The notes beneath the pieces are model-generated. The model was given only the letters and a program-made list of their open reading frames with translations. It was not told the DNA's origin and made no database searches. A stretch of DNA of 64,000 bases, from positions 1,718,001 to 1,782,000 of the forward strand of contig NZ_CP064689.1 in NCBI RefSeq assembly GCF_023100945.1, given 5' to 3'. The position numbers were made by a program, and so were the translations under genes. This DNA comes from Bradyrhizobium sp. 200. GTDB taxonomy: Bacteria > Pseudomonadota > Alphaproteobacteria > Rhizobiales > Xanthobacteraceae. Position 1 is the first letter of the stretch; every line of letters begins with the position of its first letter. Below are positions 1 to 64,000 of the stretch, piece by piece.

Positions 1-233
1 GAGAGGCCGATCGCGATCATCACCAGCGGCGTTGCCTTCACAGCGATCTCCTGCAGCGAATAGCTGTCGGTCAGGGGATCGATGAAGTAGACGCCGAGCG
101 CGGAAATCGGGTTCTTGCCGAGGATCGCAAACAGGATGCTCATGGTCACGAGCGTCAGGCCGATCGCGATCACGGGCGAGACCAGTGCGATCGTGTTCGA
201 CCGCTCGGCGCGCTTTTCAAGCACCAACTGCAT
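1..233 (-). CDS. Bmp-type nucleoside/simple-sugar ABC transporter permease, N-terminal part
   Basis: Only the first 77 codons are inside the window; the gene runs off the left edge. The protein starts MQLVLEKRAERSN and enters a hydrophobic helix, followed by a GKNPISALGVYF stretch. The complete permease at 12504-13613 has the matching GKNPLDLYFYMY, so this is the first permease type of a Bmp-family importer. Its ATG (231-233) overlaps the last codons of the upstream ATPase gene by 17 bases, which implies one operon and coupled translation. The second permease and the binding protein are expected beyond the edge. Substrate is inferred only from the family (nucleosides or simple sugars). Confidence 0.8.
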   Translation of the reverse strand, partial: MQLVLEKRAERSNTIALVSPVIAIGLTLVTMSILFAILGKNPISALGVYFIDPLTDSYSLQEIAVKATPLVMIAIGL

Positions 234-1788
234 GCGCCGCTTCCTTCTGCTCCAGAGTGCTTCCCCCCATCAGCAGGCCTAGTTTCTCGCGGCTCGCGTC
301 GGCGGTTGGCAACGGCTCCGACAGATGGCCATGGAACATCACGGCGATGCGGTCGGCGATTTCAGCGAGCTCATCGAGGTCCTGGCTCGTCACCAGCAGC
401 GCCGCGCCTGAGGCGGCGAGATCCAGCAGGGCCTGCCGGATCACGGCGGCGGCGCCCGCGTCGACACCCCAGGTCGGCTGGCTCACGACGAGGACCACCG
501 GGTTGCGCAGGATTTCGCGGCCGACGATGAATTTCTGCAGATTGCCGCCGGAGAGGCTGGCGGCTTCCGGATCGCGCTTGGCCTTGCGCACGTCGAAGGT
601 TTCGGTCGCGCGGTCGACAGTCTTCAGCGTCGCGGCGGTATTGACGAAGCCGTGCAGGACCATGCCGCTCGCGGCGTGGCCGGTCAGCAGCGCGTTCTCA
701 GAAAGCTTCATGCGCGGCGCAGTGCCGTGGCCAAGCCGCTCCTCGGGAACGAAGGCCGCCCCAAGCTTGCGGCGCTGCGTGATCGAAAGGTGGCCCGCGG
801 CATGTCCGTCTATGACAATTGTGCCGGGGTCTTGTGCCAGCCGTTCTCCCGACAAAGCGGCGAAAAGCTCGTCCTGACCGTTGCCGGCGACACCGGCGAT
901 GCCCAAGATTTCGCCACCCTTGAGTTCGAACGAGATGTTCCGAAGCCGCACGCCGTGCGGATCGTCCGGCTCGAGGCTGAGGTCGTTGACGACAAGCCGC
1001 GGCACGGTGGTTTGCCGGTTGGCGGGCGCCCTCACTTCCTTGATCTCGCCGCCGACCATCATCCGCGCGAGCGAAGCCGCGGTCTCCGCTTTGGGGTTGC
1101 AGGTCGAGACCTTCTTGCCGCCGCGCAGGATGGTGGCGGTGTCGCAAAGCCGCTTCACCTCTTCCAGCTTGTGGCTGATGTAAAGGATCGCGCGGCCCTC
1201 GGCCTTGAGGCGATTGAGCACGACGAAGAGTTGGTCGGCTTCCTGCGGCGTCAGCACCGCGGTCGGTTCGTCGAGGATCAGGAATTTCGGATTCTGCATC
1301 AGCGCACGCACGATCTCGATGCGCTGGCGTTCACCCACGGACAATTGCCAGACTTCACGTTTGGGATCGAGCGGAAGCCCGTAAACACGGGACACTTCCT
1401 CAAGGCGCGCCGACATGTCCTTGAACGATTCCTTGCCGTCGAGCCCGAGCGCGACGTTTTCTGCCACGTTAAGATTGTCGAACAGCGAGAAATGCTGGAA
1501 CACCATGCCGATGCCGCGGCTGCGGGCTTCCGACGGTCCGGAGAGAACCATCTTCTCGCCCTGCCAGCGCATTTCGCCTGCGCTCGGCTGGATCAATCCG
1601 TAAATGGTTTTGACGAGGGTCGATTTGCCCGCGCCGTTTTCGCCGAGAAGCGCGTGTATCTGCGTCGGCCAGACATCGAGATCGATCGCCTCATTGGCGA
1701 GGAAACTGCCGTAGCGCTTGGTCAGGCCGACCGTCCGGAGCAGCGGCGTGGCACCGGTGTGCAGCTTGGCAGGCGTCGAATCCAGCAT
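217..1788 (-). CDS. Bmp-type nucleoside ABC transporter, duplicated ATP-binding protein
   Basis: A 523-residue ATPase with two tandem ABC domains, as in the RbsA/NupO group that energises inner-membrane import of nucleosides or sugars. Domain 1 has Walker [10 protein letters not shown], signature LSVGERQR and Walker B FLILDEPT. Domain 2 has a degenerate P-loop (GIAGVAGNGQDEL), signature LSGGNLQK and a Walker B region reading VVLVVSQPT, so its usual acidic residue is replaced. It is the first gene of a leftward unit that continues into the permease at the left edge. The paralogue at 9350-10882 has the same layout. Start chosen as the ATG that begins a typical N-terminus ahead of the first domain. 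Confidence 0.9.
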   Translation of the reverse strand: MLDSTPAKLHTGATPLLRTVGLTKRYGSFLANEAIDLDVWPTQIHALLGENGAGKSTLVKTIYGLIQPSAGEMRWQGEKMVLSGPSEARSRGIGMVFQHFSLFDNLNVAENVALGLDGKESFKDMSARLEEVSRVYGLPLDPKREVWQLSVGERQRIEIVRALMQNPKFLILDEPTAVLTPQEADQLFVVLNRLKAEGRAILYISHKLEEVKRLCDTATILRGGKKVSTCNPKAETAASLARMMVGGEIKEVRAPANRQTTVPRLVVNDLSLEPDDPHGVRLRNISFELKGGEILGIAGVAGNGQDELFAALSGERLAQDPGTIVIDGHAAGHLSITQRRKLGAAFVPEERLGHGTAPRMKLSENALLTGHAASGMVLHGFVNTAATLKTVDRATETFDVRKAKRDPEAASLSGGNLQKFIVGREILRNPVVLVVSQPTWGVDAGAAAVIRQALLDLAASGAALLVTSQDLDELAEIADRIAVMFHGHLSEPLPTADASREKLGLLMGGSTLEQKEAAHAVGA

Positions 1789-2356
1789 TCGTGGTCACGC
1801 GTCTGAGGGAATGGTGCCTCAATATTGAGCTAGTTTCGGCGCGCGCGTAAGTGGAGAAAAAGCGCCAGCCCTTGCTCAACTCTTTTGCAAGCAAAGCGCC
1901 TTCTCGATGGCTTGGCTATAGGAAGCATTTCCGGATCGCAGCGCGCTATCCCGATCGGGTGAAAGCGTCTGACCGATGTTGCAGATTTGTGACGGTCCAG
2001 ACCAATTCGAACTGGCCTGGTCAGTCCTGACGCGAAGTTGAGCAGGTTGATTGCCGCTGTGTACGAGCTGTCGGAAGCGAAGCATTCGCCGTGCGTGCGT
2101 TGTTCGCCCTGCGCCAGATCGTCGCAGAAAGCCAATAGATACAGGCTTAAGTCGAAGAATCCGGTTCCACCGGAGATTGATCTGCCTGGCTCTCCACTCC
2201 GCGGATGCGTCGCGCAAGATGCTGATACGCCGATTGTTCTTGATGAAGCTTGCATCACGCCATGGGGAAAGTTGAGGCTTCTCACTTCATTCGATGCACG
2301 CAAGGCTTGCTTCCAAGGGCCTCGATCATTCGATCGTCAACTTGGGGGTAATTGGA
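1789..2356. other. Divergent intergenic region between nucleoside ATPase and outer-membrane channel
   Basis: 568 bases separate the leftward ATPase gene from the rightward porin-like gene. Reading frames here lack family resemblance and a convincing ribosome site, so no gene is called. A weak sigma-54-like element for the ATPase may lie at 1886-1902 on the minus strand: it has GG-N10-GC spacing, but its first block is AGGCGC instead of TGGCAC. The region must hold the promoters of both genes. Confidence 0.5.
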
Positions 2357-3463
2357 ATGTCTAGTCTTCGCAGAACGCTGACAGCAGCGGCGCTGTCTCT
2401 CGCTACGCTCGCACCGGCCGGTTACGCCGGCGCCGCCGACGTGGCGGTCAAGGCGCTCAAGCCGGTCGCCGAGGTGCCGTTTTTTCTGGTGATTGACAAC
2501 CGCGTGTCGTTCTCGTGGATGCCCAAGGGCACCGATCCCGGCATGTTCTCCGTAAACCCGGACGGCTCGATCAACGGCACCACCGCCAAGCAGGTCTATT
2601 CGTTCACCCACTTCGACGCCTGGGCTTACGGCACCAACTTCTTCAATATCTCGATGTTCAAGTCGGGTCATAACGATCCCGCTTCGCCCTGCGTCGCGCC
2701 CGGCGTCACCATCACGGGCGGCTTGGCAGACTGTGCCGGCGCCACCGAAATCTACGGCCTGTTCCGCTCGACCTTCGGCTTCAACGAGATATTCAACACC
2801 AAGGCCTTCACGATGGGGCCGCTGCGCAACGTGTCGTTCGAAGTCGGTATGGACGCCAACACCGAAAACAACTTCCTGGCGCCCGCCAAGCGTGACGTCG
2901 TCGCCGGTCTGCAATTCGCTTTCGACCTGCCTTACAAGGGCTATGTCAACATCGCCCCGCTGGTATATTGGGAATTCTCCAACCACAACGCGTTCACCCA
3001 GTGCGGCCTGTTCGGCCCCGGCATCCCTGGAACCACCTGCAACTCCGACGGCAACGTCTCGTACCGGCCGACATGGGCGGTCGAGGTCAACTACTACATG
3101 GACCTCGGCTTCCTGCCGCCGAACATGCAGTACTTCTCGATCAGCGGCCGCGCCGGCTGGTATGGACCGAAGGGCGATTCCAACGGCCTGCCTGCGCTTT
3201 CGGGCCCCGGACGGTTCTCGACCGCTTCCAAGACCGAGTTCAACAGCGAACCGATCCGTCTGACCTTCGACGCCAGCAAGGCTTTCATGGGTCCGAAGTA
3301 CTCGCACTTCCTCGATCTCTGGGTCGCGTATCGCTACTGGCAGAACAAGTTCGGCCTCGACCACAATGCGATGCCGGGCGTGTGCACGCTCGCCGCCAAT
3401 GGTCAGAGCACCAACTCCTGCACCGAATCGACCGTCTATGGCGGCGTCACGGTAAAGTTCTAA
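2357..3463 (+). CDS. Outer-membrane beta-barrel protein, possibly Tsx-like nucleoside channel
   Basis: A 368-residue protein with a cleavable signal peptide (MSSLRRTLTAAALSLATLAP, cleavage probably after AGAA). Alternating polar and aromatic strands follow, ending in the terminal phenylalanine usual for outer-membrane barrels (TVYGGVTVKF). Blocks such as FTHFDAWAYGTNFF recall nucleoside-channel (Tsx) family strands, and the gene diverges from a nucleoside-type ABC ATPase. A role as outer-membrane entry for nucleosides therefore fits, but the family call rests on weak resemblance. The ATG at 2357 was chosen over one 63 bases upstream because it starts the signal peptide. A strong terminator hairpin follows. 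Confidence 0.6.
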   Translation: MSSLRRTLTAAALSLATLAPAGYAGAADVAVKALKPVAEVPFFLVIDNRVSFSWMPKGTDPGMFSVNPDGSINGTTAKQVYSFTHFDAWAYGTNFFNISMFKSGHNDPASPCVAPGVTITGGLADCAGATEIYGLFRSTFGFNEIFNTKAFTMGPLRNVSFEVGMDANTENNFLAPAKRDVVAGLQFAFDLPYKGYVNIAPLVYWEFSNHNAFTQCGLFGPGIPGTTCNSDGNVSYRPTWAVEVNYYMDLGFLPPNMQYFSISGRAGWYGPKGDSNGLPALSGPGRFSTASKTEFNSEPIRLTFDASKAFMGPKYSHFLDLWVAYRYWQNKFGLDHNAMPGVCTLAANGQSTNSCTESTVYGGVTVKF

Positions 3464-3493
3464 CCGCCTGGCCGTTCCTCCAGGTGACAAGCG

Positions 3494-3523
3494 ATGGCGC
3501 CGCGATGTTCCCCGCGGCGCCAT
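3494..3523 (+). terminator. Hairpin terminator of the porin-like gene
   Basis: Perfect 11-bp inverted repeat ATGGCGCCGCG / CGCGGCGCCAT with an 8-base loop, followed by TTTCCTT, 31 bases after the porin stop codon. It also lies between convergent genes. Confidence 0.75.
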
Positions 3524-3575
3524 TTCCTTGCGGGCGAACTCCGGGATGATGGTTGGCGGGCCTGCCGCTGCAGGG

Positions 3576-4076
3576 CTACTTGTTCCAGACCCCGGCGTGA
3601 ACCGCCGCGGCTTCGTCCTCAAGCAGCGGGCCGACTACCTCGGTCGCGCGTTGCCCGCTGGCGAACACGTCGCGGCAGGGCAGGTTGAGGGTCGGATTTT
3701 CCGGATGGTTGCCGGTCAATTCCCGCAGCCGGTGTTCGCTCAGGCCATAGACAAGCCGGCCGATGCCGGCCCAGTAGATCGCGCCTGCGCACATCGCGCA
3801 GGGTTCGGCGGACGAATACAGCGTAGCGCTGCGCAGCGTGCCCGGATCGAGCGTGGTGCAGGCCTGCGTCGCCAGCAGACGCTCGGCATGCGCTGTGCCG
3901 TCATGGGAGGGCATGTAGCCGTTCTCGGCTTCCAGCAGCAAATTACCATCCCGGTCGACAAGAACAGCCCCAAAGGGATGGTTGCCGTGGGTCATGGCGC
4001 GGCGCGCGACCTCGAACGACCGCCGCAGGAAATGCGCGTCGCGCTCCGAAGGGCTGAGCGTTGAAAGGTTCGCCAT
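3576..4076 (-). CDS. Nucleoside/guanine deaminase-like CMP-dCMP deaminase family protein
   Basis: A 166-residue zinc hydrolase of the cytidine-deaminase fold. H63-A-E65 supplies the first zinc ligand and the proton-shuttle glutamate, and PCAMC (C93, C96) supplies the other two ligands. The following GAIYWAGI block resembles guanine deaminase (GuaD) more than the tRNA enzyme TadA, so hydrolytic deamination of guanine or a related purine is likely. It follows the polyamine-type ABC operon by 72 bases on the same strand and may be its last gene, releasing ammonia from an imported base. The start at 4076 has a GGAGG site 10 bases upstream; a longer in-frame start at 4136 lacks one. Confidence 0.8.
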   Translation of the reverse strand: MANLSTLSPSERDAHFLRRSFEVARRAMTHGNHPFGAVLVDRDGNLLLEAENGYMPSHDGTAHAERLLATQACTTLDPGTLRSATLYSSAEPCAMCAGAIYWAGIGRLVYGLSEHRLRELTGNHPENPTLNLPCRDVFASGQRATEVVGPLLEDEAAAVHAGVWNK

Positions 4077-4148
4077 CAATGGGTTCCTCCGCGACTCCAC
4101 GCGGCGGTGATGTTCGGGTTGACGATCAGGCGACACATGAAGCAGGTT

Positions 4149-5027
4149 CTACACCATTCCCTTGCCCGCGTCCGACCCGTGACGCCGTTGTCGCGCCTGG
4201 AGCACAAGAATGACGATCAGGGCCGAAAAGATGACGAGAAAGGATACGGCGCTGGTCAACGTTCCAAGCGCATAGATATCCGGCTTCGTCACGGTCGTCG
4301 TCAGGCCCTGCAACTCGAGCGGCAAGGTGTTGACGGATCCGATCGCCTGGCTGGAGCGCGCGAGTTCGTCCCACGACAAGGTAAAGCCGAACAGACCAAT
4401 GCCCACGACGGACGGCAATATGATTGGCAGCACCACATGGCGAAATGTCTGCCATGGTGTTGCACCGAGGTCGCGCGCCGCCTCTTCAAGCCGGCCATCG
4501 AACCGGTTGAAAATCGCAAACATGATCAAAAGGCCAAACGGCAACGTCCAGGTAAGGTGCGCTCCAAGGCCTGAGGTAAAAAGCCCCATTGCCGTCGTCC
4601 AGCCCTCGGCGCCGCTTTTGATGATGAAATCGTCAAGCAACCGGAATTCCAGCGCGATGCCGAGCGAAGTGATGATCGACGGCATGATCAGGCTTGCGAT
4701 GGCGACATAAAACAGGAAGGTCGCGCCGCGGAACGATTTGCGAAAGGCCATGCCCGCCGAAACCGAAAGCACGACCGTCAGGACCATGACGACGAGGCCG
4801 AGCTTGAGCGACCGCTTGAAGGCCGCACCGATGTCGACGATGCCGGCCCCGGCGAACACCTTGCTGAACCAGACCAGCGAAACGCCGTTCATTGGAAAGG
4901 TCAGGCCGCCGTCAGGGCCCTGGAACGAGAGGATGTAGATCGCAATCATCGGCCCATAAAGAAACAGCACATAGGCAGCGAAGAACGCCGCCAGAACATA
5001 AAAGGATCGCGACCGCTTGTCGCCCAT
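4149..5027 (-). CDS. Polyamine-type ABC transporter permease (PotC-like)
   Basis: A 292-residue integral membrane protein with about six helices and the cytoplasmic EAA loop EEAARDLGATPWQTF, which docks on the ATPase. It belongs to the binding-protein-dependent permease family used for spermidine/putrescine and related amines. It starts one base after the stop of the partner permease at 5029-5910, so the two are translated together. The last 20 residues are basic (QARQRRHGSDAGK). The substrate is not shown by sequence; the operon's sigma-54 promoter and neighbouring deaminase suggest a nitrogen-rich compound. Confidence 0.88.
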   Translation of the reverse strand: MGDKRSRSFYVLAAFFAAYVLFLYGPMIAIYILSFQGPDGGLTFPMNGVSLVWFSKVFAGAGIVDIGAAFKRSLKLGLVVMVLTVVLSVSAGMAFRKSFRGATFLFYVAIASLIMPSIITSLGIALEFRLLDDFIIKSGAEGWTTAMGLFTSGLGAHLTWTLPFGLLIMFAIFNRFDGRLEEAARDLGATPWQTFRHVVLPIILPSVVGIGLFGFTLSWDELARSSQAIGSVNTLPLELQGLTTTVTKPDIYALGTLTSAVSFLVIFSALIVILVLQARQRRHGSDAGKGMV

Positions 5028-5028
5028 C

Positions 5029-5910
5029 TCACAGTTCCTTGCGGATATCGACGATCCGCGTCAGCGCTGAAATGATCATGATCGTGATGCCGAGCAGGAT
5101 GACGGCGTTGGCTGCGGCTGCGGGAAATTGCAACGCATTGAGGCGTGCCTCGATGATCTTGCCTGCGGAAGCGATCTGTTGGCCGCCCATCACGCCGATC
5201 GTGACAAAATCACCCATGACGATCGTGATCACGAAAATCGAGCCAATCACGATCCCCGGCTTTGCCAGGGGGATGATGATATTCACGAGGGTCTGCCACC
5301 CGGTGGCTCCGGCATCATAGGCGGCCTCGATCAGCCGCTTGTCGATCCGGATCATCGAGTTGAAGATCGGCACCACCATGAAGAATGTGAAAAGGTGGAC
5401 GAGGGCCAGCACGACAGAGAACTCGGAGAACAGCAGCCATTCCAGCGGCTGCTGGATCAGCCCCGCGTGCTGCAGGCCATTGTTGACCAATCCGTTGCGG
5501 CCGAGAAGCGGAATCCACGCGATCATGCGGATCACATTCGAGGTCCAGAACGGAATGGTGCAAAGCAAGGAGAGTACGATCTGCCAGGTTTTGGATCGGA
5601 CGTGGAACGCGAGAAAATAGGCGACCGTGAATCCGATCAGCAGCGTCAGAACCCAGGTCAGCAGGCACAATTTCAGGGTCTTCAGGTAGGTTTTCAGGAT
5701 CGTGCACAGACCGGGCAGTTCGGCGATGCACCCTTCGAATGTATCGGTGTAGCCGCGCAGACTGAGGGCGGGGAGCATTTCATATTCATTGTAGTCCCAC
5801 GCGCTGACGATTGTCACAAATACCAGCGGCAACAGAAAAAACAGCGCGAAGATCAGCATCATCGGCGCGGCTTGAAGCCACGCGACAAGGGATTTGCGGT
5901 CTTGAAGCAT
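5029..5910 (-). CDS. Polyamine-type ABC transporter permease (PotB-like)
   Basis: About 293 residues, six predicted helices, with a long periplasmic loop after the first (YEMLPALSLRGYTDTF) and the EAA loop IEAAYDAGATGWQTL. Forms the membrane channel together with the PotC-like partner that begins one base downstream. The start is taken at MLQDRKSLVAWLQAAP (5910); upstream codons in this frame run into the binding-protein gene and read like non-coding sequence. No clear ribosome site precedes 5910, so the start is less certain than the family. Confidence 0.85.
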   Translation of the reverse strand: MLQDRKSLVAWLQAAPMMLIFALFFLLPLVFVTIVSAWDYNEYEMLPALSLRGYTDTFEGCIAELPGLCTILKTYLKTLKLCLLTWVLTLLIGFTVAYFLAFHVRSKTWQIVLSLLCTIPFWTSNVIRMIAWIPLLGRNGLVNNGLQHAGLIQQPLEWLLFSEFSVVLALVHLFTFFMVVPIFNSMIRIDKRLIEAAYDAGATGWQTLVNIIIPLAKPGIVIGSIFVITIVMGDFVTIGVMGGQQIASAGKIIEARLNALQFPAAAANAVILLGITIMIISALTRIVDIRKEL

Positions 5911-5983
5911 TTGGAGGCCGATCTCAATCAAACCGGAGCGGGTCTTGCCGGGCGCGTTGGCCCGGCAACTTCCCGGCACGGCA

Positions 5984-7276
5984 TCAAGCGGCGATGAATT
6001 CGTTCCACTTGCGCACCATGTAATCGTTCTCGTCCATGACGGCGTTCCAGCAGGCGACGCCGCCCATGCGGTCGTCGTAGGAGCCTCCGTCACGCTTGGA
6101 GCCGGCTTTCTCCAGGACGGTGCCGTCGGGCGCCTTGATATCGCCGACAGCGGCCTTGCCCTCCATCCAGTAGCCCCATTCGTCCGCCGTCATGTTGGCC
6201 TTGGCGGTGGAGAGCACGGCGGAATAATAGCCCTGGCGATTGAGATAGGCGCCTGCCCATCCCGATAGATACCAGTTCACGAATTCATAGGCCCAGTCGA
6301 GCTTCGGTCCCGAAACTGCCTTCGACACGCAGAACCCTGACGCCCACGAGCGATAGCCTTCCTTGAGCGGTTGGAACGTGCAGGCGATTCCCATCGAGCG
6401 CACCTTGGTGACCGCCGGAGACCACATCGACTGAATGACGGTTTCACCTGCGGCCATCAGGTTGACGGACTCGTTGAAATCCTTCCAGAAGGCGCGGAAC
6501 TGACCGGCCTTCTTGGCCTCTGTCATGATCTTCATGGTCAGATCAATCTCGGCCTTGGTCATGTTGCCCTTGTCGGCATACTTGTGCTGGCCGGTAGCCT
6601 CCACCACCATCGCCGCATCCATGATGCCGATCGACGGGATGTTGAGGATCGACGCCTTGCCCTTGAATTCGGGATTGAGCAGTTCGCTCCAGGATGAAAT
6701 CGGCCGCTTGATCAGATCCGGCCGGATGCCGAGCGTATCGGCATTGTAGACCGTCGGGATCAGCGTCACGAATTCGGTGGGTGTTGTCGAGAATTTCTTG
6801 GAATTGGCTCCCTCGAGGTAAAGCACCTTCCAGGGCGCGGTGCCCTGGTCGCCGATCTTCTTGCCGTTGGGCAACTGACCCTTCGTGAATACCGGCGTGA
6901 TGTTGCCGAATTCCTTGATCTTCTTGGCATCGAGCGCGAAAATATTGCCCGACGGCACCAGCTTCTTCAGCGAGAAATATTCCGTATCGAGCACATCAAA
7001 CGAATTCGGCTGGGTGATGACACGCTTCGTCACATCGTCGGTCGTTGCGGTGATGTACTCGATCTTGATGCCGGTATCTTGCAGGCATTTCTTCGCGATC
7101 TCGTCTCCCGCGTTCACTGCGGTCCCGAGGTATCGCAACACTTTCGGGTCGGCCGAGTGGACATAAGGAAATCCGGTAATGGCGCCCGAACCTGCCGCCA
7201 GGCCCGCCGCACCGGCTGCGCCCTTCAGCACGGCGCGACGGCTGACGCCACGATTGAATTTCGAAGATTTGCTCAT
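5984..7276 (-). CDS. Periplasmic binding protein of polyamine-type ABC transporter (PotD-like)
   Basis: A 430-residue solute-binding protein of the family-1 spermidine/putrescine group. A twin-arginine signal (SRRAVLKGAAG) at residues 12-22 directs export of the folded protein. The mature part begins near HSADPKVLRYLG, and aromatic-rich stretches (WYLSGWAGAYLNRQGYYS) form the usual C-terminal lobe. It sits 18 bases after the ATPase stop, and 73 bases separate it from the first permease. It is longer than E. coli PotD (about 350 residues), which with the Tat signal is common in rhizobial members of this group. Ligand unknown. Confidence 0.87.
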   Translation of the reverse strand: MSKSSKFNRGVSRRAVLKGAAGAAGLAAGSGAITGFPYVHSADPKVLRYLGTAVNAGDEIAKKCLQDTGIKIEYITATTDDVTKRVITQPNSFDVLDTEYFSLKKLVPSGNIFALDAKKIKEFGNITPVFTKGQLPNGKKIGDQGTAPWKVLYLEGANSKKFSTTPTEFVTLIPTVYNADTLGIRPDLIKRPISSWSELLNPEFKGKASILNIPSIGIMDAAMVVEATGQHKYADKGNMTKAEIDLTMKIMTEAKKAGQFRAFWKDFNESVNLMAAGETVIQSMWSPAVTKVRSMGIACTFQPLKEGYRSWASGFCVSKAVSGPKLDWAYEFVNWYLSGWAGAYLNRQGYYSAVLSTAKANMTADEWGYWMEGKAAVGDIKAPDGTVLEKAGSKRDGGSYDDRMGGVACWNAVMDENDYMVRKWNEFIAA

Positions 7277-7294
7277 GATTATCTCCCTAAGATG

Positions 7295-8329
7295 TCAAGC
7301 CGCCTTATCAGGCGGCGGGACGGTTACAGAACGACTGGTCATCAATGGGCTTGCCTGCGCCGGGTCCCAGGTGGCGAGAACACGCTCACCGACGGCGTAG
7401 TTGGCCGCGTCGAATTGATCTTCGGTGAGTTGGACCGAGATATCGGTTCCGCCTTCGGCGGCAATCGCGATACGGATATAGGTCCCCTGGTATTCGACCT
7501 CGCTGACGGTGCCTGCGATCGATGGACCGTTGAAGGCTTCGCCCGGTCTTCTCAGCTTCAGGCGATCTTCGCGAACCGCAAAAGTTTCGTTGCCGATGGC
7601 GATGACATTGTGGCTGCCGATGAATTTCGCCGTGAACTCGGTTCGGGGATGGTTGAATATTTCACGCGGCGAACCCTGCTGTTCGATCCGGCCGCCATTC
7701 ATCAGAACCACGATGTCAGCCAGCGCCATCGCCTCGTCCTGACCGTGCGTCACATGAATGAAGGAAATCCCAAGCTCGCGCTGCAGCTTTTTCAGTTCGG
7801 TTCTCATCCGCAGCCGCAAAAACGGATCGAGTGCCGAAAGCGGCTCGTCCAGCAGCAGGATCTGAGGCGAGGTGATCAGCGCGCGCGCGAGCGCCACGCG
7901 CTGCTGCTGGCCTCCGGAAAGCTGCGCCGGCAGCCTCGCCGCATAAGGCTGCATATCGACGAGTTCCAGCAGCTTTTTTGCTTCGGCATGGCGCTCCGCC
8001 TTGGCAACGCCTTTCATCTTCAAGGCAAAGGCAACGTTGTCGATGACGGACAGATGCGGGAACAGGGCGTAGGACTGGAACATCATCGCCGTGTTTCGGC
8101 CGGCAGGCGGCAGGTCCGTCACATTCTTCGGCCCGACAAGGATGTCGCCTGAAGTCGCCGATTCATGACCAGCCACCATGCGCAAGGTGGATGTCTTGCC
8201 GCAGCCGGACGGCCCGAGCAGACAACAATAGGAGCCGGCGGGAATCTTGAGGTTGATGGCGTCAACGGCGGTGACGCCGCCGTACTTCTTCGTCAATTGC
8301 ACCAGTTCGAGCGCCGCCGTGGTCGTCAT
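7295..8329 (-). CDS. Polyamine-type ABC transporter ATP-binding protein (PotA-like)
   Basis: A 344-residue ATPase with Walker A GPSGCGKTS, Q-loop MMFQSYALFPHL, signature LSGGQQQRVALARAL and Walker B ILLLDEPLSALD, followed by a C-terminal TOBE domain. It powers uptake through the two permeases downstream and leads the operon ATPase, binding protein, permease, permease. The start is taken at MTTTAALELVQL (8329); an ATG nine bases upstream (8338) is equally possible. The longer frame back to 8449 is rejected because a sigma-54 promoter lies inside it at 8401-8417. Confidence 0.88.
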   Translation of the reverse strand: MTTTAALELVQLTKKYGGVTAVDAINLKIPAGSYCCLLGPSGCGKTSTLRMVAGHESATSGDILVGPKNVTDLPPAGRNTAMMFQSYALFPHLSVIDNVAFALKMKGVAKAERHAEAKKLLELVDMQPYAARLPAQLSGGQQQRVALARALITSPQILLLDEPLSALDPFLRLRMRTELKKLQRELGISFIHVTHGQDEAMALADIVVLMNGGRIEQQGSPREIFNHPRTEFTAKFIGSHNVIAIGNETFAVREDRLKLRRPGEAFNGPSIAGTVSEVEYQGTYIRIAIAAEGGTDISVQLTEDQFDAANYAVGERVLATWDPAQASPLMTSRSVTVPPPDKAA

Positions 8330-8400
8330 CCGCACCATTCCGCATTGTCTTGCCCAGGACCCGGGCGACGTTGGCGCCGGGAACGCTATCCGGAATTGAA

Positions 8401-8417
8401 TGCAACAGATGTGCCAA
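8401..8417 (-). promoter_or_regulatory. Sigma-54 (RpoN) promoter of the polyamine-type ABC operon
   Basis: On the minus strand the sequence is TTGGCACATCTGTTGCA. It matches the RpoN consensus (YTGGCACR-N4-TTGCW) fully, with the exact GG-N10-GC spacing. The expected transcript start is near 8390, about 60 bases before the ATPase start codon. Confidence 0.85.
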
Positions 8418-8678
8418 AAATTGCGACAGACGAGACAAAAAGTGGGCAATCGGGAATGTTCATGAAAGCGACAACGTTCCCCAATCCAGGTCAGAGAGGA
8501 GGAGTGATCAGTAAGAGGCGCCGGTAGCCGTTACGGCTTGCCATATCTTTTCGTCGGCCCGAAGATGTCCAAGGGGGAAGAGCATGCGCACAACATCGGT
8601 CAACGTCGTTCGCATTGCCACCAGAGGCCTCTCTTGCAGTAGGAAGCGGTGAATTTCGTTTTATGGCGCCGCGCACGC
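8418..8678. other. Intergenic region upstream of the sigma-54 promoter
   Basis: About 260 bases between the promoter and the upp stop codon, without a convincing gene. It is the place where enhancer sites for an NtrC-type activator would be expected. One partial element, GCGCACAACATCGGT near 8585, has only half of the NtrC palindrome. Confidence 0.4.
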
Positions 8679-9350
8679 TTACTTGGTGCCGAACATTCTG
8701 TCGCCGGCGTCGCCCAGGCCGGGCACGATATAGCCGTGATCATTCAGCCTCTCGTCGACAGCAGCGGTCCAGATCGGGACGTCAGGATACTCACTGTGAA
8801 ATCGGGCAATCCCTTCGGGGGCCGCGAGCAAGCAGACGAACCTGATGTCCCGGGCACCTCGCGATTTGAGCAGGCTGACCGCGGCGCACGCTGAATTTCC
8901 CGTCGCAAGCATTGGATCCAATAGAATCACGATGCGATCCGACAGATCCTGCGGCGCCTTGAAGAAGTATTCCACGGCTTGAAGAGTTTCCGGATTCCGG
9001 TAGAGGCCGATATGCGCGACGCGCGCGGACGGAAGGAGCGCCAGCATGCCGTCGAGAAATCCGACACCCGCCCGCAATATCGGAGCGAGTGTGAGTTTCT
9101 TGCCCGCGATTTTTGGCGCCTTCATTGCAGCGAGCGGCGTATCGATGTCGACCATTTCCAAAGGCAATTCCCGGGTGACCTCATAGCAGAGGAGCATGCC
9201 TATCTCGTTCAGAAGCTCACGAAAGCCCTTGGTCGAGAGATCCTTGTCGCGCATCAGCGAGAGCTTGTGCTGGACCAGGGGATGGCTGACGTGATTTACG
9301 GTTGTGGTTGTCATGGGATCGCTTTGCAATTGATCATCGGCCCTGACCAT
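8679..9350 (-). CDS. upp: Uracil phosphoribosyltransferase
   Basis: Salvages uracil with PRPP to UMP in the cytoplasm. The protein has the family blocks [28 protein letters not shown], the PRPP loop [13 protein letters not shown] and the C-terminal uracil site [18 protein letters not shown]. It is the last gene of the Bmp-type operon. An ATG at 9348-9350 shares one base with the upstream ATPase stop (TGATG), giving 223 residues and tight coupling. The ATG at 9314 (MTTTTVNHV) would give about 211 residues, closer to the usual 209, so the first 12 residues are uncertain. Its place in the operon suggests that pyrimidine nucleosides or bases are the imported substrates. Confidence 0.93.
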
Positions 9351-10882
9351 CAATGCCCCGCCATGTGCCGGCCGATCTCGGTGAGGTTGGCCTCGCTGGC
9401 GCGCGCTTCATGAACGAACTGCCCGTGAAACATCACGACCAGGCGGTCGGACAATTCGAGCAATTCGTCGAGGTCCTCGCTGACCAGCAGCACCGCCGCG
9501 CCGCGATTGCGGGCCGCCATGATCTCGGCGTGGATCTGCGCGACCGCGGCGAAATCGAGCCCGAAGCAAGGATTGGCGGCGATCAGCACCTCGACCTCGC
9601 CGCCGAGCTCCCGCGCCAATACCGCCCGCTGCACATTGCCGCCCGAGAGTGCCGAGATTGGCGTGTCCGGCGTGCGGGTCTTGATCTTGTACAGCGCGAT
9701 CTTGCGCTCGGCATCCTTGCGGAAGGCTGACCGGTTCAGCCACCAGCCGCTTTTGGCAAACGGCGCGCGGTCGAATTCACGGAACGCAATGTTGTCGGCG
9801 ACGCTCATGCCGCCGACGCAGGCGTTCTTCAAGGGCTCCTCGGGGAGCAGCGACATCTTGTGCCGGCGCATCTCTTCGCGGCTTGCATGATAGAGATTGC
9901 CGCGGACGCGGACCTCGCCGCTTTCGGCCTCGCGCTGGCCGGCCAATACTTCGACAAGCTGCCGCTGGCCGTTGCCGGAGACGCCTGCAATGCCGACGAT
10001 CTCGCCGCCCCGCACGGTGAGCGATACGCCGTGGACGGCGATCGCCCCGGCATCGTCGAGCGCGGTGAGTTTGCTGAGTTCTAGCCGGGTTTCCCCGACT
10101 TCGCCAACCCGTGGCGGCTGCACCATCAGTTGCTCGGCGCCGATCATGGTGCGCGCCATATCGTCAGGCGTGAGTTCGGCGACCTTGCCGTGCCCGGCCA
10201 GCTTGCCCCGGCGCAGGATCGTCACATCGTCGGCAAACGCCATCACCTCGCGGAATTTGTGCGTGATCATCAGGATGGTCAAGTCGCCCGCCACGACCAT
10301 GGCGCGCAGCATGCCCAGCACCTCGTCGGCCTCGCCCGGCGTCAGCACGGAGGTCGGTTCATCCAGGATGAGAAAGCGCCGCTTCAAATAGAGCTGCTTT
10401 AGGATCTCGCACTTTTGGCGCTCACCGGCCGAGATGTCGGACACTTTTGCGTTGAGCGGCACCTTGAACGGCATCCGCGCCAAAAACGCTTGCAACTCCT
10501 TCTTTTCCTTTGACCAGTCGACGACCGCGGGCACGTCGTCGCGCGCCAGCACCAGGTTTTCGGCGACCGTCATTGCCGGCACCAGCGTGAAGTGCTGGTA
10601 GACCATGCCGAGCCCCAGCGCGTGCGCGTCCTTGGGGTTGGCAATCGCCTGTTCGCGGCCGCCGACCAGAATGTCGCCCTCGGTCGGGTGGTAGTAGCCC
10701 ATGATGCATTTCACCAGCGTGCTCTTGCCGGCGCCATTCTCGCCGAGCAGCGCGTGGAACGAGCCGGGCCGTACCTTGAGCTCGACATTGTCGAGCGCAG
10801 TGAAATCGCCGAACCGCATCGTCATGGCAATGGCGTCGACGCCGAGCGCCCCGCTGGGTAACGGCGTCTCGCCGATGATCAC
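9350..10882 (-). CDS. Bmp-type nucleoside ABC transporter, duplicated ATP-binding protein
   Basis: 510 residues with two ABC domains. Domain 1: Walker [10 protein letters not shown], signature ISAGERQK, Walker B FLILDEPT. Domain 2: degenerate P-loop ([13 protein letters not shown]), signature [10 protein letters not shown] and [13 protein letters not shown] in place of Walker B. It starts with GTG at 10880-10882, overlapping the hydrolase stop as GTGA, so translation is coupled. The frame stays open further upstream, but that part is only the hydrolase gene read in another frame. Works with the two permeases and binding protein at 11576-14722. Confidence 0.92.
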
Positions 10883-11562
10883 GACAGCGCTCCGATCAAC
10901 GCCATCGAGGTCGCGACTGCGCCGAACACGCCGCCCTGCATCTTGATCATTTTCAGCGCGTGGTCGTGGTTGCTCTTGTCGGTCGCGGCACAGCAATCCT
11001 CGATCAGGACGCATTCGAAGCCGCGATCGTTGGCTTCCCGCATCGTGGTATGGACGCAGACATCGGTGGTGATGCCGGTCAGCACGATGTTCTCGATGCC
11101 GCGCAGCCGCAGCATCAGTTCGAGGTCGGTAGCGCAGAACGATCCCTTGCCGGGCTTGTCGATGATGGGTTCGCCCGGCAGCGGCGCAAGATCGGGAATG
11201 ATCTCCCAGCCGGCCTCGCCACGCACCAGCACGCGGCCGCACGGGCCGGGATCGCCGATACCGGCGCCGATCTGCCGCGAGCGCCACCGCTTGTTGGCGG
11301 GCAGGTCGGTGAGATCGGGACGGTGTCCCTCGCGGGTGTGGATGATGTGAAAACCTTGCCCGCGCATCACCGCGAGCAGCTTCTTGATCGGCTCGATCGG
11401 CGCGCGGGTCAGCGATAGGTCGTATCCCATCTTGTCGACATAGCCGCCGACGCCGCAGAAATCGGTCTGCATGTCGATGATGATGAGCGCGGTGTTTTGC
11501 GGGCGCAGATCGCCATTATAGGGCCACGCATAGGGTTCGGATTTGATGTAGCGCTCAGCCAT
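10879..11562 (-). CDS. Isochorismatase-family cysteine hydrolase (RutB/biuret-hydrolase-like)
   Basis: A 227-residue amidohydrolase of the cysteine hydrolase superfamily with the triad D30 (IIIDMQTDF), K136 ([10 protein letters not shown]) and C169 ([11 protein letters not shown]). The [15 protein letters not shown] segment and overall length resemble ureidoacrylate hydrolase RutB and biuret hydrolase, which cleave urea-like C-N bonds. Its insertion between the permease and ATPase genes of the Bmp operon, ahead of upp, suggests it degrades the imported compound or a breakdown product to free nitrogen. The exact substrate cannot be read from the sequence. The stop overlaps the ATPase start (GTGA); it begins 13 bases after the permease stop. 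Confidence 0.82.
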
Positions 11563-11575
11563 GGCTTGCTCTCGC

Positions 11576-12502
11576 TTAGCGGGTGATGGACAATTCAGCC
11601 GGTGCGCCGGTCAACGTGCGCTTCGGCGAACAGGTGATGATCATGATCGCCAGCGTCAGGATGTAGGGCGCGGCGTTGAACAGATGATAGCCGGAGGTGA
11701 CGCCGACCGATTGCAGCGCTGGTCCCAGTGCCGCCGCTCCGCCAAAGGCGAGCGACGCCCACAGGCACAGCATCGGGTCCCAGCGCGCGAAGATCACCAG
11801 CGCTACCGCCGTGATGCCCTGACCGCTGGAGAGGCCCTCGTTCCAGCTTCCGGGATAAAACAGCGACAGGAACGAGCCTCCGATCCCGGCGAGAAAGCCG
11901 CCGACCATGGTGGCGCGCAGCCTGATCCAGAGCACGGAATAACCCATCGCGCGCGCGGCATCCGAGCTTTCGCCGGCGGTGCGGATCAACAGGCCCCAGC
12001 GCGTGGTTCGAAACGCCCAAAACAAAATCGGCGCGATCGCCACCCCGATCAGGAACAGCACATTGATCCGCAGCGCTGCGCGCACCTGGGGAATATCGCT
12101 CCACCAGCCGAAATCGATCGCCGGAAGGCGCGCCGCGGTCGGCTCGATCAACGGTTTGCCGAGATAGAACGCCAGACCTGTTCCGAAAAGCATCAGCGCG
12201 ATGCCGACGGCAATGTCGTTCACCCGCGGCAGCGAGCAAATGCCGGCATGGAGCGCGCCGAGCAGCGCGCCCGTGATGCCGGCCGCCAGCACGCCAAGCC
12301 AGGGCGAGCCACTCAGATAGGAGATGCCATAGGCGCTCATCGCGCCCATGATCAGCGTGCCCTCGAGGCCGAGATTGATGCGGCCGGAGCGCTCGGTGAT
12401 GCATTCGCCGAGGCTGACGAACAGAAACGGCGTGGAGACGCGGATCGCACCGCCGAACACGGCAAGCGGCACCGTCCAGAGCCCGATCGATCCATCCGCC
12501 AT
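11576..12502 (-). CDS. Bmp-type nucleoside ABC transporter permease (second type)
   Basis: 308 residues, about eight to ten helices, with the family hallmark [20 protein letters not shown] near the N-terminus and [18 protein letters not shown] in the C-terminal half. It pairs with the permease at 12504-13613 to form the channel and begins one base after that gene's stop. The truncated permease at 63135-64000 has the same hallmark (TQRVGIVNLGVEGQM), so it is a paralogue of this subunit. Confidence 0.9.
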
Positions 12503-12503
12503 G

Positions 12504-13613
12504 TCAGGACTTTCCTTTCAGAAAACCGATGCGGCCGTACAGCGCGTCGCTGGCAAGCACGAAGACGAAGATGATGCCCTGCAGGACCAGCACCGAGGCA
12601 TCAGGCAGACCGAGCCGGCGCTGCAGCAGGCCGCCGCTGGCACTGATGCCGCCAAGCAGGATCGCGACGGGGATGATCGCGAGCGGATTGTGTCGCGCGA
12701 GGAAGGCTACGAGGATACCGGTAAAGCCGTAGCCGGCGGCGAGATTGGCGTTGGTGCGGCCTTGGACGGCGGCGACCTCGACCATGCCTGCGAGCCCGGC
12801 CGCGCCGCCGGCGAGGAAACACACCAACAGGATCAGCTTGCTGACGCCGAGCCCGACGATCTTTGCGGCGCGGATGTTGCCGCCGGCCACGCGTGCGGCG
12901 AAGCCGAACACGGTGTGATAGATCAGGATGTAGGATGCGATCGCCGCGATCAGGCCGAAGACCAGGCCCCAATGGATGTCGGTGCCAGGGATCGTGCCGA
13001 TCATGTTGGCGGCGCCGATTTCCCGCGTCGAAGGCTTATTGAGGCTGGCGGGGTCGCGCATCGCGCCCTCGACCAGGTGATTGAGGATCGCAAGGCCGAT
13101 ATAAACCAGAAGCAGACTGGAAATCGTTTCGTTGACGCCGCGATATTGCCGCAGCGCGCCCGATAGCGTGATCCAGATGCCGCCGCCGATTACACCGGCG
13201 AAAACCATCGCGATCTGCACGACTAGCGGCGGCGCCCACGGCATGGCCAGTGCCACCGAAGTGGCCGACAGTGCGCCGATCAACAGCGCGCCCTCGCCGC
13301 CGATGATGACCATGCCTAGCTGCGCGGGTAGGGCCGTGCACAGTGCGGTGAGAATCAGCGGTGCGGCGCGCGTCAGCGTATTCTGCCAGGAAAACCAGGT
13401 CCCGAACGCGCCCTGGTACATGTAGAAATAGAGGTCTAGCGGGTTCTTGCCGAACAATGCGACGAAAATCCCGAACACCGCGAGCGCGCCGACCAGCGCC
13501 GCGCCGGGGATCAGGATGTATTCGATGGTCGCACCGTAGCGCTGGAGGAAGCCGGGATCGGCGGCCGGAGAGACTGCGACCGCCTCGACCGGGTCCGCCG
13601 CCTCAGTCGTCAC
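12504..13613 (-). CDS. Bmp-type nucleoside ABC transporter permease (first type)
   Basis: 369 residues, multi-pass. Motifs include GKNPLDLYFYMYQGAFG after the first helix, AQLGMVIIGGEGALLIG, and GVNETISSLLLVYI in the middle. It starts with GTG (13611-13613) overlapping the binding-protein stop as GTGA. Forms the membrane domain with the permease that follows. The partial permease at the left edge is its paralogue. Confidence 0.9.
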   Translation of the reverse strand: MTTEAADPVEAVAVSPAADPGFLQRYGATIEYILIPGAALVGALAVFGIFVALFGKNPLDLYFYMYQGAFGTWFSWQNTLTRAAPLILTALCTALPAQLGMVIIGGEGALLIGALSATSVALAMPWAPPLVVQIAMVFAGVIGGGIWITLSGALRQYRGVNETISSLLLVYIGLAILNHLVEGAMRDPASLNKPSTREIGAANMIGTIPGTDIHWGLVFGLIAAIASYILIYHTVFGFAARVAGGNIRAAKIVGLGVSKLILLVCFLAGGAAGLAGMVEVAAVQGRTNANLAAGYGFTGILVAFLARHNPLAIIPVAILLGGISASGGLLQRRLGLPDASVLVLQGIIFVFVLASDALYGRIGFLKGKS

Positions 13614-14722
13614 GAAGTTGCTCCGATCACGCCTTCGACCAGATAGTCCATCTTCTCAAGCTCCGGATCCTTTTGGCCGCGATCGGTGCCGGCGGTGATC
13701 ACAGCCTTGCCCTTGTTGTCCATGATCGGACCCTTGAAGATGGTATAGCCTTCGGCAGACAGGAACTTTGCCTTGATCTCGTCGGCGTGCTTGCGTGCTT
13801 CCGCCGAGACCGCCTCGCCATAGGGCGAGCATTTGACGATCTCTTCCTTGAGGCCGCCGCGATAGAAGTTCGGAATAGCTTCGCCGGCGGCGATCATCTT
13901 GACGAACTTTGGATACAGCGCCTCCCAGTTCCACTCCGCGCCGGTGAGGTAGGCCTTCGGCGCGAGCGGCGACTGGTTGACGTGATAGCCGCAAACCATC
14001 GCGCCGCGGCGGGCGGCGTTCTCGACCATCGTCTTCGGACCATCGACGTGGCAGGTGAGGACATCGACGCCCTGGTCGATCAGGCTGTTGGTGGCTTCGG
14101 CTTCCTTGACCGGCATCGACCAGTCGCCGGTGAAGATCACCTGCGTGGTCGCCTTCGGGTTGGCGAGCTTGGCGCCCATCGTGAAAGCGTTGATATTGCG
14201 CAGCACCTGCGGGATCGGTTTTGCGGCGACGAAGCCGAGTTTTCCGCTCTTGGTCGAATAGCCGGCGACGATGCCCGAGATGTACTGGGCTTCGTCGATA
14301 TAGCCGAAATAGCTGCCGGCATTGGTGGGATCCTTGTCGCTCCATAACCCGCCGCAATGTTCGAAGCGCAGTTTTGGAAACTTCTTGGCCATCTTGATCA
14401 CGTGCGGGTTGTAGTATCCGAACGATGTCGGGAAGAGCAGGGAGGCGCCGTCGAGATTGATCATCGACTCAATGGTCTTTTCGACCGCGTCGGTTTCCGG
14501 GACTTTCTCTTCCTCGACCACCTTGAGACCGGGCATCTTCTTCAGGGCGGCAGCGCCTTGCGCATGTGCCTGGTTGTAGCCGTAGTCGTCGCGCGACCCG
14601 ACATAGATGAAGCCGATCGTGGTGTCGGCTGCCAGCGCCGAACGCGCACCAAGCGCCGAACCAAGTGTCAGCGCCGCGCCGCCTTGCAACAAATGTCGTC
14701 GTGAAATCCTGCCAAAATCCAT
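13610..14722 (-). CDS. Bmp-family periplasmic nucleoside-binding protein
   Basis: A 370-residue binding protein of the BmpA/PnrA family. A twin-arginine leader (SRRHLLQGGAALTLGSALG) precedes the mature protein, which starts near AADTTIGFIYVGSRDDYGYN. Family features include NQAHAQGAAALKK and the ligand region GYSTKSGKLGFVAAKPIPQ. It is the first gene of the operon binding protein, permease, permease, hydrolase, ATPase, upp. An AGGGAG site lies ahead of the ATG, and a sigma-54 promoter about 80 bases upstream. Family members bind purine nucleosides or related compounds; here the upp partner hints at pyrimidines. Confidence 0.92.
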   Translation of the reverse strand: MDFGRISRRHLLQGGAALTLGSALGARSALAADTTIGFIYVGSRDDYGYNQAHAQGAAALKKMPGLKVVEEEKVPETDAVEKTIESMINLDGASLLFPTSFGYYNPHVIKMAKKFPKLRFEHCGGLWSDKDPTNAGSYFGYIDEAQYISGIVAGYSTKSGKLGFVAAKPIPQVLRNINAFTMGAKLANPKATTQVIFTGDWSMPVKEAEATNSLIDQGVDVLTCHVDGPKTMVENAARRGAMVCGYHVNQSPLAPKAYLTGAEWNWEALYPKFVKMIAAGEAIPNFYRGGLKEEIVKCSPYGEAVSAEARKHADEIKAKFLSAEGYTIFKGPIMDNKGKAVITAGTDRGQKDPELEKMDYLVEGVIGATS

Positions 14723-14798
14723 TGCCTGCTCCCTCTGGGCGAGCGGGTCGCCCGTTATTGCGCAGCCGCGCCGAAACGGCGGAGCTCAGGAGGGATGT

Positions 14799-14815
14799 CG
14801 CAATGTTCGTGCCAG
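14799..14815 (-). promoter_or_regulatory. Sigma-54 promoter of the Bmp-upp operon
   Basis: Minus-strand sequence CTGGCACGAACATTGCG has the RpoN -24 block (CTGGCACG), the -12 block (TTGC) and exact GG-N10-GC spacing; only the last consensus position differs. The expected start near 14788 gives a leader of about 66 bases before the binding-protein gene. Confidence 0.85.
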
Positions 14816-14899
14816 AGATTTTTCAATGCGAATTTCGTCATAACCATTTGAAATTATTTGGATATGATCGGTCGATCGAATCTTGTGCAGTAAGTCTAT

Positions 14900-14916
14900 C
14901 GCCTAAATATTAGGCG
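14900..14916. promoter_or_regulatory. Palindrome, candidate operator of the Bmp operon
   Basis: CGCCTAAATATTAGGCG: perfect 7-bp arms around a 3-base centre. On the minus strand it overlaps the -10 part of a second possible promoter (TTGCAT-N19-TAATAT), which would suit a repressor. The regulator is unknown and no regulator gene is adjacent. Confidence 0.45.
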
Positions 14917-15093
14917 TCATTCGTCCATTGTATGCAAGGGAGTTAAGCAATTCCTAAGCCCGGCTTGGCGGAAAATCGGCGGCTGGACCCGCCCGCAGCC
15001 TGGCATCGAAGACAATGCCAGCCTGATCGTTTGAGCGCCGGTGCCGGGATCTTTCATTCGCGCGAGCGGGCTCAGGCGGAATGCAAACCCTGG

Positions 15094-16110
15094 TCACTCG
15101 GCTGCCTTGGCGCTCTTTGGCCCGAACAGTCGAGTGGGCACAGGAAAGCCACACGAAGTGCCGTCGGTCACCTTGACCTGGTCTTCCCATGGCAAGCGGA
15201 ATGTGCCGGCGACCATGTCCTGCATGAAGGTATAGGGACAATCCATCGCGCCGCCCTTCACTGCGACGTAACCGCGGTGCCAGAGTTGATAGATGTTGTT
15301 TTCGACGCCCCAGTGAATCCGTGCTTCGCGCACGAGATCAGGACGGACCTCGGCGGTGATGATCTCGTCGGCACGTCCCGTCGTGCCATGGGCAATGATG
15401 CTGCCGTCGAAATTCACGATCATGCCTTCGCCCATGGAATCGAATGAGCCATCCGATCCGCACATGCAGACATTGGCCGTGACCATCAGATTCTGGAAAG
15501 CATTGGCCTGATTGGTGAAGCGCCAGCTCTCGCGTATGGGCGCGGTGTAGCCGGCCGTGCGGATCATTATCTCCGCGCCCTTGTAAGCGCACTCACGCGC
15601 CATCTCCGGGAACATGCCGTCGTGACAGATGATCAGCGCGATCTTCGCACCCTTCGGTCCCTCGATCACGGGGATGCCGATATCGCCGGGCTCCCATGGC
15701 TCAACCGGAATCCACGGATGGAGTTTTCGATAGTACAGCTTGATCTCGCCGTGATCGTCGATGATCAGCCCTGAATTGTAAGGGTTGCCGTCGGGATTGA
15801 ACTCCATGATGGAGAAGCAGCCCCAGATCTTGTTGTCGACGCAAGCCTTCCGGAACGCCGCCACCTCGGGGCCGTCGAGACGGCACATGATTTCCGGATT
15901 GGTGTCCATCGACAGGCCGTGCAGGGAATACTCGGGAAACACCACCAGATCCATGGTGCCCAGATTGCGCCGCGCCTTGCCAATCATGTACACGATGCGC
16001 TCGGTCTGACGCGCGAGGTCTGTCTTGGTGACCACGACAGGCAATTGCAATTGAACGAGCCCGATGACGACGCCATCAGGCGATTTGTTGAGGCCGCCAA
16101 GTCCGTTCAT
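15094..16110 (-). CDS. amiF: Formamidase
   Basis: A 338-residue cytoplasmic nitrilase-superfamily amidase that hydrolyses formamide to formate and ammonia. The catalytic triad is E60 (FPEYSLHG), K128 (YYRKLHPW) and C161 (CHDGMFPE). Long blocks match the Helicobacter AmiF family, including FSIMEFNPDGNPYN, EPWEPGDIGIPV, GVENNIYQLWHRGYVA and LPWEDQVKVTDG. Length is that of AmiF (about 335). The catalytic-cysteine motif and the C-terminal region favour formamidase over the aliphatic amidase AmiE. It lies upstream of, and on the same strand as, the Bmp operon but is separated by that operon's own promoter. An ammonia-releasing role fits the region. Confidence 0.92.
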   Translation of the reverse strand: MNGLGGLNKSPDGVVIGLVQLQLPVVVTKTDLARQTERIVYMIGKARRNLGTMDLVVFPEYSLHGLSMDTNPEIMCRLDGPEVAAFRKACVDNKIWGCFSIMEFNPDGNPYNSGLIIDDHGEIKLYYRKLHPWIPVEPWEPGDIGIPVIEGPKGAKIALIICHDGMFPEMARECAYKGAEIMIRTAGYTAPIRESWRFTNQANAFQNLMVTANVCMCGSDGSFDSMGEGMIVNFDGSIIAHGTTGRADEIITAEVRPDLVREARIHWGVENNIYQLWHRGYVAVKGGAMDCPYTFMQDMVAGTFRLPWEDQVKVTDGTSCGFPVPTRLFGPKSAKAAE

Positions 16111-16659
16111 GTCCTGGGTTCCCTAGCAGTTGATCGCTTGCATGAAGCACCAAAGCGAAACAAAGCCGATTTCGGCCGACAGCAACAGATTATTTTTCAG
16201 GCGACTGGCGAACTGGCAGGCTCAGCGTCCCGACAAGCAATTATACAAGCGTGAAGCCGCAGGTTGCGCCGCTCAACGTTGGCGGGCTGACGTCGTCCCG
16301 ACGCTCTGAGAATCGAAAGTTTGGACGATCGCTTGGCTGCCAAATTTCCGAATGTGGCTTGTGGCATTTGCGGGCGCCAAGGTTGGCGTAGTTGTGACAA
16401 TTCAGTGCCATGTCGGCGCAGGCACGACGAACAGACGTCGCTTGCTCAGCAAGTCGAGCGCGCTCAGGATGGAGCAATGCATTCATTTTACAATTTTAGC
16501 GCTAGCATTGTTGCAATTCATAATCTCGCCAGATTGGGATACCAGTTGTTTACCGACGAGAACCAGTTATTTGGCGATGAAAAAGGCCAACTTGGGAGGC
16601 CGCAGTCTCCGGCTGTTCAACTGTCGTTCGGTGCGTCGACTGTTTGTCAGGGGGAAGTC
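16111..16659. other. Intergenic region between formamidase and sigma-factor gene
   Basis: 549 bases between divergent genes. An in-frame extension of the sigma-factor gene runs back to 16321, but it is Cys-rich, lacks family resemblance and is superseded by a strong ribosome site at 16660. The stretch 16480-16560 is AT-rich and is the likely promoter zone for the sigma factor, but no clear -35/-10 pair was recognised. Confidence 0.45.
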
Positions 16660-17877
16660 ATGTGGTCGCGCAGCCTGTTGGTCCAGAATCTGTTCGTCCC
16701 GAAAAAGGCCAAGCTGCCAGACAACGATGTCGACCGTGCCAATGCGGCCGCCGAACGACCGGTCTCCTCTGAGATGCAGATTGTGCCACTGCTGAGCGGC
16801 AACTTTGAGCGCGCGCTCGTCAATGCTGTGCTCTCCGGTGACGCTGGGGCGGCGAGCAGATTTCTCGAACACGTCTCGACAACACTGTGGTCGATCGTCG
16901 TGAAGCTGGTAGGCGAAGGAGCGGACGCGGAGGCCGCGTTCCTTCACATCGTCGCATCAATGAAGGCTGACGATTATGCGCGGCTGCGGGGGTTCGACGG
17001 GCGCTCACGGCTTGCGACGTATTTGTCGCTTGTCGCCCGTGATGTTCTCGCCGACGAGTTGGCGGGACAATTCAGTAAAGCGCCGCACGAGGCGTGGGAG
17101 AGATTCTCGCGTTACTTCGAGACCGACATTCGCAGCCGGATCGCCAAGCAATTGCCGCGCAACCTTGGTAGAGCTGGACGCGAGGATGCGTACCAAGAAG
17201 TATGCCTCAAGCTGATCGAGAATGATTTCCGTCGTATCCGCTTATACGGAGGCCGCGGCAGCTTCACTGGCTTTATTCTGACCGTGGTCGATCGCATCTT
17301 GATCGATCTCGTGCGGCGTGAGGCGCCTCGACGGCGCATGCCGGTGGCGATTTCTCGTTCGACGCCGCTTGACCAGGCGATTTATGCAGCCGTGGTGTGG
17401 GAGGGTTGTCCGCTGGACACCAATCGTCTCGTTGCTGCACTGCGCGGCAGGCTGGCGCAAGATCCGACAGCCGCTGATGTCGCCGAGTCGGTCGCGCGCG
17501 TTGCCGGCGTGGCGAGGCTGGAACGCACGCCGCCCGCCACCGAGGCCATCTCGCTCGACGCGCTGCTTGGCGAGGGTGGAGGTATTTCGATCGCGGATTC
17601 GTCGCCGACGCCCGAGGACCGTTTGCTGCTCTTTGAGGAGGAAAAGCACCGCGCGGCTCTCGTAGCTGCCATCAATACGGCTGCGGAAAAGCTTCCCGCC
17701 GATGAACGGTTGTACCTTCAGATTGTATTTTCGGCCACTGAGTCGCTGCCAGCACGTGACATCGCGAGGCTGATGGGTTGCCCGGTCGAGGAAGTCTATC
17801 GTTTGAAGCAGCGAACCCAGAAATGGCTGAAAGAAATTACGGTGCATTTGGAAAAGAATTCCGATATGTCCGTCTGA
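16660..17877 (+). CDS. Sigma-70 family (ECF-like) sigma factor with duplicated sigma-2-like region
   Basis: A 405-residue protein, about twice the size of a standard ECF sigma factor. Two consecutive segments resemble sigma region 2: residues about 63-135 (ARLRGFDGRSRLATYLSLVA) and 150-232 (REDAYQEVCLKLIEND, then a GGRGSFTGFILTVVDRILID block). The second has the usual promoter-melting arrangement with a D-R-I-L-I-D-L-V-R-R helix. A Ser/Pro-rich linker leads to a sigma-4 helix-turn-helix at about 335-398 (LPARDIARLMGCPVEEVYRL). The ATG at 16660 has GGGGGA five bases upstream. The next gene, 24 bases downstream, encodes a likely membrane anti-sigma factor. Target genes are unknown. Confidence 0.75.
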   Translation: MWSRSLLVQNLFVPKKAKLPDNDVDRANAAAERPVSSEMQIVPLLSGNFERALVNAVLSGDAGAASRFLEHVSTTLWSIVVKLVGEGADAEAAFLHIVASMKADDYARLRGFDGRSRLATYLSLVARDVLADELAGQFSKAPHEAWERFSRYFETDIRSRIAKQLPRNLGRAGREDAYQEVCLKLIENDFRRIRLYGGRGSFTGFILTVVDRILIDLVRREAPRRRMPVAISRSTPLDQAIYAAVVWEGCPLDTNRLVAALRGRLAQDPTAADVAESVARVAGVARLERTPPATEAISLDALLGEGGGISIADSSPTPEDRLLLFEEEKHRAALVAAINTAAEKLPADERLYLQIVFSATESLPARDIARLMGCPVEEVYRLKQRTQKWLKEITVHLEKNSDMSV

Positions 17878-17901
17878 ACATGGGTATTGGATTTCTGCTC
17901 G

Positions 17902-18702
17902 ATGATCGAACGCCCTAGTCAGGAACCGGAGCCTGTGCTCGCCGAGGACGATGACCGCTCCGACCGGCTACAAACCTATGAGCTGCTTCGCGCGCAACTG
18001 TCGCGGACTATTTCCGAGGGTTTGGAGCAGGGTTCCCTTGCAGCAGGTCAATGGGGCGAGATTGACGACGCTCAGATCGCTGCGTTTCTCGACGGTTCCC
18101 TGCCGCCGGCAGAGTGGAATGTTGTCGCCGCGAGACTTGCGAACGACCCGGTGGCCCGCGCAGAGTTAACTTCCGCGGCGGCATTGCTGGACGAAATCCA
18201 CGCGCAGCCCGCGACGGCCCCGGCGGGTTTGGTGGTGCGGGCGGCTGGCGTTCTTGCTGCGTCGGAACAGAGCCGGCCGCAGGTTTCGGCAATGGCGGTT
18301 GGTCCAGTTGCTCGGTACCGGCGTTCGATTGCGTGGTCCGGCTTCGCTCTGGCCGTCCTGGCTGTGATCGCGATCCCGACCGTTGTGACGATGGTTGGAG
18401 ACGGTGCAACGATCGCGGTGAAGCAGGACGACGCAGGTGATGCGATCGGCCGCGGAATCGTGGCGGCCCCGTCCGGTCCAACGAAGAAGAAAGATGCTCA
18501 CTCGTGCAGTGACGCGAACGACCAAGCCAGGAAATCGACACCCGACAACATGGGAAGCGATCGCGGTACTGGAACGGGGGCGACCGCGGAGGTGGCCGAA
18601 CATCCAGGCAAGGCGGCGCCCGCCGATGATAACGATCCATGCGGGCCAAGGCCGGCAGGGGGCCGCAAGCATGAGCGCCCCGCCTCCGCAGCACCGAACT
18701 GA
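17902..18702 (+). CDS. Putative membrane-anchored anti-sigma factor
   Basis: About 266 residues. The N-terminal cytoplasmic part carries an acidic segment (DDAQIAAFLDGSLPP) followed by a helix like those of anti-sigma domains. A single membrane helix lies around residues 145-167 (SGFALAVLAVIAIPTVVTMV). The last 90 residues are a low-complexity periplasmic tail rich in Lys, Asp, Gly and Pro. Its position directly after the sigma-factor gene supports the role: it would hold the sigma factor at the membrane until a signal arrives. No zinc-binding HxxxCxxC motif is visible. A TTG at 17887 could extend it by five residues. Confidence 0.6.
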   Translation: MIERPSQEPEPVLAEDDDRSDRLQTYELLRAQLSRTISEGLEQGSLAAGQWGEIDDAQIAAFLDGSLPPAEWNVVAARLANDPVARAELTSAAALLDEIHAQPATAPAGLVVRAAGVLAASEQSRPQVSAMAVGPVARYRRSIAWSGFALAVLAVIAIPTVVTMVGDGATIAVKQDDAGDAIGRGIVAAPSGPTKKKDAHSCSDANDQARKSTPDNMGSDRGTGTGATAEVAEHPGKAAPADDNDPCGPRPAGGRKHERPASAAPN

Positions 18703-18881
18703 CCTGAACTCGACGCTTAAGTCGTCCGGGCCACATCCCGGTTGCGGGAGTGCGTTGTGTTCTATCACGAGGACGGGCCTAACGAGACATCGCGATGGCC
18801 GGCGTCAGACCAAAAGTGAGAGCCTGTCCGTCTGCTCCAATGTTGCATCCAAACTCTCACGCTGCAAAGGAGCAAGAGATA

Positions 18882-19238
18882 ATGCGTTATACAACGACGA
18901 AGGCTGCGATCGGATCACGCTTGAGCACGCGCAGAGCGTTGCTTCTCCTGCATTTGGCGGGTGCCGCTTTGTTCGCGATTGCCGTAGCCGGGCCTGCACG
19001 TGCGCAGAGCACCGGCATCGTCGCTTGCGACGACTTTCTGAAGAAATATGATAGTTGCGTTACGTCGAAGCTTCCGGAGGCGCAACGTGCGACCTACAAG
19101 GCGCAGCTCGACCAGACGCGCAAGATGTGGCTTGATATGGCCAAAGATCCATCAGCGAAGTCAACCATGGAAGGGACGTGTAAGCAGACGATGGACGCGA
19201 TCAAGGCCTCGCTGCAAAGCTTAGGCTGCTCGTTCTGA
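18882..19238 (+). CDS. Small secreted four-cysteine protein
   Basis: A 118-residue protein with a signal peptide (helix LLLLHLAGAALFAIAVAG, cleavage near ARAQ) and a mature part of about 70 residues that is probably two helices. Four cysteines (VACDDF, YDSCVT, EGTCKQ, LGCSF) could form two disulfides in the periplasm. An AAGGAG site precedes the ATG at 18882; the longer frame from 18795 lacks one. It follows the sigma/anti-sigma pair by 180 bases on the same strand and may be a target. Family not recognised; function unknown. Confidence 0.7.
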   Translation: MRYTTTKAAIGSRLSTRRALLLLHLAGAALFAIAVAGPARAQSTGIVACDDFLKKYDSCVTSKLPEAQRATYKAQLDQTRKMWLDMAKDPSAKSTMEGTCKQTMDAIKASLQSLGCSF

Positions 19239-19255
19239 TGTAGCCGCGCAGGCAG

Positions 19256-19291
19256 GAAGGCTGGGGTGCTCATCTGATCGCCCCAGCCTTC
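19256..19291. terminator. Hairpin between convergent genes
   Basis: GAAGGCTGGGG and CCCCAGCCTTC form a perfect 11-bp stem with a 14-base loop, 18 bases after the stop of the small secreted protein and before the convergent caspase gene. No T tract follows directly, so it may be an attenuating hairpin more than a classic terminator. Confidence 0.5.
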
Positions 19292-19395
19292 TGAGTACGG
19301 GCCGATGACGATTTTTCCTGAACTCATCGCGCTCCAGGTTCAAGATGAGACCGCTGCTTGTCGTGGCAGTCTCGAAAGCGATGTGACTATCTCGC

Positions 19396-21027
19396 CTATC
19401 GCGATATAATCTCCCGGCAGCGGGCCGCGCGCAGTCCCGTTAAAGCGTCGCGCCGTAGCAGTGTCGGACAGGCATTGCCAAGGTAGTAGCTGTCGCCAGT
19501 CTCGCGCGCGACCTGCGCCACTACCGCAGGGCCAAGTGTGCTCCAGCAGGCTTCCGTGAGTGCCTTCGACGCCTTGGCTTCATCCCAGTCGGGAGGCCGG
19601 CCGAGTGCGGAAATGACGGCGTCCGTGAGGTCTGGATCCGTACAGACTGCCGCATTCGCTTCGGCCGGCGCCTCGATCGCGATGGCGAAAAACGGCGCAG
19701 CGGCCGAGCGGTTGAGCTTGCGTCCGACGAGACGGGCGGCGTCACGCGCGAGCTCGGCGCGCGCCGTACCGACGCTCCTGGGCGTTGTGCGCACGAAGCT
19801 CTCCAGTCCCCGGCGGCAATCGGCGATGACTGTCCCATAAGCCTGCTCAAGGCAGTCGCCGAACGCGGACAGGCCGATCGACGCGCGCAAGGCCAGGAAT
19901 TTCGGGTTGTCGTTCAGGATCGGAAAGGTCGTGGCATAGCGCTCGAGCGCCGCAAGCCGATCGCCGAACGGATGCGGCGACGTTGCAAGCGGAGTTAATT
20001 CGCCGATCGCGGCTTGTTCGGCCAACGAAGCCCAGTGCGCGTCGCGCGCCGTCGGCCTCACCGTTGTCAGGTGGCCGCGCAGCTCGCTCCAGCTCTTCGC
20101 GGCCGCCAGCGCGTCGAGCTCGGCGATCACAGGATCAGCCGAAGGAGCCGGCACGGCCTCGGCGGCGCGCTTGTCGACGTCGGAGTGCAGGGCCGCGGCT
20201 TGTGGTGGCGGCGGGTCGGCGGGCGTAGCGCGCCCACTTGAGTTGAGCACGATCTCGCCGACGACCTGGTCGTAGTAGGCCGGCGTTTGCTCGAGGCCGA
20301 CGCTCGCCGCCAACTGCCGAACCTCGATCTGCAGGCGCTTGGCAATTTGCACCAGTGTCAGATCAGGCTCCGCCAGCCGGCGGACGAGGTTTCGCGTGAA
20401 CACGGAGTTCGAGGCGCGCTCGGTGCTGGACAGCCGGTCGAGCGCGGTCTGCTTGGCGCCGGCGGAGAACATGATGAATACGCCCTCGGCAGGCGTCATC
20501 GCGGCGAGCCCGCCGCTGCCCCTGAGCCCCCGCCCGCCCGGCCGTTCGAACGGATTGTTACGGCAGGCGTCGAGCACGAGCACCGCCGTGCGGGCGCCGC
20601 GCGCCTGCAGCCGGTCGATGATCCGGTCGGCTGGAAACGCGGAATCGCGGATCAGCTCTTCCTGTCCTTCGCGGACCTCGGGGATGTCTGTCGGCAGCAG
20701 GTAGTTCTGGCCGCGTATCTCGAAGCCGTGTCCAGCGAAGAAGAACAGCGCGATGTCGCCCGGCTCGATCATCTTGTCGAAAGCGAGCATGGCCTCGCTC
20801 ATGGCACGGCGCGGCTGGTTCTCGACGACCATCACCGAGAAGCCGAGCCGGCGCAGCGCGGTGCCCACCGCGCGCGCGTCGTTGACAGCGGTCTGCAGCC
20901 GCGGAATGTTCTCATAGGCGTTATTGCCGACCAGCAGGGCGACGCGCTTCTCCGCGCGTGCGGTCGTGGCGAAGCCTATCGCGACGCTCAGCGCGAGGAT
21001 CGCGAGGCACGAGCTTGTTTTCAACAT
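19396..21027 (-). CDS. Secreted caspase-family (peptidase C14) protein
   Basis: 543 residues. A signal peptide (residues 1-25, ending TTARAEKRVAL) exports it to the periplasm. The caspase p20-like domain starts at RVALLVGNNAYENIPRL and carries the dyad H100 (FFFAGHGFEIRG) and C155 (LVLDACRNNPF). Past residue 300 comes a domain I do not recognise, with about seven cysteines (GDCLEQ, VIADCRRG, AVCTDPD, NACPTLL, AARCREI). The caspase part matches the bacterial orthocaspase/metacaspase group with Asp before the catalytic Cys; members usually cleave after Arg or Lys. It faces the sigma/anti-sigma cluster convergently. Substrate and role unknown. Confidence 0.85.
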   Translation of the reverse strand: MLKTSSCLAILALSVAIGFATTARAEKRVALLVGNNAYENIPRLQTAVNDARAVGTALRRLGFSVMVVENQPRRAMSEAMLAFDKMIEPGDIALFFFAGHGFEIRGQNYLLPTDIPEVREGQEELIRDSAFPADRIIDRLQARGARTAVLVLDACRNNPFERPGGRGLRGSGGLAAMTPAEGVFIMFSAGAKQTALDRLSSTERASNSVFTRNLVRRLAEPDLTLVQIAKRLQIEVRQLAASVGLEQTPAYYDQVVGEIVLNSSGRATPADPPPPQAAALHSDVDKRAAEAVPAPSADPVIAELDALAAAKSWSELRGHLTTVRPTARDAHWASLAEQAAIGELTPLATSPHPFGDRLAALERYATTFPILNDNPKFLALRASIGLSAFGDCLEQAYGTVIADCRRGLESFVRTTPRSVGTARAELARDAARLVGRKLNRSAAAPFFAIAIEAPAEANAAVCTDPDLTDAVISALGRPPDWDEAKASKALTEACWSTLGPAVVAQVARETGDSYYLGNACPTLLRRDALTGLRAARCREIISR

Positions 21028-21189
21028 GGATGCTCTCGTCGATGCTCTAGCGGGCTCATGGAGCGGCTGCTCATCCGGCCGGCCAAACTGTTCGGCGGCT
21101 GAGCGCCATTATCCGTCGACTCATTGTTTGTCAGCTCTGTGGCCGGATGATGTGCATGCTGTGGGTCGGCAGGCTGGCTGCGAAATTCA

Positions 21190-21300
21190 TCATGGGCGCG
21201 TAGCCGATGAGCTGGTCAGCAAGTAATGAAAATAGTGCGGGTTGCTGATGATCACGCTGATGACGATCCAGACGCCGCAGCGGCAGGCAAAGTTGACTTT
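21190..21300 (-). pseudogene. Decayed duplicate of the neighbouring four-helix membrane protein
   Basis: A 36-codon open fragment bounded by stops whose product (NFACRCGVWIVISVIISNPH) aligns with GFITCLWGAWTIISAIINLN of the intact gene at 21437-21871. The DNA is similar too, roughly 70 percent by eye over the core 50 bases. No start or flanking helices remain, so it looks like the residue of an old tandem duplication. Confidence 0.55.
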
Positions 21301-21354
21301 TCAGCAACCTGCTGGGGCGCGATGAGTTCAAGATGAATCGTCATCACGCCTCAG

Positions 21355-21435
21355 CTTATTGTTGAGCATGATCTTTTCGGAAAATCGATGTCCCCCGATC
21401 GGGACGTGGCCCGAGGGCATGATTTTCCGGCATGC
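21355..21435. repeat. Diverged dispersed intergenic palindromic element
   Basis: Contains GAGCATGATCTTTTCGGAAA at its left side and GCATGATTTTCCGGCATGCC at its right. This resembles a palindromic element, beginning with a GAGCATGATC block, that is scattered through Bradyrhizobium and Rhodopseudomonas genomes as I remember them. It ends next to the stop codon of the membrane-protein gene. Confidence 0.5.
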
Positions 21436-21436
21436 C

Positions 21437-21871
21437 CTAGGTGATACGATAGAGAAACGTGGCGACGATCGTCCAAAGGCCGAGGACGATTGCGACATAA
21501 CCGAGCACGGTCTGATAGGGGACAATGGCAGCGCGAATCTGCTCGCCACGCTGAGCCGCTTGAGCGTTGTGGCTGAAAATGTGCTTCGTTAGCAACGCGT
21601 AGCCGAGTAGCAGGCCAAGCGACGCAATTAGTACGCCGGTCGCGAGGTAGGTCAGCCACCAGACTGGCACATAGCTGAACCAATTCAGGTTGATGATCGC
21701 GCTGATGATGGTCCAGGCGCCCCACAGGCAGGTTATGAATCCGAACCATCCCTGGTAAGGTACCATCAGTTCGATATACGCCCTCGCGTCCGGACGCCTC
21801 GCAACGATGCTCGAAGCGGCCGCCAGGGCGCCGAGCGCGAGCAAAACCAGCCCAGTTATAAGACCCGACAT
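21437..21871 (-). CDS. Small four-helix membrane protein with internal repeat
   Basis: A 144-residue protein with four predicted membrane helices. The halves look duplicated: PYQGWFGFITCLWGAWTII in the first half and PYQTVLGYVAIVLGLWTIV in the second share PYQxxxGxxxxxxGxWTI. A strong AGAGAGGAAT site precedes the ATG. A decayed copy lies just downstream at 21190-21300. The family is not recognised; the even helix number and repeat suggest a two-fold symmetric inner-membrane protein, but no function can be given. Confidence 0.7.
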   Translation of the reverse strand: MSGLITGLVLLALGALAAASSIVARRPDARAYIELMVPYQGWFGFITCLWGAWTIISAIINLNWFSYVPVWWLTYLATGVLIASLGLLLGYALLTKHIFSHNAQAAQRGEQIRAAIVPYQTVLGYVAIVLGLWTIVATFLYRIT

Positions 21872-22027
21872 CGGATTCCTCTCTTTCTTGACAACAGTGC
21901 ACCATATTGCGGTGACATTTCGAGACGGCCTGCGGCCGTCGCCACCACATCAAGATAGAGAGACGGACCGGTGAGCATTTTTCTCCGCTCCGGCTGCTGT
22001 AAATTCGCGCCCCGGGTAAAGATCCAG

Positions 22028-22756
22028 CTACAGGAGATCACCGATCGCAGACTTGAGGCGCGCCGAGGACGGCCGTCCTGTGATCGCCTCCTTGGCTTCG
22101 ACCTCTACGATCAGGGTGTCACCCGCCAGCCTGACGTCGACCTGGCCGGCGTCGCGGATGACGACGCGCTGCAGTTTCGCAGCGATGATCTCGCGTGCGA
22201 TCGGTGAGGTGAGCATCTCAGCCAGGACTGTTCCTGTGACGGCGATTGCGTCTGCCATGGCGGACCACGCGGCGGAGTCAGCGGAAAGGCGCGGTGCGTC
22301 GAGCGAGATTTCGAGCGCCGGGGCGCCCGCGCGCCTAAGCCTGAGCCCGAGCAACTCGGCCTCGGTCTCGGCCTGCCCTTTGGTTGCGTTCCTGATGACG
22401 AGTGGCTCGGCTTCCTGGTCGCGATACGCGTCAGCCGAACCGCCCGACAATTTATCGCTGAATACAAGGACGCGGCCCGTTTCGTAGATCCGAAGAACCG
22501 AGACGCCGTCGTCGCGCTTGAGCGTCATCGAATCGTAAGGGGCCCGCTCGGCAGTCAAGGCCAGGATTTCGGCGGAGCCGTCGAAGCGCAGCTTGATCGG
22601 CGTTCCCATGCGGTCGATCACAAAGCCGATCAATCCGCTGCCGGTGCTGTAGTGCCCGATGCGAAGCCGCAGGCCGCTCTCCGCGGCGAGGGCGTCATGG
22701 CCGGCAATCAAGGCGAGGGCGGCGCCGACGACGGCCGCTCGGAAACGTCCGGACAT
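22028..22756 (-). CDS. Secreted protein, possible DUF4908 member
   Basis: 242 residues with a signal peptide (FRAAVVGAALALIAGHDALA). The mature N-terminal part (YSTGSGLIGFVIDRMGTP, then LRFDGSAEILALTAERAPYD) resembles the alphaproteobacterial DUF4908 domain, a periplasmic beta-rich fold of unknown role. The C-terminal half is predicted helical with a final LIVEVEAKEAITGRPSSA. The start at 22756 has GAGGT upstream; a longer frame to 22885 has no such site. Confidence 0.6.
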   Translation of the reverse strand: MSGRFRAAVVGAALALIAGHDALAAESGLRLRIGHYSTGSGLIGFVIDRMGTPIKLRFDGSAEILALTAERAPYDSMTLKRDDGVSVLRIYETGRVLVFSDKLSGGSADAYRDQEAEPLVIRNATKGQAETEAELLGLRLRRAGAPALEISLDAPRLSADSAAWSAMADAIAVTGTVLAEMLTSPIAREIIAAKLQRVVIRDAGQVDVRLAGDTLIVEVEAKEAITGRPSSARLKSAIGDLL

Positions 22757-23035
22757 GGCAGACCTCACAGCATCACGACAATCCGCGGGATGCGGTACCG
22801 CTGATGAGCGCAGCGAGAGATGAGAAACAAATGCGGGGTTTTTGCGGCCGATACCTACGTTGAACGCGGCGCATTCATGATTCAAAATGTTTCAATCAAG
22901 ATGCACCGCTTCAGGTGCCGCGATGACGCGGGAAAATCACCGCCGCTGTCCGTCTATCCCTGGGTCCGTCGCAGTGGCCGGACACCGTGCCCGCACGGGA
23001 TGCGCGCATGAACATCTAGATTGGAGTTATCCGCT

Positions 23036-23467
23036 ATGAATATCCGTGCCGGTGTCGCCGTCGTCGCGCTCTCGTTCTTCTCCTCGGTCGCGCTTGCGCA
23101 ATCGCTCAAGGACAAGGAGTATTTTGCGGACCAGGAAAAGTATCTCGCGGGAGAGGTTACCTCCACCAACGAGCGGTGCGGCAACAGTCTCACGGCGAAG
23201 TTTGACTGGTCGAAGCCGCCGGCGCCGGAGGATCGGAAGACCTACAGCGCCTATGGTTACTGCGGCGTAGCTCTTGAGGCCATGCGGCGCGTCTGCGACT
23301 CCCAGGCCGGCAAGGAAGCCGTCAAACAGAAGATCAAAAGCCTGACTTGTAGTTTTGGACCGCAGCGCACGGTTGTGCTCAAGGATGGCACGATCGACTA
23401 CGAGGTCAATTTCAATTCGAGCAACGACGTCGACTACGTGTTCGAGTATTTGCAGAACAATTTGTGA
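23036..23467 (+). CDS. Small secreted protein of unknown function
   Basis: 143 residues with a signal peptide (MNIRAGVAVVALSFFSSVAL, cleavage after AQ). The mature part is polar and carries four cysteines (NERCGNS, YGYCGVA, RRVCDSQ, SLTCSFG). A GGAG site lies nine bases before the ATG at 23036. Layout resembles the four-cysteine protein at 18882-19238, though sequences are not clearly alignable. It runs to within 230 bases of the serine hydrolase on the same strand. Confidence 0.65.
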   Translation: MNIRAGVAVVALSFFSSVALAQSLKDKEYFADQEKYLAGEVTSTNERCGNSLTAKFDWSKPPAPEDRKTYSAYGYCGVALEAMRRVCDSQAGKEAVKQKIKSLTCSFGPQRTVVLKDGTIDYEVNFNSSNDVDYVFEYLQNNL

Positions 23468-23694
23468 GCGCCCTGGAGGGGTTCAGGGCCTATCTCGGCG
23501 CCGCTGCGCGCGACCTTGTCCTCAAGATCGCCGGAAAACCGCCGCGATGCTTGGCGCGGCAAATGATGGCCAGGGAACTGATTGTCGCGGCTGTGCGTTT
23601 GTGCTCGGGCTGCCACTGCCTGCCGGTGCGGACCGTCGGCTACTTCTGCCGTCGGCGTGCTGTCGAGGTAAATCGCTCTCGCGCTAAACACCAA

Positions 23695-24864
23695 ATGAAG
23701 ATTACTTCGACGAGATGGTGGGTTTGCATTGCGTCTGCGGCGGGTCTGGCAGTTCTACTTGTTCTCCTGCCCGGTTCGGCGCGAGCCCCTGCTGTGGAAC
23801 CCGCCATGGACGCCCGCATTGGAGGCATCGTCGCAAGTAATCTTGCTCCGGCGGCAACGGCCGATCATTCCGGGGGCCTCGCGGTCGCAGTCTACGTCGC
23901 GGGCCAGATACGGTTTTTCAATTACGGCCTCGCTGACCAGGCGACGAGACGGCCGATCACGTCCGATTCGCTGTTCAATCTCGCCTCGTTGCGCAAGGTG
24001 TTCGAGGCTACGCTGGTCGCGCTCGGAACGTTGCGCGGCGAATGGAGGTTGGACGATCCGGTCAGCAAATACGTCCCCGAACTGCACGGCGACTACATCA
24101 GCCGCGTCACGATCGGCGAGCTTGCTGCTCATACTTCCGGGCTCCTGCTGGCAACCGATCACCCGCCCTGGCCCAACAAGTCATATTCGCTGGCCGAATT
24201 TATCGCCGCGCTCAACGCCTGGACCCCGCACGCAGGCGAACAGCCAGGCAGGCAGCGGATTTATACCCATGCCGGCTACGTGTTGCTGCAGCTTGCGCTC
24301 GAGCGTCGCTATGGGCGTCCGATCGGCGAACTGATCGAAAGCCGCATTCTGAGGCCGCTTGGCATGAACTCGACGTTGCTCCCCGAACGCGGGCCGGACA
24401 ACCGTGCAGTCATGAACGCAGAGCTTATGCAACGTGCCGTCCGGGGCTATTCCGATCAGGGAATGGCGATCGGTCCGCCTGGCAACCAGCAGAGCTATTA
24501 TGCTTTCTCCGGCACCGGGCAGATGTTCTCGACGGCGCGCGATCTCGCGATCTTCATGGCGGCCTGCCTGGACGGCGAAGTCGCCGATCCGCAGTTGCAC
24601 GAAGCATTGCAGATGACGCAGCGCGAAATGTTCCGTGTCAGCCAGGTGTTCGGACAGGCGATGGCCTGGGAAAATATCGACGTCGATGGCGTAGGCGTCG
24701 TTGACAAGCCAGGCGGTCTCAACAACGCGTCGGCCTATGTCGGCTTCGTGCCTGCGCGAAAGGTTGGCGTGCTCCTGCTCGCCAACCGTGCCGAATTTCC
24801 GCACGAAATCGCGCGCTATAGCGTGCTTCCAGCATTGTCGCGCATTGCAGGTGTTGGCAGGTGA
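23695..24864 (+). CDS. Serine hydrolase related to class C beta-lactamases (AmpC-like)
   Basis: 389 residues. A signal peptide or anchor (WWVCIASAAGLAVLLVLLPG) is followed by a beta-lactamase/penicillin-binding-protein fold. The nucleophile motif is S98-L-R-K101 (FNLASLRKVF). Further AmpC-like blocks are LDDPVSKYVPEL, IGELAAHTSGL, a third motif K338-P-G (VVDKPGGLNN) and GQAMAWE. The YxN motif, however, reads Y190-T-H192, so the usual Asn is His. True antibiotic hydrolysis is doubtful; a cell-wall or ester substrate is as likely. The start at 23695 was chosen because it begins the signal peptide; the frame stays open upstream, and no strong ribosome site is visible. Confidence 0.75.
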   Translation: MKITSTRWWVCIASAAGLAVLLVLLPGSARAPAVEPAMDARIGGIVASNLAPAATADHSGGLAVAVYVAGQIRFFNYGLADQATRRPITSDSLFNLASLRKVFEATLVALGTLRGEWRLDDPVSKYVPELHGDYISRVTIGELAAHTSGLLLATDHPPWPNKSYSLAEFIAALNAWTPHAGEQPGRQRIYTHAGYVLLQLALERRYGRPIGELIESRILRPLGMNSTLLPERGPDNRAVMNAELMQRAVRGYSDQGMAIGPPGNQQSYYAFSGTGQMFSTARDLAIFMAACLDGEVADPQLHEALQMTQREMFRVSQVFGQAMAWENIDVDGVGVVDKPGGLNNASAYVGFVPARKVGVLLLANRAEFPHEIARYSVLPALSRIAGVGR

Positions 24865-25132
24865 AGGCCCCGGACGGAGGGGTGCTTCCTGGTGGAACTG
24901 CGAAGATCACGTTGGGAGCTATGCGGGATTTTCGGTGCCGAGGCGATCAGTCGGCATGGCTTTGCGGCATCTGGATGACCTTCCTGCCTTGGGGTGGATA
25001 AGGAACTGCTGGCGCGGCAGATTGTTGAACCCACGGTTGCCGCGAGCGTCTGAGCGCTCCCACAGAACTGACGGCGAGCTGAACCTGCCGGCGTCTGACG
25101 TAAAAACCGCGGTAAGGCGATGACAAAAGGCT

Positions 25133-26380
25133 ATGGAAGCGCACATGGCTCCTGGAAATTTGGCTCGTGGAAATTTGGCTTTTAGCTGGCGCCGGGCGTC
25201 GATGATGGGCGGGATGACCGTTTTCGCGATTCCGGTGATCGCGAATATCGCGCAGGCAACGGTAAATTCTCCGGGCCAGGCTTCCTTCGTGGGCAGGCCG
25301 GCGACATTGATCGATCGGGTTGCTGGTACTGAAGATGGTGGTGGGCCCGGCGATTTCGCCGATCTCGCCGAAAAAGTTCAACCGGCCGTGATTGGGGTGC
25401 GTTCCAAAGCGACGGCGACGCGCAGATTTGGCGCGCCTGAGCAGCGCGCTCCGAAACGGGAGATTCCAGGGGCGGATCCGGATGCGCCCGATCGAGGGAG
25501 GGCACCGACACTCGAACTGATCAATGCTGGATCAGGCTTCTTCATCTCTCCGGACGGTTATGCCGTGACCAGCAGTCACGTCGTGGAAGACAACGACACG
25601 GTCGAGATCCGAACCAGCGATGACAAGGCCTATTCGGCAAGAATCATAGGAAGGGACTCGTGGAGTGATATCGCCTTGATCAAGGTCGACGGACGCACGG
25701 ACTTCAGCTATGTGAAGCTCTCTGACCAGCAACCGCGCGTGGGTGATTGGGTGCTTACCGCCGGGAATCCGCTTGCGGTCGGAGGTACCGTGACGGCCGG
25801 CATTGTTTCAGCGCGCGATCGCGACATCGAGGTTGGTTCAGCGAAGGATTTCATCCAGATCGATGCGCCAATCAACAGCGGCGATGCTGGCGGTCCGAGC
25901 TTCAATACCCGGGGCGATGTGATCGGCGTCAACAGCATGATCTTTTCACCCTCCCAAGGCTCAGTGGGCGTTGCTTTTGCGGTCCCGGCCGATACGGTCA
26001 AGGCAGTGATACCGCAGTTGAAAGAAAAAGGCGCGGTCACGCGCGGATGGATCGGCACTAGAGTTCAATCGGTCACTCCTGAACTTGCCGACGGCCTCGG
26101 ACTGAGCAATCTCCGCGGTGCGATCGTGGCAGCGGTTCAAGACAATGGTCCCGCTGCGAAAGCCGGATTGAGAAGCGGAGACGTGATCACCTCGGTGGGT
26201 GGTGAGTCGGTCAAGAACGCCAACGAGTTGACCAGGAAAGTCGGCGCGATGGCGCCGGGCTCTTCGACCCAGCTCACGGTGCTTCGGCAAGGAAAAGAGA
26301 GCTCATTGAGCGTGACCTTGGGTCAGCAGCCGAACGAACCCAATGCGTCCGCGGCGAATCCAAGGGAAAATCCAAGATAG
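25133..26380 (+). CDS. HtrA/DegP-like protein with the catalytic serine replaced by alanine
   Basis: 415 residues: N-terminal hydrophobic export segment (MTVFAIPVIANIAQA), trypsin-like domain and a single PDZ domain from about 302 on (RGWIGTRVQSVTPELADGLG). H149 (TSSHVVEDND) and D179 (SWSDIALIKVD) of the triad are in place. At the nucleophile site the family's GNSGG is GDAGG: residue 252 is Ala (codon GCT at 25886-25888). The oxyanion and PDZ regions look otherwise intact, so it is probably a periplasmic chaperone or binder without protease activity. A 12-base direct repeat at the N-terminus encodes GNLA twice. The start is uncertain: ATG at 25133 or 25145. Confidence 0.85.
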   Translation: MEAHMAPGNLARGNLAFSWRRASMMGGMTVFAIPVIANIAQATVNSPGQASFVGRPATLIDRVAGTEDGGGPGDFADLAEKVQPAVIGVRSKATATRRFGAPEQRAPKREIPGADPDAPDRGRAPTLELINAGSGFFISPDGYAVTSSHVVEDNDTVEIRTSDDKAYSARIIGRDSWSDIALIKVDGRTDFSYVKLSDQQPRVGDWVLTAGNPLAVGGTVTAGIVSARDRDIEVGSAKDFIQIDAPINSGDAGGPSFNTRGDVIGVNSMIFSPSQGSVGVAFAVPADTVKAVIPQLKEKGAVTRGWIGTRVQSVTPELADGLGLSNLRGAIVAAVQDNGPAAKAGLRSGDVITSVGGESVKNANELTRKVGAMAPGSSTQLTVLRQGKESSLSVTLGQQPNEPNASAANPRENPR

Positions 26381-26481
26381 CCGGCGTTCGGAGCAACTCG
26401 CGAAATCTCGCCGCGAGAAGAAGGAGCCGGACATGCTTGACGACGCATACAACGTCCGGAGAATGAAGGTGGAGCGTCTTG

Positions 26482-26997
26482 ATGTGTGACTATAGCCTGC
26501 ATGCCGTCCAGTCGCGTCCCGCAAGAGCGGGGGACGTGCTGCTAACGGGCGAATTCCCCAATACGGTGACACGCGGGTTCTCCGCGATCGGAGAGCCGGA
26601 CACCGCTGTATGCCTCTCGCCAGGCACCGAACTTGCTTTCAGCGAGGACGCTGTGTGCGATCACCCGTTCGCGAAGCTCTACCCGCAAATGCGGTTTGGG
26701 AGCATTGGGGCGCGGCTCGCGCGTTTCCGGCAAGTCAATCGGGGAACCAATTCGCACCATGACGCACTGGAATTTGCGAACGGCAAGATCGTGCTTCTCA
26801 CAAAGCTGAGTCCCGGTCAAAGGGTAACGGTGCTGCAGCTTCCTGCACAGCGCGAGATCGACGGGAAGCCGTTGACGGCAGAGCAGAACCAGCGCCCGTC
26901 AGTATCCCGGAAGGGCAGAGAGTTCGCCTGTCGGTCAACACCCGTGGCGCGCAGGCCGAATTCACGCACGGCTCGGACGAAAGCGGCCGCCAACTGA
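26482..26997 (+). CDS. Conserved hypothetical protein (MCDYSLHAV-type)
   Basis: 171 residues, no signal peptide or membrane helix. It begins MCDYSLHAVQSRPARAGDVL and contains CLSPGTELAFSEDAVC, GARLARFRQVN and HHDALEFANGKIVLLTKLSP. Proteins with this opening recur in Bradyrhizobium as I remember them; none has a known function. The conserved His-His-Asp and the early Cys could bind metal, which is conjecture. GGAG lies seven bases before the ATG at 26482. The basic C-terminal 40 residues look unconserved. Confidence 0.6.
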   Translation: MCDYSLHAVQSRPARAGDVLLTGEFPNTVTRGFSAIGEPDTAVCLSPGTELAFSEDAVCDHPFAKLYPQMRFGSIGARLARFRQVNRGTNSHHDALEFANGKIVLLTKLSPGQRVTVLQLPAQREIDGKPLTAEQNQRPSVSRKGREFACRSTPVARRPNSRTARTKAAAN

Positions 26998-27347
26998 GGT
27001 GGCGGGCTTCCTTTGGTTGCTGTTTGCCTGCTCGCTCGTCGCGGCGACCTTCAATTGTCAAAAGTATTTGTGTGCAATCGCGACAAGGGGCGGCGTTACA
27101 GCAGGCCCATGGGTAGTCTGCGCGATGATGGAGTAGTGCCGCTGATTTGCCCGACGTGTCAAGTGTTCGCGGAATCGCTCAAGGTATCATGCCAGCGGTT
27201 ATTGCTACTTTGCATGGGGTTGTTTTCTATATTTTGTCCGCGGTCGCGATACGATTGAGCGCGCCCGTTAACACCATTCGCTCCTGATCCACCGTGCGCG
27301 AGCCCATGAAGCGGCGGGTGCTGATATCGCCGGGTTCGTTGCTCAAA
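26998..27347. other. Intergenic region without recognisable content
   Basis: 350 bases between the hypothetical protein and the convergent PilZ gene. Short open frames lack ribosome sites and family resemblance. No hairpin terminator or repeat was noticed. Confidence 0.5.
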
Positions 27348-27587
27348 TCAATCGAACTGCACTCCGACGCGGTACTCTTTGCGCCATACGACGCGGCATG
27401 GCAGCCGCAAACGGTCATCCGGGATGATCAATGTGAATTCATCGGGAATCCGAAGAAGATCGGAAAACTCCAGTGCGGCGCCGGTGCTGGATATGTCGCG
27501 AACAATGCATGGATACTTGTCGCCGCCATAGTCCATCTTGGCAGCTTTCATAATTTTAACGCGTGGCGCAATCCGAGTTTCGACCAC
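27348..27587 (-). CDS. Single-domain PilZ protein, likely c-di-GMP receptor
   Basis: A 79-residue cytoplasmic protein made of one PilZ domain. The two c-di-GMP-binding signatures are visible: RxxxR (R5-IAP-R9) and DxSxxG (DISSTGAAL). The rest forms the expected beta-barrel (FTLIIPDDRLRLPCRVVWRK, then RVGVQFD). It starts with GTG at 27587, with AGGAA eight bases upstream. Such stand-alone PilZ proteins usually act on motility or exopolysaccharide by binding partners. No neighbour suggests which one here. Confidence 0.85.
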   Translation of the reverse strand: MVETRIAPRVKIMKAAKMDYGGDKYPCIVRDISSTGAALEFSDLLRIPDEFTLIIPDDRLRLPCRVVWRKEYRVGVQFD

Positions 27588-27893
27588 TGCAATATTCCTG
27601 ATCCAAATACTCTCCTTGTGGCATAGTTACGTTAATGAGCTCCTAAACAGGCAGCTTTCGGCGGAGTTATCGGGGGCCATCCCCCCGCCCAGCACTGTCC
27701 CCCGCCATCGACGTATCGCCGAGCACGCGCTTCGTGCGCACGCCATGCGGTCAGTCTGCGGCGGACGTGCCCCGCGCCGGGCCATACCCGGTTGAATCGG
27801 CTTTGCAATCCGGCCGGGCTTCGATCATAAAGGCGCCTGAACTTCAGCCGGTCCATTCGCCATCCGGCGACAATAAAAGAGGGAGCAAGTCTC
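27588..27893. other. Divergent intergenic region
   Basis: 306 bases between the leftward PilZ gene and the rightward aldehyde dehydrogenase gene. G/C runs occur near 27680-27710; no gene, terminator or clear operator is seen. Confidence 0.45.
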
Positions 27894-29330
27894 GTGGCAT
27901 ATTCCAATACGCAATTGTTCATCAACGGCAAATGGCGGCCGAGCCAGTCGGGCAGGACCATCGCCGTGCTCAATCCGGCGACGGAGGAGACCATCGGCAC
28001 CGTGGCCCATGCCGACCGCGCCGATCTCGACGAGGCGCTGGAAGCGGCCGCCAAGGGCTTCAAGGTCTGGCGGGCGGTGGCGCCGTTCGAGCGCTGCAGG
28101 ATCATGCGCAAGGCGGCGGCGATCATGCGTGAGCGCAATGACGAGATCGCGCCGCTGATGACGATGGAGCAGGGCAAGACGCTGGCCGAGGCCAAGATGG
28201 AAGCGATGGCCGCCGCCGACGTCATCGAATGGTTCGCCGAGGAAGCCAAGCGCGCCTATGGCCGGGTGATCCCGGCCCGCGGGCCCGGCATCTACCAGAT
28301 CGCGGTCAAGGAGCCGGTCGGCCCGGTCGCGGCCTTCACGCCGTGGAATTTCCCGATCAACCAGGTCGTGCGCAAGCTTTCCGCGGGTCTCGCGGCCGGC
28401 TGCTCGATCATCGTCAAGGCGCCTGAGGAAACGCCGGCGTCGCCGGCGCAACTGATCAAGGCGTTCGTCGATGCGGGCGTGCCGGATGGCGTGATCAATC
28501 TCGTCTACGGCGTGCCGTCGGAGATTTCGGAATATCTCATTCCGCATCCGGTGATCCGTAAGATCTCCTTCACCGGCTCGACCATCGTGGGCAAGCAGCT
28601 CTCCGCACTGGCGGGCCTGCACATGAAACGCGCCACCATGGAGCTGGGCGGCCACGCGCCGGCGATCGTTTTCAAGGACGCCGACGTATCCTCGGCGGCG
28701 AAGATTCTGGCGGCGGCGAAGTATCGCAATGCCGGCCAGGTCTGCATTTCGCCGACCCGCATGCTGGTGCAGGACGACGTGTTCCGTGAGTTCGTCGACA
28801 AGTTCGTCGAGGGCGCCAAGTCGATGAAGGTCGGCAACGGTCTCGATCCCGATTCGAAGATGGGTTCGCTCGCCAATCCGCGCCGTGTCACCGCCATCGA
28901 AGGCATGGTGCAGGACGCCGTGGGCAAGGGCGCCAAGCTAGAGACCGGCGGTCACCGCGTCGGCAACAAGGGCTACTTCTACGAGCCGACCGTGGTCAGC
29001 GACGTGCCGAAGGATGCGCGCGCGATGAACGAGGAGCCGTTCGGGCCGCTGGCGCTGATCACGCGGTTCTCGACCTTCGACGAGGTGGCCGAGGAGGCCA
29101 ACCGCTTGCCGTTCGGTCTGGCGTCCTACGCCTTCACCAGCTCGACCAAGACGGCGACCGCGATCGGCGCCGCCATCGAAGCCGGCATGGTCTCGATCAA
29201 CAGCTTTGGGCTCGCGCTGCCCGAGGTGCCGTTCGGCGGCGTCAAGGATTCCGGCTACGGCTCGGAGGGCGGCACCGAGGCGATGGACGGGTATTTCAAC
29301 ACCAAGTTCATCACCCAGACCGGAGTGTGA
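27894..29330 (+). CDS. gabD: NAD(P)-dependent aldehyde dehydrogenase, succinate-semialdehyde dehydrogenase type
   Basis: A 478-residue cytoplasmic dehydrogenase that would oxidise succinate semialdehyde to succinate in GABA or 4-hydroxybutyrate breakdown. Family marks: [20 protein letters not shown], general base E in [11 protein letters not shown], catalytic Cys in [21 protein letters not shown] and [18 protein letters not shown]. The GabD-like C-terminus is complete. It starts with GTG at 27894 with an AGGGAG site. The gene stands alone; no aminotransferase or transporter is adjacent, so the exact aldehyde is an inference from sequence type. Confidence 0.85.
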
Positions 29331-29373
29331 GCCGGATCGCGAAGCCTCTCGGGTGGCTTCGCCGACGTGACAT

Positions 29374-29402
29374 AGCCCGACGCTCTACCGGAGCGTCGGG
29401 CT
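29374..29402. terminator. Bidirectional terminator between gabD and the kinase-phosphatase
   Basis: AGCCCGACGCTC and GAGCGTCGGGCT form a perfect 12-bp stem with a 5-base loop between convergent genes. It includes part of the kinase stop codon (29401-29403). A smaller hairpin (GAAGCC...GGCTTC, 29341-29360) lies just before it. Confidence 0.7.
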
Positions 29403-31113
29403 AATGCCGTACCGACCATGCCAGAAGCAGGATGACGAGCACGATCAGGCCCGCGGACAGGCTCTTCCAGAAAACGAGCGGATCGCGGTCGTAGAGCGAG
29501 CGCCGTGACGTGACGGCCGGCTTCGCCCACATCGCGCCGTTCTCGAGCTCGTGCGAGAATTCGATGACATCGCCGTAGCGTTGCGCCGGATCGACGTTGA
29601 GCGCCTTGCCGACCACGGCGTCCAGCCACGCCGGCAAATCGGGGCGATAGCGCGAGAGGGAGGCGGGCTTGCCGAAGCGGGGCCGCGAGAACGGCTCGAT
29701 CTCGCCATAGGGGTAGGCGGCGGTGAACATCCGGTACACGGTGACGCCGAGCGCATAGAGATCGGAAAATTCGTCACCGGGCCGCCCGCCGAACAGCTCC
29801 GGTGCCATGTAGCTCGCCGTACCCGGAATATCCTCGGCCGGAAAATCCTCGAGCAGCGGCACGCGCGCGACGCCGAGGTCGACCAGCCGCAATCCGCCGG
29901 CCTTCAGCAGGATCACGTTGTCGGGCTTGATGTCGCGATGGATAATACCGGCACGATGCAGGGTGGCGACCGCGCGCGCCAGCTTGGTCGCGATCCCGAT
30001 GCCCTCAGTCAGCGAAAGCTGCGGCGAGCGATTCAGCCGCTGTTCCAGCGTCTCGCCTTCGTAGAGCGGCATTACCGAATAGAGGCGGGTCTGCCGTTCG
30101 GCGGGCAACTCGACGATTTCTCCGATCCACAGGCTTCGAACGCGCGCCGCGACCCACGCCTCGCGGACGAAGGCGAGGCGATAGGAGCCCTCGCTGGCCA
30201 CGCGCGGATGCGGAAACTTCAGCACGAGCTCGCGGCCCTGCCGCTTGTCGATCGCCTTGAAGAGCCGGCTGTAGCGTCCGTCAGACAATATTTCGCCGAG
30301 CGTGAAATCGTCGACGACGTCGCCGGTTTCGGGCAGATCCAGGATCGGAAGCGTCGCGATCGAGTGGGTGAGTTCGTCGCGGTCTGCGGGCGGCAGGTCG
30401 ACGACGTCGAGCACCAGCGCGGTCATGTTGTCGCTGGAGCCGGCATCCAGCGCTGCGTCGACCAGTGCGCGCGCGGATTCTTCCGGCGGGGTGCGCTCGC
30501 TCAACAACACCTGGAGCCGGTGATCGGCCAGCACGCCATGAACGCCGTCGCTGCAGATCAGGAGCCTGTCGTGCTGGCGCAATCCGACGGTGGCGTAGTC
30601 GAAGCGGGCGAAGTCCTCGAAGCCGATGGCGCGGTTGAGCAGATGCGCGAGATCGCCGCGTCCGGCGATGTGGTCCGTCGTCAGCCGCTCCAGGCGACCC
30701 TCGCTCAGGCGATAGGCGCGGGTATCGCCGATGTGAATGACATGGCATTGCCGCCGCGACAGGATGATCGAGGAAAAGGCGCAGCTCATGCCGCTGAGTA
30801 GGGGATCGGTGCGGCCTTGCGTGTAGATCCAGCTATTGGCGGCTTCCAGCGAACGCGAGGCCCGGCGGCGCACGCCGAGCGTTTCGGGAAGCGAATAATA
30901 GGCGTCGATGAAGCAGCGAACCGCGAGCTCGGCGGCTTCGCGCCCGCCTTTATGCCCGCCGACGCCGTCGGCGACCGCGGCGACGATGTCGCGGTTGCTC
31001 ACACCGGACCTGCCGAGGCAGGTCGCGACGTAGTCCTCATTGGCGGACCGCTTGCCGGTCTCGCTGACGAAGCCGACGCGAACCCCGAGATTTCGTTGCG
31101 AACCGATCGTCAC
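29401..31113 (-). CDS. Bifunctional PP2C phosphatase / Ser-Thr protein kinase
   Basis: 570 residues. Residues about 10-245 are a PP2C phosphatase with the metal-binding aspartates (VADGVGGHKGG, HIGDTRAYRL, ICSDGVHGV, SSDNMTALVL). Residues about 270-520 are a Hanks-type kinase: ATP lysine in ELVLKFPHP, catalytic loop HRDIKPDN, DLG in place of DFG (LVDLGVAR) and APE (SYMAPELF). A single C-terminal helix (AGLIVLVILLLAW) anchors it in the membrane with both enzymes inside. It starts with GTG 31 bases after the nitrate-transporter stop, so it should be co-transcribed with it. A kinase next to nitrate transport and nirBD genes also occurs in Pseudomonas, which suggests control of nitrate uptake. 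Confidence 0.88.
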   Translation of the reverse strand: MTIGSQRNLGVRVGFVSETGKRSANEDYVATCLGRSGVSNRDIVAAVADGVGGHKGGREAAELAVRCFIDAYYSLPETLGVRRRASRSLEAANSWIYTQGRTDPLLSGMSCAFSSIILSRRQCHVIHIGDTRAYRLSEGRLERLTTDHIAGRGDLAHLLNRAIGFEDFARFDYATVGLRQHDRLLICSDGVHGVLADHRLQVLLSERTPPEESARALVDAALDAGSSDNMTALVLDVVDLPPADRDELTHSIATLPILDLPETGDVVDDFTLGEILSDGRYSRLFKAIDKRQGRELVLKFPHPRVASEGSYRLAFVREAWVAARVRSLWIGEIVELPAERQTRLYSVMPLYEGETLEQRLNRSPQLSLTEGIGIATKLARAVATLHRAGIIHRDIKPDNVILLKAGGLRLVDLGVARVPLLEDFPAEDIPGTASYMAPELFGGRPGDEFSDLYALGVTVYRMFTAAYPYGEIEPFSRPRFGKPASLSRYRPDLPAWLDAVVGKALNVDPAQRYGDVIEFSHELENGAMWAKPAVTSRRSLYDRDPLVFWKSLSAGLIVLVILLLAWSVRH

Positions 31114-31144
31114 CCGCGCCGCCTGTCAAGTTAGGAGCGCGTCG

Positions 31145-32404
31145 TCAGACCCGCGCTCCCGATGCGGCGCCCCATGTGGTGCGCCAGCGCACCTTGACCA
31201 TGGCAAGTCCCAGGAAACCAAGCAACGCCAGCAGGCCGAAAAACAGGAAGCCCGCGCCGAATCCGCCGGTCATTGCCTTGGCGACGCCGAGGGCCTTGGC
31301 AAGGAAGAAACCGCCGATGCCGCCGGCGCAGCCGACCATGCCGGTCATCAGGCCGATCTCCTGACGGAAGCGGAGCGGAATGAGCTGAAACACGGCGCCA
31401 TTGCCCATGCCGAGCGCGAGGACGCCGATGGAGAACAGCAACACCGACATCCAGGCGATCCGCGGCATCTCGGTGAGCGCCCAGCCCGCAGGCGCCGGCG
31501 CGGCCGGTCCCTCCGGCATGAAGGCGATGACGAGATAGGCCGCCACGACGACGCCAAAAAACATCGACAATGAGCGGATGCCGCCGATGCGGTCGGCGAG
31601 CAGGCCACCGACCGGGCGGAAACCCGAACCGAAGGCGACGATCAAGGAAACCAGCAGGCCCGCCGCAACGCCTGATACGTGATACTGCACGGAGAAATAC
31701 AGCGGCAGCGCGTTGGCCAGTCCGACAAAGCCGCCGAAGGTGATGAAGTAGAAGAACATGAACCAGCGGCTGTCGGGATCGCGCAGCAAGGTACCGTAAG
31801 CCTTCAGCGAAACCGGTTTGCGTTCCCCGGGCGCATCCTTGGCGGCGTAGACGTAGTAGGCGAGGATCAGCAGCATCGGAACCAGCAGCACGCCGAACAC
31901 GGCCTGCCAGCCCCAATGTTCGGCGATCGTCGGCGCGAACATGGTGTCGAGCACGACACCCATATTGCCGGCGCCGGCTATCCCCATCACCACGCCCTGA
32001 TATTGCGGTGGATACCAGCGGCTTGCCTGCGGCAACGCGACCGCGAACGAGGCGCCGCCGATGCCGAGCGCGAGACCGAAGATCTCAATCGACAGCTTGC
32101 TCGGAAGGCCGAAGTAGCAAACCCATGCTGTCGCGGCGATGACGACGATTTGCGCGACAATTCCGGTCCGCTTGGCACCGAACAGATCGGCGAGAAAACC
32201 CATCGGCACGCGAAGCAACGCGCCGGCCAGAACCGGGATGGCGACGAGCGTGAACTTCTCGTCGACGGCGAGGTTCATGTCGCGCACGATGTAGACGATC
32301 AACGGACCGAGCGCGACCCAGGCCATGAAGCTGATGTCGAAATAGAGGAAGGCGGCGAGCAGCGTGGGCCAGTGGCCGGCCTTCTTGAATTCAGCAAGCT
32401 TCAT
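31145..32404 (-). CDS. narK: NarK/NasA-type nitrate/nitrite MFS transporter
   Basis: A 419-residue, 12-helix major facilitator. The nitrate-signature-like segments are present (GIGGASFAVALPQASRWYPP in the first half, GCAGGIGGFFLAKALG in the second) with a PMGFLADLFGAKRTG loop between helices 2 and 3. It imports nitrate for the nirBD/nasA enzymes encoded divergently. The start at 32404 (MKLAEFKKAGHWP) has GAGG upstream; a longer frame to 32512 would include its own RNA leader. Expression should be nitrogen-regulated through the sigma-54 promoter at 32533-32549 and a leader hairpin. Confidence 0.9.
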   Translation of the reverse strand: MKLAEFKKAGHWPTLLAAFLYFDISFMAWVALGPLIVYIVRDMNLAVDEKFTLVAIPVLAGALLRVPMGFLADLFGAKRTGIVAQIVVIAATAWVCYFGLPSKLSIEIFGLALGIGGASFAVALPQASRWYPPQYQGVVMGIAGAGNMGVVLDTMFAPTIAEHWGWQAVFGVLLVPMLLILAYYVYAAKDAPGERKPVSLKAYGTLLRDPDSRWFMFFYFITFGGFVGLANALPLYFSVQYHVSGVAAGLLVSLIVAFGSGFRPVGGLLADRIGGIRSLSMFFGVVVAAYLVIAFMPEGPAAPAPAGWALTEMPRIAWMSVLLFSIGVLALGMGNGAVFQLIPLRFRQEIGLMTGMVGCAGGIGGFFLAKALGVAKAMTGGFGAGFLFFGLLALLGFLGLAMVKVRWRTTWGAASGARV

Positions 32405-32492
32405 CGAGCAGCCTCGAACATCGGCGCGTGACACCGCGCAACGCGCGGTGATCTCGGCACAAAGGGATGGATTTTTTTGAAAGCGAGAGGTC

Positions 32493-32508
32493 GTCTCGTC
32501 GTTGAGAC
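32493..32508 (-). promoter_or_regulatory. ANTAR-type hexaloop hairpin in the narK leader RNA
   Basis: Transcribed as GTCTC-AACGAC-GAGAC: 5-bp stem (six with a G-U pair) and a 6-base loop with A at position 1 and G at position 4, the conserved positions of RNA hairpins bound by ANTAR antiterminators such as NasT/NasR. It lies about 14 bases after the expected transcript start. A competing stem CGAGA-CGACC-TCTCG overlaps it. Confidence 0.5.
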
Positions 32509-32532
32509 ACACATACTCGGTGCCGTAACGTC

Positions 32533-32549
32533 AGCAATTCATGTGCCAG
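32533..32549 (-). promoter_or_regulatory. Sigma-54 promoter of narK
   Basis: Minus strand CTGGCACATGAATTGCT: full match to YTGGCACR-N4-TTGCW with GG-N10-GC spacing. Expected start near 32522, about 118 bases before the start codon. Confidence 0.88.
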
Positions 32550-32828
32550 AAAAACAAGCGCGCCACTTCGCCTGTATTTGCAGTACCTTGCTGTATCAGG
32601 ACAACCGGCCTCGAACGCGCTCGTTGCTCCGTTTGTTGGCAAAAACAGCCGATCGAACGTGCAGTGTGGTGTTTTATTGTGCGGTGCCAGCTATTGGCGG
32701 AAAAACGTACTAGAAAGGCCGCTTGTCCGTGTCTTGCCAGTTCCGCGGGCAAATTGATGCCGGGTGATAGTTAAGCGTTCGTGTTGTGCACAATGGATAG
32801 CCCGATAGGGTGATTTTTTGAGCATTCT

Positions 32829-32844
32829 TGCACGCGCAGGTGCA
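32829..32844. promoter_or_regulatory. Candidate NtrC enhancer palindrome
   Basis: TGCACGCGCAGGTGCA has perfect TGCAC/GTGCA arms with a 6-base spacer. The NtrC consensus has 7 bases between these arms, so it is one base short. Its position about 60 bases before the nirB -24 element suits an enhancer. Confidence 0.35.
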
Positions 32845-32905
32845 GCCAGTTAGCGATTCATCGGTTGAAGCCGTGCGTTGCGCCCGGAAAATTACGGGCC
32901 CGGTG

Positions 32906-32922
32906 TTGGCACGTCTCTTGAA
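32906..32922 (+). promoter_or_regulatory. Sigma-54 promoter of nirB-nirD-nasA
   Basis: TTGGCACGTCTCTTGAA: perfect -24 block; the -12 block has TTGAA where the consensus is TTGCA, at the correct spacing. The expected start near 32933 leaves a leader of about 120 bases. Confidence 0.75.
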
Positions 32923-32935
32923 TACGCAAGATCTC

Positions 32936-32955
32936 GATCGTCATAGCCGACGATC
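32936..32955 (+). promoter_or_regulatory. ANTAR-type hexaloop hairpin in the nirB leader RNA
   Basis: GATCGTC-ATAGCC-GACGATC: perfect 7-bp stem with a 6-base loop that again has A1 and G4. A second weak 4-bp stem with a 6-base loop (GCCC-GCCGAT-GGGC, 32960-32973) follows after four bases but has G in place of A1. The pairing of both with the sigma-54 start fits NasT antitermination. Confidence 0.5.
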
Positions 32956-33056
32956 CTCTGCCCGCCGATGGGCGTTCCCCAATCATCAATACTTCTTGCA
33001 ACCGACGACGCAGAGCTGCGTCGCCGTGCGGGACCATCGGAACTGGAAGGCAGGGC

Positions 33057-35516
33057 ATGCTCGAGAAAGTACACAAGCAAAAGTTGGTGGTGATCGGCAA
33101 CGGCATGGCCGGCATCCGTACGGTGGAAGTGCTGCTGGACCGTGCGCCCGATCTCTATGACATCACCGTGTTCGGTTCCGAGCCATACGGCAATTACAAC
33201 CGAATTCTGCTGTCGCCCGTGCTCGCCGGCGAGAAGACCGTCCACGACATCATGCTCAACACGGAGCAGTGGTACGAGGATAACGGGATCACGCTGCGCA
33301 AGGGTGAAATGATCGAGATGATCGATCGGCGCACCTGCGAAGTCGTCACCGCGGAAGGCGCGCGGGTGCCTTACGACCGCCTGCTGATCGCCACCGGCTC
33401 GAACCCGATCATGCTGCCGCTTCCGGGCAAGGATCTCCCGGGCGTCATCGGCTTTCGCGACATTCAGGACGTCGAGCGCATGGTTCAGGCCTCGACGAAC
33501 TATAAGAACGCCGTCGTGATCGGCGGCGGCCTGCTAGGCCTTGAAGCCGCCAACGGCTTGATGAAGCGCGGCATGAACGTCACCGTCGTGCATCTGCTCG
33601 ACACGCTGATGGAGCGGCAGCTCGATCAGGTCGCGGGCGGATTGCTGCGCAAGTCGCTGGAAGAGCGCGGCATGGTGTTCAAGATGCCCGCACAAACGGA
33701 AGCGATCCTTGGCGAGGATCGGGTGACCGGCGTACGCTTTGCCGACGGCGAGGAGATCCCCGCGGACCTGGTCGTGATGGCGGTCGGCATCCGCCCGAAT
33801 GTCGAGCTGGCGCGCAAGGCAGGGCTCTATTGCGAGCGCGGCATCGTCGTCTCCGACACGATGCAGACCTATGACGGACGAATCTATGCGGTCGGCGAAT
33901 GCGTGCAGCACCGTCGCCAGACCTACGGCCTCGTGGCTCCCCTGTTCGACCAGGCCAAGGTTTGCGCCAATCACCTCGCCATGAAGGGTTTTGCCACCTA
34001 TGACGGGTCGGTCGTTTCGACCAAATTGAAGGTGACCGGGATCGACCTGTTCTCCGCCGGCGACTTCTCGCCGGGTGCGGACAAGGAAGAGATCGTCATG
34101 CAGGACGCCTCCCGCGGCGTCTACAAGCGGATCATCCTGCGCGACAAGAAAATCGTCGGCGCCGTGCTCTATGGCGACACCATCGACGGCCCGTGGTACT
34201 TCCAGCATCTGCGCGACGGTACTGATGTTTCGCAAATGCGCGAGCGGCTGGTGTTCGGCGCCGCCAATCTCGGCGATGGCGGCCATAGCGGCAAGAACTC
34301 GGTCGCCGCCATGAGCGACGATGCGGAAATCTGCGGATGCAACGGCGTCTGCAAGGGTGCGATCGTCAAGGCGATCAGCGAAAAGAAACTGTTCACGATC
34401 GACGACGTGCGTGCCCACACCAAGGCGTCGTCGTCCTGCGGCTCCTGCACCGGCCTGGTCGAGCAGGTTCTCGCCTTCACGCTCGGCGGCGACTATTCGG
34501 CGGCGCCGAAGGTCAAGCCGATGTGTGCGTGCACCGATCACAGCCATGATGACGCGCGCCGCGTCATCATCGAGAACTCATTGAAGACCATCCCCGATGT
34601 CATGAGGTTCATGGACTGGAAGACGCCGAACGGGTGCCACTCCTGCCGGCCCGCCCTGAACTATTACCTGCTCGCCACCTGGCCGGGCGAATATCGCGAC
34701 GATCAGCAGTCGCGCTACATCAACGAACGCGTTCACGCCAACATCCAGAAGGACGGGACGTATTCGGTGGTGCCGCGGATGTGGGGCGGCGTCACGACGC
34801 CGGACGAATTGCGCGCCATCGCCGACGTGGCGGACAAGTTCAAGATTCCGACCGTCAAGGTGACCGGCGGACAGCGCATCGATCTTCTCGGCGTGAAAAA
34901 GGAGGACTTGCCCGCGGTCTGGGCCGACCTCAACAATGCGGGCATGGTATCGGGTCACGCCTATGCCAAGGGACTGCGCACGGTGAAGACCTGTGTCGGT
35001 TCGGAATGGTGCCGTTTCGGCACGCAGGATTCGACCGGCCTCGGCGTCAAGATCGAAAAATTCATGTGGGGCTCATGGACGCCGGCCAAGGTGAAATTGG
35101 CGGTGTCCGGTTGTCCGCGCAATTGCGCGGAAGCGACCTGCAAGGACGTCGGCGTCGTCTGCGTCGATTCCGGATTCGAGGTCCATTTCGCCGGCGCCGC
35201 CGGTCTTCACATCAAGGGTACCGAATTCCTGACCAAGGTCGCAACCGAAGAGGAGACGCTCGAAATCATCGCCGCACTGACACAGCTCTATCGCGAGCAG
35301 GGCTGGTATCTGGAACGCATGTACAAATGGTGTGACCGGATCGGTCTCGATGCTATCCGCAAGCAGGTGGTCGACGATGTCGCCAACCGCAAGGCGCTGT
35401 TCAGCCGCTTTGCCTATTCGCAGCAATTCTCGCAGAGCGATCCGTGGGCGGCGCGCGCCCAACGCGGCGTCGACCGCAACGAATTTACGCCGCTGGCGGA
35501 GCTGGAACTCGCATGA
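33057..35516 (+). CDS. nirB: Assimilatory nitrite reductase [NAD(P)H], large subunit
   Basis: An 819-residue cytoplasmic enzyme that reduces nitrite to ammonia with six electrons from NAD(P)H. Order of domains: FAD/NAD(P)-binding oxidoreductase (VVIGNGMAGIRTVE; second dinucleotide fold VVIGGGLLGLEAANG), BFD-like [2Fe-2S] segment (CGCNGVC and CGSCTG), ferredoxin-like half-domain, and the siroheme/[4Fe-4S] site with CVGSEWC and GCPRNCAEATC. Length is typical. A GGAAGGCAGGG site precedes the ATG. First gene of the rightward nitrate operon and overlaps nirD by ATGA. Confidence 0.95.
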   Translation: MLEKVHKQKLVVIGNGMAGIRTVEVLLDRAPDLYDITVFGSEPYGNYNRILLSPVLAGEKTVHDIMLNTEQWYEDNGITLRKGEMIEMIDRRTCEVVTAEGARVPYDRLLIATGSNPIMLPLPGKDLPGVIGFRDIQDVERMVQASTNYKNAVVIGGGLLGLEAANGLMKRGMNVTVVHLLDTLMERQLDQVAGGLLRKSLEERGMVFKMPAQTEAILGEDRVTGVRFADGEEIPADLVVMAVGIRPNVELARKAGLYCERGIVVSDTMQTYDGRIYAVGECVQHRRQTYGLVAPLFDQAKVCANHLAMKGFATYDGSVVSTKLKVTGIDLFSAGDFSPGADKEEIVMQDASRGVYKRIILRDKKIVGAVLYGDTIDGPWYFQHLRDGTDVSQMRERLVFGAANLGDGGHSGKNSVAAMSDDAEICGCNGVCKGAIVKAISEKKLFTIDDVRAHTKASSSCGSCTGLVEQVLAFTLGGDYSAAPKVKPMCACTDHSHDDARRVIIENSLKTIPDVMRFMDWKTPNGCHSCRPALNYYLLATWPGEYRDDQQSRYINERVHANIQKDGTYSVVPRMWGGVTTPDELRAIADVADKFKIPTVKVTGGQRIDLLGVKKEDLPAVWADLNNAGMVSGHAYAKGLRTVKTCVGSEWCRFGTQDSTGLGVKIEKFMWGSWTPAKVKLAVSGCPRNCAEATCKDVGVVCVDSGFEVHFAGAAGLHIKGTEFLTKVATEEETLEIIAALTQLYREQGWYLERMYKWCDRIGLDAIRKQVVDDVANRKALFSRFAYSQQFSQSDPWAARAQRGVDRNEFTPLAELELA

Positions 35517-35848
35517 GCAACTGGATCGAAATCGGAGCGCTGAACGATATTCCCGTTCTCGGCTCGCGCGTCGTGCGAACGGCGTCCGGAGACATCGCGG
35601 TATTCCGGACCGCCGATGACGAGGTGTTCGCGCTCGACGATCGCTGTCCGCACAAGGGCGGACCGTTGTCGCAAGGCATCGTCCACAACAAGCGCGTCAC
35701 CTGTCCGCTGCATAACTTCGTCATCGAGCTCAAGAGCGGTACGGCGGTCGCGCCTGATGAAGGATGTACGCGCGCGCATCCGACCAAAGTAGAGAACGAC
35801 ATCGTCTGGCTTTGCGTCCGGACGGCGGCGGCCGTGCCTGCCGAGTGA
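35513..35848 (+). CDS. nirD: Nitrite reductase small subunit, Rieske-type
   Basis: A 111-residue protein with a Rieske-like [2Fe-2S] motif (CPHKGGPLS and CPLHNF), the partner of NirB. Many NirD proteins lack the iron ligands, but here both Cys-x-His pairs (CPH and CPLH) are present. Its ATG (35513-35515) overlaps the nirB stop as ATGA. The nitrate reductase gene follows after 12 bases. Confidence 0.93.
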   Translation: MSNWIEIGALNDIPVLGSRVVRTASGDIAVFRTADDEVFALDDRCPHKGGPLSQGIVHNKRVTCPLHNFVIELKSGTAVAPDEGCTRAHPTKVENDIVWLCVRTAAAVPAE

Positions 35849-35860
35849 GGGTGATCGCCT

Positions 35861-38521
35861 GTGCCAGTGAAGACAACCTGTCCGTATTGCGGCGTCGGCT
35901 GCGGCGTCGTTGCTGACAGGGATTCCGCCGGCGCGGTGACGGTTCGGGGCGATCCGCTGCATCCCGCCAATTTCGGACGGCTGTGCGCAAAAGGCTCGGC
36001 GCTCGCCGAGACCATCGGCCTCGAGGGGCGGTTGCTCGCGCCTGTGGTCGACGGGCAGGAAACGAGCTGGGATACGGCACTCGATCATGTTGCGGAGGGA
36101 TTTGGCAGGATCGTCCACGAGCATGGGCCGGATTCGGTCGCCTTCTATGTTTCCGGCCAGATTCTGACCGAGGACTATTACGTCATCAACAAGCTCGCCA
36201 AGGGTTTCATTGGCACCGCCAACATCGACACCAATTCGCGGCTGTGCATGGCCTCGAGCGTGGCGGGTCACAAGCGCGCGTTCGGCAGCGACACCGTGCC
36301 GGGCTGCTATGAGGATCTCGAAACCGCCGATCTTCTGGTCCTCGTCGGCTCCAATGCTGCCTGGTGCCATCCGATCCTGTACCAGCGCATGGTGGCCGCC
36401 AAGGCCAACAACCCTGCGTGCCGCATCGTCGTCATCGATCCGCGGCGGACCGCGACATGTGACGGCGCCGATCTGCACCTGCCGCTTCGCTCGGGCAGCG
36501 ATTCGGTGCTGTTCAACGGGTTGCTCGCGCATCTTGCCTCGCGCAACGCCATCGACCGCGCGTTCGTGGATGGCGCCACCACCGGCGCCGAGGCTGCGCT
36601 GCAACAGGTCGCCGGCCAGACGGTTGCGCAGACCGCCGGCATCTGCGGCCTGACCGAGGGCGCGGTGGCGTTGTTCTTCGACTGGTTCGCCAAGACCGAG
36701 CGGGTCGTCACGCTCTATTCGCAGGGCGTCAACCAGTCGAGCAGCGGCGTCGACAAGGTCAATGCGATCATCAACTGTCATTTGTTGACCGGCCGTATCG
36801 GGCGGCCCGGCATGGGCCCGTTCTCGCTGACCGGACAACCCAACGCCATGGGCGGCCGGGAAGTCGGCGGGCTGGCCAATCAATTGGCCGCCCACATGGA
36901 GATCGAGAACCCGCAACACCGCGACATCGTCCAGCGCTTCTGGCAGTCGCCAATTATCGCGGACAAGCAGGGCCTCAAGGCCATCGACATGTTCGACGCG
37001 ATCGCCGACCGGCGCATCAAGGCGGTCTGGATCATGTCCACCAATCCGCTGGTCAGCCTGCCGGATGCTGATCGCGTGCGCCGCGCGCTCGATGCGTGCG
37101 AGCTTGTCGTCGTCTCCGATTGCATGCGCCATACCGACACCACGCGTCATGCGCACGTATTGCTGCCTGCGCTTACCTGGGGTGAAAAGGACGGCACCGT
37201 CACCAACTCCGAACGCCGCATCTCCCGGCAGCGCCGGTTCCTGCCGGCGCCCGGCGCTGCAAGGGCCGATTGGCAGACCGTCTGCGATGTCGCCCGGCGC
37301 ATGGGTTTTTCGGGGTTCGACTATCCGAGCGCTGCCGCGATCTTCCGCGAGCACGCGAGACTCTCCAGTTTCGAAAATGAAGGGACGCGCGATTTCGATC
37401 TGTCCGCCCTGAATACGCTCGACGATCGCGCCTACGACGCGCTTACCCCGATCCAGTGGCCGGTGACGCGCGAATATCCGACCGGCACGCCGCGGATGTT
37501 CGAAACCGCAAAATTCTTCACGGCTGATCGCAAGGCGCGCTTCGTGCCGGTAACGCCGCGTGCCGCCGTGAACGCGACCAGCCGGGACTATCCGTTGGTG
37601 CTCAATACCGGGCGGGTCCGCGATCAATGGCACACCATGACGAGAACCGGAAAATCGCCGCGGCTGCTGGCGCATGTTTTCGAACCTTGCGCCGAATTCC
37701 ATCCCGACGATGCACGCATGGCCGGCGTCGAGAATGGCGGGCTCGCGCGACTGACCAGTCCCTGGGGCGAGATGGTGGCGCGTGTCGTCGTCACCGCCGA
37801 ACAGCGGCGCGGCTGCGTGTTCGTGCCGATGCACTGGAACGGCGAATATGCCGGCGACGGCCGGGTCAACGCGCTGGTCAATCCAGCGACCGATCCGATC
37901 TCGGGGCAGCCGGAGTCCAAGCACACGCCGGTCAAGGCGGCAGCTTACTTGCCTAAATGGCATGCGTTCATTCTTAGCCGTCAGGAGATCGAACGGCCGG
38001 CTGCGGGCTATTGGGTCGGCGGGCTTTCAGGGACCTGCTGGCGGATGGAGCTCACCGGCGACGAACGTCCGCCGAGCTGGCGCGACTGGGCGCGGGCGCA
38101 GCTCCGTGTCGGATATGACGACATCGAGTGGATCGCCTATCGCGATCCGAAGGCCGGCCGTTTCCGCTATGCGGCCGTTCGCGGCGGACGGCTGGAAGGC
38201 TGCGTGTTTATCGCACCCGATCACAAGCTGGTCTCGCGATCGTGGCTATCAGGGCTATTCGCAGAGCAGGCATTGTCGGCAAATGCGCGGATGTCGCTGC
38301 TGACGGGACAGCCGCTGGATGCCGGACAGGATGTCGGGCCGATCGTCTGCTCGTGCTTTGGCGTCGGGCAGCATCAGATCGCGGCCGAAATCCTTAAAGG
38401 TGCGGCCAGCGTCGACGACGTCGGCCGGCGTCTGAAGGCCGGCACCAATTGCGGCGCCTGCAAGCCCGAGATCAGCAAGCTGCTGCGCGGCGCGGCCGTG
38501 CCGGATTCGCAGCCCGCATGA
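35861..38521 (+). CDS. nasA: Assimilatory nitrate reductase catalytic subunit
   Basis: An 886-residue molybdopterin oxidoreductase that reduces nitrate to nitrite in the cytoplasm. The N-terminal CPYCGVGCGV plus a later Cys (RLCAKGSA) bind [4Fe-4S]. Molybdopterin-binding blocks follow (TNSRLCMASSVAGHKRAFG, GVNQSSSGVDKVNAI, GRIGRPGMGPFSLTGQPNAM). The last 60 residues form a BFD-like [2Fe-2S] domain (CSCFGVGQHQ and TNCGACKPEI), as in NasA proteins that take electrons from NADH or flavodoxin partners. It starts with GTG at 35861 preceded by GAGGGTGA. Third gene of nirB-nirD-nasA. Confidence 0.94.
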   Translation: MPVKTTCPYCGVGCGVVADRDSAGAVTVRGDPLHPANFGRLCAKGSALAETIGLEGRLLAPVVDGQETSWDTALDHVAEGFGRIVHEHGPDSVAFYVSGQILTEDYYVINKLAKGFIGTANIDTNSRLCMASSVAGHKRAFGSDTVPGCYEDLETADLLVLVGSNAAWCHPILYQRMVAAKANNPACRIVVIDPRRTATCDGADLHLPLRSGSDSVLFNGLLAHLASRNAIDRAFVDGATTGAEAALQQVAGQTVAQTAGICGLTEGAVALFFDWFAKTERVVTLYSQGVNQSSSGVDKVNAIINCHLLTGRIGRPGMGPFSLTGQPNAMGGREVGGLANQLAAHMEIENPQHRDIVQRFWQSPIIADKQGLKAIDMFDAIADRRIKAVWIMSTNPLVSLPDADRVRRALDACELVVVSDCMRHTDTTRHAHVLLPALTWGEKDGTVTNSERRISRQRRFLPAPGAARADWQTVCDVARRMGFSGFDYPSAAAIFREHARLSSFENEGTRDFDLSALNTLDDRAYDALTPIQWPVTREYPTGTPRMFETAKFFTADRKARFVPVTPRAAVNATSRDYPLVLNTGRVRDQWHTMTRTGKSPRLLAHVFEPCAEFHPDDARMAGVENGGLARLTSPWGEMVARVVVTAEQRRGCVFVPMHWNGEYAGDGRVNALVNPATDPISGQPESKHTPVKAAAYLPKWHAFILSRQEIERPAAGYWVGGLSGTCWRMELTGDERPPSWRDWARAQLRVGYDDIEWIAYRDPKAGRFRYAAVRGGRLEGCVFIAPDHKLVSRSWLSGLFAEQALSANARMSLLTGQPLDAGQDVGPIVCSCFGVGQHQIAAEILKGAASVDDVGRRLKAGTNCGACKPEISKLLRGAAVPDSQPA

Positions 38522-38547
38522 GCGCGGCTGAACCGGTAACGCCGCCG

Positions 38548-39546
38548 CTAATTCTTGATCGCATAAAGCGGCGTTCGCAGCGTTAGCTGGTAGGACGGCT
38601 TCGGCGTCCACGCGATCTGCGCGGTGATGCCGAACAGCCTGTTATCGTCGTCGTCCATGCGGTCGAGGTCGAGCCGCAGGATCGGCTGCGTGAATTCGGG
38701 AAACGGCGTCAGGTTCAGAAGCTGCGCGCCGCCGAAGTGCTGCACGCCGAGGCGGCCGGTGAACTTCCAGTTGTTGTCCCACTGATAATAGCCGCCGACA
38801 TAGCCCATGATATCGGGACTAACGCGGGCGAGCGGGCTATCGACCAGGACCCGGGTGTATTGTGCGCCAGCGAGCAGCCCGCGCGTCTCATCGGCGTCCA
38901 GCGCGTAGCCGGCCTCGAGAATGGTGTTGTAGGCCGTCGTGGCCAGCGGCGCGTCCGAAGTCGATCGCGTCGCATTGGATTGAATGGTGACGGTCGGAAA
39001 CATTCCGCCGTTCTGCTGATAGATGTCGGCCTGAAATCCGATGGTAAAGGCGTAGACCGAGAAATTCGTCCAGGGATCGGTACCCGCCTGCGACGTGGCT
39101 CCGCTGACGCCGCCATAGACCGAGAGCCGATCGTTGACGTCGACGGTCAAGGGCAGGTCGACCGAGAGGCTTTGGCTGGACGGCGAGGTGAGGGTTCGGA
39201 GCGACGAAAGGGTCGCCAGCCTCGACAACAAGGGTGGCGTGCCGAATCCGATCGAGAGCGAGCCCGCGGGCAGTGTCGAGTAGATGGTTCGCATATCGAG
39301 GTAGAAGTTCGGCAAGGAGGGCTTTGTTGTGGCCGCTTCCTCCTCATCGTTGTCTTTTCCAAGGGCAGGACCTGAAAGGCAGAACGACACCAGCACGCCC
39401 AGCACCACGCCTCTGACGGATCGCGCTGGCGCGAACCTTAGACGCCGAGGTACAGTGGATCTGGTGAAATTCGTGCTCAATCGCCGATGCCTTTGATCGG
39501 CCAAGATGACCATTTGGCCGCGGCGAATACAAGAAGCCACTGCCAC
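38548..39546 (-). CDS. Putative outer-membrane beta-barrel protein
   Basis: Up to 332 residues. A hydrophobic export segment (RGVVLGVLVSFCLSGPALG) is followed by an acidic DNDEEEA stretch and then alternating strands (SLSVDLPLTVDVNDRLSVYG, FSVYAFTIGFQADIYQQNGG, YVGGYYQWDNNWKFTGRLG) that suggest a barrel or surface protein. The C-terminus (LYAIKN) lacks the usual aromatic end residue. Family not recognised. The start is uncertain: GTG at 39546 or a later ATG at 39513. It is convergent with nasA and 78 bases downstream of nhaA on the same strand. Confidence 0.55.
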   Translation of the reverse strand: MAVASCIRRGQMVILADQRHRRLSTNFTRSTVPRRLRFAPARSVRGVVLGVLVSFCLSGPALGKDNDEEEAATTKPSLPNFYLDMRTIYSTLPAGSLSIGFGTPPLLSRLATLSSLRTLTSPSSQSLSVDLPLTVDVNDRLSVYGGVSGATSQAGTDPWTNFSVYAFTIGFQADIYQQNGGMFPTVTIQSNATRSTSDAPLATTAYNTILEAGYALDADETRGLLAGAQYTRVLVDSPLARVSPDIMGYVGGYYQWDNNWKFTGRLGVQHFGGAQLLNLTPFPEFTQPILRLDLDRMDDDDNRLFGITAQIAWTPKPSYQLTLRTPLYAIKN

Positions 39547-39624
39547 GCGGGCTTCGATCTCATGACGGGTGTGGCGCGTTTGCGCCGCCGCGGCTTCGTC
39601 GTCGCTTCGGTGGCGGCTTCCTTG

Positions 39625-40812
39625 TCAGGAAGATGAGGTCCCACGCGATCGCTCGATCGCCGAGAACGTCAGCGCGGCGACGATGCCGGACAGCAGCGAG
39701 GCCACAAGAACGCCAAGCCGGACTTGCTTAAGGATCGCTTCGTCGTCGAATGCCAGCGTGCCGATGAAAAGGCTCATGGTGAAGCCGATGCCGGTCAGGA
39801 TGGCCATTGCATAGAGTTTTGTAGTCGTCGTCCCTTCCGGCATCGCGGCCAGGCCGAGCCTGATCGCAAGCATCGAAGCGACAAACACCCCGACCTGTTT
39901 GCCGATGAAAAGCCCCGCGATAATGCCAAGCGTTATCGGCTCCGCCAGCTTTGACAAGGTCAGCCCGTGAAGCGATACGCCGGCATTTGCGAAGGCGAAA
40001 ATCGGCACGATCGCGAAAATCACCCACGGCCTGAGCGCATGTTCGGTGTCTTCGAGCAGGCTGTGCCCGTCGCGTGGGGCCAGCGGCATCGCGAGACCGA
40101 CGGCGACGCCGGCCAGCGTCGCATGCACGCCGGATTTGAGCACGCAGACCCAGGTGAATAGCCCTGCAATGAGATAGAACGCTGGCCTGCGCACATCGAG
40201 CAGGTTGAGGACCACGAGCGCCGCGACGCCAAGCCCGCCGAGCGCCAGTGCCAGAACCGAAAGGTCGGCGGTATAGAAGATCGCGATAACGATGATCGCC
40301 ATCAGGTCGTCGATGATCGCGAGCGCCAATAGAAAGGTCTTCAGCGAAGCCGGGACCTTGCGTCCCAGCATGGCGCAGACGCCGAGCGCAAAGGCGATGT
40401 CGGTAGCTGCCGGGATGGCCCAGCCGCGCAGTGCCTGGGCGTCGCCCCAGTTCACCACGGCAAAGATCGCGGCCGGCGTGACGAAGCCGCCGAACGCAGC
40501 GATCACCGGCAATGCCGCCTTCTTCGGGCTCGCCAGCGCACCCTCGATCGCCTCGCGCTTGATTTCGAGACCGACCAGCAGGAAGAACACCGCCATCAGG
40601 CCGTCGTTGATCCAGTGCTCGAGCGTCTTGCTCAGTCCGATCGATCCGATGCGCACCTCGCCGGCCGTATGCAACAGCGCCTGGTATTGGGGCCCGAGCG
40701 GCGAGTTTGCGACGACGAGGGCCGCTGCCGCGGCGACGCCGAGCGCGATGCCGCCAAAAAGGTCCGTGTTGTCGGCAGTGTGAGGCGCGGCCGGCGGCGC
40801 TTTGGCCGTCAT
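39625..40812 (-). CDS. nhaA: Na+/H+ antiporter NhaA
   Basis: A 395-residue inner-membrane antiporter that expels Na+ in exchange for protons. The ion-site aspartates are visible (AIIDDLMAI matches D163-D164 and PAATDIAFALG matches D133 of the E. coli protein), and VNSPLGPQY-type and LEIKREAIEG family blocks are present. Helix count and length are typical. Its ATG overlaps the upstream TetR-gene stop as ATGA, so the two are translated together and the regulator probably controls its own operon. Confidence 0.93.
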   Translation of the reverse strand: MTAKAPPAAPHTADNTDLFGGIALGVAAAAALVVANSPLGPQYQALLHTAGEVRIGSIGLSKTLEHWINDGLMAVFFLLVGLEIKREAIEGALASPKKAALPVIAAFGGFVTPAAIFAVVNWGDAQALRGWAIPAATDIAFALGVCAMLGRKVPASLKTFLLALAIIDDLMAIIVIAIFYTADLSVLALALGGLGVAALVVLNLLDVRRPAFYLIAGLFTWVCVLKSGVHATLAGVAVGLAMPLAPRDGHSLLEDTEHALRPWVIFAIVPIFAFANAGVSLHGLTLSKLAEPITLGIIAGLFIGKQVGVFVASMLAIRLGLAAMPEGTTTTKLYAMAILTGIGFTMSLFIGTLAFDDEAILKQVRLGVLVASLLSGIVAALTFSAIERSRGTSSS

Positions 40813-41447
40813 CGGCCTGCCTTACCGGCCGTATCGATGGCGACGGACAGCGCGAGCTTGGTTTCCTCCACGATGTCCTCCACCAGTTCTTCCCGGCTGA
40901 CATGGGCAACCTGGCCGGTGAGCAATCCCTGTTCGGCGAGCATGACCACGCCGTGCAGCGAGGCCCAGACCTTCAGGGCGCTACGCTCGCGCAACAGCCC
41001 TACGGCGGGGACCTCCAGCGCTTCCACCAGGAGCTCGAAGGTTTCCATTGCCGCGCTGTGCAGCTCGCTGCCTTTCGGCGCGCATGCCATGGTTCGCGAT
41101 GCGAACATCAGGCGGTAGATGCCGTTGCGGCGCAGACCGAAATCAAGCGTGAGCTGTGCGAAGCGCGACAGCTTCGACTGCTTCGACGGCTTTTCGATCG
41201 CCGTACGCATCATGGCCGAGAACTGGCGGAACGCTTCGGCTGTGACGGCCGTCAGCAGCGTCTCGCGATCGGCAAAATGCTTGTAGGGCGCCGGCTGCGA
41301 GACGCCGAGTTTCTTGGCGAGCGCGCTGATGCTGATCGCTTCGGGACCGCCGAGTTCGACTTCGTGCAACGCGGCCTGAACCAGGGCATCACGAAGATCC
41401 CCATGGTGGTAGGCGTTCAGTGCTTTGCGTGCGGGTCGAGGCGGCAT
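40809..41447 (-). CDS. TetR-family transcriptional regulator
   Basis: A 212-residue repressor-type protein. The N-terminal helix-turn-helix (ISISALAKKLGVSQPAPYKHF) binds DNA; the C-terminal half is an all-helical ligand and dimer domain (WASLHGVVMLAEQGLLTG). It overlaps nhaA by ATGA and is divergent from the ferredoxin-P450 operon, with about 160 bases between. Local control of both units is likely. The start is set at MPPRPARKALN (41447); the frame stays open to 41684 but would run through the promoter and the ferredoxin gene. Confidence 0.85.
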   Translation of the reverse strand: MPPRPARKALNAYHHGDLRDALVQAALHEVELGGPEAISISALAKKLGVSQPAPYKHFADRETLLTAVTAEAFRQFSAMMRTAIEKPSKQSKLSRFAQLTLDFGLRRNGIYRLMFASRTMACAPKGSELHSAAMETFELLVEALEVPAVGLLRERSALKVWASLHGVVMLAEQGLLTGQVAHVSREELVEDIVEETKLALSVAIDTAGKAGR

Positions 41448-41462
41448 TTCAACGTCATGATC

Positions 41463-41517
41463 TATAACTTTTGACTTGACAGTACAACGGTGGCGCGAAT
41501 GTAATACGATATAACTT
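41463..41517 (+). promoter_or_regulatory. Promoter and repeated element ahead of ferredoxin-P450
   Basis: TTGACA (41476-41481), 18 bases, then TGTAAT (41500-41505) forms a strong housekeeping-type promoter for the rightward operon. The octamer TATAACTT occurs on both sides of it (41463-41470 and 41510-41517) as a direct repeat and is a candidate binding site for the divergent TetR protein. Confidence 0.5.
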
Positions 41518-41611
41518 CGCGGTGAGCCGGCGGGTCTATGCCGCTGCGCCGAAGAATACCGACAGAAAAATATCGCGCGACAATGCGCGCCACAAAAAGG
41601 GAAACGCTGCG

Positions 41612-41821
41612 ATGGCTGAAAAGCTGAAAATCCGCGTCGACCAGGACAAATGTCAGGGCCACGCGCGCTGCAAGTCACTGGCACCCGAACTGTTCGACCT
41701 CGACGAATATGGCAATGCGCACGAAGTCGGCGACGGTTCCGTGCCCGCGGGCCTGGAAGACAAGGCCTGGCTCGCCCAGAGCAACTGCCCCGAGATCGCG
41801 ATCGAAGTGACCGAGAAGTAG
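41612..41821 (+). CDS. Small ferredoxin, partner of cytochrome P450
   Basis: A 69-residue ferredoxin of the [3Fe-4S]/[4Fe-4S] type found beside bacterial P450s: CQGHARC with His in the place of a cluster Cys, and NCPEIAI near the C-terminus. It passes electrons to the P450 encoded 59 bases downstream. An AAGGGA site precedes the ATG. The dedicated reductase is not in the window. Confidence 0.88.
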   Translation: MAEKLKIRVDQDKCQGHARCKSLAPELFDLDEYGNAHEVGDGSVPAGLEDKAWLAQSNCPEIAIEVTEK

Positions 41822-41880
41822 CCCGGTTTCGAGACGCAACCTATCTAGATCTGAACGAACCAAGCAGAGGAATTGCTCCG

Positions 41881-43101
41881 ATGTCCGATTCCGTCAGCAT
41901 CATGCCCGAACATCCTCCGGTCACCGACTGGGTCAACGATTTCGACCACACCGATCCGACCTGGACGGAAAACCCGTTTCCGATCTGGGAAGAACTGCGC
42001 GCGGCTTCGCCGGTCGTGCACACCGATCGCTTCCTGGGCTGCTATATGCCGACCACCTATGAGGCGGTGAAGGAAATCGCCTACGACACCGATCATTTCT
42101 CCTCCCGTCGCGTCATCGTGCGCGACGTTCGGCCCGAAATCACCAACACCGCGCCGCCGATCACTTCCGATCCGCCGGAGCACAAGCCGGCCAAACAATT
42201 GCTGCTGCCGCCGTTCACGCCGGACGCGATGAAGAAACTGGAGCCGCGGGTTCGCGCCATCTGCAACGAACTGATCGACGAATTCATCCATGACGGCAAA
42301 TGCGACGCGGCGGCGCGCTACACCAAGCACGTTCCGGTCCGCGCCATCGCCCACATGCTCGGCATCCCCGAAAAGGACGGCGACCTCTTCATCAAATGGA
42401 TCCACGAGATCCTCGAACTCGGCATCAAGGACGACAGCGCGATGAAGCGTGCGATGCAGGAGATGACCGGCTATTTCGGCGGCCATATCGAGCATCGCAA
42501 AAAACATCCGAGCGACGATCTGATCTCGACCCTGATGAACGCGCGGGATAAGAACGGCCAGCCCTTGTCGGACCAGCACGTGCTGGGCTCGCTGCTGCTG
42601 CTGCTGATCGCCGGCATCGACACCACCTGGAGCGCGATCGGCTCCTCGCTGTGGCATCTGGCGAAGACGCCGGCGGATCGCGAACGGCTGATCGCGCAGC
42701 CGGAACTGATGCCGATTGCCGTCGAAGAGCTGCTGCGCGCCTATTCGCCGGTGACGATGGCGCGCGAAGTCATCAAAGAAACGACCATCAGCGGCTGTCC
42801 GGTCAAGCCCGGCAACATGGTGCTGCTGTCGTTCCCCGCCGCCAACCGCGATCCGGCGATGTTCCCCGATGCCGACAAGGTGGTGATCGACCGCAAGGAG
42901 AATCGCCACGCCGCGTTCGGCCTCGGTATCCATCGTTGCGTCGGCTCCAATCTGGCGCGCATGGAAATGACCGTCGCGATCGAGGAATGGCTGAAGCGGA
43001 TTCCGGATTTCAAGCTCGATCCGGCCGGCAAGGTCACCTGGTCGGAAGGCACCGTGCGCGGCCCGCGCCAGTTGCCGATGCTGTTCGGCAACGCGAACTG
43101 A
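41881..43101 (+). CDS. Cytochrome P450
   Basis: A 406-residue soluble class I P450. Heme ligand C353 in FGLGIHRCVGSNLAR, oxygen-activation helix AGIDTTWSAIG, ExxR motif EELLRAY. The N-terminus (VTDWVNDFDHTDPTWTENPF) resembles fatty-acid or terpene hydroxylating CYPs of proteobacteria, but substrate cannot be assigned. It carries an AGAGGAA site and forms an operon with the ferredoxin gene; a strong terminator follows at 43123. Confidence 0.92.
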   Translation: MSDSVSIMPEHPPVTDWVNDFDHTDPTWTENPFPIWEELRAASPVVHTDRFLGCYMPTTYEAVKEIAYDTDHFSSRRVIVRDVRPEITNTAPPITSDPPEHKPAKQLLLPPFTPDAMKKLEPRVRAICNELIDEFIHDGKCDAAARYTKHVPVRAIAHMLGIPEKDGDLFIKWIHEILELGIKDDSAMKRAMQEMTGYFGGHIEHRKKHPSDDLISTLMNARDKNGQPLSDQHVLGSLLLLLIAGIDTTWSAIGSSLWHLAKTPADRERLIAQPELMPIAVEELLRAYSPVTMAREVIKETTISGCPVKPGNMVLLSFPAANRDPAMFPDADKVVIDRKENRHAAFGLGIHRCVGSNLARMEMTVAIEEWLKRIPDFKLDPAGKVTWSEGTVRGPRQLPMLFGNAN

Positions 43102-43122
43102 CGGGCTTGAGGGGCAAAGCGG

Positions 43123-43152
43123 GGAGGACCGATTTGTTTCGGTCCTCCTTTT
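43123..43152 (+). terminator. Terminator of the ferredoxin-P450 operon
   Basis: GGAGGACCGA / TCGGTCCTCC, a perfect 10-bp stem with loop TTTGTT, followed by TTTT; 21 bases after the P450 stop. Confidence 0.9.
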
Positions 43153-43164
43153 GCGTTCGGGGTG

Positions 43165-43620
43165 TTACTTGATCTCGATCTTCGCGTCGCTGGCGACTTT
43201 CTTCCAGGCTTCGATGTCGCGGGCGTTGATGTCGCGCTGCTGATCTCCGGCGATGAAATCCGCGGAGATGCCGAGCGCCAGCAGCTTCTCGACGATGTCG
43301 GGCTCGGCCAGCGACTCCTTCAGCGCGGCTGAAACTTTTTGCGCGACCGGAGCCGGAACACCAGCAGGCGCATACTTCACCCAGGACAGGCTTCGTTCGA
43401 AATCGACGCCTTGCTCCTTGTAGCTCGCAACGTCAGGCAGGCTCGGAGATCGTCCCCCGGAGACCGCAAGCGCCTTCAGCTTGCCATCCCTCACCAGCGG
43501 CGTCCCGGTCGCCATGTCGACCAGCCCCACCGAGATGTGCCCGCCCATGAGGTCGCGGGCGAGTTTCGCCGCGCCACATTGACCACGCGGCCGGTTGCAG
43601 CGATTATCGCGCGGTTTCAA
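43165..43620 (-). pseudogene. C-terminal remnant of a Bug-family periplasmic binding protein
   Basis: The 151-codon open stretch matches only the second half of tripartite-tricarboxylate (Bug/TctC) receptors: LMGGHISVGLVDMATGTPLV, KLKALAVSGGRSPSLPDVAS and YAPAGVPAPVAQKVSAAL. Complete members have about 320 residues and a signal peptide. The first 15 or so codons look unrelated, and the 5' half and transporter genes are missing. It probably survives from a deletion that joined it to the dioxygenase-like gene. Confidence 0.75.
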
Positions 43621-43645
43621 GGGCAGCGACAGCGCGGAGCTTGCA

Positions 43646-44071
43646 ATGACGGGTGAGCCGGAGGCGGGCGGTCCGCGACCATTGGGCGAGATCGCGAGTT
43701 ACCACGCCCATATCTACTACGATCCGGCCACCACGCGGGCCGAGGCCGAGCAGTTGCGCACCTGGATCGGCGAGCGCTTCTCGGTCACGCTCGGGCGATG
43801 GCACGACGTCAAGGTCGGCCCGCACGATCAGGCCATGTACCAGGTGGCCTTTGCCCGGGAGATATTCCCCGAACTGGTCCCCTGGCTGATGCTCAATCAC
43901 GGCAACCTAAGCGTTCTGGTGCATCCGAACACGACCAACCCGCGCCGGGACCATGAGGCCGACCCGATCTGGATCGGGCCGGCGCTCGCCGTGCATGCCG
44001 ATAAGTTGCCGGACAGCGCCGAGATGGAAGAGGCGCCCGCGCCAAATACCAATCCGGTTCTGCGGCCCTGA
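43646..44071 (+). CDS. DOPA 4,5-dioxygenase family protein
   Basis: A 141-residue cytoplasmic protein of the family that opens catechol rings. Conserved metal-site histidines: YHAHIYYDP, VGPHDQAMYQVAF, LVHPNTTNPRRDH. Bacterial members are of unknown physiological substrate. A GGAG site precedes the ATG at 43646. It diverges from the binding-protein remnant with only 25 bases between, consistent with a deletion junction there. Confidence 0.8.
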   Translation: MTGEPEAGGPRPLGEIASYHAHIYYDPATTRAEAEQLRTWIGERFSVTLGRWHDVKVGPHDQAMYQVAFAREIFPELVPWLMLNHGNLSVLVHPNTTNPRRDHEADPIWIGPALAVHADKLPDSAEMEEAPAPNTNPVLRP

Positions 44072-44260
44072 GCGCGGCGCAGCCGGAGGAATCCGGGCCC
44101 GATTTACCATTACATGGCTTGAATCCGTGGATTCGGCCGGTCATGATGGCAACGAGCGTTTGTCTCGATTATGCCTTACTTTGGTTTGCATTATGGTGGG
44201 ACTTATTCGGTGAATCCATTAGGAATCAGACGTGATTCCGAAGCGCCGAGCCGGGGACGG

Positions 44261-45250
44261 ATGGATAGAAAGACGACCAGCGCAGCCGGGCTTGCTTCGA
44301 GCCGCCGTACGCGATTGTGCCGTGAAGCGGCATTCGGTACGGCGGCGCTTGCCATGGCGCTGGGACTGGCCGCCTGGGTGACCGATTTCGACCCAGCGGC
44401 CTGGATCAATCCCGCATCCGCGAATGTCAGCAGCACTTCGTCGTTTGACGAGCGCTTCGGCCAGGGCTCGGTGCGCCGTTCGCTGGTCATGAACTACCCC
44501 TGGCGTCCCGTCGTCCGTCCGGAGCGTTCGAATTTCGATACGGAGTTCGGGCACATCGAAAGCATGCTGGGGAGGCAATCGCCTGAGGAGCAGGACGCTC
44601 AGCCCGCGCCATCAGCCCCGACAGTCGAGGCGGCAATCCCGCTGCCACGAGCCCGGCCGGTGCTGGCCAATCTTCAGTCAACGGGGAATGACCCGGCGCC
44701 GGTTTCGTCAGATAACCGCACCATGTTCGAGAAGCTCGCCGATCTGGTGCCGATGCGCTTCTCGCTGGCGTCGCTGACCCCGGGGGACGGGCTGCTCGGC
44801 GAGCGTAAGGATCTGACGGCGCTCGGCTACGACGGTCAGACGGCGGTCTACGACATTTCGGCCCGTGCCGTCTACTTGCCGAACGGCACCAAGCTCGAGG
44901 CGCATTCGGGGCTGGGCGGCCTGATGGACAATCCGGCCTATGTCGACCAGCGCATGGTCGGCGCGACGCCGCCGAACGTCTACGACCTCAAGCCGCGTGA
45001 AAAGCTGTTTCATGGCGTCGCAGCGCTGCGGATGACTCCCGTGGGCGAAAACGAAATGCACGGGCGAACGGGCCTGCTCGTGCACAGCTATCTGCTGGGT
45101 CCCAACGGCGATTCGAACGGCTGCGTCTCGATCAAGGACTATGACCGCTTCCTGACTGCGTACCGCAATGGCGAGGTCAAGCGCCTCGTCGTCGTGCCGA
45201 GCCTCAAGGAAGGCCTCACTGCTTCGCGGCGGTCACCGTCTCCATCATGA
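44261..45250 (+). CDS. DUF2778/Tlde1-like L,D-transpeptidase-fold protein
   Basis: 329 residues with one N-terminal membrane or export helix (AAFGTAALAMALGLAAWVTD), a Pro/Ala-rich periplasmic spacer (about 80-185) and a C-terminal DUF2778/Tlde1 domain: TAVYDISARAVYLPNGTKLE, VGATPPNVYDLKPREKLFHG, then the likely His/Cys site LLVHSYLLGP with SNGCVSI. The domain resembles L,D-transpeptidases that edit peptidoglycan cross-links, and in some bacteria serves as a type VI effector. No secretion genes are near, so a housekeeping wall enzyme is the simpler reading. The stop overlaps the next start (ATGA). Confidence 0.75.
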   Translation: MDRKTTSAAGLASSRRTRLCREAAFGTAALAMALGLAAWVTDFDPAAWINPASANVSSTSSFDERFGQGSVRRSLVMNYPWRPVVRPERSNFDTEFGHIESMLGRQSPEEQDAQPAPSAPTVEAAIPLPRARPVLANLQSTGNDPAPVSSDNRTMFEKLADLVPMRFSLASLTPGDGLLGERKDLTALGYDGQTAVYDISARAVYLPNGTKLEAHSGLGGLMDNPAYVDQRMVGATPPNVYDLKPREKLFHGVAALRMTPVGENEMHGRTGLLVHSYLLGPNGDSNGCVSIKDYDRFLTAYRNGEVKRLVVVPSLKEGLTASRRSPSPS

Positions 45251-45516
45251 GCGCAGTCGCGGGCGGCGCCGCCGCTTCCGACACGCCACTGCGTGCGGTT
45301 TTCAAGATCAGCCTGAACGGCCAGACGGTGTCGATCGGAACGGTCGGCCAGGCCTATCGCTTCATCACCAATCTCAGCTCGATCGAGTGGATCGAATTCC
45401 GCGCGCTGCACGCCGATGCCGTGCGCGCGCTTCAGGGCGCCGCCGATAACGCGATGCTGACCGTGCAGGCGACCGACGCCCTGCGGGCGCTGTTCGTCCG
45501 CGCGAAGCTGCTATGA
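45247..45516 (+). CDS. Small conserved-type hypothetical protein coupled to the Tlde1-like gene
   Basis: 89 residues, no signal or membrane helix, probably alpha/beta (FKISLNGQTVSIGTVGQAYR, WIEFRALHADAVRALQGAA). Its ATG overlaps the upstream stop as ATGA, so its translation depends on the Tlde1-like gene. Family not recognised. A partner or immunity role is thinkable because of the coupling, but it lacks the export signal expected of a periplasmic immunity protein. Confidence 0.6.
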   Translation: MSAVAGGAAASDTPLRAVFKISLNGQTVSIGTVGQAYRFITNLSSIEWIEFRALHADAVRALQGAADNAMLTVQATDALRALFVRAKLL

Positions 45517-45627
45517 AAGCGCCGGGGCGGTCGGCCAACTCCTTGGTCCACCCGACTTGTCGGCGGCCGCCCGCCGCGGCTATGTCTCATGGACGCTTGA
45601 GAGATACGTCCAAAGGGAAACGTCCGC

Positions 45628-46239
45628 ATGGCCGGAAGTCACGCCGAGATTGAAGACGACCGTCTGATCCGCGAATTGCTGCAGAACTGGGCGATCTGGC
45701 GCGATGCCGGCGACTGGGAGCGCTTCCGCACCGTCTGGCATCCGGACGGCCGCATGATGGCGACCTGGACGCAGGGCACCGGCGACGAGTTCATCGAAAT
45801 CAGCAAGCAGGCCTGGGCCAAGGGCGTCAGCATCCTGCATTTCCTCGGCGGTATTTCGGTCGACCTCGCCGGACACCGCGCCATCTCGCAGACCAAGATG
45901 ACGATCTCGCAGCGCGCCGAAGTCGAGGGCGTGCTGTGCGACGTGCTCTGCACCGGGAGGTTCTACGATTTCCTCGAAAAGCGCGAGGGGCGCTGGGGCA
46001 TCGTGCTGCGCCAGCCGATCTATGAGAAGGACCGCATGGATCCCGTCACGCCCGGCGCCGTGCCCGCTATCGAGAGGGCGCTGCTCGAGCAGTTTCCGCC
46101 GGGCTACCGGCACCTCGCTTATTTGCAGACCCGCATCGGCTACACGGTGAAGCGCGACATGCCCGGCCTGAAGGGGCCCGAAGTCGAGGCGTTGTACGCG
46201 CGGGGGGCGGCATGGCTGCAGGGCAAGCCGCTTAGCTGA
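45628..46239 (+). CDS. SnoaL/NTF2-like family protein
   Basis: A 203-residue protein with an NTF2-type cone fold in its first 140 residues (LLQNWAIWRDAGDWERFRTV, WHPDGRMMATW, DVLCTGRFYDFLEKREGRW). Such proteins act as small-molecule isomerases, dehydratases or ring-hydroxylating-enzyme partners; function here is unknown. An AAAGGGAA site precedes the ATG. It is convergent with the methyltransferase gene, seven bases away. Confidence 0.75.
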   Translation: MAGSHAEIEDDRLIRELLQNWAIWRDAGDWERFRTVWHPDGRMMATWTQGTGDEFIEISKQAWAKGVSILHFLGGISVDLAGHRAISQTKMTISQRAEVEGVLCDVLCTGRFYDFLEKREGRWGIVLRQPIYEKDRMDPVTPGAVPAIERALLEQFPPGYRHLAYLQTRIGYTVKRDMPGLKGPEVEALYARGAAWLQGKPLS

Positions 46240-46246
46240 TCTCGCT

Positions 46247-47287
46247 TTAGCTGATCTCCCTGCGCACGGCGGCGGCCGCGTCGCACATCGCCTTCAGCTT
46301 TCCGAACGCGATGTGGCGCGGCATGTATTTCATGCCGCAGTCGGGCGCGACGACAAGGCGATCGGCGGCGACGTGCTTCAGGCCGCTGCGGATTCGATCC
46401 GCGACGATTTCCGCCGGCTCGATCTCGGGATTGCCGAGGTCGAGCACGCCGAGCATGATCTTCTTGGACGACAGATCCTTGAGCACGCCGAGGTCGAGCT
46501 TAGGTTGCGCCGCCTCGATCGATATCTGCTCGGCCTTCGTGTCGGCGAGTTCGGCGAGAAAGGAATAACCGGCCGGCTTGGTCGAGCCGGGCACGACGGC
46601 GGCATAGCCGAAGCACAGATGCACCACCGTCGGCACGGTGATGCCTTCGAGCGCACGGTTGATCGCCTTCACCGCATAGCGCCGGGCCAAATCCGGATTG
46701 TTGCGCACCCAGGGCTCGTCGAGCTGGATCACATCGGCGCCGGCCTTTTGCAGGTCGAGCGCTTCGGCGTTGACGGCGGCGGCGAACGCCATCGCCAATT
46801 CCTCGTCGTCTTTATAGAATTCGTTCTTGGCCTGCTGGCTCATCGTGAACGGGCCGGGCAGGGTGATTTTTGCTGCGCGATCAGTGTTTTGGCGCAGGAA
46901 TTTCATGTCGTGCAGTTCGACCGGGCCGTGGCGTTTCACCGGGCCTGTGACGCGCGGCACCGGCGTCTGCTGTCCGCTTTTAGAGGTGATCATCGCCGGA
47001 TTTTCGTCGTCGATGCCTTCGAGCGCCGTCGCAAAGCGGTTGGAGTAGCTCTCGCGGCGGATTTCGCCGTCGGTCACGATGTCGATGCCGGCGCGCTCCA
47101 TGTCCCTGATCGCGACAATCGTGGCATCGTCCTGCGCCTCCTCCAGATGCTCCGCCGGCAGCCGCCACATCGCATGCATGCGCGTGCGCGGCACCACTTT
47201 TGACAGCATCGCGCGGTCGACCAGCCATTCCGGCTGCGGGTAGCTGCCGACAACGGTGGTCGGCAGCAGGTGCTTTGGCAGGTTCAT
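46247..47287 (-). CDS. MetE C-terminal-domain-like methyltransferase
   Basis: A 346-residue zinc enzyme of the cobalamin-independent methionine synthase C-terminal fold. N-terminal TTVVGSYPQPEWL, zinc ligands in VHLCFGYA and VAPDCGMKYMP, and ITLPGPFTMSQQ match stand-alone MetE-C proteins. These transfer methyl or alkyl groups to thiols; the methyl donor may not be folate because the N-terminal MetE half is absent. It is divergent from the MarR gene with a shared 150-base control region. Confidence 0.8.
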   Translation of the reverse strand: MNLPKHLLPTTVVGSYPQPEWLVDRAMLSKVVPRTRMHAMWRLPAEHLEEAQDDATIVAIRDMERAGIDIVTDGEIRRESYSNRFATALEGIDDENPAMITSKSGQQTPVPRVTGPVKRHGPVELHDMKFLRQNTDRAAKITLPGPFTMSQQAKNEFYKDDEELAMAFAAAVNAEALDLQKAGADVIQLDEPWVRNNPDLARRYAVKAINRALEGITVPTVVHLCFGYAAVVPGSTKPAGYSFLAELADTKAEQISIEAAQPKLDLGVLKDLSSKKIMLGVLDLGNPEIEPAEIVADRIRSGLKHVAADRLVVAPDCGMKYMPRHIAFGKLKAMCDAAAAVRREIS

Positions 47288-47370
47288 GATTTTCCGCTCC
47301 CTTCTTGCCGCCCGCGTTGACGTCTGACTATAGCCGATAGGCCCTGAGCCCGGCTCGAGAATTATTTATA

Positions 47371-47412
47371 GTGACAACATCCCGGCATTCATCTATATAG
47401 TTCGCATGCGAA
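47371..47412. promoter_or_regulatory. Promoter and palindromic operator of the MarR-hydratase unit
   Basis: GTGACA (47371-47376), 17 bases, TATATA (47394-47399) make a likely promoter for the rightward MarR gene. The perfect 12-bp palindrome TTCGCATGCGAA (47401-47412) covers the expected transcript start, a placement suited to a repressor; MarR proteins bind such short palindromes. Confidence 0.6.
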
Positions 47413-47437
47413 GTAAATTTATGAAGCAGCTTGTCCT

Positions 47438-47878
47438 TTGAGCCTCCGTCGCGAGCACCGGCTGGTTTTCCTGCTCAGCGTCGCGCAGCGCCGGCTGCAG
47501 CGCTGGATCGCCGCGCAAACCCAGCAAAGCGGGGTCACGGCCGCGCAGTCCGGATTGCTGTTCGTGCTGGGCCAGCGCGACGGCGTGCTGATGGGCGAAG
47601 CGGGTGCGGCGCTCGATCTCGGGCCGCCCGGCATCAGCGGGCTGGTGGACCGGATGACGGCGGCGAACCTGATCAGGCGGCGCGCCGATCCGGACGACGG
47701 CCGGGCGTGGCGGCTCTGGCTGACGCCGGCTGGCCGCACCGCGCTGGCGCAGTCGAAGGCGGGCCTTGCCGAGATCAATGCGCGCCTCACGGACGGATTC
47801 AGCGAAGCCGAAATCGATGTTGTCGCGCGCTGGCTCACGGGCCTGCAGAGCAAATTTCCCAGAGGAGAAGACGAATGA
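47438..47878 (+). CDS. MarR-family transcriptional regulator
   Basis: A 146-residue winged-helix regulator: recognition region LDLGPPGISGLVDRMTAANL, wing RRRADPDDGRAWRLWLT. A TTG at 47438 is the only reasonable start in this frame after the promoter, which is unusual. Its stop overlaps the enoyl-CoA hydratase start (ATGA). It probably senses an aromatic acid or CoA thioester related to the hydratase and controls both divergent units through the palindrome at 47401-47412. Confidence 0.82.
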   Translation: MSLRREHRLVFLLSVAQRRLQRWIAAQTQQSGVTAAQSGLLFVLGQRDGVLMGEAGAALDLGPPGISGLVDRMTAANLIRRRADPDDGRAWRLWLTPAGRTALAQSKAGLAEINARLTDGFSEAEIDVVARWLTGLQSKFPRGEDE

Positions 47879-48651
47879 CCGAGCATATCAGGATCGAGAA
47901 AAGCGACGGGATTTTGAGCCTGACCATGGCGCGGCCCGACAAGAAGAACGCACTGACGAATGCAATGTACGCCGCGCTGGCCGATACGATGGAGGCGGCC
48001 GAGACCGATCCTTCCGTTCGTGTCCTGTTGATCCGGGGCGAAGGCGACATGTTCACCGCCGGCAACGACGTCGGCGAATTCGCGGCGATGGCGACAGGCG
48101 CTTTTCAGGGCGAGCGGCATGTCAGCCGTTTCGTGCAGGCGCTCGCAAAATGCAGCCGACCATTGGTCGCCGCCGTTCAGGGGCGCGCCGTCGGCATCGG
48201 CACCACGATGCTGCTGCACTGCGATCTGGTCGTGCTGGCCGAGAACGCGCTGCTGTCGACGCCGTTCGTCAATCTCGCATTGGTGCCGGAAGCGTCTTCC
48301 AGCATGCTGATGCCGCTCCGCATCGGTTATGCGCGCGCCTACGAGATGTTCGCGCTCGGCGAAGCCGTCGATGCCAAATCCGCGTTCGCCTGGGGCCTCG
48401 CCAACCGGGTCGTTCCGCTCGACAAGCTCGATGCGGAAGCGAAGGCGCTTGCATCCCGGCTGGCGAAACAGCCGGCGGGAGCCGTCAGCGCGACGAAGCG
48501 GCTGATGCGCAATCCGGAACTTCTCCTCGCGCAGATCAAGGCGGAAAGCGACGAGTTCGCGGCACGGCTGAAGACCGTGGAGGCGCGCGAAGCTTTCATG
48601 GCTTTCGCCGAACGCCGGCCGCCGGACTTCTTGAAACTCGCCGCAAGCTGA
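47875..48651 (+). CDS. Enoyl-CoA hydratase/isomerase family protein
   Basis: 258 residues, crotonase fold. The oxyanion-hole region GRAVGIGTTMLLHCD and the acidic residue in LALVPEASSSML are present; the N-terminal ILSLTMARPDKKNALT block is typical. It acts on CoA thioesters, as hydratase or isomerase in fatty-acid or aromatic breakdown. AGAGGAGAAG precedes the ATG, which overlaps the MarR stop. Confidence 0.88.
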   Translation: MTEHIRIEKSDGILSLTMARPDKKNALTNAMYAALADTMEAAETDPSVRVLLIRGEGDMFTAGNDVGEFAAMATGAFQGERHVSRFVQALAKCSRPLVAAVQGRAVGIGTTMLLHCDLVVLAENALLSTPFVNLALVPEASSSMLMPLRIGYARAYEMFALGEAVDAKSAFAWGLANRVVPLDKLDAEAKALASRLAKQPAGAVSATKRLMRNPELLLAQIKAESDEFAARLKTVEAREAFMAFAERRPPDFLKLAAS

Positions 48652-48860
48652 CCGGAGGGAATTTCTGCAGTCGGCCGCGGTTCGAAAACGTGCTTCGAAA
48701 TGACGGTGCGAAGGCGCCGTCATTCCGGGATGCGGCAGATTGCCCGGAGAATTTAGAATCATCGCAATTGAAAGTCGTTTTTCCCGTAGCTGCGACCGGG
48801 AGGCAATTGACCACCTCGGGCGGTCCCGCTACCTCTTTGGGCCGCCTGCGGGGGAAACAA

Positions 48861-50474
48861 ATGAACAAGAACAATGAAGCTTCCGAATTCGACTACGTTA
48901 TCGTCGGTGCCGGCTCTGCCGGATGTGTGCTCGCCAATCGCCTGAGCGCCGACGGCAAACATTCCGTGTTGCTGCTGGAGGCCGGTCCGAAGGATACCAA
49001 TCTCTGGATCCACGTGCCGCTCGGCTACGGAAAACTGTTCAAGGAAAAATCCGTCAACTGGATGTACCAGACCGAGCCGGAACCGGGCTTGAATGGCAGG
49101 CAGGTATTCCAGCCGCGCGGAAAGGTGCTTGGCGGCTCCAGTTCGATCAACGGCCTCTTATACGTGCGCGGTCAGCACGAGGATTACGATCGCTGGCGTC
49201 AGCGCGGCAATGCCGGCTGGGGCTATGACGACGTGCTGCCCTATTTCAGGAAGGCGGAGAACCAGCAGCGCGGCTCCGACAAATATCATGGCAGCGGCGG
49301 CCCGCTGCCGGTGTCGGACTGGCGTCACCACGATCCCCTGTCGGAGGCCTTCGTCGTCGCCGCCGCCGAGACCGGTATTCCGACCAACCCCGATTTCAAC
49401 GGCGCGACCCAGGAAGGCGCCGGATTCTTCCAGACCACGACGAGGCGCGGTCGTCGCGCCAGCACGGCGTTCTCCTATCTGCGTCCGGCGAAGAGCCGCG
49501 GCAATCTGCGCGTCGAGACTTCGGCGCTGGCACAGCGCATCCTGTTCGAAGGCCGCCGCGCCAAGGCGGTCGAATACAAGCAGGAAGGTCGCGTACGCAC
49601 AGCACGGGCGCGCAAGGAAATCCTCGTTTCGAGCGGCGCATACAACTCGCCGCAATTGCTGCAGCTCTCGGGCGTGGGACCGGCCGACCTGTTGAAGCAG
49701 CACGGCATCGAGATCGTGCTCGACGCGCCTGGCGTCGGCAACGATCTGCAGGACCACCTGCAGGTCCGGCTGGTCACGCGCTGCGCGCAAAAGGTCACGC
49801 TTAATGACGTCGTCAATCATCCGATCCGCAAAATGATGGCGGGCCTTCAGTACGCCGCCTTGCGCAAGGGACCGCTGACGATCGCTGCCGGTACCTCAGG
49901 CGCGTTCTTCAAGACCAGTCCGCGGCTAGCCTCGCCCGATATCCAGATTCACTTCCTGCCGTTCTCGACGGACAAAATGGGCGAGAAGCTTCACGCGCTT
50001 TCCGGCTTTACCGCGTCGGTCTGCCAGTTGCGTCCCGAGAGCCGCGGCTCGCTGCGCATCAGGAGCGCGGATCCTTCCGTGCCGCCGGAAATCCGCATCA
50101 ACTATCTCGCGACCGAAACCGATCGCCGCGCCTTCATCGACGGCATCCGCATTCTGCGCAAAATTCTCGCTGCCCCCGCACTGAAGGCCTACGCGGTCGC
50201 AGAGGTCGATCCGGGTCCGAAAGTGCAGAGCGACGATGAGTTGCTCGATTTCTGCCGACGCACCGGCAGCACGGTCTATCACCCGACCTCGACCTGCCGC
50301 ATGGGCAGCGATGCGCTCGCCGTCGTCGACCAGCGCTTGCGCGTGCGCGGCATCGAAGGCCTGCGCGTAGTCGATGCGTCGATCATGCCCGACCTGATGT
50401 CGGGCAATACCAACGCGCCGACCATCATGATCGCGGAAAAGGCGTCCGATATGATTCTGGAAGACGCAAGGTAG
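48861..50474 (+). CDS. GMC-family FAD-dependent oxidoreductase (choline/alcohol dehydrogenase type)
   Basis: 537 residues, the usual GMC length. FAD-binding YVIVGAGSAGCVLANRLS near the N-terminus, GMC signature PRGKVLGGSSSINGLLYVRG, second signature SSGAYNSPQLLQLSGVG, and the catalytic His/Asn pair in VYHPTSTCRMG and NTNAPTIMIAE. It oxidises an alcohol to aldehyde; choline is only one candidate, and no bet genes are nearby. A GGGGGAAAC site precedes the ATG at 48861. Its 209-base separation from the hydratase leaves co-transcription open. Confidence 0.9.
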   Translation: MNKNNEASEFDYVIVGAGSAGCVLANRLSADGKHSVLLLEAGPKDTNLWIHVPLGYGKLFKEKSVNWMYQTEPEPGLNGRQVFQPRGKVLGGSSSINGLLYVRGQHEDYDRWRQRGNAGWGYDDVLPYFRKAENQQRGSDKYHGSGGPLPVSDWRHHDPLSEAFVVAAAETGIPTNPDFNGATQEGAGFFQTTTRRGRRASTAFSYLRPAKSRGNLRVETSALAQRILFEGRRAKAVEYKQEGRVRTARARKEILVSSGAYNSPQLLQLSGVGPADLLKQHGIEIVLDAPGVGNDLQDHLQVRLVTRCAQKVTLNDVVNHPIRKMMAGLQYAALRKGPLTIAAGTSGAFFKTSPRLASPDIQIHFLPFSTDKMGEKLHALSGFTASVCQLRPESRGSLRIRSADPSVPPEIRINYLATETDRRAFIDGIRILRKILAAPALKAYAVAEVDPGPKVQSDDELLDFCRRTGSTVYHPTSTCRMGSDALAVVDQRLRVRGIEGLRVVDASIMPDLMSGNTNAPTIMIAEKASDMILEDAR

Positions 50475-50484
50475 CGAGTGATCG

Positions 50485-50571
50485 TAGCCCGGATGGAGCG
50501 TAGCGTAATCCGGGGCCGCTCCCGCGCCGCACGGTCGTTCCCGGATTGCGCTGCGCTCCATCCGGGCTACG
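50485..50571. repeat. Long hairpin repeat between convergent genes
   Basis: Two 31-base arms (50485-50515 and 50541-50571) pair with only two mismatches, both of which become G-U pairs in RNA. The arms begin GTAGCCCGGATGGAGCG. This looks like the dispersed GTAGCCCGGATGG element I remember from Bradyrhizobium. It lies between the GMC gene and hemE and probably terminates both. Confidence 0.75.
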
Positions 50572-50574
50572 AAG

Positions 50575-51621
50575 CTAGCCCTTATACGCCCGCACCCGCT
50601 TCAGCATCTGCTCGACATGGGCGATCGGGGTTTCCGGCTGGATGCCGTGGCCGAGGTTGAAGATCAGCCGCCCTTGCGCGTAGTTCGTCAGCACGTCGTC
50701 GACGGCGCGGTCCAGCGCCGCGCCGCCCGCGATCAACGCCAGCGGATCGAGATTGCCCTGCACCGCGACACGGTTCTGCACGCGCTCGCGGATCAATGAC
50801 GGCTCCGCCGCCCAGTCGATGCTGACGGCATTGACGCCGGTCGCTTCCACATAGGCCGGCAGCAGCGCGCCGGCGCCGCGCGGAAAGCCGATGATCTTCG
50901 CGTCAGGTGCTTGCGCGCGCACGCCAGCGACGATGCGTTTCGCCGGCTCGATCGACCAGCGCTCGAATTCGCGCGGCGGCAGCACGCCGGCCCAGGTATC
51001 GAAGATCTGCAACGCGTCCGCGCCGGCCTTGAGCTGGCCGAGCAGATACTGGATCGAGTTCTCGACCAGCACGTCGACGATTTCGGCGAACGCCTCGGGA
51101 TGGCGATAGGCCATCATCCGCGCCGGCGCCTGGTCGGGCGTGCCTTGTCCCGCGACCATGTAGGTCGCGACCGTCCACGGCGCGCCGCAGAAGCCGATCA
51201 GCGCGATCTCGGGAGCGAGCTCGCCGCGCACACGCCGCAGCGCCTCATAGACCGGCTCGAGCTTGGAGAAATCGGCCGCAGGCGCGAGCTTCGAGGCTTG
51301 CTCCGGTGTATCCAGCGGATCGAGCCGCGGGCCTTCGCCGGCCTCGAAGCGTACGGAACGACCGAGCGCATAGGGGATCACGAGAATGTCGGAGAAGATG
51401 ATCGCGGCGTCGAAGTTGAAACGGCGGATCGGCTGCAACGTCACCTCGGCTGCATATTCCGGCGTGAAGCAGAGGTCGAGGAAGCTTCCGGCCTTGGCGC
51501 GCAACTCGCGATACTCAGGCAAATAGCGACCGGCTTGGCGCATCATCCACACCGGCGGCACCATCTGCCGGCGCCCGGACAGCACTTCGAGAAAAGGTTT
51601 TGTGACGGATTTCTGAGACAA
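50575..51621 (-). CDS. hemE: Uroporphyrinogen decarboxylase
   Basis: 348 residues. Converts uroporphyrinogen III to coproporphyrinogen III in heme synthesis, and so serves the siroheme/heme proteins in general. The invariant N-terminal [17 protein letters not shown], the [12 protein letters not shown]sp and [13 protein letters not shown] blocks are present. The family start lies just before [13 protein letters not shown]; here the best fit is TTG at 51621, with GCAGGAA nine bases upstream. An ATG at 51687 would add 22 residues without family match. Confidence 0.93.
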
Positions 51622-51710
51622 TCGGACAATTCCTGCAGCGCTGCTGATATTTGCGCCTCTGATACACGCAGGTTCCCTCCGGGCCAAGGACGGATAACGG
51701 GGGCTAATGT

Positions 51711-51978
<268 letters not shown>

Positions 51979-52010
51979 CGCAAACGGGCAACGCGAACTC
52001 GATCGGCGAT

Positions 52011-52040
52011 TCAAAAGCGGCCTCCATCGAGGAGGCCGTT
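52011..52040. terminator. Bidirectional terminator
   Basis: CGGCCTCC / GGAGGCCG stem with loop ATCGA, flanked by AAAA on the left and TTTT on the right, between the convergent small-protein and slyX genes. Confidence 0.85.
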
Positions 52041-52054
52041 TTCTGTTTGGCCTG

Positions 52055-52279
52055 TCAATAGTGCGGTGGTGGTTCGTTGACCGGACCAGACAGGTTGCTT
52101 TCTGCTTCCCGTAGCCGCTCCTTCAGTTCGGCGACCTGACGCGTCAGCCTGTCGATCTCGGTCCATTGCGCCGTGATCGTCTGGTTCAGCGTCTCAATGG
52201 TCACGTCCTGATAGGCCAGCCGCATTTCCAGCGCGTCGATGCGTTCGCTCAGCGCATTGACATCACTCATGCGAGCCAT
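52055..52279 (-). CDS. slyX: SlyX-family protein
   Basis: 74 residues, almost entirely coiled coil ([37 protein letters not shown]) with the family's C-terminal PPPHY. Function of SlyX is unknown. It overlaps the end of trhO; the start is ATG 52279 or 52270. Confidence 0.88.
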
Positions 52280-53015
52280 CGTTTATCTTGTGCTCCCGCA
52301 GGCCGTGGCTCAGCGCCACGCGTTCGTCGAACACGAAACATTCGCCGCGCCAGCGGCTCTCTTCTTCCGGCACGCCTTCCAGATACCGCAGGATACCGCC
52401 CTTGAGGTGATAGACTTCATCAAATCCGCGGGCCAACAAATAGGCGCTGGCCTTCTCGCACCGGATGCCGCCGGTGCAGAACATCGCGATCCGCTTGTGC
52501 TTCGCCGGGTCGAGTTTCTTCGCCGCGAATTCCCTGAACTGGCCAAAGCTTTTGAGGCCGGGATCGACCGCCCCTTCGAATGTCCCCATCGCGACCTCGA
52601 AGGCGTTGCGGGTATCGATCACCAGCGTGCCGGGCGCTGATATCAGTTCGTTCCAGTCCGACGGCTCGACATAGGTGCCGACCTGCCGCGTCGGATCGGC
52701 GGCAGTATCACCGAGCGTGACGATTTCTTTCTTCAGGCGGACCTTGAGCCGCTGGAACGGCATCTCCGAAGCGCTTGAAAACTTGAGTTCGAGATTGTCG
52801 AGCCGGCCGCCGAAAAGGGCGCCGTGCTGCAACTCCCGGACGAACGCGTCGATGCCCTTGTCGCTGCCCGCAACCGTGCCGTTGATGCCCTCATGCGCCA
52901 GCAGCACGCTGCCCTTCAGCGCGAGGCCGGCCGCAAGCGCGCGCAGCGGCTCGCGCAGCTCCCGGAAGTCCGGCAGCGCGGCGAATTGGTAGAGGGCGGC
53001 GACCTTGAGCGGCAT
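52263..53015 (-). CDS. trhO: tRNA uridine hydroxylase TrhO, rhodanese-like
   Basis: 250 residues of the UPF0176/YceA family, which makes 5-hydroxyuridine at position 34 of some tRNAs using oxygen. N-terminal ferredoxin-like domain ([17 protein letters not shown]), then a rhodanese domain with the catalytic Cys in [15 protein letters not shown]. Length is somewhat short of the 300-350 of E. coli because the C-terminal zinc-rich extension is missing, common in alphaproteobacteria. Overlaps slyX by 17 bases. Confidence 0.9.
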
Positions 53016-53219
53016 GGCGACCGTTTATCAGGCAGGCCGGGCAGGGGAAACCCTGTAAAGCCCTGCGTATTCCGCGCATTGCCCCTGACGAGCCCTTGGC
53101 ATGCCAGCCATTGCCCTTCCGGGGAAGAATATGCCAAGAACGCTGGCCAAACCCGCCCGATGCCCTGCCTGCGGGATGCCCAGAAATATTGAAGAAACGC
53201 TGAAAAGAAAGCACTCGCG

Positions 53220-54806
53220 ATGAGGAATTTCCATTTCGCCGGCCGCTCCACGGTCCATGCCCAGAACGCGATGGTGGCAACCTCGCATCCGGAGGCCGCG
53301 TTGACCGCGATCGACGTCATGCGGGCGGGCGGCACGGCAGCCGACGCCGCCGTCGCAGCCTGCGCGCTGCTCGGGGTCATCGAGCCGCAGTCGACCGGCA
53401 TCGGCGGCGATTGCTTTGCGCTGATCCAGCCGAAGGGCGAAGGCAAGATCGTCGCTTATAACGGCTCCGGCCGTGCGCCGATGGCCGCGACGGCCGAATG
53501 GTACCTCGAGCGCAAGATCCACTCGGTGCCGCTGACTTCGGCCCATGCGGTGAGCATTCCCGGAGCGATCGATGCGTGGGACACGATCCTGCGCGACCAC
53601 GGCAAGATGGGGCTCGACACCCTGCTGCAACCCGCGATCAAGGCGGCCGAAGAAGGCTATGTGGTCGCCCCCCGCATCGCCTTCGACTGGAAGAACCAGT
53701 TCGAGAAGCTGAAGAACGGCACGAACACCGAGCGCTATCTTTTGCCGCACGGCAAGCCGGCGGTGGCCGGTGACGTGATCCATCAGCCTGAACTGGGCAA
53801 AACGCTGCGCGCGATCGCCAAGAACGGCCGCGATGCGTTCTACAGCGGCGAGATCGCGGCCGACATGGTGGAAACCCTGCGCGGCATCGGCGGCCTGCAC
53901 ACGCTGGAGGATTTCGCCGCGCATTTGACGGAGACGACGTCGCCGATCGGCACGATGTACAAGGGCCACGACGTCTGGCAGTGCCCACCGAATGGCCCGG
54001 GCATCACCATGCTTGTCATGCTGAACATCCTGTCCCGCTTCGACCTGACGAAGTTCGCGCCGCTCAGCATAGAGCGCTTCCATCTCGAAGCCGAAGCTGC
54101 GCGCATCGCCTACATGATGCGCGAGCAATATATCGGCGACCCGCAGCAGGTTCATGTCGACGTCGCGGGCATCCTCGCGAAGGAATTCGCCGAGGAGCAC
54201 ATCAGGAACATCAGGATGGACCGGCTGCTTGATCTGCCGAATGTCGCGCCGCCGATGAACCCGTCCACCGTCTACATCACCGTGGTCGACAAGGACCGCA
54301 ACGTCTGCTCGTTCATCAACTCGATCGCGCATTCCTTCGGCTCCGCGATCGTGTCCAGCAAGACCGGCATCCTCCTGCAGAACCGTGCCGGCGGCTTCCG
54401 CATTCAGCCGGGCCATCCCAACTGCATCGCGCCCGGTAAGCGGCCGCTGCACACGATCATACCGAGCCTTGCGACGAAGAGCGGCCGCGCGGTAATGCCG
54501 TTCGGCGTGATGGGCGGACAGTATCAGCCGGTGGGGCAGACCCATGTGCTGACCAACATGCTCGACTATGGCTGCGACGTGCAGGAAGCCATCGATATGC
54601 CGCGCGGCCTGCATTACGAGGGCGTCTACCAGCTCGAGGACAGCGTGCCGGCCGCCATCGTCGAGGGGCTCAAGAAGATCGGCCACAAGACCACCAGCGT
54701 CGTCGGCCCGCTCGGCGGCGGTCAGGCGATCTGGATCGACTGGGACAAGGGCACGCTGACCGGCGGCTCCGATCCCCGCAAGGACGGTTGCGCGCTGGGG
54801 TACTGA
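53220..54806 (+). CDS. ggt: Gamma-glutamyltransferase family protein (Ntn hydrolase)
   Basis: 528 residues. Cleaves gamma-glutamyl bonds (glutathione or conjugates) after self-cleavage before a catalytic Thr, here in NPSTVYITVVDKDRN. The GIGGDCFALIQ block near the N-terminus and RPLHTIIPSLATKSG near the C-terminus are typical. There is no signal peptide, unlike E. coli Ggt, so it should be cytoplasmic; related enzymes act as cephalosporin or opine-type acylases. It begins a rightward run of FKBP and hydroxyacid dehydrogenase genes. Confidence 0.88.
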   Translation: MRNFHFAGRSTVHAQNAMVATSHPEAALTAIDVMRAGGTAADAAVAACALLGVIEPQSTGIGGDCFALIQPKGEGKIVAYNGSGRAPMAATAEWYLERKIHSVPLTSAHAVSIPGAIDAWDTILRDHGKMGLDTLLQPAIKAAEEGYVVAPRIAFDWKNQFEKLKNGTNTERYLLPHGKPAVAGDVIHQPELGKTLRAIAKNGRDAFYSGEIAADMVETLRGIGGLHTLEDFAAHLTETTSPIGTMYKGHDVWQCPPNGPGITMLVMLNILSRFDLTKFAPLSIERFHLEAEAARIAYMMREQYIGDPQQVHVDVAGILAKEFAEEHIRNIRMDRLLDLPNVAPPMNPSTVYITVVDKDRNVCSFINSIAHSFGSAIVSSKTGILLQNRAGGFRIQPGHPNCIAPGKRPLHTIIPSLATKSGRAVMPFGVMGGQYQPVGQTHVLTNMLDYGCDVQEAIDMPRGLHYEGVYQLEDSVPAAIVEGLKKIGHKTTSVVGPLGGGQAIWIDWDKGTLTGGSDPRKDGCALGY

Positions 54807-54846
54807 GCGTCTAGAAGCTCCGTCTCTCCAAGAAGAGGTTCAACAG

Positions 54847-55305
54847 ATGCGCTTCTCCCGACGCACGTTCATCCGGACCGCATGTGCCGCCGTAGCGGCC
54901 ACGGTTTCCACGCCCGCTGCCATCAGGATGGCTTCGGCCCAGACCGCAGGAAAACCCATGACCACAGCTTCAGGCTTGCAGATCATCGACAGCAAGGTCG
55001 GCACCGGCGCCTCGCCGAAACCCGGCCAGACTTGCGTCATGCATTATACCGGATGGCTCTACGAGAACGGCCAGAAGGGCAAGAAGTTCGATTCCTCCGT
55101 CGATCGTAACGAGCCGTTCGAATTTCCGATCGGTCAGCGTCAGGTGATCGCGGGCTGGGACGAGGGCGTGGCCTCCATGAAGGTCGGCGGCAAGCGGACG
55201 CTGATCATTCCGCCCGCGCTCGGTTACGGCGCGCGGGGCGCCGGCGGCCTCATCCCGCCGAACGCGACGTTGATGTTCGACGTCGAATTGCTCGCGGTGA
55301 AGTGA
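54847..55305 (+). CDS. FKBP-type peptidyl-prolyl cis-trans isomerase, exported
   Basis: 152 residues. A twin-arginine leader (SRRTFIRTACAAVAATVS) is followed by a 100-residue FKBP domain: GQTCVMHYTGWLYENGQKG, DSSVDRNEPFEFPIG, RQVIAGWDEGVASMKVGGKR, YGARGAGGLIPPNATLMF. The active-site aromatic residues are kept. It acts as a folding helper in the periplasm. An AGAGG site precedes the ATG, 40 bases after ggt. Confidence 0.92.
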   Translation: MRFSRRTFIRTACAAVAATVSTPAAIRMASAQTAGKPMTTASGLQIIDSKVGTGASPKPGQTCVMHYTGWLYENGQKGKKFDSSVDRNEPFEFPIGQRQVIAGWDEGVASMKVGGKRTLIIPPALGYGARGAGGLIPPNATLMFDVELLAVK

Positions 55306-55329
55306 TCGCGCACTGACAGGGAGCGCATC

Positions 55330-56310
55330 GTGAAGGTCTCGGTCCTCGACGATTACTTCGACACGGTGCGCACCCTCGATTGTTTTCGGAAACTGTCCGG
55401 ACATGACGTCACGATCTGGAACGATCATGTCCAGGACGTCGACGTGCTGGCAGAGCGCCTGCAGGACACCGAGGCGCTGGTCCTGATCCGCGAGCGCACG
55501 CAGATACGCAACGCCCTGCTGGAACGCCTGCCGAAACTGAAGCTGATCAGCCAGCGCAGCGTCTATCCGCATATCGACATCGATACCTGCACCCGGCTCG
55601 GCATCGTCGTGTCGTCGGGCCAGCACGCCGATACGCCGTCCTATGCGACCGCCGAATTCACCTGGGGCCTGATCCTGGCGGCGATGCGCGCCATCCCGCA
55701 GCAGATGGCGGCGCTGAAAGCCGGCAAATGGCAGATCGGCGTCGGCCATACGCTGCGCGGCAAGACGCTCGGCATCTATGGCTACGGGCGGATCGGCGCC
55801 GTTGTCGCCGGTTACGGCAAGGCGTTCGGCATGAACGTGCTGGTATGGGCGCGCGAACCGGCGCTCGCGAAAGCCCGTGCCGACGGCTACGCGACTGCCG
55901 CAAGCAAGGCTGATTTCTTCGAACGATGCGACGTGCTTTCGCTGCACATGCGCCTGGTCGATGCCACGCGCGGTATCGTCAAGGCGGAAGATCTCGCGCG
56001 GATGAAGCCTTCGGCGCTCCTGGTCAACACCAGCCGCGCGCCGCTGATCGAGCCGAACGCGCTGGTTAATGCGCTGCGCGCCGGCAGGCCCGGCATGGCG
56101 GCGGTCGATGTCTATGAAAAGGAGCCGCACCGCGACGTCAACGATCCGCTGCTGACCATGGATAACGTGGTCTGCACGCCGCATCTCGGCTACGTCTCGC
56201 GGGACGAATACGAAATCCAGTTCACGGATATTTTTGACCAGATCCTGGCCCATGCCGCGGGCACGCCGACGAATGTCGTCAATCCGGATGTGATGTCCAG
56301 GCGGCGTTGA
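55330..56310 (+). CDS. D-2-hydroxyacid dehydrogenase (NAD-dependent)
   Basis: 326 residues of the SerA/LdhA superfamily. Nucleotide loop [15 protein letters not shown], substrate Arg in [10 protein letters not shown], Glu in DVYEKEPH, catalytic His in CTPHLGYV. It interconverts a 2-hydroxy and 2-keto acid; related proteins often occur beside catabolic genes. It starts with GTG at 55330 preceded by AGGGAG, 24 bases after the FKBP gene. Confidence 0.88.
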
Positions 56311-56464
56311 GGCGCGACAGGCGTCAGGGCGTGGATGGGCGAGGGACGAGCCCGGCCATGACGAAAACCGGGGCGCCCATGCGCCGCCGGCTCCCTTAAT
56401 CTTCTGGTTTGCGGGCCCGGTTTTCGATACCGTTCGGACCAACGATATTTCGAGAAGGCGCACA

Positions 56465-56989
56465 ATGACCGGGACGCACGACCACACCCATTCTCACGAT
56501 CACGACCACTCGCACGCCGATACTGAGCGCTGGAAGCATGACGGCGTCCGCGTTATTCCCGGCAATCAGCTTGATCCCAACGTGCCGTCGACTGCGGGCA
56601 TGGACCGCAAGGCCGCGATCAATTTCGCCCGCGTCGGCGCGCAGAAATTATGGGCGGGTACCGTGACGATCCGGCCCGACGCCAAGACCGGCGCGCATCA
56701 TCACGGCCATCTCGAAAGCATCATCTATGTCGTGAAGGGCAAGGCGCGGATGCGCTGGGGCGAGCACCTGCAATTTACCGCGGAAGCCGGTCCCGGCGAT
56801 TTCATCTTCGTGCCGCCCTACGTGCCGCATCAGGAGATCAATGCCAGCCGTGACGAGGTACTGGAATGCGTGCTGGTGCGCAGCGACGGCGAGGCGGTGG
56901 CGATCAACCTCGACATCGAGCCGGTGGAAAAGCCGGAGACCGTGCTGTGGATCGATCCGGTGCACCGCGATCCCGCCGAGAAGAAGTGA
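56465..56989 (+). CDS. Cupin-domain protein with His-rich N-terminus
   Basis: 174 residues. Residues 5-27 hold nine His within HDHTHSHDHDHSH and its surroundings, a likely metal-binding tail. The cupin barrel follows with metal ligands in GAHHHGHLESIIYVVKGKAR and PPYVPHQEINASRDE, and the C-terminus (LWIDPVHRDPAEKK) is family-like. It may be a metal-dependent isomerase or dioxygenase; substrate unknown. It is 43 bases upstream of an enoyl-CoA hydratase gene on the same strand. Confidence 0.8.
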   Translation: MTGTHDHTHSHDHDHSHADTERWKHDGVRVIPGNQLDPNVPSTAGMDRKAAINFARVGAQKLWAGTVTIRPDAKTGAHHHGHLESIIYVVKGKARMRWGEHLQFTAEAGPGDFIFVPPYVPHQEINASRDEVLECVLVRSDGEAVAINLDIEPVEKPETVLWIDPVHRDPAEKK

Positions 56990-57032
56990 CGATTACAACG
57001 CCACCAGCAATTCCATCGTTTGAGGGAATCCC

Positions 57033-57770
57033 ATGACGCTTGTTCGCTACGAGAGCACGGGTCACGTCGCGACGATCACGATGGATCGCAAATCCTCGCA
57101 CAACGCGCTCAACAACACACTGTGTGACGAACTGCGGCAGGCCTGGCAGCGTTTCCACGACAGCGACGATCGCGTAGCGGTACTCGCTTCAGCCGAGGAC
57201 GCGTATTTCTCGGTTGGCGCCGACGTGAAGGATCTCCCCGTCAACATGTGGCACGCCGTGCCGGGATTGGGCGTCGAACTCGACAAGCCGGTGATTGCCG
57301 CGACATCCGGATGGGTGGTCGGCGGCGCCTTCGTGCTGGTGCAGATGGCGGACATGTGCGTGGCGTCGGAGACGACGCGCTTCATCTATCCCGAGGGCAA
57401 GATCGGCACCACCGCCGGCGGCATTTCCTCGGTGATGGCGCGAATGCCGCACAAGATCGCCATGGAGTTTCTCTTGGTCGGCGAGGAGATGTCGGCGGAG
57501 CGCGCCTACCAGATCGGCTTCGTGAACAAGGTCGCGCCGAAGGGACAGCATGTCGCACTCGCCCAGGAGATGGCGGCCAAAATCGCTGCCAACGCGCCGC
57601 TGGTAGTCCGGGCGCTGAAGAAACTCGCCCGCGACGCCATGCCCAAGGGGCCGCTGGAAGGGGTTGCCGAGGTCCGCCGGCTGCTCGATGTCATCCGGGA
57701 CAGTGAAGACCTGAAGGAAGGCGTCAAGGCGTTCGCCGAAAAGCGCAAGCCCGACTTCAAGGGCCAATAG
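57033..57770 (+). CDS. Enoyl-CoA hydratase/isomerase family protein
   Basis: 245 residues, crotonase fold: ATITMDRKSSHNALNNTL, AATSGWVVGGAFVLVQMADM (oxyanion hole), FIYPEGKIGTTAGGISS. Differs from the 47875 hydratase in the active-site loop, so a different CoA substrate is likely. GAGGGAAT precedes the ATG. It may work with the cupin just upstream. Confidence 0.87.
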   Translation: MTLVRYESTGHVATITMDRKSSHNALNNTLCDELRQAWQRFHDSDDRVAVLASAEDAYFSVGADVKDLPVNMWHAVPGLGVELDKPVIAATSGWVVGGAFVLVQMADMCVASETTRFIYPEGKIGTTAGGISSVMARMPHKIAMEFLLVGEEMSAERAYQIGFVNKVAPKGQHVALAQEMAAKIAANAPLVVRALKKLARDAMPKGPLEGVAEVRRLLDVIRDSEDLKEGVKAFAEKRKPDFKGQ

Positions 57771-57902
57771 GACGGCGGTTCCTCCCCGGCAGCCAGTCGG
57801 CACGGGCCTTCTGCTTGCCAAAAAATAATTTGAAAATCGATGTCGGACGCGCCTCCGCGCGTTCGTCCTTGGCTCGAGCCCCTCGAAAAAGGAACCCCGA
57901 TT

Positions 57903-58325
57903 ATGGCCAAAATGATCTTCGTCAACCTGCCGGTCAGCGATCTCGCCCGCTCCACTGCCTTCTATCAGGCGATCGGTGGCGACAAGAACCCGCAATTCTC
58001 CGACGACACGGCGTCCTGCATGGTGTTTTCCGAGAGCATCTACGTAATGCTGCTGACCCACGACAAATATCGCCAGTTCACTTCGAAGAAGATTGCCGAC
58101 GCCAAGGCCACAAGCCAGGTCCTGATCTGCCTTTCCGCCGACGGCCGCGACGCGGTGGACGACATGGTCGCCAAGGCGCAAGGAGCGGGCGGCGGCGCCG
58201 ATCCGGGCCCGAAGCAGGATTATGGCTTCATGTACGGCCGCAGCTTCGAAGATCCCGATGGTCACCACTGGGAAGTAATGTGGATGGATGTAGCTGCAGC
58301 AACCGCTTCGCAGTCCGCTGCCTGA
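57903..58325 (+). CDS. VOC (glyoxalase/dioxygenase fold) family protein
   Basis: 140 residues, two betaalphabetabetabeta modules: FVNLPVSDLARSTAFYQAIG, GRDAVDDMVAKAQGAGGG, and the C-terminal PDGHHWEVMWMD with a metal-type His/Glu. Function unknown; such proteins bind metals and small ligands, some conferring resistance. AAGGAA lies before the ATG at 57903. A second VOC gene follows. Confidence 0.82.
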   Translation: MAKMIFVNLPVSDLARSTAFYQAIGGDKNPQFSDDTASCMVFSESIYVMLLTHDKYRQFTSKKIADAKATSQVLICLSADGRDAVDDMVAKAQGAGGGADPGPKQDYGFMYGRSFEDPDGHHWEVMWMDVAAATASQSAA

Positions 58326-58357
58326 TCGTTGAAACCATCACAATCCGGAGTTCTCCG

Positions 58358-58846
58358 ATGTCCAAGATTTCCCCCTGCCTGTGGTTCAACGGCGAGGCTG
58401 AGGAAGCCGCCAACCTCTACGTTTCACTGCTGCCCGATTCCCGGATAGAGAAAGTCCAGCGCAACCCTATGGATAGTCCCGGCGGAAAGGCCGGCGGCGT
58501 GCTGGTAGTGGAGTTCACGGTAGCCGGCCAGCGCTTCATGGCGCTGAACGGCGGGATGAAGATGGAATACACGCACGCCGTCTCCTTCAAGATCGACTGT
58601 GCCGATCAGGCCGAGGTCGACCGGTTGTGGGATGCGCTGTTGGCAAATGGCGGCGAGGCCGGAAAATGCGGCTGGCTGAAGGATCGCTACGGCGTGTCGT
58701 GGCAGATCGTGCCGACCGCGCTGCCAAAATATCTCGGCGGCGCGGACAAAGCCGGTGCGCAGCGGGCCATGCAGGCCATGATGGGCATGGCCAAGCTCGA
58801 TATCGAGGACCTGAAGCGCGCGTATGAAGGCAAGAGCGCTGCTTAA
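58358..58846 (+). CDS. PhnB/3-demethylubiquinone-methyltransferase-like VOC protein
   Basis: 162 residues of the VOC-family group often annotated as 3-demethylubiquinone-9 3-methyltransferase: ISPCLWFNGEAEEAANLYVS, GQRFMALNGGMKMEYTHAVS, CGWLKDRYGVSWQIVPTALP. There is no SAM-binding fold, so methyltransferase activity is doubtful. Starts at 58358 with a CGGAG site, 32 bases after the first VOC gene; the two probably form an operon. Confidence 0.82.
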   Translation: MSKISPCLWFNGEAEEAANLYVSLLPDSRIEKVQRNPMDSPGGKAGGVLVVEFTVAGQRFMALNGGMKMEYTHAVSFKIDCADQAEVDRLWDALLANGGEAGKCGWLKDRYGVSWQIVPTALPKYLGGADKAGAQRAMQAMMGMAKLDIEDLKRAYEGKSAA

Positions 58847-59246
58847 ATCAGGCGCGGAATTCGTAGGGTGGGTAAAGCCAACGCGTCGCGCGAACGCGCG
58901 CCCGATGACAGGCTCCGCGTGCCCACCATTTGCAAAGACAGTATGCCGAGAGGTGGTGGGCACGGCGCAAAGCGCCTTTGCCCACCCGACAATCCCGTTA
59001 ATACGCGAGCCTCAAACCCACGCCGCCGTGGAGCCCTGGTTGCCGGTGACAGGCACGATCGTGCCGTCGTCGGTCGGTATCGCCCTTTACCCGCTGCCAT
59101 AGCCGCCAGAAATGCGTTCAATGCGATGGACATAAAAATCTGGAGCCGCCACACTCAATTTGGCCGCAGTGTCATCCCGTCCCTGAATCCGTGCCAGATT
59201 GTCCGTGAAGCCATTAGCCCCATCACATTCTGTTCTGTCCGATTCG
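58847..59246. other. Intergenic region after the VOC operon
   Basis: 400 bases holding the nested repeat at 58863-58990 and, beyond it, no recognisable gene. Its right part (59100-59246) should hold the promoter of the mannosyltransferase-like gene; no clear -35/-10 pair was seen. Confidence 0.5.
58863..58990. repeat. Nested inverted repeat, dispersed element
   Basis: Outer arms GTAGGGTGGGTAAAGCC (58863-58879) and GCCTTTGCCCACCC (58974-58987) pair imperfectly; inner arms CGTGCCCACCA (58918-58928) and TGGTGGGCACG (58954-58964) pair perfectly. It resembles the GTAGGGTGGGCAAAG element I remember from Bradyrhizobium intergenic DNA. It follows the VOC operon. Confidence 0.65.
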
Positions 59247-60509
59247 ATGATGCGCACGGGCATCATCGCAGCAGTGCTCTTTGTTCTCGCGCATTTCGCG
59301 ATGCTGATCGGGGTCACCGCGCCAGAGAAATTCTACTTCGACGAGGTGCATTACGTGCCGGCGGCGCGGCAAATGCTCGAGCCGGTGATGCCGCAGCCGA
59401 TGCTCAATCCGATGCATCCGCCGCTTGCAAAGCAGTTCATCGCGCTGTCGATCCATTCGTTAGGTGACGGGCCGCTGGGCTGGCGCTATCCGGGCGTACT
59501 GTTCGGATCGCTCGCCATCGTCGCGGTGTATCTGTGCGGCCTGGCGCTGTTCGCGGCCCAGGGGCCGGCCATCGCGGCGAGCCTGCTCGCATTTTTCAAC
59601 CAGATGCTGTTCGTGCAATCGCGGATCGCGATGCTGGATATCTTTGCGCTCACCTTCAGCCTGTTTGCCATCGCGGCGTTCATGCACGGCTTTCGAAGAC
59701 AGCGGCCGCATTTGTGGTTCGCGCTTGCCGGGACCGGCCTCGGCCTGTCGATCGCCTGCAAATGGAGCGGGCTGTTCGTGCTCGCGGTCTGCATCGTCAT
59801 CGTCGCCGTGATCCGCCTGATGCAAAGCTGGCGCACCCAGTTCGCCGACGCCCGGCCCGACGACTGGTACCGGCCCGATCTTTGGCCCGGCTTCAAGACC
59901 TGGCACTTTGCGGCGTGCTTCTTTCTGATTCCGGCCGCCGTCTATCTTGCGACGTTCATTCCGCTGTACGGATTTTCCATTCCAAATATCCTGGAAGCGC
60001 AGCGGCGGATCTTCAGCGATAACACCACGACCGCGATCGCGGGCCACACCTACATGAGTTCGTGGCCGTCCTGGCCGTTCCTGGTGCGCCCGGTCTGGTA
60101 TCTCTTCGACAAGATCGGCGATGACCGGATCGCCGCCGTCGTCTTTCTCGGCAACCCCTTGATCCTGTGGCCGGCGCTGATTGCGGTCACGGTCTGCCTG
60201 CGCGACTGGATCGTGACGCGGCGGGTGGATGCATTCCTGGTGCTGGCGTTCTATTTCGGTCCCTATCTCGCCTGGGCTCTGCTGCCGCGAACGCTGGGCT
60301 TCATCTATTACTACTTGCCCGCCGCGACCACGGCGAGCTTTGCGCTGGTCTATGCCTTAAGACGCGGCAGCACGCCTGGCTGGCTGCTCTGGGCCTATGT
60401 TGCGATCGGCTTTACAGGCTTCGCCGTAATGTTGCCGATATCGGCCGCGTTCATAGGCACTTCGATGGCGACGTTCAGCCGCCTGATGATCTTCCAGAAC
60501 TGGATTTGA
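59247..60509 (+). CDS. Protein O-mannosyltransferase-like (PMT/GT39-type) membrane glycosyltransferase
   Basis: About 420 residues with 9-11 membrane helices. The first periplasmic loop carries an acidic pair in FYFDEVHYVPAARQML and NPMHPPLAKQFIALS, the pattern of polyprenyl-phosphate-mannose-dependent protein mannosyltransferases. It would transfer a lipid-linked sugar to protein or lipid at the periplasmic face. The start is taken at ATG 59247, which opens the first helix; a TTG at 59199 would add 16 residues. The gene stands alone. Confidence 0.78.
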   Translation: MMRTGIIAAVLFVLAHFAMLIGVTAPEKFYFDEVHYVPAARQMLEPVMPQPMLNPMHPPLAKQFIALSIHSLGDGPLGWRYPGVLFGSLAIVAVYLCGLALFAAQGPAIAASLLAFFNQMLFVQSRIAMLDIFALTFSLFAIAAFMHGFRRQRPHLWFALAGTGLGLSIACKWSGLFVLAVCIVIVAVIRLMQSWRTQFADARPDDWYRPDLWPGFKTWHFAACFFLIPAAVYLATFIPLYGFSIPNILEAQRRIFSDNTTTAIAGHTYMSSWPSWPFLVRPVWYLFDKIGDDRIAAVVFLGNPLILWPALIAVTVCLRDWIVTRRVDAFLVLAFYFGPYLAWALLPRTLGFIYYYLPAATTASFALVYALRRGSTPGWLLWAYVAIGFTGFAVMLPISAAFIGTSMATFSRLMIFQNWI

Positions 60510-60541
60510 GACCACCCGGACGCTTAACGAGTAGTTACCTG

Positions 60542-60555
60542 ACAAGTCGACTTGT
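60542..60555. promoter_or_regulatory. Perfect 14-bp palindrome upstream of the hybrid kinase
   Basis: ACAAGTCGACTTGT, a perfect palindrome 56 bases before the kinase start codon. Candidate operator; the binding protein is unknown. Confidence 0.4.
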
Positions 60556-60610
60556 ACGGGTCATGGCCTCGCCGTAGTCTCTCGAATTCCCGCTCAAAGG
60601 AACGACCGGC

Positions 60611-62242
60611 ATGTGGGCCTTCTTTGAACGTCTGCTCGATTCATCGATGTTCGCACCACACGGAATATGCCTGCTGTGGGAACCGCAGTTGATCTGGCTC
60701 CACGTCGCTTCGGATATCGTCATTGCCTCCGCCTATTTTTCGATTCCCGTGGCGCTGTCGATCTTCGTCTCGAAGCGCCGCGATGTCGATTTCGGATGGG
60801 TGTTCTGGGCGTTCGCGCTGTTCATCATGGCGTGCGGCGTCGGCCACGTGATGTCGATCGTCACGCTTTGGTATCCGATCTACGGCATCGAAGGCCTCGT
60901 CAAGGCGATGACGGCTGCGGCGTCGATCGTGACGGCGGCGATGCTGTGGCCGCTGTTGCCGAAGGTGCTCGCGCTGCCCTCGCCATCGCAGCTTCGTGCG
61001 GCCGAAGTCGCGCTCGCGCAGGAAGGCATGTACCGGCGCGAGGCCGAGGACATGCTTCGGCAGTCGCAGAAGATGGAAGCGATCGGGCAACTGACGGGCG
61101 GCGTGGCGCACGATTTCAACAACCTGCTTACGATCATCAGCGGCAATCTCGAGATTGCCGATCGCTGCTTGCACTCGTGGAGCGACGCCACGCGTGAACG
61201 ATTGACGCGTGTGATCGCCAATGCCGCAAACGGCGCACAGCGCGCGGCGATGTTGACGCAGCGCCTGCTGGCGTTTGCGCGCCGGCAACCGCTCGATCCC
61301 AAACGGACCAGCGTCAATCAGCAAATCGCCGGCATGTCGGATTTTTTCAGGCGGACGCTCGGCGAGACCGTCGATCTCGAAGTCGTCGGCGGCACCGATC
61401 TCTGGCAGGTCGAGGTCGATCCGAGCCAGCTCGAAGCGGCGATTCTCAATCTGGTCGTGAACGCCAAGGACGCCATGAATGCCAAGGATGCCAAAATCTC
61501 GGGCGCGATGGCCAACAGCGGCAGATTGAGGATCGAAACCAGCAACGTTTCCGTCGACGAGGGCTTTCGGCAACAGAACGCGGGCGTGCCGGCGGGGGAA
61601 TATGTATTGATCGCGGTGAGCGATACCGGCTCCGGAATGCCGCGGGAAGTTCAGGAGAAAGCGTTCGATCCGTTTTTTACGACCAAGCAACCGGGGCAGG
61701 GCACCGGCCTCGGATTGAGCCAGGTCTACGGCTTCGTCAAGCAATCCGGCGGCGAGATCAAGATATACAGCGAGGTCGGGCAGGGAACGACAATCAGGAT
61801 CTACCTGCCCCGCGCCGCTGTCGCCCCCGAGATCGCAGGGCAGGGCGAGGCGCCCCTGGTCGGCAGTCTCGGGAGCGAGACCGTCCTGGTGGTCGAGGAC
61901 GAATGCGATGTGAGGTCGTATCTGGTCGAGACGCTGAAGGACCTGAACTACCGGGTTCGCGAGGCGGCGAACGGCGCGGCCGCGCTGGCGTTGTTCGACG
62001 CCAATCCGTTCCGGATCGATCTGCTGCTGACCGACATCGTGATGCCTGGCCTGAACGGCCGCGAACTGGCCGATCAACTGCATCATCGCCAAACCGGCCT
62101 GAGAGTCCTGTTCATGACCGGCTATTCGCGGGATGCGATCGTGCATCAGGGGCGGCTGGATCCCGGGGTGTCGCTGCTGCAGAAGCCCGTCACCCAGGCG
62201 TTGCTGGCATCAAAGATCAGGGAAATTCTCGACAAGGCGTAG
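60611..62242 (+). CDS. Hybrid histidine kinase with ethylene-receptor-like N-terminal domain
   Basis: 543 residues. Three membrane helices (about 26-55, 62-87, 96-120) carry the ethylene-binding-domain pattern of plant ETR1: SDIVIASAYFSIP with D35, FIMACGVGH with C75 and H79 (the copper ligands of ETR1 are in CGATH), then VKAMTAAASIVTAAMLWPLLP. The HisKA site is H167 (GGVAHDFNNLL), followed by an ATPase domain (NLVVNAKDAM, SDTGSGMP, GQGTGLGLSQ) and a receiver with D475 (LLTDIVMPGLNG), E429-D430 and K525. No separate response regulator adjoins. AAAGGAA precedes the ATG. Confidence 0.88.
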   Translation: MWAFFERLLDSSMFAPHGICLLWEPQLIWLHVASDIVIASAYFSIPVALSIFVSKRRDVDFGWVFWAFALFIMACGVGHVMSIVTLWYPIYGIEGLVKAMTAAASIVTAAMLWPLLPKVLALPSPSQLRAAEVALAQEGMYRREAEDMLRQSQKMEAIGQLTGGVAHDFNNLLTIISGNLEIADRCLHSWSDATRERLTRVIANAANGAQRAAMLTQRLLAFARRQPLDPKRTSVNQQIAGMSDFFRRTLGETVDLEVVGGTDLWQVEVDPSQLEAAILNLVVNAKDAMNAKDAKISGAMANSGRLRIETSNVSVDEGFRQQNAGVPAGEYVLIAVSDTGSGMPREVQEKAFDPFFTTKQPGQGTGLGLSQVYGFVKQSGGEIKIYSEVGQGTTIRIYLPRAAVAPEIAGQGEAPLVGSLGSETVLVVEDECDVRSYLVETLKDLNYRVREAANGAAALALFDANPFRIDLLLTDIVMPGLNGRELADQLHHRQTGLRVLFMTGYSRDAIVHQGRLDPGVSLLQKPVTQALLASKIREILDKA

Positions 62243-62296
62243 ATTGTGCGACGGATCGGCGAGCCGTCGTGTCGTGGCGCAATCGCGACAAATGAA

Positions 62297-62326
62297 AATC
62301 CGCCTGCCGCAAGCGGCAGGCGGATT
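62297..62326 (-). terminator. Terminator of the OmpA-family gene
   Basis: Perfect 14-bp inverted repeat (AATCCGCCTGCCGC / GCGGCAGGCGGATT) with a two-base centre. On the minus strand it is followed by TTTTCATTT, 14 bases after the OmpA-family stop. It may also stop the convergent kinase transcript. Confidence 0.85.
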
Positions 62327-62340
62327 GGCTTTCCAAGGCC

Positions 62341-62973
62341 TTACTTTGACGCGGTCTTGGTGTCCATGTTGACGACTTGAACGCGGCGGTTGATCGGGTC
62401 CATCGGCGCATTCGGATCCTTCGGCTTGGTCTTGCCGTAACCAACGGTCACGAGATTGGAACCGGTGATGCCGTACTTCTCGGTCAGGTACTTCTTGATC
62501 GTATCGGCGCGGCGCTCGGAAAGATCCTGGTTATACGCCTCGCCGCCGATCGCGTCGGTATGACCGGCAACCACGAAGGTCGAACCCTTCAGGCTCGTAT
62601 CGGAGAGTGCCTTGCCGAGCTCCTGTACGGCGGTCACCGAATTCTTGCTGATGTCGGCCGAATTGTAGTCGAACTGGATTTCGAGATCGATCTTCGGCTT
62701 GGTCGCGGCGAGTTCCGCAATCTCCTGGCGCTCGCCGAGCGACAGCGACCGCGTCTTGCGGTTGCGCAGTGTGTTGACGAAGCTGGTTTCCTTGGCCTGC
62801 ACGGCGGCGTCCACCGGCTGCTGCGGGCCGGTCGAAAGGCCGCGGGTTACGCCCGGCTTCGGCTTGAGGGCGTCCAGGATTTTGTCGGCCGAGACGGTGT
62901 CGCCGGCGACAGCGAGACCCGCCGTCATCGACAGCGCGGCACTGATAGTCATGATCGAAAGGTAGCGGCTCAT
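62341..62973 (-). CDS. OmpA-family protein (peptidoglycan-binding C-terminal domain)
   Basis: 210 residues. Signal peptide (MSRYLSIMTISAALSMTAGL, cleavage near AVAG), a spacer of about 80 residues (KILDALKPKPGVTRGLSTGP), then an OmpA/MotB domain with LEIQFDYNSADISKNSVTA, VVAGHTDAIGGEAYNQDLSE and RRADTIKKYL. There is no beta-barrel and no lipobox cysteine, so it is a soluble periplasmic or loosely attached peptidoglycan binder. GAGGAT precedes the ATG at 62973. A CRP-like palindrome lies about 90 bases upstream. Confidence 0.9.
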   Translation of the reverse strand: MSRYLSIMTISAALSMTAGLAVAGDTVSADKILDALKPKPGVTRGLSTGPQQPVDAAVQAKETSFVNTLRNRKTRSLSLGERQEIAELAATKPKIDLEIQFDYNSADISKNSVTAVQELGKALSDTSLKGSTFVVAGHTDAIGGEAYNQDLSERRADTIKKYLTEKYGITGSNLVTVGYGKTKPKDPNAPMDPINRRVQVVNMDTKTASK

Positions 62974-63061
62974 TGTCTTAATCCTCACTGTTAACGCCCT
63001 GCAAAGCTGGCGTGCATGACGTTTTGATGCTGGGAGCATAGAATCGGTTCAAGTCGACGAA

Positions 63062-63077
63062 TGTGACCTAGGTCACG
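63062..63077. promoter_or_regulatory. CRP/FNR-type palindrome upstream of the OmpA-family gene
   Basis: TGTGACCTAGGTCACG: TGTGA-N6-TCAC with one mismatch to the CRP consensus; the inner GTGACCTAGGTCAC is perfectly palindromic. It lies 89 bases before the OmpA-family start. Confidence 0.5.
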
Positions 63078-63134
63078 TTGCAAAAGCGACGGGTTCGCTC
63101 TGATGTCCGGTCGGATGCGGACTCCGGCGGTTGA

Positions 63135-64000
63135 TCAGCCGCGGCGGCCGAACACCGAGATCAGCTCGGCTGGCATTCCGCCGATACGCCCCTCGCGGAT
63201 AGACACGATCACGACGCAGAGCAGGCAAACGACGTAGGGAAGACACGCGATCAAATAGGGGGAGAGCGTCAGTCCCGTCGCCTGCAATCGCAGTGTCGCC
63301 GCCTCGCTTAACCCGAACAGCAAGACGACCGGCAACACCAGATAGGGGTTCCAGCGCGCGACGATGACAAGACCGACGGCAACGAAACCGCGGCCCTTGG
63401 TCATTTCGTTGGCCCAGGTCTGGGTGTAGTCGACCGACAGGATGGCGCCGGCAAAGCCGGACAACAGGCCACCTGCGAGAATACCTTGCGCCTGCACAAT
63501 GGTCGGCCGGATGCCGAGCGCGCGTGCCGTCTGAAACGACTCGCCGACGATCCGCCAGTTCAGCCCGGTGCGGGTTCGATAGAGCCAGAAGCCGGCGGCC
63601 AGGACGATGATGATGGCAAGCGGTGCGATCGGCGTGAGCTGGCTCAGGATTGGTCCAGCGAACGGCAGGTCTGCAAAGCCCGGTCCTGCCAGCGGTGACA
63701 GGCCGCTGACTTTTCCGCCGACGGCCGAACGGCCGAAATAGGAGGTGAGGCCAAGCCCAAGAGTCCAGACGGCGATGCCGCTGCCGATCTGGTTGGCCCC
63801 GCACCCCAGGCACAGAACGCCGTGTATCAGCGCCAGCAGGAGACCAGCGATCGCACCGGCGGCAAGACCCAGCGCCGGGCTTCCGCTCTGCGCTGCCACG
63901 GCAAATCCCACGCACGCCCCGCACAGCATCTGGCCTTCGACGCCGAGATTCACTATGCCGACCCGCTGGGTCAGCGTTTCACCGAGTGTCACCATCATCA
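63135..64000 (-). CDS. Bmp-type nucleoside ABC transporter permease (second type), cut by the window edge
   Basis: 287 codons are visible, lacking the N-terminal start. It opens with LGETLTQRVGIVNLGVEGQM, the second-permease signature shared with 11576-12502, and ends SIREGRIGGMPAELISVFGRRG. About eight helices remain. Upstream genes beyond the right edge should include the ATPase and first permease. Its stop leaves 161 bases to the OmpA-family start, so it is the last gene of its operon. This is a third Bmp-type system in 64 kb unless it belongs with the one cut at the left edge, which sequence cannot show. Confidence 0.85.
   Translation of the reverse strand, partial: MMVTLGETLTQRVGIVNLGVEGQMLCGACVGFAVAAQSGSPALGLAAGAIAGLLLALIHGVLCLGCGANQIGSGIAVWTLGLGLTSYFGRSAVGGKVSGLSPLAGPGFADLPFAGPILSQLTPIAPLAIIIVLAAGFWLYRTRTGLNWRIVGESFQTARALGIRPTIVQAQGILAGGLLSGFAGAILSVDYTQTWANEMTKGRGFVAVGLVIVARWNPYLVLPVVLLFGLSEAATLRLQATGLTLSPYLIACLPYVVCLLCVVIVSIREGRIGGMPAELISVFGRRG

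Follow-up and report, generated by a model that had tools for sequence, protein, structure and literature searches.

Can Bradyrhizobium perceive the plant hormone ethylene, and through which kind of output would it respond? The question is raised by a gene of Bradyrhizobium sp. 200 that lies in a stretch of 64,000 nucleotides (contig NZ_CP064689.1, positions 1,718,001 to 1,782,000; the window in what follows). Ethylene regulates nodulation, and rhizobia lower plant ethylene by ACC deaminase or rhizobitoxine (PMC6304460); a true receptor would mean that the bacterium reads the hormone as well. We consider it very probable that the gene encodes an ethylene-binding receptor kinase of the inner membrane, of the ETR1/SynEtr1/AzoEtr1 kind, while the direction of its ethylene response and its output are much less certain than this identity. 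Domains, residues, conservation, selection and synteny were computed; copper, ethylene, response direction, partner and output we infer.

The earlier note on this DNA had described an ETR1-like ethylene-binding domain (EBD) of three N-terminal helices, with D35, C75 and H79 as key residues, followed by a complete hybrid kinase with receiver. This description holds in all its parts. The ETR1_N profile (PF25487) matches residues 27-122 with E=1.7e-38 (131.2 bits, cut-off 27; Pfam), structure prediction gives the three helices, the three residues are found at the numbers assigned to them, and HisKA, HATPase_c and Response_reg each lie above their own Pfam cut-off (Table 1). The EBD match is the only one in the genome. 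Eight residues were followed throughout, namely D35, Y42, I45, P46, I72, C75, H79 and K98, and the window receptor has all of them. The first seven are the equivalents of ETR1 D25, Y32, I35, P36, I62, C65 and H69, and we take Y32 to be, like the other six, required for ethylene binding. For C65, H69, I35, P36 and I62 this requirement is given in PMC6586836 and for D25 in PMC11819568. The ETR1 copper site consists of C65 and H69 with infrequent contact to D25 (PMC6586836), and an Asp to Asn exchange in the sensor domain lowers affinity about 100-fold (PMC13012798). The window receptor resembles plant ETR1 in its helix 2 Cys and His ligands, four residues apart, its helix 1 Asp and its helix 3 Lys (PMC6586836, PMC13012798), but differs from it in lacking a GAF domain match.

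Table 1. Features of the receptor gene, its surroundings in the window and the ATPase-less orthologues (residue numbers refer to the respective protein)
Feature	Location	Strand	Basis and remarks
PMT-family glycosyltransferase, upstream neighbour	59199..60509	+	Pfam
Hybrid histidine kinase with N-terminal EBD	60611..62242	+	Open reading frame; 543 aa, ATG start
Transmembrane helix 1, residues 25-55	60683..60775	+	AlphaFold; holds D35, Y42, I45, P46
Transmembrane helix 2, residues 63-87	60797..60871	+	AlphaFold; holds I72 and the presumed Cu(I) ligands C75 and H79
Codon of Cys75, equivalent of ETR1 C65	60833..60835	+	Alignment; PMC6586836
Codon of His79, equivalent of ETR1 H69 and AzoEtr1 H79	60845..60847	+	Alignment; PMC11819568
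Transmembrane helix 3, residues 91-121	60881..60973	+	AlphaFold; K98 equivalent to ETR1 K91 and AzoEtr1 K98 (PMC11819568)
HisKA / DHp domain, residues 159-226	61085..61288	+	Pfam; phospho-acceptor His167 in GGVAHDFNN
HATPase_c catalytic domain, residues 270-402	61418..61816	+	Pfam
Receiver domain (Response_reg), residues 425-536	61883..62218	+	Pfam; presumed phospho-acceptor Asp475 in LLLTDIVMPG
13-pair terminator-like hairpin between receptor and convergent OmpA-family gene	62297..62326	-	Consensus match only; 5 such sites in the window, 1.6 expected
OmpA-family protein, downstream convergent neighbour	62341..63039	-	Pfam
EBD + DHp + receiver, HATPase absent, L086 (B. cenepequi)	3998-5065
EBD + DHp + receiver, HATPase absent, L087 (BRP22)	3998-5062
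EBD + DHp + receiver, HATPase absent, L088 (B. elkanii WSM2783)	3998-5068
EBD + DHp + receiver, HATPase absent, L095 (Leo170)	3998-5062
EBD + DHp + receiver, HATPase absent, L100 (G081)	2928-4001

With H167 in HisKA, HATPase_c, and D475 in the receiver, the predicted output is that of a histidine kinase, as in the characterized bacterial members. No NCBIfam family among the best 25 of 112 reaches its cut-off with the window receptor. Since the hybrid-kinase subfamily PRK13557 leads below threshold (389 bits against a cut-off of 631) and CckA models come next, the kinase part is of a CckA-like hybrid kind with no named equivalog; the most similar paralogues that the same genome encodes share 50-53% identity with it.

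The most informative comparison is with AzoEtr1 of Azospirillum brasilense Sp7, the nearest of the characterized relatives compared. A tblastn search of the EBD against plasmids returned 19 records, seven of them from Azospirillum. The Sp7 plasmid locus carries a 525-aa open reading frame with an overlapping receiver frame, and because length and arrangement are those given in PMC11819568 it was taken to be AzoEtr1. Its EBD aligns with that of the window receptor without a gap (68/128 identical), and all eight checked residues are the same and carry the same numbers, while the kinase parts are 37% identical over 215 aligned residues. According to PMC11819568, residues 1-130 of AzoEtr1 bind ethylene saturably in yeast, A. 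brasilense cells bind ethylene but show little or no binding after disruption of the gene, the disruption alters biofilm and root colonization, and the protein responds to ethylene at low doses. The window gene hence most likely encodes a genuine Cu(I)/ethylene receptor, though one of a known kind, because its EBD aligns gaplessly, with the same residues, to one for which ethylene binding has been shown. The suggestion that an alphaproteobacterium may sense ethylene gains support by this analogy. The accompanying statement that the domain occurs in plants and cyanobacteria is out of date, as PMC11819568 gives direct evidence of ethylene binding in an alphaproteobacterium and its introduction adds a fungus for which direct evidence exists. 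According to PMC7700396 and PMC11819568, the domain is present in many proteobacteria; together with AzoEtr1 itself, these reports reduce the novelty of the window receptor.

The two alphaproteobacterial proteins are not built alike. In AzoEtr1 a PAS domain precedes the kinase, and the response regulator is encoded by a separate, overlapping gene (PMC11819568), whereas the window receptor has a fused receiver and no PAS match. SynEtr1 of Synechocystis is likewise a bacterial ethylene receptor with histidine kinase activity and phosphorelay signalling, but it is a light receptor too (PMC11819568), and in the window receptor Pfam detected no light-sensing domain. Pfam detects neither PAS nor GAF between helix 3 and HisKA. 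In the full-length AlphaFold model, which is modest in quality (pLDDT 72.1, pTM 0.40), a helix spanning residues 91-120 is followed from residue 125 by a long helix up to 189 that contains H167, so that the sensor appears to be joined to the kinase with no PAS or GAF domain in between. As the sole EBD protein found in its genome, and with neither domain between sensor and DHp helices, the window receptor would be a convenient model for the coupling of ethylene binding to a kinase.

The EBD alone is predicted as three long helices (mean pLDDT 82.7, pTM 0.64). A sequence search of the PDB found no solved structure of an ethylene-binding domain, and Foldseek against the PDB gave no match at E <= 0.001. 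This agrees with the 2026 review PMC13012798, in whose account the sensor domain is described by models, none of which fully matches EPR data. According to the same account, the EPR distances are not fully reproduced by either the AlphaFold or the ab initio model of the ETR1 sensor domain, so that our model says little on exact geometry.

The distribution of the domain was examined at several levels. Among 2420 candidate database proteins, 2060 have an EBD at E <= 0.001. Within the genus it is present in 138 of 195 sampled genomes, leaving 57 with no match, and within the class in 20/289 sampled genomes, corresponding to 18/224 genera. Among named strains, Bradyrhizobium algeriense RST91 has the closest EBD (98%). 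The host itself looks plant-associated, because its genome, a single contig of 9.49 Mb, contains two strong nodA matches as well as ACC deaminase (two acdS matches, the best at 1.6e-176, far above cut-off). The receptor gene is chromosomal; its position is 1.78 Mb, and the nodA copies are found at 6.79 and 7.29 Mb. A tie to nodulation was not seen across the genus, with an EBD in 77/109 nodA-positive and 61/86 other genomes (odds ratio 0.99, Fisher p = 1.0); in this tally 16 weak matches (E 1.2e-6 to 9.4e-4) among the 125 genomes with a NodA match count as nodA-negative, and related genomes are not independent. The window's main EBD family alone gives the same picture (65/109 versus 47/86, p = 0.56), as do genomes with only distant EBDs (12/109 versus 14/86, p = 0.30). 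ACC deaminase is above cut-off in 171/195 sampled genus genomes and, being nearly universal, cannot discriminate.

In a rival reading the domain binds Cu(I), but its natural signal would be copper status or a small olefin or gas other than ethylene; that the EBD does not follow nodA within the genus speaks for it. The same reading could draw on another alphaproteobacterium, in which a stand-alone EBD gene (L027) lies directly downstream of a SCO1/SenC copper-chaperone gene. We nonetheless regard it as improbable, given that AzoEtr1 binds and responds to ethylene at low doses with eight identical residues (PMC11819568), and that conservation among 95 distinct EBD stretches from the fetched loci is 92-94% for D35, Y42, I45 and P46 and 89% for I72, near the values for C75 (94%) and H79 (95%). 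All eight residues are kept in 81 of these 95; together with a mean dN/dS of 0.044 for the EBD in the window clade, this places the ETR1_N match far beyond chance. In the other 14 at least one of the eight positions is altered, some of these stretches being fragments and others distant or degenerate copies, and the presence of the domain is therefore no proof of an active copper site by itself. A ligand-free leftover that merely anchors and pairs a kinase, for which one could cite the broken copies (L046, L090, L101, L103) and some second copies in the genus that have lost ligand residues (such as L102 and L114, where Arg replaces H79), is very improbable for the window receptor. This protein has all eight key residues, and in its clade the EBD (dN/dS 0.044) evolves at about the rate of the receiver (0.052), the ATPase domain being faster (0.113; linker plus HisKA 0.052; Nei-Gojobori, six sequences, 15 pairs).

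For the favoured Cu(I)/ethylene receptor, a mechanism can be sketched. Two chains would pair. In each, C75 and H79 on helix 2 would coordinate a single Cu(I), and D35 on helix 1 would stabilize H79 and form a bridge to K98 on helix 3. Ethylene would bind to the copper within the membrane, and a resulting change in helix 3 could pass through the short helical linker to the DHp helices and lower autophosphorylation on H167. Less phosphate would then reach D475 in the fused receiver and, from there, a phosphotransfer protein and a regulator whose genes are unlinked to that of the receptor. By analogy with AzoEtr1, ethylene from plant or soil would likely change attachment, root colonization and carbon/nitrogen metabolism. 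By Pfam, neither of the two adjoining genes is a response regulator or phosphotransfer protein. A scan for promoters gave no match. Within 4 kb of the receptor, the PMT-family upstream gene is found at 17 and the OmpA-family gene at 16 of 55 named loci, with both at 15. These loci belong to the window clade, the elkanii clade and a third set of strains with MAG kin, which we take to be photosynthetic bradyrhizobia and their MAG relatives. An anti-phage role of the window receptor was also considered and discarded, PADLOC giving only weak matches of receiver type.

The part behind the EBD varies between strains. A domain scan of the 55 named loci gave EBD-HisKA-HATPase-REC in 25, EBD-PAS-HisKA-HATPase-REC in 23 and EBD-HisKA-REC with no HATPase in four; of the remaining loci, L091 has no REC, L046 consists of the EBD with a receiver remnant out of frame, and L090 is split over two frames. 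The 23 PAS-type proteins belong to B. japonicum and allies. In the four compared, the EBD is 74-81% identical to that of the window receptor but the kinase part only 46-48%, and a search around the 23 loci found neither of the window neighbours. The simplest reading of a similar EBD, a divergent kinase and absent neighbours is that the kinase module behind the EBD has probably been exchanged. Judged from these architectures, the kinase behind the EBD is exchanged or trimmed more than once in Bradyrhizobium. Such rebuilt outputs are an interesting lead beyond the earlier note.

The trimmed form occurs in five orthologues of the B. elkanii clade (Table 1), four of which (L086, L087, L088, L095) encode products of 355-357 aa. 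The HATPase has been lost in frame, and Pfam confirms its absence in L086, L088 and L095, the three submitted. All five keep the DHp histidine, with a few preceding residues missing, and none is among the sequences with an altered copper-site residue. The upstream neighbour of the window receptor recurs next to each of L086, L087, L088 and L095 and the downstream neighbour next to three of these, and all five orthologues cluster together in the EBD tree (SH-aLRT 96, in a quick tree of few columns). Their dN/dS is low (EBD 0.058, DHp 0.064, receiver 0.126; 10 pairs), a sign of purifying selection, which argues against pseudogenes. The ATPase-less orthologue is the only EBD match in genomes G037, G073, G159 and G081, whereas G144 has a second, degenerate EBD. 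A search for the elkanii-type protein in 60 relatives of G037 gave four matches at 1e-70, full length in G037 itself only; this is a weak result, as only 34 first-look candidates were scored in most large genomes, so that G019 and other genomes known to have an EBD escaped the search, and as the elkanii clade was not at the centre of the sample.

By its sequence, a receptor of this type cannot autophosphorylate by itself, which suggests an output that is either partnered or kinase-independent. A wider proposal, tentative and in our estimate somewhat more likely to fail than to hold, is that the Bradyrhizobium EBD is a conserved sensor whose output has been repeatedly rebuilt, and that the elkanii clade keeps an ATPase-less ethylene receptor acting through a partner kinase or with no kinase activity. 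If true, this would be a bacterial parallel to the plant receptors, whose main signalling route, in contrast to the histidine kinase output predicted for the window receptor, is independent of histidine kinase activity (PMC11819568). In the open-access literature, nothing on an ATPase-less EBD receptor was found by title or abstract. The orthologue offers a natural comparison for the window receptor.

Several other rearrangements accompany these forms. Receptor genes are broken at L046 (4001-4717), L103, L090 and L101, where the kinase part is lost, cut short or out of frame; such copies and the 57/195 genus genomes with no match indicate that the receptor gene is dispensable. Second EBD copies in two Bradyrhizobium genomes (L102, 2402-2956; L114, minus strand, open frame 2823-4625 of the reverse complement) form a long branch of their own and have a degenerate site, with Y42 replaced by Phe, I45 by Thr and P46 by Ala in addition to the loss of H79. 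In the split receptors of L027 (826-3290; just downstream of the SCO1/SenC gene), L025 (1423-3283) and L117 (543-1384), a stand-alone EBD gene (138 aa in L025, 140 aa in L027) runs into the beginning of a histidine kinase gene that is separate from it; the annotation of an Acaryochloris plasmid shows a similar overlap.

A further conserved element precedes helix 1. The PHGxC motif (P16, H17, G18, C20; residues 16-20, window positions 60656-60670) is conserved in 92-95% of the 95 stretches, about as well as the copper ligands. In an ETR1 model, residues 4 and 6 of the N-terminus form disulfides (PMC6586836), and the motif could possibly serve as a dimer bond or as a site of copper delivery.
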